Source: Spirochaetales bacterium
GTDB taxonomy: Bacteria; Spirochaetota; Spirochaetia; Treponematales; Treponemataceae
Direction: 5' to 3'
Assembly: GCA_003245785.1 (NCBI GenBank)
Contig: QKCE01000202.1
Location: 1 to 34,674 of the forward strand
Length of the DNA: 34,674 bases
Made by a program: the position numbers and the translations under genes. The notes below the pieces were generated by a model. That model was not told the origin of the DNA, did not search any database, and saw nothing but the letters and a program-made list of their open reading frames with translations. Of the stretch, positions 1 through 34,674 are shown in pieces (within the stretch, counting starts at the first letter, position 1; every line of letters starts with the position of its first letter).

Positions 1-630
1 GCTTACCTCGTGGTAGAGCCGGGCGAATACCCGGTTGAAATCGCGAATCGTTTTCATCCTCTGGATTACCACTTCCATCCCCGATTGGGCGAGCTGAACG
101 TCCAGAACGTCCAGTAGTTCTTCCTTCCGGTCCCTGAGAACGGCATTCCTGGCTTTCAAGACCTTTTTGTAGGTTCGTAACACGTCAATATACGAGGTAT
201 CGTACATCGACAGCGACTGGTCGACAAAAAAGCGCTTTCGTTCCGGGGAACCGCTCGCGAAATCCAGATCGTCGTGGCTGAAAAGAACGCAAGGTATGGT
301 GTCTACAAGCTCCTTCCGGTCTACGACCTGCTTCGCGTTTTTTTCGATGCGCTTCTTTCCGTCGCTAAAGGTGAGGGAAATCGAATGGGTATGCTCTTTC
401 GAGTCCCGGAAGATCGACCTGACGCTATAGTCCTTTTTACCTTCCCGGGCGATTTCAGAATCGTTTCTCGTCCTGAACGAGGCACCGTAGGCGGACATGT
501 AAAGGGTTTCGAGGAGATTGCTCTTTCCCTGCCCGTTATCCCCCACGAAATAGACCTCCCGCGAGAGGAGGTCCATTTGTCCGTCGTCAATATTTCTGAA
601 ATCCGTGAAGGAAACCGATAAAAACGGCAC
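1..630 (-). CDS. recF: RecF recombination/repair ATPase, N-terminal 210 codons (runs off the left edge)
   Basis: RecF is an SMC-like ATPase that loads RecA at gapped DNA with RecO and RecR. The visible part starts with a beta strand ending in the family's typical TDFRNI. It continues to a Walker A, GDNGQGKSNLLE, near residues 33-44, and stays open to the window edge. The start is a GTG at 630, only 4 bases after the dnaN stop, because it gives the usual RecF N-terminus (VPFLSVSFTDFRNID). The first ATG lies about 20 codons further in and would remove that strand. The ribosome binding site is weak, so translation is probably coupled to dnaN. The order dnaA-dnaN-recF is the classical origin operon. 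The C-terminal signature and Walker B regions lie outside the window. Confidence 0.93.
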   Translation of the reverse strand, partial: MPFLSVSFTDFRNIDDGQMDLLSREVYFVGDNGQGKSNLLETLYMSAYGASFRTRNDSEIAREGKKDYSVRSIFRDSKEHTHSISLTFSDGKKRIEKNAKQVVDRKELVDTIPCVLFSHDDLDFASGSPERKRFFVDQSLSMYDTSYIDVLRTYKKVLKARNAVLRDRKEELLDVLDVQLAQSGMEVVIQRMKTIRDFNRVFARLYHEVS

Positions 631-634
631 GCCC

Positions 635-1738
635 CTATTCCATCTGCATGGGCATTACGATGTGGAAAAAATCGCTGGCGGGCTCGGGGCGAACGGTCAC
701 CGCCTTCATCGCTTCGGTAAACTCGAATTTCACGCGGTCGGTCCCTATTACCTTTACCGGCTCCTCGAGATAGAGGCAGTTGAGGGCTATGGTTATCTCT
801 TCGCCGTCGTAGCGGCAGGGTATTTCTTCCTTTGCCGTACCGATTTCGGATTCCTGGGAACTTATCGTGAGGGTTCCCGGGGAAACGGTGAGGTACATGC
901 GCCGGGACTTCTGCTCGACGAGTAGGGAAACGCGCTTGAGCGCCTCGAGAAGCTCCTTCGTATCGACCTCGAAATCCTTGTCCTGGGAAGCGGGAATGAC
1001 CCGCGCGTAGTTCGGAAACTGCCCGTCGATGAGCACGGAGGAGAACTCGTAATTACCGAAGCGGAAGAACACGTTTTTTTCGCCGACCGCGATGGAAATG
1101 GGGCCTTCGTCCCCGGCGCGCTTGTGAATGACAGAAAGTATCTTCGGGGGAATTATGACGCTCTTGAAATCGGGAATTGAAACGCCGAAATCCTTGGAAA
1201 TGAACGCGAGTCGGCGACCGTCTGTCGCCACGAAGTTGAGCTTGCCGTCCAGCTTTTCGAGGTATACGCCGTTCATGAAATACCGCGTCTCGTCGTCGGA
1301 AACCGAAAATACGGTCTGGGTGATCATCTCCCGGAATTCCTTGGCGGGAATGTCGAAGAAGTTCAGGCTTTCCGGGGAAGTAAATTCGGGAAACTTATCG
1401 CTCGTAATGCTTTTAAGCTGAAAGCGGGCCTTTTTCGTCGAGGGTTTGATAGTGACCTTGATATCGTTCTGCTCGAACTCGATTTCGCCTTGCGGGAGGG
1501 AGGAAATGATCCCGGCGAATTTATCGCAAAATACGGTAGTGGATCCCGCCTCAATCACGTCAACCGGAATGGAGGTCTCGAAGTTGACCTTGATGTCGGT
1601 GGCCTTGATCGTCAGTTTCCCGTCGGCCGCGTCGAGAAGAACGTTTGAAAGTATGGAGATGGCATTTTTGGTGGCGATTATCTCCTGGGCGATGGAAATT
1701 TCCCTGAGCAGAGCGTCACGATCGAAATTGAACTTCAT
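635..1738 (-). CDS. dnaN: DNA polymerase III beta subunit (sliding clamp)
   Basis: The beta clamp is a ring-shaped dimer that tethers the replicative polymerase and other clamp binders to DNA. The 367-residue product has the normal bacterial length and the three-domain clamp pattern. Its N-terminus (MKFNFDRDALLREI) is typical, AISILSNVLLDA lies near residues 26-37, and it ends with the usual hydrophobic IVMPMQM tail, which helps form the partner-binding pocket. The ATG at 1738 is preceded by a strong GGGAGG ribosome site about 5 bases upstream. It lies downstream of dnaA across the origin region and is followed almost immediately by recF, so dnaN and recF are very likely cotranscribed. Confidence 0.97.
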   Translation of the reverse strand: MKFNFDRDALLREISIAQEIIATKNAISILSNVLLDAADGKLTIKATDIKVNFETSIPVDVIEAGSTTVFCDKFAGIISSLPQGEIEFEQNDIKVTIKPSTKKARFQLKSITSDKFPEFTSPESLNFFDIPAKEFREMITQTVFSVSDDETRYFMNGVYLEKLDGKLNFVATDGRRLAFISKDFGVSIPDFKSVIIPPKILSVIHKRAGDEGPISIAVGEKNVFFRFGNYEFSSVLIDGQFPNYARVIPASQDKDFEVDTKELLEALKRVSLLVEQKSRRMYLTVSPGTLTISSQESEIGTAKEEIPCRYDGEEITIALNCLYLEEPVKVIGTDRVKFEFTEAMKAVTVRPEPASDFFHIVMPMQME

Positions 1739-1780
1739 GATTCCTCCCGGATTCTATCTATTCTAAATTTAAATTTAAAA

Positions 1781-1798
1781 TAGTAGTAGTTATAGTAG
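1781..1798 (+). other. DnaA-trio-like array of TAG triplets
   Basis: Six consecutive triplets read TAG TAG TAG TTA TAG TAG. They are followed by the GC-rich GGGCC and then a DnaA-box-like site, and preceded by an A/T-only stretch. DnaA-trios are repeated 3'-GAT-5' triplets that guide DnaA onto one strand to open the duplex. Five of the six triplets match the best form exactly. Confidence 0.65.
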
Positions 1799-1810
1799 GG
1801 CCTGTTGAAT

Positions 1811-1819
1811 TCTGGATAA
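1811..1819 (-). other. DnaA-box-like site
   Basis: The minus strand reads TTATCCAGA, one mismatch from TTATCCACA. It is the box nearest to the TAG-triplet array, 12 bases away, as expected for the box that seeds the DnaA filament. A weaker copy (TTATCCGGG) directly abuts it at 1820-1828. Confidence 0.55.
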
Positions 1820-1884
1820 CCCGGATAAGTCCTTTTCAAGAAAAGAATTACCGTTCTGATAACTTGCCCTTTCAGGAAGCGCGG

Positions 1885-1893
1885 TTTTCCACA
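1885..1893 (+). other. DnaA-box-like site
   Basis: TTTTCCACA has one mismatch to TTATCCACA. It is followed at once by a second CCACA-ending nonamer, AATTCCACA (1893-1901), which has three mismatches. Confidence 0.5.
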
Positions 1894-1944
1894 ATTCCAC
1901 AAAACTTTATGATATTCCCATTGAACACACAGCATTCTACCATA

Positions 1945-1953
1945 TTATCAACA
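1945..1953 (+). other. DnaA-box-like site
   Basis: TTATCAACA has one mismatch to TTATNCACA and lies about 20 bases beyond the dnaA stop codon. Confidence 0.45.
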
Positions 1954-1971
1954 GGAAAAAAATAAACAAAA

Positions 1972-3393
1972 TCAGCTGTTATAGTCCTTAATCATCTTCG
2001 TAAGCTTGAGGATCGTACTTTCGAGAGAAGGCTCTGCCTTCAGACGTTCCTCGATTTTCTGGCATCCGTGCATGACCGTCGTATGGTCTCTACCCCCGAA
2101 TTCCATGCCGAGTTCCGTGGTTGAATACTCGGTAATCTCCCTGGCGATATACATGGCAAGCTGACGGGGGAAGGAAATGGCCTTTGTCCTCTTTTTCCCC
2201 TTGAGATCGGTATAGGAAAGGGAAAAATATTCGGCCACTACCTTCTGTATGGTCTCTATGGTTACGTTGTTCTGCTTCGGGGATCCGAAGGTATCGCGAA
2301 GCTGCTGCTGGGCCGTTTCCAGGGTAACGGGTTTCTTGGTCAGCTCCGCGTAGGCGATCAGCTTGGTCAGCGACGCTTCCAGGTCCCTGACGTTCGAGGA
2401 AATGTTTTTCGCGATGAGGTTGATCACTTCCTGGGGAATGTGGACCCCGCGGGTTTCTATCTTCTTCGCGAGGATGGCACACCTCGTTTCGTAGCTGGGA
2501 GGTTGCAGGTCCACGTTCAGGCCGCGTTCGAACCGCGAGCGAAGGCGCTCTGAGAGGTTCTTGAGTTCCGATACCGGACGGTCGCAGGTGAATATGATCT
2601 GCTTGTTCGCGTCGTAGAGGGCGTTGAAAGTGTGGAAAAGTTCTTCCTGGGTTTCGTTCTTCTTCTGCAGAAAGTGGATATCGTCGATCAGGAGCATGTC
2701 CGCGTTGCGGTATTTGTTCTTGAAGTTCTGGGTCGTCGAGTTCTTGATCGCCTCGACGAATTCGTTGGTAAAATTTTCCGCGGTAATATAGATGATTTTA
2801 CATCCCTTTTCCTGCCAGGAAAGGTTACCGATAGCCTGCATGAGGTGAGTCTTGCCGAGACCGACGCCGCCGTAAATCAGGCAGGGGTTATAGGCCACGC
2901 CCGGATTCTTGGCGATGGCGATGGCCGCGTTCGCCGCGAAGGAATTGTTTTCGCCGATGACGAAATTATCGAATATATAGTCCTTCCTGAGCTGTGGGTG
3001 AGAGTCCCGGGACGGTTTTTCCGCTTCCTGCCTCTGCGCGTGCGAGGCCGTTCCCGAGTATACCTTGGTGCCGGTGGTCACCGACTCGTGCATGGGAGCG
3101 GAGACGGCCTTGGGAGAGGCTTTCGGCGCCTCCTCCCTTGATCTCTGCTTGACCTCGAAATCGATGCCTATATGCTGCCCGGAGAGCTCGAAAATTTTTC
3201 CCTCGATCCGGGACTGATATCGTTGCTTGACCTGATCGCGATAAAAGGCGGAAGGTACCGAGACGATGACGGAAAGCTCGCCGGAGGTTTCATATTCCAT
3301 ATTGAACCACATGGCGTATTCCTGTTCGCTGAGCTCAGTCTTCAACTGATTCAAGGTTTCTTTCCAAAAAATGCTGTAATCCCACGTACCCAT
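1972..3393 (-). CDS. dnaA: Chromosomal replication initiator DnaA
   Basis: DnaA is the AAA+ initiator that binds DnaA boxes and opens oriC. At 473 residues it has all four domains. Domain I starts with a typical SIFWKETLNQLK helix, and a low-complexity linker covers about residues 85-130. The AAA+ core has Walker A GGVGLGKTH (about 175-183) and Walker B LLIDDIHFL. The C-terminal DNA-binding domain carries the signature GGRDHTTVMHG. The ATG at 3393 is fixed by an in-frame stop just upstream. A GGAG motif sits 14 bases away, too far for normal use, while a perfect TATAAT ends 8 bases before the ATG. Either the message is leaderless or an upstream promoter makes a longer one. It is divergent from gyrB. 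Confidence 0.97.
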   Translation of the reverse strand: MGTWDYSIFWKETLNQLKTELSEQEYAMWFNMEYETSGELSVIVSVPSAFYRDQVKQRYQSRIEGKIFELSGQHIGIDFEVKQRSREEAPKASPKAVSAPMHESVTTGTKVYSGTASHAQRQEAEKPSRDSHPQLRKDYIFDNFVIGENNSFAANAAIAIAKNPGVAYNPCLIYGGVGLGKTHLMQAIGNLSWQEKGCKIIYITAENFTNEFVEAIKNSTTQNFKNKYRNADMLLIDDIHFLQKKNETQEELFHTFNALYDANKQIIFTCDRPVSELKNLSERLRSRFERGLNVDLQPPSYETRCAILAKKIETRGVHIPQEVINLIAKNISSNVRDLEASLTKLIAYAELTKKPVTLETAQQQLRDTFGSPKQNNVTIETIQKVVAEYFSLSYTDLKGKKRTKAISFPRQLAMYIAREITEYSTTELGMEFGGRDHTTVMHGCQKIEERLKAEPSLESTILKLTKMIKDYNS

Positions 3394-3401
3394 AGAGCGC
3401 C

Positions 3402-3431
3402 ATTATACTCCTTCTTTACTTTTTTTGACAA
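3402..3431 (-). promoter_or_regulatory. Probable dnaA promoter
   Basis: The minus strand has TTGTCA (3431-3426), an 18-base spacer and a perfect TATAAT (3407-3402). The start codon begins 8 bases further on, so the predicted first base of the transcript is within a base or two of the ATG. Read on the plus strand, the same -35 region is TTGACA (3425-3430), facing gyrB. Confidence 0.6.
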
Positions 3432-3469
3432 TGACGGTAATATGTCATTTACCTGTTTCTACCATATAA

Positions 3470-5392
<1,923 letters not shown>

Positions 5393-5428
5393 ACGAAACC
5401 GGCCCAAATATGTCAGGAGTATTGTTCA

Positions 5429-8026
5429 ATGAGTGAACAGGAACAGACCGGCGGGAGACTCATCCCGATTCCGATAGAAGAGGAAGTGAAGACCGCGTAC
5501 CTTAATTACGCGATGTCGGTCATCGTGAGCCGTGCCCTCCCGGACGTGCGGGACGGGCTTAAGCCGGTTCATCGACGAATCCTTTACTCCATGGAAGAAA
5601 TGGGCGTACGGTCGAACACCCCTTTCAAGAAATGCGGACGTATCGTCGGCGACGTACTCGGTAAGTATCACCCCCACGGTGATCAGTCCATCTACGATGC
5701 CCTGGTCCGGCTAGCCCAGGATTTCTCGCTCAGGTATACCGTCGTGCAGGGCCAGGGTAACTTCGGCTCCGTCGACGGCGACCCCGCGGCAGCCATGCGT
5801 TATACGGAAAGCCGGCTTACCAAGATCGCCGAGGCGATAATCGAGGACATCAAAAAAGAGACCGTCGATTTCGGGCCGAACTACGACGATTCCATGAAGG
5901 AGCCGACGGTATTACCCGGCGCTTTCCCTTTCCTCCTCGCGAACGGGGCGAGCGGCATCGCGGTCGGCATGGCGACGAACATGCCCCCCCACAACCTCTC
6001 CGAGATCGCCGAAGCCGTCGCGACCTATATCGATAACCCGGACTGCACGATCGAGGACCTGATGAAAAGCATCAAGGGTCCCGATTTCCCGACGGGCGGG
6101 CTGATCTTCGGCAAGCGGGGAATCCGCCAGGCATACAAGACCGGGCGCGGCAAGATCATCGTACGCGGCCGCTTTACCCTCGAGGTGGACAAGCGGGGCA
6201 AGGAGACGATCATCTTCTCCGAGATCCCCTACGCGGTAAACAAGGCCAACCTTATCACCCGAATCGCGGAACTCGTTCGCGACAAGGTAATCGACGGCAT
6301 TTCTGAAATCCGCGACGAGTCGGACCGCGAGGGCATGCGCATCGTAATCGAGCTCAAGCGGGGCGCGATCGCCAAGATCGTGCTTAACCAGCTTTTCTCC
6401 CATACGGCGCTCCAGTCCTCCTTCGGCGTGATCAACCTGGCCCTCGTGAAGGGTCGTCCCGAGACCCTGACCCTCAAGCAGCTCGTCCAGTATTTCGTGG
6501 AACACCGGGTCGAGGTAGTCACGAGGCGAACCCGCTTCGACCTGCGCAAGGCGGAAGAGCGCGCCCATATCCTCCGCGGATTGGTCGTCGCCCTCGAGAA
6601 CATCGACGAAGTAATCGCCATCATCAAGAAATCCCGCAATGTCGAGGCCGCCAAGAACGCCCTCATGGAGCGGTTCGAATTTTCCGACGCCCAGGCGCAG
6701 GCGATCGTGGACATGCGGCTCGGTAAGCTTACCAGCCTGGAAACCGAGAAAATCCTCCAGGAATTGGCCGAGATCGAGTCGCTCATCAACCACCTCAAGG
6801 ACCTGCTCGCGAACCCCCCGAAGATCCTCCAGCTCATCAAAACCGAAACGAGCGAGCTGTCGGAGCGCTTTGGCGACAAGAGGCGGACCGATATCGTGTC
6901 CGACGAGATCGAGGAAATCAATATCGAGGATCTCATCCAGAAGGAAGAGATGGTCGTGCTGATCTCGAATCTCGGGTATATCAAGAGGGTTCCCGCCTCG
7001 GCGTACAAGAGCCAGAACCGGGGAGGCAAGGGTTCGAACAGTACTAAGCTCGTAGAGGACGATTTCCTGAGCCAGCTTTTCACCGCGTCGACCCACGATC
7101 ACGTGGTTTTCATAACCAGCGCTGGTAAGGCCTATTGGATCAAGGTTCATGAAATTCCCGAGGCGACCCGGGCGAGCCGCGGATCCCATATCAAGGCACT
7201 CCTTACGGTCTCCTCCGACGAGGAGATTACGACGGTCATCGCGCTCAAGGAATTCCGGGACGACCAGTACCTGCTCATGGCTACCGCGGGGGGCGTGGTC
7301 AAGAAGGTCACCACGTCGGACTTCCAAAACGCGAAGACCCGCGGAATCATCGCGATTAAGCTCGACGACGGTGACCGGCTCATCGGCGCGACACTCACTT
7401 CGGGCTCCGACGAGATTATGCTGATCACCCGGCAAGGCCAGGCGCTCCGCATGACCGAGCAGGATATCCGCCCCCTCGGCCGCGCTTCCCGCGGCGTTAC
7501 CGGAATCAGGCTTTCCAGCGGAGACGAGCTGGCTGGCGCGCTGCGGGTCACCGAGGATACGCGCATGCTCATCATGACCGAATGCGGCTACGGCAAGCGC
7601 GTGGATTTCTCCGAGTTCACCCCCCACGGGCGGGCGACCGGCGGCCAGAAGATTTATACGATTTCCGAGAAGACCGGAGAGATAGTAGGACTGATAAACG
7701 TACTGGACGCCGACGAGGTGGTTTGCATAACCAGCCAGGGAAAGACTCTCCGAGTAAAGGCGAAAACCATTTCCGTGATGGGCAGGTCCGCCCAAGGCGT
7801 ACGCATCCTGAACATCGAGCGACCCGACATCCTCATAGGAATGGACACCGTCGCGAACGAGGACGAGGAAGCGAAGGGGCTCTCCGACGCCCATACCGGT
7901 GAAGTATCCATAGCCGGCGAGTTGGATCTTGACGGCTCGGATGAAACCCCCGTTGAAGAGACGGAAGAGTTCTCCGGGGAAGAATCCGGCGAAACGGGGG
8001 AGCAAGAGCTTCCCGACGAAGAATGA
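5429..8026 (+). CDS. gyrA: DNA gyrase subunit A
   Basis: GyrA cuts and rejoins DNA and wraps it for supercoiling. The 865-residue protein has the winged-helix region with catalytic Tyr125 (MRYTESR). A coiled-coil stretch follows, then a six-blade beta-pinwheel whose GyrA box is QNRGGKG at about 529-535, one change from QRRGGKG. An unusually acidic tail of roughly 45 residues closes it. In the quinolone-determining region the sequence is [10 protein letters not shown], so Gln86 sits where E. coli has Ser83, while Asp90 matches Asp87. This predicts low quinolone sensitivity. GGAG lies 9 bases before the ATG. Confidence 0.97.
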
Positions 8027-8065
8027 GGTAAACGGACAGAAAGGACCGTTTACATAAAAAGGAGG

Positions 8066-8114
8066 ACCGCCTGACGAGACCGGGGAACCGGCATTCGTCA
8101 GGCGGTTTTTTTTT
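8066..8114 (+). terminator. Intrinsic terminator after gyrA
   Basis: A 12-bp stem ACCGCCTGACGA / TCGTCAGGCGGT, with a small inner CCGG/CCGG stem in the loop, is followed by nine T. This is a very strong Rho-independent terminator for gyrBA. Confidence 0.93.
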
Positions 8115-8136
8115 GCCCTGACGGACGGGGCGTCGA

Positions 8137-8164
8137 TTGACGAATCCCCAAACGTAACTATATT
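8137..8164 (+). promoter_or_regulatory. Probable vapBC promoter
   Basis: TTGACG (8137-8142), a 16-base spacer and TATATT (8159-8164) lie just after the gyrA terminator. A second -10-like TATAAC at 8170-8175 is closer to the vapB start but has no matching -35. Confidence 0.5.
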
Positions 8165-8184
8165 ATCTTTATAACGGTGTCAAA

Positions 8185-8538
8185 ATGGTTAATTTAACAG
8201 TCCGAAACATACCAGAAGAAATCCTCAAACGTATACGTATATTTGCCGCCAAAGAACGCAGAAGTCTCAATAGCGAACTCCTAATGGTCATCGAGGAGGG
8301 GTTGTCCTCTCGTATTTCCGAAAACACAGGAAACCTGGGGCAGGGTGGATCTTCCCTTATTTCAAATGCCGGAAGGAAAAGAATTTGGGAAGAATTATGC
8401 GGTGCCTGGAAGGACGAACGGGAGTATGGAGAGATCCGGACAAAGGCATATGGATTCAGGACAGGTAACGAATCCAGGGAATCTTATCCTGATAAAGCGG
8501 TTACCAAAGAGGGAGGCATAATCAATGATTCTCTTTGA
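8185..8538 (+). CDS. vapB: VapB-type antitoxin (ribbon-helix-helix)
   Basis: The antitoxin partner of the PIN toxin directly downstream. The N-terminal 40 residues read as a ribbon-helix-helix DNA-binding domain of the FitA/Arc type. They have strand LTVRNIP, helix EEILKRIRIFAAKERRS, then LNSELLMVIEEGL. The C-terminal half, with IWEELCGAWKD, is probably the toxin-wrapping segment. At 117 residues it is longer than most VapB proteins (75-90), with an extra hydrophilic tail. It overlaps vapC by 14 bases, typical of coupled toxin-antitoxin pairs. No clear ribosome site precedes the ATG. The pair usually represses its own promoter. The segment is visibly more AT-rich than the flanking housekeeping genes, which suggests acquisition. 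Confidence 0.85.
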   Translation: MVNLTVRNIPEEILKRIRIFAAKERRSLNSELLMVIEEGLSSRISENTGNLGQGGSSLISNAGRKRIWEELCGAWKDEREYGEIRTKAYGFRTGNESRESYPDKAVTKEGGIINDSL

Positions 8539-8887
8539 TACGGATGTGTGTCTAGCCTTGTTGAAAGGAAACAGGAAACTGGTTGAGGGATATGCCGATT
8601 CACTGGAAGAATTGTGTGTCTCCGCAATAACCGCTCAGGAATTGTTTTCGGCTGCAAATACGTCGACCGACCCGAGTGGAAATCGTCTTCTTGCGGAGAA
8701 ATTCCTTCTGACGGTCAGGATCATTCATCCCGACATGACTGTCTTGAAATATGCGGCTGATATTCAAACAAAACTTTTACGGGCAGGAAAAAAATCTAAT
8801 TATTCTGATCTGCTGATATACAGCCTCTCGAAAGCTCATAATGCAAAACTGATAACGGCAGAAAGCAGTCGTTATTGTTTCACGTGA
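8525..8887 (+). CDS. vapC: VapC-type PIN-domain ribonuclease toxin
   Basis: VapC toxins are Mg-dependent RNases that usually cleave tRNA or rRNA and are held inactive by VapB. The 120-residue product has the PIN acidic residues in order: Asp5 (LFDTD), Glu39 (TAQEL), Asp95 (YSDLLIYS), and Glu113 at the fourth position (ITAES), where Asp or Asn is more common. GGGAGG upstream of the ATG lies inside vapB. The protein ends abruptly after the fourth acidic motif. Its last three codons and stop (C-F-T-stop) are encoded by the parS sequence at 8876-8891. A usual VapC continues about 10-15 residues more, so it may be C-terminally trimmed. Activity is uncertain. Confidence 0.85.
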   Translation: MILFDTDVCLALLKGNRKLVEGYADSLEELCVSAITAQELFSAANTSTDPSGNRLLAEKFLLTVRIIHPDMTVLKYAADIQTKLLRAGKKSNYSDLLIYSLSKAHNAKLITAESSRYCFT

Positions 8888-8891
8888 AACA
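8876..8891. other. parS site 1 (ParB/Spo0J binding)
   Basis: TGTTTCACGTGAAACA is a perfect 16-bp palindrome identical to the chromosomal parS consensus bound by ParB. It overlaps the end of vapC and lies about 7 kb from the oriC candidate, as expected for origin segregation sites. Confidence 0.93.
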
Positions 8892-8941
8892 AATTTCATA
8901 ATGTTTACTACCGTATGGGGAATACGGTTTACCCTCAGGTT

Positions 8942-8973
8942 GCTGCCGGATCAAAAGGTCCGGCAGCTTTTTT
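8942..8973 (+). terminator. Intrinsic terminator after vapBC
   Basis: A 9-bp stem GCTGCCGGA / TCCGGCAGC with an 8-base loop is followed by six T. A smaller hairpin, ACCGTAT / ATACGGT (8910-8928), lies between parS site 1 and this terminator. The rest of the gap to 9151 shows no convincing gene. Confidence 0.88.
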
Positions 8974-9151
8974 ATTTGTAGTAGATTCTTTTTAGGTCTA
9001 GATGAGTATTGCCTGCCCTCATTCAAGTTACTCGGAAACGTACGGAATGAAGTGAACAGGAAAATTGATAATATGGGGTATACAGTAATTGCTCAGAAAT
9101 TTATAAAAAAAGTAAGTTAAAGAAAATTCAAGGGTTTCCGTAGGTTAAAAA

Positions 9152-9167
9152 TGTTTCACGTGAAACA
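9152..9167. other. parS site 2 (ParB/Spo0J binding)
   Basis: This is a second perfect TGTTTCACGTGAAACA, 276 bases from the first. It directly abuts the stop codon of the leftward arfB gene. Confidence 0.93.
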
Positions 9168-9587
9168 TTATTCGCCTTCTGATTTCCAGGAACGATTTGA
9201 TTTTATCGTACTTCTTCTATGCTTTGTTTCCAGCCGTCGTAATTTGGATGCACGGGTTGCCTTGGTTGCCACTCTCTTTTTGGGGATCCTTGCCGCCCCG
9301 ATAATCAGGGTAACTATACGATCATACGCAATATCCCTGTTTTTGGATTGTGTCCGCTCTGTATCGACGGCAATAAACATGATTCCTGCAACGTCAATTC
9401 GGCTGGACAATCGGTTCTTTACGAGGTCACGCTCTTCAAGAGTAAGTCCTTCCAGGAGATCGAGCGATAAAAATGCGTGAACTTTGGTATTTACCTTGTT
9501 GACGTTTTGTCCGCCCGGTCCGCCTGATCGTGCAAAGGTGCAGGTGAGGTGTTCAGCTATGGAGGTGCGAAGAAGTTGTTCGTTCAT
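9168..9587 (-). CDS. arfB: ArfB/YaeJ-type peptidyl-tRNA hydrolase (ribosome rescue)
   Basis: ArfB enters stalled ribosomes with an empty A site and releases the nascent chain through a GGQ loop. The 139-residue product has GGPGGQNVNKVNTKV, with GGQ at 25-27. Its strongly basic C-terminal tail (KKRVATKATRASKLRR and on), rich in Arg and Lys, is the family's mRNA-channel anchor. The open frame extends further upstream, but the ATG at 9587 gives the normal family length and N-terminus. A promoter ends 6 bases before this ATG, so the mRNA may be leaderless. The stop abuts parS site 2. I saw no ssrA or smpB in the window to compare. Confidence 0.92.
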   Translation of the reverse strand: MNEQLLRTSIAEHLTCTFARSGGPGGQNVNKVNTKVHAFLSLDLLEGLTLEERDLVKNRLSSRIDVAGIMFIAVDTERTQSKNRDIAYDRIVTLIIGAARIPKKRVATKATRASKLRRLETKHRRSTIKSNRSWKSEGE

Positions 9588-9593
9588 GGCCCC

Positions 9594-9622
9594 AGTATCG
9601 GGAAGAATATCAAGCGCGTCAA
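9594..9622 (-). promoter_or_regulatory. Probable arfB promoter
   Basis: The minus strand has TTGACG (9622-9617), a 17-base spacer and GATACT (9599-9594), then GGGGCC and the ATG at 9587. The predicted transcript starts at or within a few bases of the start codon. Confidence 0.5.
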
Positions 9623-9704
9623 TACTGTGAAAATCAAGTAGTAGAAAACACAAGTATATACAGAATATAAAACCGGATGTTATAGTAATCCAAACGGGGT
9701 ATAT

Positions 9705-10271
9705 ATGCTGGGTACAATCATAGAAAGATTGAAGAAGTACGAAGCTTCGAGGTGGGACGTTTTTCCGGAGTTTGACGTATACATGGATCAACTCCTGGCG
9801 TGTGCAGGATCGTCAATTTCTTTTTCCGGACAAAACGATACCGACGACATGAGCGAAACGTCCTCGCATCATGAGGACCTGACGACTCATCGGGTGAATA
9901 ATTACGTTAAGCAGGGCTATTTGCCGAAACCCGAAAACAGGAAGTACTCGAGAGAGCATTTGGCCCGCCTTTACGTCCTCCGGATGACTAAGGGCGACGT
10001 CCCGCTTTCCCTTATTTCGGGGGCTCTCGAACGATTGATGCTCAAAGATTCGGCAAGGAAGGTGTCCGAAAATTACGCGGGGTTTCAGGAAGAGCTTATG
10101 GGCAGAATTACGAAAAGGCTCGAGGGAGAGGAAAAAAAAACGGTGGATGACGGGGATGGCCTGGATTATCTCGCGTTGTCTTTGGCCGCCGAGGCCCATG
10201 TTTTGTCGCTGGTTTCGGAAACCATCTTGTCCATGCGGAATCAGGGTTCAAACCATAAAGACGGGTCATAG
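9705..10271 (+). CDS. DUF1836 domain protein, MerR-like helix-turn-helix
   Basis: The 188-residue protein carries the DUF1836 pattern in its first half: THRVNNYVKQGYLPKPENRKYSREHLARLYVLRM, here about residues 61-94 and quoted by its parts THRVNNYVKQGYL and KYSREHLARLYVLRM. This resembles the MerR recognition region, where a dimer-binding helix-turn-helix is followed by the 'Y-S/T-R' wing. The second half is helical and acidic with no obvious ligand motif. A regulatory DNA-binding role is inferred; the target is unknown. It is divergent from arfB, and its end overlaps the nuclease gene by 31 bases tail to tail. The upstream ribosome site (GGGG) is weak. Confidence 0.75.
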   Translation: MLGTIIERLKKYEASRWDVFPEFDVYMDQLLACAGSSISFSGQNDTDDMSETSSHHEDLTTHRVNNYVKQGYLPKPENRKYSREHLARLYVLRMTKGDVPLSLISGALERLMLKDSARKVSENYAGFQEELMGRITKRLEGEEKKTVDDGDGLDYLALSLAAEAHVLSLVSETILSMRNQGSNHKDGS

Positions 10272-11050
10272 GACTTTTCAATTGCGGTTTCGACGCTATC
10301 GCCAAGCAGGTAAAAAAAATCGAATCCCGTAATTCGCTCCGCGTCGTCCACGGAAGACGCGAATGCCAGGGGATCCCCGGCGACTCCCCGGTTTGGAACG
10401 ATGAACGCGATGCAGCGGGTTTCGCTTTCGTTTTTCACTAGCAATACCTTGAAAAAGGCGTCTGGAACCCTGACCCGGTGGTCCCCGATAAATACCCTGT
10501 CCCGGGTAACCCTGTCCGAATAAAATACCGGGCCGCTTACGACGTACACCGCGCCGCAGCGTTCCGCCTCTTTTCGTACCGAAGCTTCGAGCTTCGACCA
10601 AAGCCCCCTGTTCAGGCCGGGGTTTTGCGGGGATACGTTACTGAAAAAAAACGAGGCGATCATCGAACCTTCCGAAAATTTCATGTCCGCCGCCGGAGCC
10701 ATATGCCCGCGATCGTAGCCCGAACGGGTATAGTCCCCGTTGTCCGCCGACATAATGGTGCCGACCGAACCGAACGGGTTGTCAGCGGCCTTTGCCGTCA
10801 GGGCGAGTTCGGGGTCAGGGAAAAAGCGGTCGGCCCTGGACGCCTCGGTGGCGCGGGCTTCCGCGGCCGTAAGACGATAGGCTACCCAGTCAGGCTGGAG
10901 GGTTTCGGGGTTGTAGCGAATGACGCAGCCGGGATGAAACAGAAGCGTGGCCGGCTCGGGTGTCGCGGGAAGCTCGATGAGCGTCGCGCCCGAAAAACAG
11001 AGATTGAAGGCAAAAAGCAAAATTCCGAAAAGGCCAAGGGATGCGGTCAT
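10241..11050 (-). CDS. Secreted DNA/RNA non-specific endonuclease (NUC family)
   Basis: This is a betabetaalpha-metal nuclease of the Serratia type that cuts single- and double-stranded DNA and RNA. The 269-residue precursor starts with a hydrophobic signal-like segment (about 3-21). The catalytic motif is YDRGHMAPAAD with general base His116. The FSNVSPQ stretch follows, with the metal-binding Asn of LNRGLW near 147. The Cys at 18 lacks a good lipobox because Leu precedes it, so ordinary secretion is more likely than lipidation. The protein probably acts in the periplasm or outside, scavenging nucleic acid. No ribosome site is seen before the ATG. A poor promoter match (TGGACG-17-TATTAC) ends 7 bases upstream. 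Confidence 0.9.
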   Translation of the reverse strand: MTASLGLFGILLFAFNLCFSGATLIELPATPEPATLLFHPGCVIRYNPETLQPDWVAYRLTAAEARATEASRADRFFPDPELALTAKAADNPFGSVGTIMSADNGDYTRSGYDRGHMAPAADMKFSEGSMIASFFFSNVSPQNPGLNRGLWSKLEASVRKEAERCGAVYVVSGPVFYSDRVTRDRVFIGDHRVRVPDAFFKVLLVKNESETRCIAFIVPNRGVAGDPLAFASSVDDAERITGFDFFYLLGDSVETAIEKSYDPSLWFEP

Positions 11051-11163
11051 GCCATTCGTAATAGCTTATCGCCGGATTTTCGTCCAGGTTTATTTTTGTT
11101 GCCGAATTGTCAACGCGCTCTTACATTCGTAGGTAAAGACAGGTTAATCGCAGGAGGTTTGAC

Positions 11164-11757
11164 ATGGACTTTATGGAAGCGGTAAGAAATAGAAGAAGCG
11201 TTTACGCCATCGGCCACGATAGGCCAATAGATCGCGAAAGTATCCGGACGCTGGTCGGCGAGGCGGTTTTGCACACCCCGTCGCCGTTCAATTCCCAGGC
11301 GGGCCGGGTGGTGATTCTCTTCGGCGAGGAAAGCCGGGACTTCTGGAAGATCGTCGAAAAGACCCTGGAACCCATGGTTCCCAAGGAAGCCTTCGGTAAA
11401 ACGGTCGAGAAGCTCGCGGGATTCGCGGCGGGTCACGGAACGATTCTTTTCTTCGAGGAAGAGGCGATCGTAAAGGGACTTCAGGAGAAATTCCCGGGAT
11501 ATTCCGAAAAATTTCCCGTCTGGTCGACCCAGTCGAACGGCATGTTGGAGTTCGTGACCTGGACCGCCCTTGAGGCGGCGGGTCTCGGCGCCTCGCTACA
11601 GCACTACAATCCGGTGATAGACGACGCGGTAAAGGCCCGCTGGAAGCTACCGGCGAGCTGGAAACTCTACGCGGAAATGCCTTTCGGTTCCGTCGTAAGC
11701 CCAGCGGGAGATAAGGAATTCACTCCCCTCGACGGGCGCCTGAAATCTTTCGGCTGA
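11164..11757 (+). CDS. Nitroreductase family flavoprotein
   Basis: These are FMN-dependent NAD(P)H oxidoreductases that reduce nitro or quinone compounds. The 197-residue product starts with the family hallmark VRNRRSVYAIG, whose Arg-Arg-Ser contacts the FMN phosphate. It also has PSPFNSQAGRVVI (residues ~39-51), GMLEFVTWTALEAAGLGASLQHYNP and a C-terminal FGS segment. Length and layout match the small YdgI/HBN-like group. AGGAGG lies 6 bases before the ATG. The gene is divergent from the nuclease. The physiological substrate cannot be told from sequence. No terminator hairpin is visible after it. Confidence 0.9.
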   Translation: MDFMEAVRNRRSVYAIGHDRPIDRESIRTLVGEAVLHTPSPFNSQAGRVVILFGEESRDFWKIVEKTLEPMVPKEAFGKTVEKLAGFAAGHGTILFFEEEAIVKGLQEKFPGYSEKFPVWSTQSNGMLEFVTWTALEAAGLGASLQHYNPVIDDAVKARWKLPASWKLYAEMPFGSVVSPAGDKEFTPLDGRLKSFG

Positions 11758-11786
11758 GGAAAACGAAAAAAAAAAAGGATTCCCGC

Positions 11787-11826
11787 TTGACACGTTTTTG
11801 AATCGGGTTTAAGTTCGGAATATACC
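11787..11826 (+). promoter_or_regulatory. Probable promoter(s) for the leader peptide and ABC exporter operon
   Basis: Two overlapping -35/-10 pairs are visible. One is TTGACA (11787-11792), 17 bases, TAAGTT (11810-11815). The other is TTGAAT (11798-11803), 17 bases, TATACC (11821-11826). Either would give a leader of roughly 270-280 bases before the first ABC gene. Confidence 0.5.
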
Positions 11827-11867
11827 CACTCGGGAAACCGAAGACTTCAAAGGGAAAGGAGACCGGA

Positions 11868-11966
11868 ATGATCAAGAATGCAACCTATACCGCATTTAAT
11901 ATTTGCGATAGCGGCGTATTCGCGTCCGCGTATAGTGGCGACTGGCCCTTCCGGTTTGTCCAGTAG
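11868..11966 (+). CDS. 32-residue leader peptide, probable attenuation regulator
   Basis: A short open frame starts MIKNATYTAFN and ends GDWPFRFVQ, with an excellent AAAGGAG 6 bases before its ATG. It sits between a promoter and an intrinsic terminator, upstream of a two-gene ABC exporter. Its last codons (GAC TGG CCC, 11940-11948) contain CTGGCCC, which can pair at 6 of 7 bases with the 5' arm of the terminator (11988-11994). Reading or stalling on this frame could therefore decide whether the terminator forms. I do not recognise the peptide. Alternatives are a free-standing small protein or a chance frame, but the ribosome site and position argue against chance. Confidence 0.6.
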   Translation: MIKNATYTAFNICDSGVFASAYSGDWPFRFVQ

Positions 11967-11984
11967 GACATCCTTTACCAGAAG

Positions 11985-12022
11985 AGAGGACCAGCGCCGT
12001 TGGAGGCCTGGTCCTTTTTTTT
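11985..12022 (+). terminator. Attenuator-type intrinsic terminator before the ABC exporter genes
   Basis: A stem GGACCAG / CTGGTCC (11988-11994 with 12008-12014), extendable by A-T and G-T pairs, is followed by eight T. It stands 19 bases after the leader stop codon and about 80 bases before the first ABC start. The T run can alternatively pair in another hairpin, TTTTTTTGCGT / ACGCAAAAAAA (12016-12026 with 12037-12047). The remaining leader to 12100 shows only the GGGAGG ribosome site of the next gene. Confidence 0.8.
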
Positions 12023-12100
12023 GCGTTTCCGTTCCCACGCAAAAAAATTGACGCGGATCAGGCCTCATAGCCTCCAAGCGATGCTTCCGGGAGGAAGACC

Positions 12101-14065
12101 GTGTCAAACAACAAAGAAACGTATAGCATTCAGAAAAACTCGTGGCCCCGGTTCGGAAGAATCGGACTTCTTTGGAACGCCCTTACGGGATGGAGGCTTC
12201 TCTATCTCGCCGGGCTTTTGGCCCTGACGTGCGAGGTATTTTTCACCTTCGCCTCGCCGGTCATCGTAAAGCTGACAATCGATAGCGTTATCGGAACCGC
12301 CGAACCCTGGGTGCCGGCGCCTCTCGTCTATCTCGTGCGGCCCTTCCTTGGGGAAGGACTCTCGGGCGGCGGGCTGCTTCCGGTTCCCGAAGTCGCGGGA
12401 GACGCGGCAACCTCCGCCTGGATTTGGAGGCCTTGGCTCCGAACCCATTTATGGGCCATCGGGATCGCCTTCGTCGCCTTTATCCTTTTGCAGGCCCTGT
12501 TCAGCTTCGTGACTTCCTTCAGCGTGAACGTGGCGGCCGAGCGGGCGGCGAAGGCGATGCGCGACCGCCTCTACGGCCATATCCAGGATTTGCCCTACGA
12601 GTCGATGCTCCGGGCGCAGACCGGCGATTGGCTGCAGCGCTGCACTTCCGACGTGGATACCACCCGGCGGTTCATCGCCTTCGAGTTCGTGGAGATGTTC
12701 CGCACCTTCATTCTCGCGGCCTTCGCGTTTCCCGTGATGGTTTCGTTGAGCCCGCGGCTTACCGCGTGGGGCATCCTCGTGATGCCGGTGATCATGGCGT
12801 TCTCGTTCTTTTTCCACAAGGTGGTGGAGAAACTGTTTCTCGGGGCCGACGAGCGCGAGGGCGTTCTGTCGGGAATCGTGCAGGAAAACGTGACGGGCGT
12901 GCGGGTCGTTCGGGCCTTCGCCCGGCAAAAGTACGAGCTCGAGCGGTTCGGCGAGGCGAATACGCGCTTCAGGGACCAGGTGTTCAAGCTCATCGCCTGG
13001 CTCGCCTTCTACTGGGGCTTCTCGAGCTTTCTCGGGCTGTTTCAGTTGGCGGTCGTCCTCGGGTCCGGCCTCTGGCTCTATACGGCCGGGGCGGTTACCC
13101 TGGGGACCCTGGTGCTGTTCCTGACCTACGAGCAGCAGGTCCTGTGGCCGATCCGGCAGTTCGGGCGCCTGCTCGCCGATACGGGAAAGACGAAGGTGGC
13201 CTTGGGCCGCATGGCGGAATTGCTCGCCCTGTCCCCGGAAAGGGACCTGAACGAGACCGAGATAGTGGAACTGGAGGACGGCAGCGGAATCGCGCGGCAC
13301 AGGAACCGCGACTGGGCGCTCGGCCCGATCGAGTTCCAGCACGTAAGCTTTTCCTACCCCGACGGAACCGAGGTCTTGAAGGACGTTTCGTTCAGGATGC
13401 GTTCCGGCGACCACCTGGCCATCGTGGGCCCGACGGGAAGCGGCAAGTCTACGCTTGTGCATTTGCTGCTCCGGCTTTATGAACCGACTTCCGGCAGGAT
13501 CCTGATCGACGGCCGGGACGTGAGGACGATCCCCAAGCGGGAACTTCGCGGCAAGATCGCCCTCGTCCTCCAGGACGGGTTCCTGTACGGAAAAACAGTG
13601 AGGGAGAACATCTGCATCGGGCAAACCGGCTTGGACGATTCCCGGCTGGTCGAGGCCGCCGAGAAAGCGGCGTTCCACTCGGTGGCCGAGGATTTCCGCG
13701 AAGGCTACGCGACGATGGTCGGCGAGCGCGGCGTGACCCTTTCGGGCGGCCAGCGCCAACGGCTTTCCCTCGCGCGGGCCCTTATCAGGAAAACGCCGAT
13801 CCTGGTGCTGGACGACTCCCTGAGCGCGGTGGATACCGAGACGGACCGGACCATACGGGATGCGATAGGGAAGGGTTCCGCGGTTGGGGACGGGGGGACG
13901 ACGACGATAATTATCGCCCATCGCCTTACCACCCTCGCCGAGGCGGATCAGATACTGGTCCTGGAAAACGGACGGGTAACCGCCCACGGAAGGCATGAGG
14001 ATCTGGTCGTGAAACCGGGTCTTTACCGCAGGTTGGCGGAGCTGCAAAGCGCCATATGCGGTTGA
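12101..14065 (+). CDS. ABC exporter half-transporter, subunit 1 (degenerate catalytic site)
   Basis: This is a type IV exporter half with an N-terminal membrane domain of about six segments and a C-terminal ATPase, 654 residues. The ATPase has Walker A GPTGSGKST (443-451), a canonical LSGGQ (547-551) and H-loop His607. After Walker B, Asp572 replaces the catalytic Glu (LVLDDS). In heterodimeric exporters such as BmrCD and TM287/288 one subunit carries exactly this change. The loop between the first two membrane segments is enlarged and Gly/Pro-rich. The start is a GTG with GGGAGG 8 bases upstream. It is preceded by a leader peptide and terminator, and its partner follows after 18 bases. Multidrug export is the likely role, but the substrate is unknown. 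Confidence 0.92.
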   Translation: MSNNKETYSIQKNSWPRFGRIGLLWNALTGWRLLYLAGLLALTCEVFFTFASPVIVKLTIDSVIGTAEPWVPAPLVYLVRPFLGEGLSGGGLLPVPEVAGDAATSAWIWRPWLRTHLWAIGIAFVAFILLQALFSFVTSFSVNVAAERAAKAMRDRLYGHIQDLPYESMLRAQTGDWLQRCTSDVDTTRRFIAFEFVEMFRTFILAAFAFPVMVSLSPRLTAWGILVMPVIMAFSFFFHKVVEKLFLGADEREGVLSGIVQENVTGVRVVRAFARQKYELERFGEANTRFRDQVFKLIAWLAFYWGFSSFLGLFQLAVVLGSGLWLYTAGAVTLGTLVLFLTYEQQVLWPIRQFGRLLADTGKTKVALGRMAELLALSPERDLNETEIVELEDGSGIARHRNRDWALGPIEFQHVSFSYPDGTEVLKDVSFRMRSGDHLAIVGPTGSGKSTLVHLLLRLYEPTSGRILIDGRDVRTIPKRELRGKIALVLQDGFLYGKTVRENICIGQTGLDDSRLVEAAEKAAFHSVAEDFREGYATMVGERGVTLSGGQRQRLSLARALIRKTPILVLDDSLSAVDTETDRTIRDAIGKGSAVGDGGTTTIIIAHRLTTLAEADQILVLENGRVTAHGRHEDLVVKPGLYRRLAELQSAICG

Positions 14066-14083
14066 TTTGCAAGGAAGCGAAAA

Positions 14084-15928
14084 ATGTCGGAAAACAAGGA
14101 ATTTGAGGAAAAGGATTACAGCTCCCGGTTCGACTGGGAGATTTGGAAAAAAATACTGCGTTTCGGGAAGGCCCTGTATCCCCTCATCGGGATCATGGTT
14201 TTCATCATGATCGGGGTCGCCGTCATCGACGGCGTATTTCCCCAAATGACCCGATACGCCATAGACGTATTGGTCCCGGCCCTCGGAACGCCGGGAATCG
14301 AAAAACGCATCGCGGCCTTCATCGTGAAGTATGCCCTGTTGGCCCTCTGGCAAGGAATAAACGTCTGGGGGTTCATCATCATCGCGGGAATCATCGAGGT
14401 ACGGCTCTGCCACACCCTCCGGGACAAGGCGTTCAATCGCCTTCAGGAGCTGAGCTTTTCGTACTACGACCGGACTCCCGCGGGGTGGATCATGGCGCGG
14501 ATGACCTCGGACGCCCAGAAACTGGGAGACACCATCGCCTGGGGAATTGTCGACTTGGTCTGGGGCAGCGCGATGATGGCATCGATCGTGTTTTTCATGC
14601 TGGCGATGTACCCGCTTCTCGCGGTTATAACGCTGTCCTTCGTGCCATTCCTCCTGGCCGCCACGTTCTGGTTCCAAAAGCGGATCCTGCAGGCCCAGCG
14701 GAAGGCGCGAAAGGCGAATTCGATCCTCACGGGAACGTTCAATGAAGGGCTTCAAGGCGCGCGCACCTCGAAAACGCTCGTGCTCGAATCGTACAACCGT
14801 ACCGAATTCGGCGCGAAAAGCTCAACGCTCCGGGATCATTCAATCAGGGCCGCGCGGCTTTCGGCCCTGTACCTTCCGATCGTGATTTTCCTCGCCGCGA
14901 CGGGCGCCGCCCTGGCGCTCGGCGCCGGCGGGACCTTCGTGGTGAAGGGCATGATTACCTTTGGAACCCTCGTGGCGTTCGTGAACTACGCCATGATGTT
15001 TTTCGATCCGGCCCGCGAGGTCGCCCGGGTACTTTCGGAATTCCAGGCGGCCCAGGCGAGCGCCGAACGGCTTTTGGGCCTCGTGGAGACCGAGCCGGAA
15101 ATAATGGACCGGGACGGGGCGATCGCCGATGGCGACGTGCGGGGCGAATTGGCCCTGGACGGGGTTTCGTTCCGGTATTCCGAGAACGGGCCCTGGATTT
15201 TCAGGGACTTCTCCCTCGCGATTCCCGAGGGGCAGACCCTTGCCGTGGTCGGTGAAACCGGCTGCGGCAAGTCGACCCTGGTCAACCTGCTTTGCCGGTT
15301 TTACGAGCCCCAGGAAGGCTCGATTCTCGTGGACGGGGCGGATTACCGCGAACGGACCCAGCATTGGCTGCATAGCCGGCTCGGGTACGTACTGCAGACC
15401 CCGCTCCTGTTCTCGGGAACGATCCGGGACAATATCCGGTACGGCAGGCTCGACGCCTCGGAAGGGGATATAATCGAGGCGGCCCGGGGCGCCAACGCCC
15501 TTGGCTTTATAGAGAAGCTCGAAAATGGCTTCGACACGACGGTCGGCGAGGGGGGCGTGCTCCTTTCCGTCGGCCAAAAGCAGCTTATCAGCCTGGCGAG
15601 GGCCCTGGTCGCGGATCCCCGGATCATGGTGCTCGACGAGGCCACGAGTTCGGTGGATACCGAGACCGAGGTCCTCATCCAGGGCGCGGTTGACCGGCTT
15701 CTCGCGAACCGGACGAGCATCGTGATCGCCCACCGGCTTTCCACGATCCGGAACGCGGACCGAATCATCGTGATGGACGCGGGACGGGTTATCGAGGACG
15801 GTACTCACGAGGACCTTCTCGCCTTACGAGGGGTGTACTGGAAGCTTTATACGCGCCAGTTCCTCGACGAGGACTCCCTGGCGGAGGCCGCCCGTTCCGG
15901 CGGCGACGAGGAAGAAGTCCGGGCCTAA
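14084..15928 (+). CDS. ABC exporter half-transporter, subunit 2 (catalytic)
   Basis: This is the second half of the heterodimer, 614 residues, with the same membrane-domain plus ATPase order. Walker A is GETGCGKST (390-398). Walker B is followed by the catalytic Glu519 (LDEATSSVD), and His550 is the H-loop. The signature is LSVGQ (494-498) instead of LSGGQ. Its intact Walker B would pair across the dimer with the intact LSGGQ of subunit 1, giving one active site. Its altered signature pairs with the Asp-containing site of subunit 1, giving one degenerate site. This complementarity strongly supports an obligate heterodimer. AAGGAAG precedes the ATG, and a terminator follows. Confidence 0.93.
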   Translation: MSENKEFEEKDYSSRFDWEIWKKILRFGKALYPLIGIMVFIMIGVAVIDGVFPQMTRYAIDVLVPALGTPGIEKRIAAFIVKYALLALWQGINVWGFIIIAGIIEVRLCHTLRDKAFNRLQELSFSYYDRTPAGWIMARMTSDAQKLGDTIAWGIVDLVWGSAMMASIVFFMLAMYPLLAVITLSFVPFLLAATFWFQKRILQAQRKARKANSILTGTFNEGLQGARTSKTLVLESYNRTEFGAKSSTLRDHSIRAARLSALYLPIVIFLAATGAALALGAGGTFVVKGMITFGTLVAFVNYAMMFFDPAREVARVLSEFQAAQASAERLLGLVETEPEIMDRDGAIADGDVRGELALDGVSFRYSENGPWIFRDFSLAIPEGQTLAVVGETGCGKSTLVNLLCRFYEPQEGSILVDGADYRERTQHWLHSRLGYVLQTPLLFSGTIRDNIRYGRLDASEGDIIEAARGANALGFIEKLENGFDTTVGEGGVLLSVGQKQLISLARALVADPRIMVLDEATSSVDTETEVLIQGAVDRLLANRTSIVIAHRLSTIRNADRIIVMDAGRVIEDGTHEDLLALRGVYWKLYTRQFLDEDSLAEAARSGGDEEEVRA

Positions 15929-15967
15929 CGCCTTTGCCCGAAACGCCGAGGGCTGAAAAAATACTGC

Positions 15968-16005
15968 AGCGGGCGCATCCTCGCTTGAGGAAGCGCCCGC
16001 TTTTT
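15968..16005 (+). terminator. Intrinsic terminator after the ABC exporter operon
   Basis: A 9-bp stem AGCGGGCGC / GCGCCCGCT encloses an inner CCTC/GAGG stem and is followed by a run of T. Confidence 0.88.
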
Positions 16006-16081
16006 GATAGGGTATCTCCGAAAGCACGGCAGACAGGTCACGTATTCCCGATGCCGAACCGCGAAAAGGAGAGTTCCCGCC

Positions 16082-16687
16082 ATGCATGTGGTTTGTCTCG
16101 ATCTCGAAGGCGTGTTGGTTCCCGAAATTTGGATAGAGTTTTCCCTCGCCACTAAAATAGAAGACCTCAAGATTACTACCCGCGACGAGCCGGATTACGA
16201 CAAGCTCATGCGGTATCGTCTCGATATACTTGACGGGCACGGGCTGAAGCTGGCGGATATCCAGCGGGTTATCGGGGGAATGGATCCCCTTCCCGGCGCC
16301 GGGGAGTTCATCGCGGAGCTGAAGGCGACGGCCCAGGTAATAATCCTTTCGGACACCTTTACCCAGTTCGCGAAACCGTTGATGGAAAAACTCGGGTATC
16401 CGACCCTGTTTTGCAACAGCCTCGTCGTCGATCCGGACGGGAAGGTATCGGGATACGAGCTGCGGCAAAAAGACGGCAAGCGGAAGGCCGTGGAAGCCCT
16501 GAAATCGCTCAACATGAAGGTGTTCGCCGCGGGCGACTCCTTCAATGACCTTTCGATGATAAAAGCCGCGGACTCGGGAGCCCTTTTCCGGTCTCCCGAA
16601 TCGATACGGAAACAAAACCCCCAAATACCGGCGTATGAAACCTACGATGAACTGCTCGACCGGGTGAAAGGGTTCGTCAGGGACTAG
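16082..16687 (+). CDS. thrH: ThrH: phosphoserine phosphatase / homoserine phosphotransferase (HAD family)
   Basis: ThrH dephosphorylates phosphoserine and can pass the phosphate to homoserine, linking serine and threonine synthesis. The 201-residue product matches the Pseudomonas ThrH pattern closely. It has DLEGVLVPEIW with nucleophile Asp7, TTRDEPDYD, SDTF (HAD motif II), LRQKDGKRKAVEALKSL and AAGDSFNDLSM (motif III). The frame is open upstream, but the ATG at 16082 has AAGGAG before it and gives the family N-terminus. It lies alone after a terminator. Its stop shares bases with the stop of the oncoming MFS gene (CTAG). No thrB or serB is seen nearby. Confidence 0.94.
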   Translation: MHVVCLDLEGVLVPEIWIEFSLATKIEDLKITTRDEPDYDKLMRYRLDILDGHGLKLADIQRVIGGMDPLPGAGEFIAELKATAQVIILSDTFTQFAKPLMEKLGYPTLFCNSLVVDPDGKVSGYELRQKDGKRKAVEALKSLNMKVFAAGDSFNDLSMIKAADSGALFRSPESIRKQNPQIPAYETYDELLDRVKGFVRD

Positions 16688-17898
16688 GAAGCCGACGCGT
16701 TCGCGCCGTCTCCCAAATGAGCCTCCCCCACGCGCAAGAGTAGCGAAAAGGCAAGGGTAAGCGCGCCGAGAAGGGCGAATGTCGCGGAAAGGGAATGGTC
16801 GCTTAATAGTCCAACCGCCGGATAGAGCGCGGTGGTGAGGATGCGTTCCATCATGGAAACCCCCGAGAGTACCGTGGCGCGTTGGCGGCTTGCGATTTGC
16901 GCGTTCATGAGCGCCGACAGCATGGGCCGCCGGAACATCTTCAGGATGGTAATCCCGAATATCGCGACCAGCGCCGCCCCGATTCCCGGCACGAAGGCGA
17001 TGAGCAGGTAAAGTGCGCCGGGTATTCCCGAGGAGAGGAAAAGGGTCCTGGCCGTCCCGAGACGTTTCCGGACCGGTTCCGAAAACGCGAGGAGAGCGGT
17101 CGCGCCGAGGTTGAAGGCGGCGGGAACGAATCCCTGTGCCCCTAGCGGAAAGCCGTTTTTCATCAGCAGGGCTTGGTAAAACCAGAACATGAAAAAAGTC
17201 ATCGACGAGATGGCCGCGTAATTGAGGCTGAACCTCGTGAGGCTTGAACGCCGAAAAATGAATTTGAACCCCTCGAGGCCGGCCTTGAGGGGATTCCCCC
17301 GTTCCCTTTCCCGTTCGGGCTCCGGCGCGAAGAGGGCGATGAGCCCGGAAATGAAAATCGCCGCCGCCGTCCCGAGAAACACGAGGCCGAGGGCCCGTTC
17401 GTAGGGAACAATGCCGGATCCCGCGAAGAGCGTTCCCGCGGGGAAACCGATAAGAAGACCCAGGGTTCCGGCGGCGTCGTAACGGGAGAGAAACCGCGAG
17501 CTTTCCTCTTCCAGGCCCTCCGCCATGAGCGTTTCGTAAAACAGGGCGGTGTCCGCGCCGCTGAATAGCGTCATCCCGACGGCGCAAATCAATTCCGCCG
17601 CGGCAAGAACCGGGAAGGATCGGGTGAACGCGAAGATCGCAAACCCGCCGCCGAAGAAAAGCGAACCCAGGAAGAGGGACCACTTGCGGCCGAAGCGATC
17701 CGCTACCACCCCCGTGGGTATCTCGAAAACGAACATCCCCGCGCCGAAAACGCATTCCAGCAGGAACATCTGGGTATAGGAAAACCCCAGGCGCACCAGG
17801 AAAAAGGGCACCGCGAGGGCGCCGAAAAACTGGAGGTTCTTCAGGAAATTGAAGGCATACAGAACGCGGTGGCGTGAGCCGTGATGTATCGCGATCAC
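16684..17898 (-). CDS. MFS transporter
   Basis: A 404-residue protein with about 12 hydrophobic segments. A clear major-facilitator loop-2 motif, GVVADRFGRKW, follows the second segment (about residues 54-64). A charged central loop, PEPERERERG, separates the two halves. The start is taken as the GTG at 17898, whose GTGA overlaps the stop of the upstream ABC gene, so the two are probably translationally coupled. AGGA lies upstream inside that gene. A drug or metabolite exporter is the usual role of this type, but no substrate motif is recognisable. It ends tail to tail with thrH, overlapping by 4 bases. Confidence 0.88.
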   Translation of the reverse strand: MIAIHHGSRHRVLYAFNFLKNLQFFGALAVPFFLVRLGFSYTQMFLLECVFGAGMFVFEIPTGVVADRFGRKWSLFLGSLFFGGGFAIFAFTRSFPVLAAAELICAVGMTLFSGADTALFYETLMAEGLEEESSRFLSRYDAAGTLGLLIGFPAGTLFAGSGIVPYERALGLVFLGTAAAIFISGLIALFAPEPERERERGNPLKAGLEGFKFIFRRSSLTRFSLNYAAISSMTFFMFWFYQALLMKNGFPLGAQGFVPAAFNLGATALLAFSEPVRKRLGTARTLFLSSGIPGALYLLIAFVPGIGAALVAIFGITILKMFRRPMLSALMNAQIASRQRATVLSGVSMMERILTTALYPAVGLLSDHSLSATFALLGALTLAFSLLLRVGEAHLGDGANASAS

Positions 17899-19436
17899 GT
17901 GGCCAAAGTCCTGTACATGGGTACTTCCCCGGGTAGGAGCTCGAGGACGTGACGCTCGCAGGGCAGCCGTTCGGAGGGATCGTGGGTTACGTGGAGGAGG
18001 GTGGTTCGGCGGGAATTCCCGATAGACTCGAGAAGGTTGAGTACGAGCCGTCGGTGGGCGTCGTCGAGCCCGTGACAGGGTTCGTCCAGTATCAGGATCA
18101 GCGGGTTCTTTACCACTGCGCGGAGGATCAGCACCGCCCGCTGTTCGCCGTAGGAAAGCTCGGAGAACCGCTCCTTCTCCCTTCCCGAAAAACCGCCGAG
18201 CTCGAGCCAGGCTTTCGCCTTTCTGGTTTCCTCCTCGGCCTTCTGGCAATACAGGCCGATGGAATCGTGGAAGCCCGAGAGCACGACGGATTCCACGTCA
18301 ATGTCGCCGACGAGCCGGAATTCGACGTGCATCCGGTAGGAAACGATGCCCAGCCGTTCCTTGATTTCCCATATCGTCTCGCCGGTACCGCGCCTCTTGC
18401 CGAAAAGGCGTACGTCGTTTCGGTAGACCTGGGTATTGTCGCCGGTTATGAGTTCGAGGAACGTGGTTTTGCCGCTTCCGTTCGGTCCGCGGATAAGCCA
18501 GTGAACCCCGTTTTCCAGGGTCCAATCAACCGAGTCCAGCACTTTGCGCCCGGACCATTCGACCGTGACCTTCCTCATCTCGACGAGGGGAACGTCCTTA
18601 GGCGCCGCGGCGCTTGTGGCGTCGTCCTCCTTCCGGTCGATCAGGGGGGACAACGAGGCCGCGAGTCGGGCTTGCTCGTTCGCGCTCCGTTCACGTTCGC
18701 TATCCCGCTCCCTGTCCTTCCATTCGAGAAAAGCCCCGATTTTGCCCGAATATGAAATTCTGCCATCGGAAAGTTCCAGTGCGTGCGTAATTCCGCGGGG
18801 AATCCTTTCCGGTCTCTCCATGACGAGGAGCAGGGAACCCTGGCCTCGCGTATATTCGTCAAGGCGGGCTTCGATAGCCTCCCGACCCTGGGTATCGACG
18901 CCGTCGAAGGGGTCTTCGATCACCAGGAGTAACGGGTCCGCCAGGAGCGCCTCGCAAAGCAGCATGCGACGGGTCTCGCCGGTGGAAAGGTACTTGATAC
19001 CCCTGTCCCCGAAGCGGTTCACCCCGCAGGCGACGACGACGGGATCGTTCGAAAGCGATTCGAAGGGAACGCCGGCCTTCTTGGCGATGAAGGCGAAGGC
19101 GGTTCGTCCCGGGTCGACGCCCCCCTCGGTGAAGTCCGAATCGTCATGGGCTCGCTCGTACTCGATGAGCGCGGCCGCTTCGGAAAACGACACGAAACGG
19201 GTTTTTTCCGGCGGAATGGGGAGCTCCATCCGGCCCTGAATCCCGATATTTGCCCTATTTCCGCCGGCCAGGGACGAAAGCATATCTGTCCCGGATTCGT
19301 TGTCCCCGGTGAGAAGCCAGTGGTCTCCGCGCTTCCATAACCACTCCGAAAGGTACACGCGGGGCGTTCCGTCGCGGGACAGGGCGAGATCGCGAAAAAA
19401 GAGCGTATTGTCCGGTTTTTGCACATTTCTTTCCAT
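17895..19436 (-). CDS. Twin ATP-binding-domain ABC protein (ModF-like)
   Basis: The 513-residue protein has two ABC ATPase domains and no membrane segments, like E. coli ModF. The second domain is intact: IRGPNGSGKTT, LSYGEQR and LILDEPCHGLD. The first is degenerate. Its Walker A reads GDNESGTD (44-51), with the key Lys replaced by Thr. The Walker B end reads VIEDPFDGVD, with Asp and Glu exchanged, although an LSTGE signature remains. A low-complexity, highly charged linker (KDRERDSERERS) joins them. The ATG at 19436 is the best guess, since no good ribosome site is seen. It is coupled to the MFS gene, but I know of no precedent for such a pair, so the role is open. Confidence 0.85.
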   Translation of the reverse strand: MERNVQKPDNTLFFRDLALSRDGTPRVYLSEWLWKRGDHWLLTGDNESGTDMLSSLAGGNRANIGIQGRMELPIPPEKTRFVSFSEAAALIEYERAHDDSDFTEGGVDPGRTAFAFIAKKAGVPFESLSNDPVVVACGVNRFGDRGIKYLSTGETRRMLLCEALLADPLLLVIEDPFDGVDTQGREAIEARLDEYTRGQGSLLLVMERPERIPRGITHALELSDGRISYSGKIGAFLEWKDRERDSERERSANEQARLAASLSPLIDRKEDDATSAAAPKDVPLVEMRKVTVEWSGRKVLDSVDWTLENGVHWLIRGPNGSGKTTFLELITGDNTQVYRNDVRLFGKRRGTGETIWEIKERLGIVSYRMHVEFRLVGDIDVESVVLSGFHDSIGLYCQKAEEETRKAKAWLELGGFSGREKERFSELSYGEQRAVLILRAVVKNPLILILDEPCHGLDDAHRRLVLNLLESIGNSRRTTLLHVTHDPSERLPCERHVLELLPGEVPMYRTLAT

Positions 19437-19461
19437 GAATGGGATACAATACACTGAAGTT

Positions 19462-20607
19462 ATGGACCTTGAGAAGAAGATTATTCCGGATCGCCGAGAG
19501 ACGGAAACGGGGTTGTTTGAATCAAGATTGCTCAACGAAAATATCCGCCGCCTCCAGGTAATCGGGTGGATCGGAATACCCATAAATTTGCTGTTGGAGG
19601 GAATCGGCGCGTTACAGGACGGGCTTCATTCGCTGGCGGAACCCGTTTCGCTGCTTCGTTGCCTTTGGATCGCCGCGACCCTGATTTATATCGCCGTGAC
19701 CGGACGCGTCGGAGCGGACGAGGTTCCCGGGAAAAGGAAGCGGGTAGCGTTTACCCTCGCCGCCATGCTGTGTACCCTCTTCGCGAGCGCCATCACGGTA
19801 TACAAGGTAACGGCGGAAACGGCTACGCTGGTCTATATCGTCGTGGTCCTCCTTATAGGCGCGTTTTTGTTCGTGGATTCGGCTACCTTCATGATTATCG
19901 TTCTCCCGGGACTCGTTACCCTGTACGTGGGCCTTTTTTCCCGCACGATCGAGCCGTCCCGCCTCGTTACCGTTCTCGTGAATATTACCGCAATCCATTT
20001 TTTCGCGGGGATGCTTGCCACGTTCAACCTGAGGATGAAGGAACGGCAATTCGAGAGCGATCGCGCCCTGTTACGGCTGAACAACGAGCTCAAGGCGCTG
20101 TCGGAACTCGACGGACTCACCGGTTTGCCAAATCGACGGAAAATAGACGAAATTATCGAATTTTGGAAATCGGTGTACGCCCGCAAGCCCGATTCCCTCG
20201 CCGTGATCATGATCGACGTGGACTACTTCAAGGAATATAACGATACGCTCGGGCATCTCGCGGGAGACGACGCATTGAAGCAAATAGCGGCCGTTATCTC
20301 AAAATGCCTCTACAGGGACGCGGATTTCGTGGGCCGGTTCGGCGGCGAGGAATTCATGGTCCTTTTGCCGGGTATATCCCGCTTGGGGGCATTTACGATC
20401 GCTGAACGCATACGGCTCGCGGTGCAGGATTCCCGTATCGTATACGACGGGAAATTCGCGAAGACGGTAACGGTCAGCGCAGGCGTCGCCTATTCCGAAA
20501 TGTGCTCACGCGAGGCTTTCGACCTCATGATTTCCCTTTCGGACAACGCGCTTTACGAGGCGAAACAGGGCGGCAGGAACTGCGTGATCATACAGGATAT
20601 GTTCTGA
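19462..20607 (+). CDS. Membrane-anchored diguanylate cyclase (GGDEF)
   Basis: This enzyme makes cyclic di-GMP from two GTP. The 381-residue product has about six membrane segments over residues 30-200, then a short helix and a GGDEF domain. The active motif is GGEEF at 294-298, and an allosteric inhibitory RxxD site (RDAD, 285-288) lies five residues before it, so both activity and product inhibition are predicted. No periplasmic sensor domain is visible, so the membrane part itself may sense. The start at ATG 19462 is chosen over ATG 19435, which almost touches the divergent ABC start. Neither has a good ribosome site. Its end overlaps ilvY by 20 bases. Confidence 0.88.
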   Translation: MDLEKKIIPDRRETETGLFESRLLNENIRRLQVIGWIGIPINLLLEGIGALQDGLHSLAEPVSLLRCLWIAATLIYIAVTGRVGADEVPGKRKRVAFTLAAMLCTLFASAITVYKVTAETATLVYIVVVLLIGAFLFVDSATFMIIVLPGLVTLYVGLFSRTIEPSRLVTVLVNITAIHFFAGMLATFNLRMKERQFESDRALLRLNNELKALSELDGLTGLPNRRKIDEIIEFWKSVYARKPDSLAVIMIDVDYFKEYNDTLGHLAGDDALKQIAAVISKCLYRDADFVGRFGGEEFMVLLPGISRLGAFTIAERIRLAVQDSRIVYDGKFAKTVTVSAGVAYSEMCSREAFDLMISLSDNALYEAKQGGRNCVIIQDMF

Positions 20608-21529
20608 CGATGATATCCGCTATGGTCTCCCTCCGCCTCCGCTGAGACTCCCCTCCCTCGGCCTTTTTTTGCACGAACCCTATATCGTAGTCTCCGAACG
20701 CCGTTCCGGCCTCGAATTGAAGCAGACCGGCCGCGAAGGGACCGTTTTCCAGGACGAGCCGAGGAACGAGAGCGAGCCCGAGACCGAGTCGCGCGAGGGC
20801 GAGTATCGCCTCGTTTCCCGCGGTTTCCGCCGCGATTACCGGCTTTGCGGATGAATCCCTTGCCCAGCGGTCAAACCGTTCCCTCGCAAGCCCGTTTTTT
20901 GGGAGGATGACCGGTACTGAAGAAAGAACCCGTTCGAGGGAATCCGTCGGCATTTTCGGCGCAGAGATCGCCGAACCGGTTCGGGAGAGGGGAATATTCG
21001 CGAAGGAGCCCGTCGCCGAGGTGACGAAAACGAGAGGCGTTTTCTGTACAGAGTGGCAGTGGAGGTCGGGGAAGCCTCCGGCGGGGAGCGCCGCGAGCCC
21101 GAGATCGGCCATGCCGCCCCGAACCGCGTCCGCGGCTCCCGCGGGATCTCCCGTATCGACCGAGAGTTTCAATCCCGGATGTTCCCGGCTGAGGGCCTCC
21201 ACGAGGGGCGGCAGAATCGAATAGCAGGCGGTGACCGAGGCGTATACCCTCAAAATACCCTTAAGTCCCTCGTCCTGTTCGGCGATGCGGATTCCCAGGT
21301 CTTTTCTTTCATGTACCGCCTTTCGGGCGAAATCGAGAAAGGTTTCCCCTTCCCTGGTCAACGAAACCGCCCGGGTATCCCGGGCAAGGAGCCGGGTCCC
21401 GAGTTCTTCCTCGAGCCGTGAAACGAGCCGGCTCAGGGCCGAGGGGCTCAAATGGACCCGCGCCGCCGCCTGCGCGAAGTGAAGCGTCTCCGAAAGGGCG
21501 ATAAAAGCCGAAAGCTCATGGAAATCCAT
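20588..21529 (-). CDS. ilvY: LysR-family regulator IlvY
   Basis: IlvY activates ilvC when acetolactate or acetohydroxybutyrate binds it. The 313-residue product has an N-terminal winged helix-turn-helix (MDFHELSAFIALSETLHFAQAAARVHLSPSALSR region, residues 1-35), the LysR linker helix, and a periplasmic-binding-protein-like effector domain. It stands head to head with ilvC, the same arrangement as in enterobacteria, which is the main basis for the name. The ATG at 21529 fits the family N-terminus. There is no ribosome site, and a -10-like GATACT ends 6 bases upstream. The likely operator overlaps its -35, predicting self-repression. Confidence 0.92.
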   Translation of the reverse strand: MDFHELSAFIALSETLHFAQAAARVHLSPSALSRLVSRLEEELGTRLLARDTRAVSLTREGETFLDFARKAVHERKDLGIRIAEQDEGLKGILRVYASVTACYSILPPLVEALSREHPGLKLSVDTGDPAGAADAVRGGMADLGLAALPAGGFPDLHCHSVQKTPLVFVTSATGSFANIPLSRTGSAISAPKMPTDSLERVLSSVPVILPKNGLARERFDRWARDSSAKPVIAAETAGNEAILALARLGLGLALVPRLVLENGPFAAGLLQFEAGTAFGDYDIGFVQKKAEGGESQRRRRETIADIIVRTYPV

Positions 21530-21535
21530 GAGAAG

Positions 21536-21564
21536 AGTATCGGTGATTGATGCGTAATATGCAA
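21536..21564 (-). promoter_or_regulatory. Probable ilvY promoter
   Basis: The minus strand has TTGCAT (21564-21559), a 17-base spacer and GATACT (21541-21536), with the ATG 6 bases on. The -35 lies inside the left operator repeat. Confidence 0.4.
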
Positions 21565-21598
21565 TGGTAAGGTGCAAAAGTTTCGCTTTACGCATTAA
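21546..21598. promoter_or_regulatory. Candidate IlvY operator repeats between ilvY and ilvC
   Basis: ATTGATGCGTAATATGCAAT (21546-21565) is an imperfect palindrome of the LysR T-N11-A kind. Part of it, TTGATGCGTAA (21547-21557), is repeated in inverted form as TTACGCATTAA (21588-21598), 10 of 11 matching, 41 bases centre to centre or about four helical turns. This two-site layout fits a LysR tetramer. A TATAAC at 21610-21615 could be the ilvC -10. Confidence 0.55.
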
Positions 21599-21659
21599 TA
21601 CATATACGTTATAACGGATATACATCGAAGGTAAACGTAATTTTTTAAGGAGATACACA

Positions 21660-23132
21660 ATGAATTATTTCAATTCCATTCCGTGGCGGGCGGCGCTCAT
21701 GCAGCTCGGGACCTGCCGGTTCATGGATCGCAACGAATTCAACGAAGGAACCGAGGCTCTCAAGGGGAAGAAAATCGTTATCGTGGGCTGCGGCGCCCAG
21801 GGCTTGAACCAGGGTCTCAACCTGCGCGATTCAGGTCTCGACGTAAGCTACGCGCTCCGCAAGGAAGCGATCGAACAGAAACGGGCGAGCTGGAAGAACG
21901 CCACCGAGAATGGCTTCAAGGTCGGCACCTACGACGAACTCATTCCTTCCGCCGATTTGGTGGGTAACCTAACCCCGGATAAGCAGCATTCGAACGTCAT
22001 CGCCTCCGTAATGCCCTTGATGAAGAAAGGTTCTTCCCTTTGGTACAGCCACGGATTCAATATCGTGGAAGAGGGTATGCAGATCCGCAAGGATATTACC
22101 GTGGTCATGATGGCTCCCAAGGGTCCGGGTTCCGAGGTCCGCGTGGAGTATTCCCGCGGATTCGGCATTCCGACCCTCATCGCCGTGCATCCCGAAAACG
22201 ATCCCGACAAGCGCGGCTGGGCGATCGCCAAGGCCCTTGCGGTCGGCACGGGCGGAAGCCGGGCTGGCGTGCTCGAGTCCAGTTTCGTCGCCGAGGTCAA
22301 GTCCGACCTGATGGGCGAGCAGACCATTCTCTGCGGCATGCTCCAGACCGGCAGCCTCCTTTGCTTCGACAAGATGGTTGAAAAGGGCATCGACAAGGGC
22401 TGGGCGTCCAAATTCATCCAGTACGGCTGGGAAACAATTACCGAGGCGCTCAAGTGGGGCGGCATCACCGGGATGATGGACCGGCTTTCGAATCCCGCGA
22501 AGCTGAAGGCCCACGCGCTTTCGCTTGAACTCAAGAAGATCATGGGCCCCCTCTACCGCAAGCATCAGGACGATATTATCTCCGGGGAATTCTCCTCGAC
22601 AATGATGAAGGACTGGGAGGCGGACGATAAGAACCTGCTCGCCTGGCGCGAGGCCACGGGCAAGACCGCATTCGAGCAAACCCCCGCGGGTGCCGTCGAC
22701 ATTACCGAGCAGGAATACTTCGACAAGGGCGTGCTCATGGTCGCCATGGTGAAGGCCGGCGTCGAGCTCGCCTTCGAGACCATGACCGACGCGGGCATCA
22801 AGGCGGAGAGCGCCTATTACGAGTCGCTTCACGAGACCCCGCTCATCGCGAACCTGATCAGCCGTAAGAAGCTCTACGAGATGAACAAAGTCATCTCCGA
22901 CACGGCGGAATACGGCTGCTACCTCTTCGACAACGCCTGCCGTCCCCTCCTCAAGGATTTCATGGCCAAGGTCGATACCGACGTCATCGGCAAGGGCCTC
23001 GCCGCGAAGGACAACTCGGTCGCGAACCGCGAACTCGTGCGCGTTAACGAGGAAATCCGCACCCATCCCGTGGAGAAGGTGGGAAAGACCCTTCGCGCCT
23101 ATATGACCGCGATGAAGGAAGTGATCGCCTAA
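21660..23132 (+). CDS. ilvC: Ketol-acid reductoisomerase, class II (long form)
   Basis: IlvC converts acetolactate or acetohydroxybutyrate to the dihydroxy acids of isoleucine and valine synthesis, using NADPH and Mg. The 490-residue length marks the long class II enzyme with a duplicated C-terminal knotted domain, as in E. coli, not the ~330-residue class I found in most bacteria. The NADP-binding loop is [11 protein letters not shown] near residues 37-47, and the N-terminus [10 protein letters not shown] is class II-like. AAGGAG lies 8 bases before the ATG. The gene is divergent from ilvY and ends at a strong terminator, so it is probably monocistronic. The other ilv genes are not in the window. 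Confidence 0.97.
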
Positions 23133-23153
23133 CCGCGATTCCCCGCGTTTCCG

Positions 23154-23185
23154 GCTCCCCGATGCGTTTCGGGGAGCTTTTTTTT
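23154..23185 (+). terminator. Intrinsic terminator after ilvC
   Basis: A 9-bp stem GCTCCCCGA / TCGGGGAGC with a 6-base loop is followed by eight T. Confidence 0.93.
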
Positions 23186-23342
23186 GCCCAGACAGGGCAA
23201 TTCCCGCGCGAAAATTTTAACCATTCGCAGCGTGGCCCGGTTCCGCCTGCGCGGCGCGGGCTTCCGGTTACGCGCAGGGGGAGCTCGAGGCGATGATCAG
23301 GATGGTTGAGGATAAAATGTTCTAGTAACCCGCCGTCGAGGT

Positions 23343-24299
23343 TCAGTCGCCCGCGGGAATCCTCGTGTTTCGTTCCCAAAACACTCCCTTCGCGAAGCCT
23401 TGGATCGCGCGGTCGGATTCCGCCCTTTCCAGTCGCTTCTCTGCCCACACGCAATATTCCCCGTTCGTTTCGATACCGCACCAGGCGCGCCCCAGTTTTT
23501 TAGCGACCACGGAGGTGGTCCCCGATCCCAGGAACGGGTCGAAGACAGTGTCGCCCGGATCGCTGCTCGCGAGTATCATTCGGGCCAGGAGTTTTTCGGG
23601 CTTTTGGGTGGGATGGTCCGTGTTTTCCGGCATGGACCAATAGGGGATCGAGATATCGTCCCAAAAATTGGAGGGATGCGTGGCGCGAAACTTTCCTTGG
23701 GCGGTCTCGCTCCAATCCTTCGGTTCGCCGTTTTCGCGGTAGGGCGCGAGGACGCGCCGGTTAAGCATTACCGCGTCAACGTTGAATTTCCAGTCCTTTC
23801 CGACCGTCGCGAACCAGATATCCTCCGAACAGTTTTTCCAGTTACGCTTGGCCCCCCGGCCCTTTTCGCGTTGCCAGGTAATCCTGTTCCGCACGGTAAA
23901 GCCGCGGGAGAGGGCTTCGTACACCATGGGGGAGGACCGCCAGTCACAGCACACGTATACGCTCGCGTTCGCCTTCAGGAGAGGCCGGGCCGCCGAAAGC
24001 CAGGAGGCAACGAGGCTCGTATACTCGGCGGGATCGGTTTCCCGGAATACTGAACCATGGAAATCTTTCGTGAGGTTGTACGGGGGGTCAACGATCAGAA
24101 GATCGACGAAGTCCCGGGGGAAATGGGGTGCCAGGGCGAGAAAGTCGCCCTGGACGGTTTTTCTGAGCACCGAATCGAGCGCGAGGGGCGTTCCCGGTTC
24201 CGGGCGGAACACCCTCGCGCCGTAGAGCGCGCGCTCGTCCTCATTCACCGTTAGGGTGCGATTTCGGGGCGCGCGCTTTTTTTCGGTACCGTCGTTCAC
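23343..24299 (-). CDS. Orphan DNA methyltransferase (beta class, DPPYN)
   Basis: This is an amino-methyltransferase that uses SAM to modify DNA. In the 318-residue product the catalytic DPPYN (71-75, motif IV) comes before the SAM-binding [10 protein letters not shown] (253-262, motif I), which is the beta-class order. The target-recognition region lies between them. DPPY fits N6-adenine, though N4-cytosine is possible. No restriction enzyme gene is next to it, so it may be a solitary regulatory methylase. The start is a GTG whose GTGA overlaps the metK stop. The enzyme is therefore translationally coupled to the synthase of its own cofactor. The recognition sequence is not predictable by eye. 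Confidence 0.92.
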
Positions 24300-25465
24300 C
24301 TTACGGCTTTTTGAAGGTCAGAAACCCGGTCGGTTTTTTCCCAGGGGAAGCCCTCTCGGCCGAAATGACCGTAGGACGCCGTCGCCTGGTATATCGGCCG
24401 GCAAAGATCGAGGGTCGAGACGATTCCCGCGGGGGTCAGGTCAAAGGTACCCCTGACAGCCTCGATGATTTTCGTTTCGTCCACCGTGCCGGTACCGAAG
24501 GTATCGACCATGACGGACACGGGGAAGGGCACGCCGATCGCGTAGGCCAACTGGATCTCGCATCGCTCGGCAAAACCGGCGGCCACGACGTTCTTGGCTA
24601 CGTACCGCGCCATGTACGCCGCGGAACGGTCGACCTTCGAGGGATCCTTTCCCGAGAATGCGCCGCCGCCGTGCCGGCCCATGCCGCCGTATGTGTCGAC
24701 GATGATCTTCCTTCCCGTCAGCCCGGTATCCCCGAAGGGTCCGCCGATCACGAAGCGCCCCGTCGGGTTGATGAAATAGCGGGTATTCTTGTCGAGTAGC
24801 CCGGTGGGTTCGAGTATCGGCTTTATGATCTGGTCGATTACCGTTTCCTGGATGGTGGCATGGCTCAAGTCGGGGTCATGCTGGTGCGAAACCACCACCG
24901 TGTCGATGCGAACGGGCTTGTGGCCGTCGTATTCCACCGTCACCTGGCTTTTCGCGTCGGGACGAAGCCAGGGAATGATACGGGATTTTCGGAGTTCAGC
25001 CGCGCGGCGAAGGATCGAGTGGGAATACATGATGGGGGCGGGCATCAGCTCCGGGGTCTCGGTGCAGGCGAAACCGAACATCATGCCCTGGTCGCCGGCG
25101 CCCTGCTGCCCCTTGTACTCGGAGAGTCCGGTACCCGCTACGCCTTGGTTGATATCGGGCGACTGGGCATGGATCATGTCGAGAACGGCCATGGAATCGC
25201 AATCGAGACCGTATTCCGAGTGGGTATAGCCGATATCGCGGGCGATATTGCGGGCGATGCCCTGCACGTCCACGTAGGTATTGGTAGTTATCTCGCCGCC
25301 GACCAGCACGAGGGCCGTGGAAGCGAAGGTTTCGCAGGCGACGTGACTGGACGGGTCGTCGCGCAGGCAGGCGTCGAGGATCGCGTCGGAGATTTGGTCG
25401 CAAAGCTTGTCAGGATGGCCTTCCCCCACGGATTCCGAGGTAAAAAGGTGTCGTGTCGAGTTCAT
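24296..25465 (-). CDS. metK: S-adenosylmethionine synthetase
   Basis: MetK makes SAM from methionine and ATP. The 389-residue product has the normal length and motifs. The N-terminus is [23 protein letters not shown], quoted here by its parts [11 protein letters not shown] and [19 protein letters not shown] is the ATP/phosphate motif near 120-130, and [19 protein letters not shown] is the glycine-rich signature in the C-terminal third. GGGAG lies about 11 bases before the ATG. No SAM riboswitch fold fits the 133-base upstream gap. The methyltransferase gene overlaps its end by 4 bases, forming a small SAM supply-and-use operon. Confidence 0.97.
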
Positions 25466-25486
25466 TCCAATGGGCTCCCTTGAATT

Positions 25487-25529
25487 ACGGGTTGTTTCAT
25501 ATTAACCTAAATATAAACTAAACGGGTTG
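25487..25529. repeat. Direct repeat upstream of metK
   Basis: ACGGGTTG occurs at 25487-25494 and again at 25522-25529, 35 bases apart, flanking an AT-rich stretch in the metK/CBM48 divergent promoter region. It could be an operator or chance. Confidence 0.3.
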
Positions 25530-25598
25530 GATTGACCAGAAATAACGAATATCAAGCCGTCGGTCGGCCAGGAAGCGGCGCGGTTTCAAGGAGCGGTT

Positions 25599-25907
25599 AT
25601 GGCGTTGTACAAGGCGTATCCAAAGGCGGGGAAAACCTGCAAGGTTACCTTTGAGCTCCCCGAGGAAGCCACGAGGGGCGTTTCCTCTATCGCCCTCGTT
25701 GGGGACTTCAATGATTGGGACCAGAAAAAGGACTTGCTGAAAAAAAATAAAGACGGGCTTTTTTCCCTGACGCTGACTCTCGAACAGGGCCGGGAATACC
25801 AGTTTCGGTACCTCATGGACGGCTCACGCTGGGAAAACGACTGGAGCGCCGATAAATACTCGGCCTCCAGCTTCGGAAATTGCGATAACTCCGTGGTGAT
25901 CGTCTAG
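25599..25907 (+). CDS. Stand-alone CBM48 / glycogen-binding domain protein
   Basis: A 102-residue protein consists almost entirely of one early-set beta sandwich of the CBM48/AMPK-beta type. The glycogen-binding signature is ALVGDFNDWD (about 32-41), and the second half has YQFRYLMDG, with Trp in SRWENDW. In most proteins this domain is fused to branching enzymes or kinases; here it is alone and has no signal peptide. It may target a partner to glycogen or act as a separate subunit, but no glycogen gene is adjacent. AAGGAG lies 6 bases before the ATG. It is divergent from metK and ends one base from the apbE stop. Confidence 0.85.
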   Translation: MALYKAYPKAGKTCKVTFELPEEATRGVSSIALVGDFNDWDQKKDLLKKNKDGLFSLTLTLEQGREYQFRYLMDGSRWENDWSADKYSASSFGNCDNSVVIV

Positions 25908-25908
25908 C

Positions 25909-26928
25909 TCAATCCTGAACAGAAAAACTATCGTCCAAAATAGAGACCTTGCCCCTCAAACCGCTTGAAAGCCGGACGTTTTTCGACGTATCGATGAAGA
26001 TCGCCTCTACTCCCTCCGTATTCTCCACGAGCCGCATTCCCTCCTCGGGTCCGAGCAGGAAGGTCGTAGTGGAAAGGGCGTCGGCGTCGATCGATCTCGC
26101 GGTGACGATCGAGACGGAGAGGAGGCCGTTGTCTTCCGGGTATCCCGTGAACGGGTCGAGGATATGGTGGTACCGCTTGCCGTTTTCGATGAAATAACGC
26201 TCATACACGCCGGAGGTCACGATTGCCTTGTCGACGACCTCGATGCTCAGCGCCGAGCCGCCCTCGTCCGTTTCGGGATTGCGTATCCCGATCTTCCAGG
26301 GCTTGTCCGCCGATTTTTCCCCGATCGCGAGGATGTTGCCGCCCAGGTCGATAATCGCCTTCTTGATTCCGTGGGACTTGACGATGCGGGCCGCTTCGTC
26401 AGCCGCATAGCCTTTCGCGATGGCCCCGAGATCGAGTTTCATGCCCTTTTTGGGGAGGTAAACCGTACCGGCTGCCCGGTCAACGACTATCGATTTCCAG
26501 TCGATGAGCGATATCGCCTCCTTGAGGGCCTGAGGCGAGGGAACCGCCGCGTACTCCGTGCCGATATTCCATGCTTTCACCAGGGGCCCGACCGAGGGAT
26601 CCAGCTTGCCGCCCGACAACTTCGCGAAGGCCAGGCCTTCCTCGAGAATTTCGAGGGTTTCGGCCGCTGCCTTGACCGGCATTATACCCGCCTGGGCGTT
26701 GATCTCCGCCACGTTCGTATCGTCGCGATTCGCGCTCAAGATCGACTCGAGTTCGCGGAGTCGCGAGAAAACTTCGTCGTATATTTTCGAGGTGCCCTTG
26801 TCGTACAAATTAACCGTGCATACGGTGCCGAGCACGAACTCGGTCCTGGGCTCGGCGGTTTTTCCGCAAGAAGAAAACAGGGGGAATACGAGGAGCAGGG
26901 CGAGAAAGGCGGGGTGAAAGCGTTTCAT
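25909..26928 (-). CDS. apbE: ApbE-type FAD:protein FMN transferase (lipoprotein)
   Basis: ApbE attaches FMN to Thr or Ser of redox proteins such as NqrB/RnfG; in spirochaetes it can also hydrolyse FAD. The 339-residue precursor has a signal peptide with lipobox FSSC (Cys21), so it is anchored outside the inner membrane. Family motifs are present: LGTVCTVNLYD, LDLGAIAKGYAADEA, DLGGNILAIG, the HHILDPFTGYP stretch and the metal-site DADALSTTTFLLG. There is no ribosome site. A TATAGT box ends 8 bases before the ATG. No Rnf or Nqr genes are in the window. It lies 32 bases downstream of the GGDEF sensor gene. Confidence 0.94.
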   Translation of the reverse strand: MKRFHPAFLALLLVFPLFSSCGKTAEPRTEFVLGTVCTVNLYDKGTSKIYDEVFSRLRELESILSANRDDTNVAEINAQAGIMPVKAAAETLEILEEGLAFAKLSGGKLDPSVGPLVKAWNIGTEYAAVPSPQALKEAISLIDWKSIVVDRAAGTVYLPKKGMKLDLGAIAKGYAADEAARIVKSHGIKKAIIDLGGNILAIGEKSADKPWKIGIRNPETDEGGSALSIEVVDKAIVTSGVYERYFIENGKRYHHILDPFTGYPEDNGLLSVSIVTARSIDADALSTTTFLLGPEEGMRLVENTEGVEAIFIDTSKNVRLSSGLRGKVSILDDSFSVQD

Positions 26929-26936
26929 AGGGGTTA

Positions 26937-26965
26937 ACTATAACAATCCGCGTAAGATATTTAAA
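26937..26965 (-). promoter_or_regulatory. Probable apbE promoter
   Basis: The minus strand has TTTAAA (26965-26960), a 17-base spacer and TATAGT (26942-26937), then 8 bases to the ATG. The -35 overlaps the stop codon of the upstream gene. The predicted mRNA has almost no leader. Confidence 0.45.
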
Positions 26966-29180
26966 GGGTGCTTTTCTTTTGCCGCTTTTGGTTGTAGAGG
27001 TAAAGGTCGCTTTCCTCGATTATCCGTTCGAGAGAGGGAGCCTTTTCTCCGGGCGGGGTAAAAACGAATCCCCAGCTGGCCGACAGAACCCAGGGATACA
27101 GCTTTTTTTCGTTGAACTCGCGCATTAATTGCTCGATCCGGGCCAAGGCCTTATCGAGGGTTTCCCTCGTTACGTCGGTCAGGATGACGATGAATTCGTC
27201 TCCACCATAGCGGACCAAAAGGTCCTGATCGCGGAAGCTCCGTTTGAAGATGTCGGAGAGGGCAAGGATCGCGGTATCTCCCTCCTTATGGCCCCAGGTA
27301 TCGTTTATCGCCTTGAGCCCGTCCATGTCGACGAAAATGACGCCCCCGGACTTTCCCTCCGAAAGCGCGCGCTCGAAGCGTTCCTTGCCGGTGGAATACA
27401 GGGCTCTCCGGTTATAAAGGCCGGTGAACTCGTCGATCAGGGAAATTTGCGAGAGTGTATAGTTTTTCCGCGTTAACGTGCGGATATGGGCGGTCAATTC
27501 GTCATTGGTTACCGCCGACTCGATGATATGGGAAAGCGTTTCCTGGATAAGCCAGAATTGATCGAACTGGTCTTCGGACATCGAGAGCGCGAGATAGCCG
27601 AAGGTGGCGTGATTATGGGCGAGGCAAAACAGCATTAAATGCGCCCCGCAATCCTTAACGGCGAGCGACAGCAGGCTTTCTATCTCGAGGGTCGTGAAGT
27701 TACCCTCCGGCACCTGCAAGGGGTTTCCGCGCCGGTAATCGATCCGTATTTCGCCCCGTTTGGGGTCGTCGGGACAGATCAGAACCAGCTGGGCGCGGTT
27801 TACCGCGAGGGCGGGAATGCTCGCGGCGATCGACTGCAGGCTGTCATGAAGGGTAGTTTTTTCCGCGAGCAACTCGTTTCCCTTTTTATAGAATTCGAGG
27901 GCACCCAGGTCTCTCTGGTGCATGCGCTTGAATTTCTGTACCCGGGCCTGTATGAGGTACCTGAACGCGTCTATGAATACCGAGTTCATGAAGGTCTGTT
28001 CTTCCGGATCCTGGGCCTGCAGGAGGGCGATGGTCCATTGCGTGGAGAAGGCGTCCAATATTGAGGGGGGAATTTCGCCGAAATTATAGAGGGACCGGAG
28101 CGAGGCGGAAACGAAGGCGGCGAAAATCGCCGGATCACGGGCGTCCATACTTTGCTTTATTACATCCCGCAGGTTGTGCCTGAAATCGGATTCCTTCCTG
28201 AGTAGCTCGTCGTCTTCCATCTGGTCGTCTGCGAGAGTCAGGTCCTCGGCGGGAATCAGGGCCGCCAGACCCGTCGCGTTGCAGCCGCAGGAATCCCTCC
28301 GAAGGTAACTGGCGGGATATTCGGTCCAGAGTGATTCGTACTTTGTGATTTTGCCGAAATCCGAGGCGATGCGCCCCAAGAGGGTCGCGATCATGGTGGA
28401 TATGGGGTACACGACGGATGAAAGGCTGCATGGAATCATCGCGGACTCTTCGGCCTCGTCGAAGGAAACTACCGCGATATCCTGGGGCACGGATATGCCG
28501 TTGTTGACGAATTCGGCAATCGCCGAGGCGGCCCCCCGGTCGTTCATGCAAATCAAAACATCCGGCGCGGCGGCCTTCGAACGGTAAATTTTTCGCGCGG
28601 TTTCGGTGCCTGAATCGAGGGAAAAGTCTCCCGGGAAAACCCACTCATCGGGAATCGAGAGGGAGTACGTGCCGAGCAGCTCCGTTATCCTCCGGAGCCT
28701 CCGGCTGCTCAAGCTTTCGTCCGAGTCGGGTCCGAGGAGGACGGAAAACCGCCTGTATCCGTGGATTTCCGCGAGATGCCGCACCATGCGCTCGATGGCG
28801 GGGCCTTCGTCGCAGTCGACGCTGTAGATCCCCTCCAGCCGCGAAAAAAGGGCGTAAACGGGAATATCCCCGAGCCTTTCGAGAAGCGCCTTCGCGGCTG
28901 TCGTCGGATTGAAGGGGGCGATCGAGTTCGGGAGAACGATGACCGCGTCGACGACCTCGGGGCCGGGCAGGGAATATATCCAGGAGTAATTGCCGGATGC
29001 GGCGCCGCGGTCCATCTGGCCGCCGAAAAAGAACACGAGGCGGATTCCGAGCTCCTCCGCCTTACGGAGAAGCTCGGAGATTATCAGGTGGTTGAAGTAG
29101 CTTTCAACGGAATCGAGCAACACGCCGACGTTCAGGCGATCGGCGGCGCTGCCCGTTCCTTTCTTCTCCCCGCGATCCAT
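26961..29180 (-). CDS. LacI-type ligand-binding domain fused to a diguanylate cyclase
   Basis: A 739-residue cytoplasmic protein with no signal peptide or membrane segment. Residues about 15-300 form a LacI/GalR-like periplasmic-binding fold: NVGVLLDSVESYFNHLI, then ICMNDRGAASAIAEFVNNG and IAVVSFDEAEES. It has no DNA-binding helix-turn-helix. A DSCGC motif follows the fold, then a helical and GAF-like middle part. The GGDEF domain has the active GGDEF (659-663) and an inhibitory RDQD (650-653) five residues before it. It should couple an intracellular ligand, probably a sugar or nucleoside, to cyclic di-GMP. It lies 25 bases after aspS. The start is uncertain because GAGG almost touches the ATG. 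Confidence 0.88.
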   Translation of the reverse strand: MDRGEKKGTGSAADRLNVGVLLDSVESYFNHLIISELLRKAEELGIRLVFFFGGQMDRGAASGNYSWIYSLPGPEVVDAVIVLPNSIAPFNPTTAAKALLERLGDIPVYALFSRLEGIYSVDCDEGPAIERMVRHLAEIHGYRRFSVLLGPDSDESLSSRRLRRITELLGTYSLSIPDEWVFPGDFSLDSGTETARKIYRSKAAAPDVLICMNDRGAASAIAEFVNNGISVPQDIAVVSFDEAEESAMIPCSLSSVVYPISTMIATLLGRIASDFGKITKYESLWTEYPASYLRRDSCGCNATGLAALIPAEDLTLADDQMEDDELLRKESDFRHNLRDVIKQSMDARDPAIFAAFVSASLRSLYNFGEIPPSILDAFSTQWTIALLQAQDPEEQTFMNSVFIDAFRYLIQARVQKFKRMHQRDLGALEFYKKGNELLAEKTTLHDSLQSIAASIPALAVNRAQLVLICPDDPKRGEIRIDYRRGNPLQVPEGNFTTLEIESLLSLAVKDCGAHLMLFCLAHNHATFGYLALSMSEDQFDQFWLIQETLSHIIESAVTNDELTAHIRTLTRKNYTLSQISLIDEFTGLYNRRALYSTGKERFERALSEGKSGGVIFVDMDGLKAINDTWGHKEGDTAILALSDIFKRSFRDQDLLVRYGGDEFIVILTDVTRETLDKALARIEQLMREFNEKKLYPWVLSASWGFVFTPPGEKAPSLERIIEESDLYLYNQKRQKKSTL

Positions 29181-29205
29181 ACCTCGAAGTATCGGGGTTG
29201 ACCGA

Positions 29206-30987
29206 TTATTTTACAAATCTGATATGGAGCTCGTCGAGCTGTTTCTGGTCGACCTCGCTCGGGCACTCGTCCATGGGGCTTTGCGCGAAGCTGTTCTTGG
29301 GGAAGGCTATGACCTCTTTGATCGAGGTTTCGCCCGCCATGAGCATGACCAGGCGGTCCAGCCCGGGGGCGATACCGCCGTGGGGCGGGGCGCCGTACTT
29401 GAACGCCTCGGTGAGGAACCCGAATTTCTTCTGCCCTTCCTCTTCGTCGAAGCCCACGATCTTGAAGATGCGCTTCTGGAGATCGGGATCATGGATACGG
29501 ATGGAACCCGACGCGAGTTCGTAGCCGTTGAGGACGAGGTCGTAAAGGTCGCCCTTCACGCTGCCCGGGTCGGACTCGAGGGTCGCATGGTATTTGTCCT
29601 GGGGCCAGGTGAACATATGGTGGGCCGTATCCCACTTACCCTCTTCCTCGTTGTATTCGAACATCGGGAAATCCACGATCCAGGCGAATTCGAAGCGGCC
29701 CTCGGCGCAAAGATCGAGATCCTTGCCGAGCCGGGTTCGGACGGCGCCCAGGGCCGCGCACGCGGTTTTCGCCTTCGCGTCGGCGACGAAGAGGAGAAGG
29801 TCGCCCCTTTTCGCGCCGAGGAGGGCGCATACGTCGCCGGATTTGCCCTCGAAGAACTTGGAAACGCCGCCCTCAAGCGCCGGGGCTTCGTCGGTCCCAC
29901 CGACCTTCATCCAGCCGAGGCCCTTGGCCTTGTAAATCTTCGCGGTCCCCTCGAGGTCCTCGATCATCTTTCGGCTGTATTTTTCCGCGACGCCGGGAAC
30001 GACGAGGGCTTTTACCGCGCCTCCGGAAGCGAGGGCGTCCTTGAAGGCCTGGAAGGTACCCATCTCGGCGAGGGGCGCCCCGTTGGCCATTTCCATGCCG
30101 AAGCGAAGTTCGGGCTTGTCGGTGCCGTAGAGGTCGATGGCGTCGTCGTAGGCGATGCGGCGGAAGGTCACGGGCAGCTCGACGTTCATGGTCTTGCGGA
30201 AGATATGGCCCATCATGCCCTCGATGAGAGCGAGGATGTCGTCCCGGGATACGAAACTCATCTCGAGGTCGATCTGTGTGAACTCGGGCTGCCGGTCCCC
30301 GCGGGCGTCCTCGTCGCGATAGCAACGGGCGATCTGGAAGTACCGGTCGAAGCCGGAGACCATGAGAATCTGCTTGTAGAGCTGGGGAGACTGGGGGAGC
30401 GCGTAGAACTGGCCCGGATAGAGGCGGGAAGGCACGAGGTAGTCGCGTGCCCCTTCCGGGGTCGACTTGATGAAGGTCGGGGTTTCGATCTCGAGGAAGT
30501 TGCGCTCGGTGAGGTATTCGCGGGTAGCGAAGGTGACCTTCGAGCGAAGCTCGAGGTGCTTGCGCATGGAGTCCGAACGGAGGTCGAGGTAGCGGTACTT
30601 GAGCCTGAGTTCCTCGCTGGCGTTCGTCTTTTCGTCGATCATGAAGGGGAGGGTATCGGATGCGGAAAGCACCTCGATGGACTTGGCGACCACTTCGACT
30701 GACCCGGTGGGCATGTCGGAGTTTATCATATTGTCCGGCCTGGACCGCACGACGCCCTCGATCGCCACGCAATATTCCATCTTCAGGTCCGCGGCGATAG
30801 GGGCGAGTTCCGCGGGGGAATCGGTATCCACGACGACCTGGGTAAGGCCGTAGCGGTCTCGGAGGTTGATGAAAGAAATGCCGCCGTGGTCGCGCTTGCG
30901 GTGCACCCACCCGTTCAATATGACAGTTTTACCCGTATCTTCCTTGCGGAGCTCCCCGCAGGTAACGGTTCGTTTCATGGTATTCAT
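29206..30987 (-). CDS. aspS: Aspartyl-tRNA synthetase (bacterial type)
   Basis: AspS charges tRNA-Asp. The 593-residue length and the GAD insertion domain (about 285-420, GAKRGDLLLFVADAK) mark the bacterial form. The N-terminal anticodon-binding fold has GWVHRKRDHGGISFINLRD, quoted by parts GWVHRKRDHGG and FINLRD. Motif 2 is FQIARCYRDEDARGDRQPEF and motif 3 is GIAPGLDRLVMLMAG. Whether it also charges tRNA-Asn depends on gatCAB and asnS, which are not visible here. The ATG at 30987 has no ribosome site. A good promoter ends 7 bases before it, and a second ATG lies three codons in. The sensor/GGDEF gene follows after 25 bases. Confidence 0.97.
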   Translation of the reverse strand: MNTMKRTVTCGELRKEDTGKTVILNGWVHRKRDHGGISFINLRDRYGLTQVVVDTDSPAELAPIAADLKMEYCVAIEGVVRSRPDNMINSDMPTGSVEVVAKSIEVLSASDTLPFMIDEKTNASEELRLKYRYLDLRSDSMRKHLELRSKVTFATREYLTERNFLEIETPTFIKSTPEGARDYLVPSRLYPGQFYALPQSPQLYKQILMVSGFDRYFQIARCYRDEDARGDRQPEFTQIDLEMSFVSRDDILALIEGMMGHIFRKTMNVELPVTFRRIAYDDAIDLYGTDKPELRFGMEMANGAPLAEMGTFQAFKDALASGGAVKALVVPGVAEKYSRKMIEDLEGTAKIYKAKGLGWMKVGGTDEAPALEGGVSKFFEGKSGDVCALLGAKRGDLLLFVADAKAKTACAALGAVRTRLGKDLDLCAEGRFEFAWIVDFPMFEYNEEEGKWDTAHHMFTWPQDKYHATLESDPGSVKGDLYDLVLNGYELASGSIRIHDPDLQKRIFKIVGFDEEEGQKKFGFLTEAFKYGAPPHGGIAPGLDRLVMLMAGETSIKEVIAFPKNSFAQSPMDECPSEVDQKQLDELHIRFVK

Positions 30988-30994
30988 AGGGGAC

Positions 30995-31024
30995 AGTATA
31001 GACAGAACGCGCGCGGAATGGCAA
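30995..31024 (-). promoter_or_regulatory. Probable aspS promoter
   Basis: The minus strand has TTGCCA (31024-31019), an 18-base spacer and TATACT (31000-30995), each one mismatch from consensus. The start codon comes 7 bases later and no Shine-Dalgarno lies between, which predicts a leaderless message. Confidence 0.6.
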
Positions 31025-31028
31025 GAAT

Positions 31029-31051
31029 CGCGCGGGGTTTGGCCCCGCGCG
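31029..31051 (-). terminator. GC-rich hairpin after the hemolysin-III-like gene
   Basis: CGCGCGGGG / CCCCGCGCG form a 9-bp stem with a 5-base loop right after the stop codon and before the aspS -35. There is no T run, so it is at best a weak terminator or an mRNA-stabilising end. Confidence 0.4.
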
Positions 31052-31056
31052 CGGGC

Positions 31057-31707
31057 TTACAGCGTGATCAGAATGGAGAAAAAATGAAGGGCAGTGCCGC
31101 CGAGCACGAAAAGATGCCACACGGGATGGGTCCACCGGACGTTCTTGAGGGCGTATACGACGGCCCCGACGGTGTAAACGATTCCGCCGCTGAGCAGGAG
31201 GGTCCAGCTGGCGTTCGAAATCGCCGCCTTGAGCGGGTTCGCGGCGAAAATGATGATCCAGCCCATCAGTATATAGGTGAAAAGGGACGCGATCCGAAGC
31301 TTGCTGCCGAATACGGCGTAGAGGGAAATGCCGATCGCGGCGAGACCCCAGATTATGCCGAAAACCCACCAGCCGACGCTCGCGCGGAGGGCGGTGAGGC
31401 AATAGGCCGTGTATGTGCCGGCGATAAGCACGTAAATGCTTGAATGGTCGAGCCGCTCGAAGACCGTATAGGCCTTCGTCTTCTTGAGGGAGTGGTAGAG
31501 CGTGCTCATCAAATACAGGAAAATCATCGAGAAGCCGAAGATGCTGAAGGCCGTTACGTAATAGGCCTTCTGACCCGCGGGGGCGTTGACCGCGGCGTCG
31601 ACGACCAGGACGGCCGTGCCGGCGATCGCGAGAAGCGCGCCAATGCCGTGGGTAATGGCGTTGGCGATTTCCTCGCCGAGGCGGTAGGGGGTTGAGTTGG
31701 ATTTCAT
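31057..31707 (-). CDS. Hemolysin III / PAQR-family membrane protein
   Basis: A 216-residue integral membrane protein with seven predicted segments. It carries the family's metal-site pattern: STLYHS after the second segment, then LDHSSIYVLIAGTYT, and HPVWHLFVLGGTALHF near the C-terminus. Relatives include bacterial YqfA/TrhA and the eukaryotic adiponectin receptors, thought to be Zn-dependent hydrolases acting on membrane lipids. The name hemolysin is historical and haemolysis is not implied. The ATG at 31707 has no ribosome site. It lies only 13 bases after the T run of the upstream rlmB terminator, so its own promoter is unclear. Confidence 0.92.
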   Translation of the reverse strand: MKSNSTPYRLGEEIANAITHGIGALLAIAGTAVLVVDAAVNAPAGQKAYYVTAFSIFGFSMIFLYLMSTLYHSLKKTKAYTVFERLDHSSIYVLIAGTYTAYCLTALRASVGWWVFGIIWGLAAIGISLYAVFGSKLRIASLFTYILMGWIIIFAANPLKAAISNASWTLLLSGGIVYTVGAVVYALKNVRWTHPVWHLFVLGGTALHFFSILITL

Positions 31708-31720
31708 GATTCAATAGACC

Positions 31721-31750
31721 AAAAAAAACACCCGGGGTTGCAGCCCCGGG
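31721..31750 (-). terminator. Intrinsic terminator after rlmB
   Basis: On the minus strand CCCGGGG / CCCCGGG form a 7-bp stem with a 6-base loop, then TG and eight T. It sits directly upstream of the hemolysin-III-like start codon. Confidence 0.88.
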
Positions 31751-31757
31751 CGGAGGA

Positions 31758-32528
31758 TTATCGCGGTCGCCTGAATTCGTAGAGCAATACGCCAGCCGCC
31801 ACCGAAACGTTCAGGCTGTCGAGCTTGCCCGAGGTAGGGATGGATACGATGCGGTCGCACTTTTCCCGAAGGAGCCGCGCTATTCCCGAGCCCTCGCTCC
31901 CCATCACGATCGCAGCCTTTCGCGCGAACTCCGTCTTCGGCGCGGATTCTCCCCCCGCGTCGGCGCCGTACACCCAAAAACCCGCTTCCTTCAGCCGTTC
32001 CACGGCGCGCACGAGGTTGTTGGTGACCGCCAGGTTTACCCAGGAGGAAGCTCCCGCGCTGGTGCGCCCGATAACCTCGAAATCCGTGGCGCTGCGGTTC
32101 TCGGGAAAGATTACGAGGTCGACCGAGAACTGGTCGGCGCTCCGGACTATGGCGCCAACGTTATGGGGGTCGGTAATGGAGTCCAGCACCATCACGAGCG
32201 CGTCTTCCTTCAGAGCGAGGGCTGCGATGCTTTCGTCGAGACTCGCTTTCGTCGGCTGCGCCTCGTTTTCCTTAACCAGGATCACGCCCCGGTGATCCCG
32301 GGCCTGGGGCGGCAGTCCCGCCGACATCTTGTCGAGCTCCGCGTCGGCCGCGAGCCGCGCGGGTATGCCGAGTTTCCCCGCGGTTTCGATGATCTTTTTT
32401 ACCCGGGGACCGGGTTTAGAGTGAACGAGCCGCACTCCCTCGGGCGCCTTCGCGTTTTTTGCCTTGTCGTTGCCCTCGAGGGACCGGAGTTCCTCCTCGA
32501 TGGCGTGAAATCCCGTAATCAGTCTCAT
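31758..32528 (-). CDS. rlmB: 23S rRNA 2'-O-ribose methyltransferase, TrmH/RlmB (SpoU) family
   Basis: These SPOUT-fold dimers use SAM to methylate a ribose 2'-OH; RlmB targets G2251 of 23S rRNA. The 256-residue product has an N-terminal substrate-binding domain with ARDHRGVILV. SPOUT motif 1 is SITDPHNVGAIVRSA (about 117-131), motif 2 is VMGSEGSG (208-215) and motif 3 is LDSLNVSVAAGVLLY. The knotted SAM site lies between them. The length and the N-terminal domain favour RlmB over tRNA-specific TrmH. The ATG at 32528 overlaps the upstream stop (ATGA), implying coupled translation. A strong terminator follows. Confidence 0.9.
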   Translation of the reverse strand: MRLITGFHAIEEELRSLEGNDKAKNAKAPEGVRLVHSKPGPRVKKIIETAGKLGIPARLAADAELDKMSAGLPPQARDHRGVILVKENEAQPTKASLDESIAALALKEDALVMVLDSITDPHNVGAIVRSADQFSVDLVIFPENRSATDFEVIGRTSAGASSWVNLAVTNNLVRAVERLKEAGFWVYGADAGGESAPKTEFARKAAIVMGSEGSGIARLLREKCDRIVSIPTSGKLDSLNVSVAAGVLLYEFRRPR

Positions 32529-33934
32529 ATTTCGTAAGTTTCCCCATATTTCACGATCTGGATATTCGGATAGCCGTTGGATTCGAGGTGGTCCTTGAAT
32601 ACGACCTGAACTTCCGGTTCCCCATGCACGAGGAATATCTTCTTGAGTTCCGCCGTATCGAGGGACTTGAGCCACTCGGTGGATTCCTCGTAGTCGGCAT
32701 GGGCGCTGAAGGCGTTGATCTGGGATATTTCGGCCCGAACCGCATGCCACTCGCCCATGATCTTGACCTCGAGTTCGCGGTTCTGGAGGCGGCGCCCAAG
32801 GGTATGTTCCGCCATGTAGCCCACCAACAGGATTTGGTTCCGGGGGTCTCCCACGTTGTTGGCCAGGTGGTGGATAACCCGTCCGGCCTCGCACATGCCG
32901 TCGGCGCTGATAATTATCATTGGTTGGTCTTTATCGTTGAGGGATTTCGATTCCTCGACGCTGGTGACGAACTTGAGCTGGTTGAATCCGAAAGGGTTCT
33001 TGTGGTGCTTTATGAACGCGTCGTGGGTTTCCTGGTCGTAGCACTCGGGGTGTACCTGAAAGATACTGGTCGCGTTCACCGCCATGGGCGAGTCGACGTA
33101 GATCGGTATCGCGGGTATGGCCTTCTTGTCCACGAGCTGGTGGAAATAGTACACGAGTTCCTGGGTTCGCTCGATCGCGAAAGCCGGGATTATGATCTTG
33201 CCGTTCGCCTTGTACGCCTTATTCGCGATTTCGGCGAGCTTGTTGAGGGCGTCGTCGTTGCTCTCGTGGAGGCGGTCGCCGTAGGTGCTTTCGAGGACGA
33301 TATAGTCCACGGGGGGGATAATCGCCGGGTCCCGGATGATTGCCTTGTTTTTCCTCCCGAGGTCTCCCGTATAGGCGATGCGCACGGTTCTCCCCTCCGA
33401 ATCCGTCACCGTGAGCACCGCCATCGCGGAACCGAGGATGTGCCCGGCGTCGAAAAACTCGAGCTTTACCTGGGGAATGATAAACACGGGCCGATTGTAG
33501 GAGACGGTCACGATCTGATTCGTGGTGGCGATGGCGTCCTGCTCGTTGAAAAGGGGCCGCCAGTCGAACTTTTCCTTCTTCTTGGCCGCTTGCTTCGCGA
33601 GATATTCGGCGTCCCTCGCCTGAATTCGCGCGGAATCCATCATGATGATGTTCGCGAGATCGCGGGTGGCCGGGGTAGCGTAAATGTTTCCGTTATAGCC
33701 GTGGATCGCCAACATCGGCAAAAGGCCGCAATGGTCGTAGTGGGCGTGGGTGAGGACGACCGCTTCCACCTTGTCGGCGGGAACCTCGAATTGACGGTTC
33801 TTTCGGTCAGCCTCGGCACGACGCCCCTGGAAGGCCCCGCAGTCTATGAGGACGACGTGCCCGTCGACTTCCAGTACGTGTTTTGAACCGGTAACTTCCT
33901 CGGCCGCGCCAAGGGAGTAAAGGGATATGCTCAT
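32525..33934 (-). CDS. Beta-CASP metallo-beta-lactamase-fold nuclease (CPSF73-like)
   Basis: The 469-residue protein has the zinc motif HAHYDH (His63-His68), HILGSAM, YTGDLGR and TYGDRLH, followed by a beta-CASP insert. It ends with the re-entrant motifs FSAHADYEE and LVHGEPE. This set belongs to RNA-processing nucleases related to CPSF73 and the YsgA-like bacterial group. RNA cleavage is inferred. The ATG at 33934 gives the normal family N-terminus (SLYSLGAAEEVTGS), although the frame is open upstream. No ribosome site is visible. Coupling to rlmB places it with an rRNA modification enzyme, which fits an RNA-maturation role. Confidence 0.92.
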   Translation of the reverse strand: MSISLYSLGAAEEVTGSKHVLEVDGHVVLIDCGAFQGRRAEADRKNRQFEVPADKVEAVVLTHAHYDHCGLLPMLAIHGYNGNIYATPATRDLANIIMMDSARIQARDAEYLAKQAAKKKEKFDWRPLFNEQDAIATTNQIVTVSYNRPVFIIPQVKLEFFDAGHILGSAMAVLTVTDSEGRTVRIAYTGDLGRKNKAIIRDPAIIPPVDYIVLESTYGDRLHESNDDALNKLAEIANKAYKANGKIIIPAFAIERTQELVYYFHQLVDKKAIPAIPIYVDSPMAVNATSIFQVHPECYDQETHDAFIKHHKNPFGFNQLKFVTSVEESKSLNDKDQPMIIISADGMCEAGRVIHHLANNVGDPRNQILLVGYMAEHTLGRRLQNRELEVKIMGEWHAVRAEISQINAFSAHADYEESTEWLKSLDTAELKKIFLVHGEPEVQVVFKDHLESNGYPNIQIVKYGETYEI

Positions 33935-33940
33935 GAAAAA

Positions 33941-33970
33941 AGCATAAGCCCAATCGACACTGTTCCGCAA
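33941..33970 (-). promoter_or_regulatory. Possible promoter of the beta-CASP nuclease gene
   Basis: The minus strand has TTGCGG (33970-33965), an 18-base spacer and TATGCT (33946-33941), with the ATG 6 bases on. The match is modest. Confidence 0.35.
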
Positions 33971-33990
33971 GTCGGAGGTTGTGGTATAAT
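33963..33990 (+). promoter_or_regulatory. Probable promoter of the DUF2804 gene
   Basis: A perfect TATAAT (33985-33990) preceded by TGG forms an extended -10. The -35 (TTCCGC, 16 bases upstream) is poor. The predicted start leaves a short leader carrying GAGG at 34001-34004. Confidence 0.55.
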
Positions 33991-34010
33991 GGCCTTCCGC
34001 GAGGTGGCTT

Positions 34011-34674
34011 TTGTACACAAGAGAGATACGGCCCGCTCCGGAGGTCCCCGTCCGCGACGGAACCCCCGATTTCGGGTGCTTTCAGGGCCCGTTCGAGAAA
34101 ATGGACATCCGAGGCATGCGCCGTCCTTTCGGCGACGTTCCCTTCCCGTCTTTCATCACCAATCGCCGGGTCATGGAAACCGTTCGGTTCATGTTCTGCG
34201 ACGAGGTAAATATAGGCGAGATCGAATTGTTCAATGCCGGTTATTTTTCTTTTATGGAAACCACTCTCTGGAACCGTAAAACCCGTCGCCGCATCGCGTA
34301 TCGGCATTTCTTCTTCCCGGGCCTCCGCCAGCTGGGGCGAAATTTCAAGAACAGCATCCTATCCTGCAGAAGCCCCATGCGGTTCGTGCGCATTCATTCC
34401 CGTTTATCGAAGCGCCACGTTTACGCCGATTTCGATTTTTTGGGTTCCGGCTCCCGCCCGCCCTGTCATGGGCGCCTCGAAATGAATCTCGAGGAATCCT
34501 CTTCGGCCGACATGTCCGCGGTGCTCCCCTACGGGGTCAAGCGCCGTTGTCTCGCCTCGTACCAGCTGACGGCGCCCTTGCACGGGTGGATCGGGACGGG
34601 CTACGAGGATTACCGGATCGAGCCCGGACGGGGAGTCGGGTTTTTCGACGTGCGCAAGGCGTATTTTTCGCTGC
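34011..34674 (+). CDS. DUF2804 family protein, N-terminal 221 codons (runs off the right edge)
   Basis: The frame opens after a stop at 33987 and stays open to the window edge. Reading from a TTG at 34011 gives YTREIRPAPEVPVRDG, then GCFQGPFEKMDIRGMRRPFG, and later the segment LHGWIGTGYEDYRIEPGRG. I recognise this as DUF2804, a family common in spirochaetes whose function is unknown. The TTG start is chosen because GAGG lies 6 bases before it and the extra 30 residues look conserved. The first ATG (34101) would drop them. The region is rich in aromatic residues and strands, and no membrane segment is seen. Confidence 0.75.
   Translation, partial: MYTREIRPAPEVPVRDGTPDFGCFQGPFEKMDIRGMRRPFGDVPFPSFITNRRVMETVRFMFCDEVNIGEIELFNAGYFSFMETTLWNRKTRRRIAYRHFFFPGLRQLGRNFKNSILSCRSPMRFVRIHSRLSKRHVYADFDFLGSGSRPPCHGRLEMNLEESSSADMSAVLPYGVKRRCLASYQLTAPLHGWIGTGYEDYRIEPGRGVGFFDVRKAYFSL

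What the first reader, a model, noticed from the sequence alone, without database searches (positions are those of the whole stretch)
8876..9167. Two perfect parS sites 276 bp apart next to the origin
TGTTTCACGTGAAACA occurs at 8876-8891 and 9152-9167, identical to the ParB target of B. subtilis and many other bacteria, about 7 kb from the oriC candidate. A 16-base perfect match twice in 300 bases is far beyond chance. The sites mark the likely centromere of this chromosome.
Basis: partly seen in the sequence, partly recalled or inferred. Interest (0 to 1): 0.5.

Follow-up and report, generated by a model that had tools for sequence, protein, structure and literature searches.

The report
Spirochaete centromere embedded in toxin gene
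The two sites look like genuine ParB-binding centromere sequences beside the replication origin of a treponeme-like bacterium, an ordinary feature, but one of them also forms the last codons and stop codon of a toxin-like gene, an arrangement kept in most of the relatives found to carry that gene.

Summary
The genome has a parA-parB operon, and its ParB carries the two residues reported as conserved in ParB and changed in Noc. The pair lies about 7 kb from a dnaN-dnaA gap with three near DnaA boxes. The centromere reading is supported and is a known kind of feature. parS beside gyrA is common in this order: 23 of 30 parS loci fetched had gyrA within about 1.5 kb.

It encodes the last three residues and the TGA stop of a VapC-like PIN toxin, in an antitoxin-toxin gene pair between gyrA and parS. 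The 8 clear orthologues among 274 family genomes all lie beside parS; 7 overlap one and 6 have their stop inside it. Synonymous sites are saturated, so the intact 16-mer points to selection on the DNA. In the one genome that lost this parS, the overlapping codons differ only synonymously. One relative lacks the toxin and keeps parS. The two are overlapped but separable; functional coupling is unproven.

The parts
1739..1971 (.). likely oriC: dnaN-dnaA intergenic gap with three DnaA-box-like 9-mers (one mismatch each)
5429..8026 (+). gyrA, the usual neighbour of parS in this order
8137..8164 (+). promoter-like site (TTGACG-16-TATATT, 10 of 12) ahead of the antitoxin-toxin genes; consensus match only (7 such sites found on 8000-9900, 3.4 expected)
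8185..8538 (+). ribbon-helix-helix antitoxin-like gene (FitA-like RHH); true start may lie inside the ORF
   Evidence: PF22513, 1.1e-8; no NCBIfam match
8525..8887 (+). VapC-like PIN toxin gene; last codons TGT TTC ACG TGA lie in parS1; D5, E39, D95 kept in 8 of 8 orthologues
8876..8891 (.). parS1, exact 16-mer; 8876-8887 also codes Cys-Phe-Thr-stop of the toxin
8907..8972 (+). two-hairpin element with a G-rich loop in the first hairpin, ending in an intrinsic terminator; conserved next to parS in the relatives
9152..9167 (.). parS2, exact 16-mer, abutting the stop codon of the ArfB-like gene
9168..9791 (-). ArfB-like peptidyl-tRNA hydrolase ORF (match covers residues 80-203; real start is probably internal)

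Best explanation
The two sites are the chromosomal parS centromere of a treponeme-like spirochaete. ParB (encoded on another contig, beside ParA) would load on them as a clamp, spread over the gyrA-vapBC-arfB region and, with ParA and probably SMC, move sister origins apart. The ancestral layout was probably gyrA - parS - arfB. In the ancestor of this genus and Brucepastera, a vapBC-like antitoxin-toxin pair settled between gyrA and parS so that the toxin's reading frame ends inside parS1, using its TGA as stop codon and lacking roughly the last 7-10 residues usual for such toxins. Those 12 bases are now under two constraints: ParB recognition of the DNA and the toxin's C-terminus. Shown here: the sequences, positions, conservation, and that each occurs without the other in one relative. 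Inferred: ParB binding and spreading, toxin activity, the order of events.
For: Exact sites, unique in the assembly. parA-parB operon; [quoted passage not shown] parS with gyrA within about 1.5 kb in 23 of 30 parS loci fetched, from 47 genomes with a match, and on 19 of the 24 gyrA loci with a spirochaete title among 79 fetched. Toxin orthologues: 8 of 274 family genomes at 102 bits or more, the next at 37.6 bits. Overlap with a parS (0-1 mismatch) in 7 of 8, stop codon inside it in 6 of 8. pS 0.75-0.87 against pN 0.22-0.36 in six pairs, with D5, E39, D95, R116, Y117, F119 invariant in 8 of 8. The 22 distant homologues examined have no parS up to 2 mismatches within 1 kb (or to the locus edge) and run 12-21 residues past the matched end, against 0-4 in the eight orthologues, whose matches reach residue 119 or 120; NCBIfam VapC model matched only to 115 of 130, Pfam PIN to 110 of 120.
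Against: No binding data. In ParB, S172 is N and position 184 is K, the latter a residue that PMC7383237 calls permissive for the Noc site, and the best NCBIfam score is the Noc model, though under its cut-off. SMC over cut-off and ScpB were not found in the window's own assembly; SMC is present in 6 of 6 relatives searched, so the gap may be incompleteness. ParB lies far from parS in relatives: 491 kb in G028, 423 kb in G004. The dual constraint rests on 8 orthologues in one clade. No intermediate of the insertion was found. Seven of 30 parS loci had no gyrA.
Confidence: 0.85

Rival explanations
1. Ordinary parS sites, and the toxin overlap is a packing accident with no functional meaning, as parS sites often fall in genes. 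(Compatible with the best explanation; it denies only coupling.)
For: In P. aeruginosa nine of ten parS sites are most likely inside coding sequences (PMC4368675, passage). In L046 a parS lies in frame in the 3' end of gyrA. Toxin and parS occur apart in two relatives: G010 has parS and lacks the toxin, G008 has the toxin and no parS at its stop codon.
Against: All 8 clear toxin orthologues lie beside parS, including Brucepastera, where toxin and parS are together about 34 kb away from gyrA.
Confidence: 0.6
2. Addiction-guarded centromere: the toxin pair protects the parS locus, because loss of the locus removes the antitoxin and the remaining toxin harms the cell; ParB spreading may also repress the pair.
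For: Tight linkage in 8 of 8 orthologues; toxin under purifying selection with D5, E39, D95 intact. ParB represses genes beside parS3 and parS4 in P. aeruginosa (PMC5521831, abstract). Loss of a Thermus megaplasmid lets its VapBC toxins act (PMC10085754, abstract seen among passages).
Against: A chromosome origin cannot be lost and survived anyway, so addiction adds little (reasoning). G010, sister of toxin-bearing G005 with 100/100 support, has no toxin match and keeps parS.
Confidence: 0.12
3. The motif is the target of another factor or a leftover of a plasmid origin.
For: A second, short ParB-domain protein is encoded (L004); SGI1 shows that mobile DNA can carry copied parS sites (PMC10954446, passages).
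Against: Neighbours are dnaN, dnaA, gyrB, gyrA, the gyrA-parS position recurs in other families of the order, and the toxin had only 2 matches in 72,556 plasmid records, both under 30% identity.
Confidence: 0.03

Closest known systems
Chromosomal parABS (B. subtilis, Caulobacter, P. aeruginosa; in spirochaetes Borrelia, PMC9712426, passages)
   Same: 16-bp palindrome near the origin, ParA and ParB encoded; Borrelia likewise has a parS site near oriC bound by ParB
   Different: Here two sites; parAB on another contig and hundreds of kb away in two relatives (Borrelia has it close to parS); one site ends a toxin-like gene
VapBC / FitAB type II toxin-antitoxin modules
   Same: RHH antitoxin gene followed by an overlapping PIN toxin gene, D-E-D acids kept
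   Different: Toxin is shortened at its C-terminus and its stop codon is supplied by parS; below NCBIfam cut-off for VapC (49.5 against 140 bits)
SGI1 with parS copies and a toxin-antitoxin system (PMC10954446, passages)
   Same: A stability element holding both ParB sites and a TA system
   Different: SGI1 is mobile and uses a plasmid's ParB; here it is the chromosome's own centromere and the two overlap physically

Membership tests
chromosomal parS | match to the 16-bp palindrome | tested here: met
   the consensus is recalled
chromosomal parS | origin-proximal position | tested here: met
   6.9-7.1 kb from the dnaN-dnaA gap
chromosomal parS | cognate ParB of parS (not Noc) specificity in the genome | tested here: met
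   R173 and G201 equivalents present, but N at 172 and K at 184; TIGR00180 over cut-off (186.9 of 58.45), TIGR04285 Noc under cut-off (237.7 of 315)
chromosomal parS | ParB binding in vivo | not testable with these tools
   needs ChIP-seq or EMSA
chromosomal parS | SMC-ScpAB loading partner encoded | tested here: inconclusive
   SMC over cut-off in 6 of 7 genomes, not in G000; ScpB not found in G000 (not searched in relatives)
VapBC type II TA | PIN toxin with catalytic acids | tested here: met
   PF01850 2.2e-12; D5, E39, D95 in 8 of 8; that these are the catalytic acids is recalled knowledge of PIN domains
VapBC type II TA | upstream, overlapping antitoxin gene | tested here: met
   8185-8538 and 8525-8887
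VapBC type II TA | toxin inhibits growth and antitoxin neutralises it | not testable with these tools
   needs expression assay
NCBIfam VapC models | score over the curated cut-off | tested here: not met
   49.5 of 140 and 30 of 143 bits

The most novel reading that the evidence does not exclude
The toxin pair and the centromere form one selected unit in this treponeme clade: ParB loaded at parS1 controls expression of the genes whose toxin ends in parS1, so that weak ParB occupancy of the centromere releases the toxin and arrests growth (a centromere-occupancy checkpoint).
Probability: 0.08. Interest if true: 0.75.

Novelty: new variant of a known kind. Interest (0 to 1): 0.35.

Why it matters
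The parS sites themselves are ordinary. The overlap is a natural case of one short DNA stretch apparently held by two selections, a centromere and a toxin C-terminus, with relatives in which each occurs without the other. It also gives a marker for the centromere in uncultured treponeme genomes (3' side of gyrA), and a testable question: whether ParB spreading governs a toxin-antitoxin pair.

Tried and rejected
Horizontal transfer of a vapBC-parS unit into Brucepastera (G028). Identities looked discordant: its toxin is 60% identical to the window toxin against 42-53% for G011, G005, G001 and G008, although its GyrA is only 79% identical against 82-87% for those four (table). The antitoxin-toxin data reject the gyrase tree (p-AU 0.0007), but the gyrase data do not reject the toxin tree (p-AU 0.135), and that tree can be rooted on G028, so vertical descent with unequal rates suffices. 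Not excluded, not needed.

Integron cassette array between gyrA and vapBC in G028: the ORFs there are mostly on one strand, but no family of attC-like direct repeats was found (L154 whole and L155 1-14000: 0 families and one 2-copy 30-mer; repeats with indels can be missed). Dropped.

A new structured RNA between the parS sites: the two-hairpin element folds well (z -4.36), has two-sided changes in 7 of 17 predicted pairs, and no Rfam family at gathering score in the window (four sub-threshold matches). The model gave matches of 44 bits or more at this locus only, in 7 of the 60 genomes searched; six of those seven were among the sequences the model was built from. Seven weaker matches (26-32 bits) look like plain terminators. 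Most likely a terminator; a small RNA is not excluded. The first hairpin is degenerate in G010.

Stop codon hidden in an mRNA hairpin made by the palindrome: weak (z -1.12, 22 of 200 shuffles as good).

Tail pattern outside the clade: 34 of 274 family genomes hold TAYN followed by parS; among the 30 loci fetched, an open frame ending in parS that resembles the toxin was seen only in the genus and G028.

Print: no title, nor abstract beginning as shown, in the listings of searches is about parS inside a toxin gene or beside gyrA in treponemes. Those listings were capped (for example 15 of 54, 10 of 98), only open-licence papers are held, and I read passages or the abstract of six papers, no whole text.

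Full report
OBSERVATION. The two 16-mers are exact, at the stated places, and beyond chance. They are the only matches up to two mismatches in the held assembly (84.45% complete, 353 contigs, the window being contig C154 whole). Genes on the window include dnaN and dnaA (minus strand), gyrB and gyrA (plus), an RHH-PIN gene pair, an ArfB-like gene (minus) and a DUF1836 gene. The dnaN-dnaA gap has 3 of the window's 8 near DnaA boxes (3.47 expected in the window). The closest GyrA relatives in genome contigs are Spirochaetales and Treponema MAGs and Brucepastera parasyntrophica.

IS IT A CENTROMERE? A parA-parB operon is on contig C240. Read against Caulobacter ParB in the alignment, the ParB has R and G at the positions of R173 and G201, which PMC7383237 (passages) calls absolutely conserved in ParB and changed in Noc; it has N for S172 and K at 184, a position said to vary among ParB proteins. 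All 8 relatives searched have a ParB over cut-off. SMC is over cut-off in 6 of 7 genomes searched, the window's own being the exception, and ScpB was not found in the own genome. In the relatives sample 47 of 59 genomes have parS up to one mismatch. In the genus 8 of 12 do. In the other four no strong GyrA match was found either (35-39% matches in three, none in one), so their origin contig is probably missing. Of 30 parS loci, one per genome, 23 have gyrA within about 1.5 kb; the 7 without are L005, L007, L008, L009, L012, L019, L023. L012 is cut by a contig end. From the other side, 19 of 24 gyrA loci with spirochaete titles carry a parS; L043, L045, L049, L052 and L063 do not, L049 ending just after gyrA.

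THE OVERLAP. parS1 reads TGT TTC ACG TGA in the frame of the PIN gene: its last three residues and stop codon. parS2 abuts the ArfB stop codon. The PIN orthologue (102 bits or more) is in 8 of 274 family genomes, other matches being at 37.6 bits or less. For these eight: G000, G001, G002, G004 and G028 have an exact parS holding the stop codon. G005 has one mismatch. G011 has an exact parS read in another frame with the stop right after it. G008 has no parS there but three one-mismatch sites 151-267 bases downstream. There the gene pair and the single parS lie about 34 kb from gyrA (no other site up to 3 mismatches in the 54 kb read).

TWO CONSTRAINTS. Between orthologues synonymous sites are saturated (pS 0.75-0.87) while pN is 0.22-0.36 in the six pairs computed, so the toxin is under purifying selection. 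Against that background an intact 16-mer in 6 of 8, and a seventh with one mismatch, implies selection on the DNA. In G008, without the site, the coding part differs at three bases, each synonymous (TTC to TTT, ACG to ACA, TGA to TAA), while R116, Y117 and F119 are invariant in 8 of 8. In G010, sister of G005 with 100/100 support, no toxin match was found and two sites remain, one exact and one with a mismatch. So each persists without the other, which speaks against strict interdependence.

ORIGIN OF THE OVERLAP. The 22 distant homologues examined, of the lower-scoring places, lack a nearby parS and continue 12-21 residues beyond the matched end, and the VapC and PIN profiles are unmatched at their last 15 and 10 positions. 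The simplest inference is that the pair landed against parS and lost its own tail and stop codon. The gyrA-parS order without the pair, also with an ArfB-like gene next to parS in another family (L010), suggests that parS was there first. Tree tests do not demand horizontal transfer, though the toxin data alone reject the gyrase tree.

HOW IT MOST LIKELY WORKS. ParB loads at both sites and spreads; transcription of the pair, perhaps from a promoter-like site at 8137-8164, runs through parS1 and stops at the terminator 8942-8972. Repression of genes beside parS by ParB is known in P. aeruginosa (PMC5521831, abstract), so ParB may dampen the pair; this is inference. parS inside genes is not new: nine of ten in P. 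aeruginosa most likely are (PMC4368675, passage).

VERDICT. Observation confirmed, interpretation supported, feature ordinary; the centromere-toxin overlap is a new variant worth a bench test.

Noticed in passing
window 8907-8972 and orthologous places in 7 of 60 genomes searched, own included: Conserved two-hairpin element with a G-rich loop and a UCCAUCAGG-like linker ahead of the terminator, with two-sided pair changes and no Rfam family at gathering score.
   Followed up: partly
G028:C1:1371569 and G004:C6:62099: parB lies 491 kb and 423 kb from parS in these two relatives; in L048 a parA-like gene directly follows gyrA and parS (read by eye).
   Followed up: partly
loci L121-L142, mostly genus g3: Clusters of up to ten parS-like sites (0-1 mismatch) within 2 kb, gyrA on most of these loci.
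   Followed up: no
L154-L155 (G028:C1:1832001-1862000): About 30 kb of ORFs mostly on one strand between gyrA and the toxin pair in Brucepastera; no attC-like repeat family found.
   Followed up: partly
L046 6443-6458: parS in frame inside the 3' end of the gyrA coding sequence in another spirochaete.
   Followed up: partly
G028:C1:1826724-1829277: The gyrA match in the Brucepastera record is split into three pieces, with one TAA counted inside; sequencing error or real break not determined.
   Followed up: no
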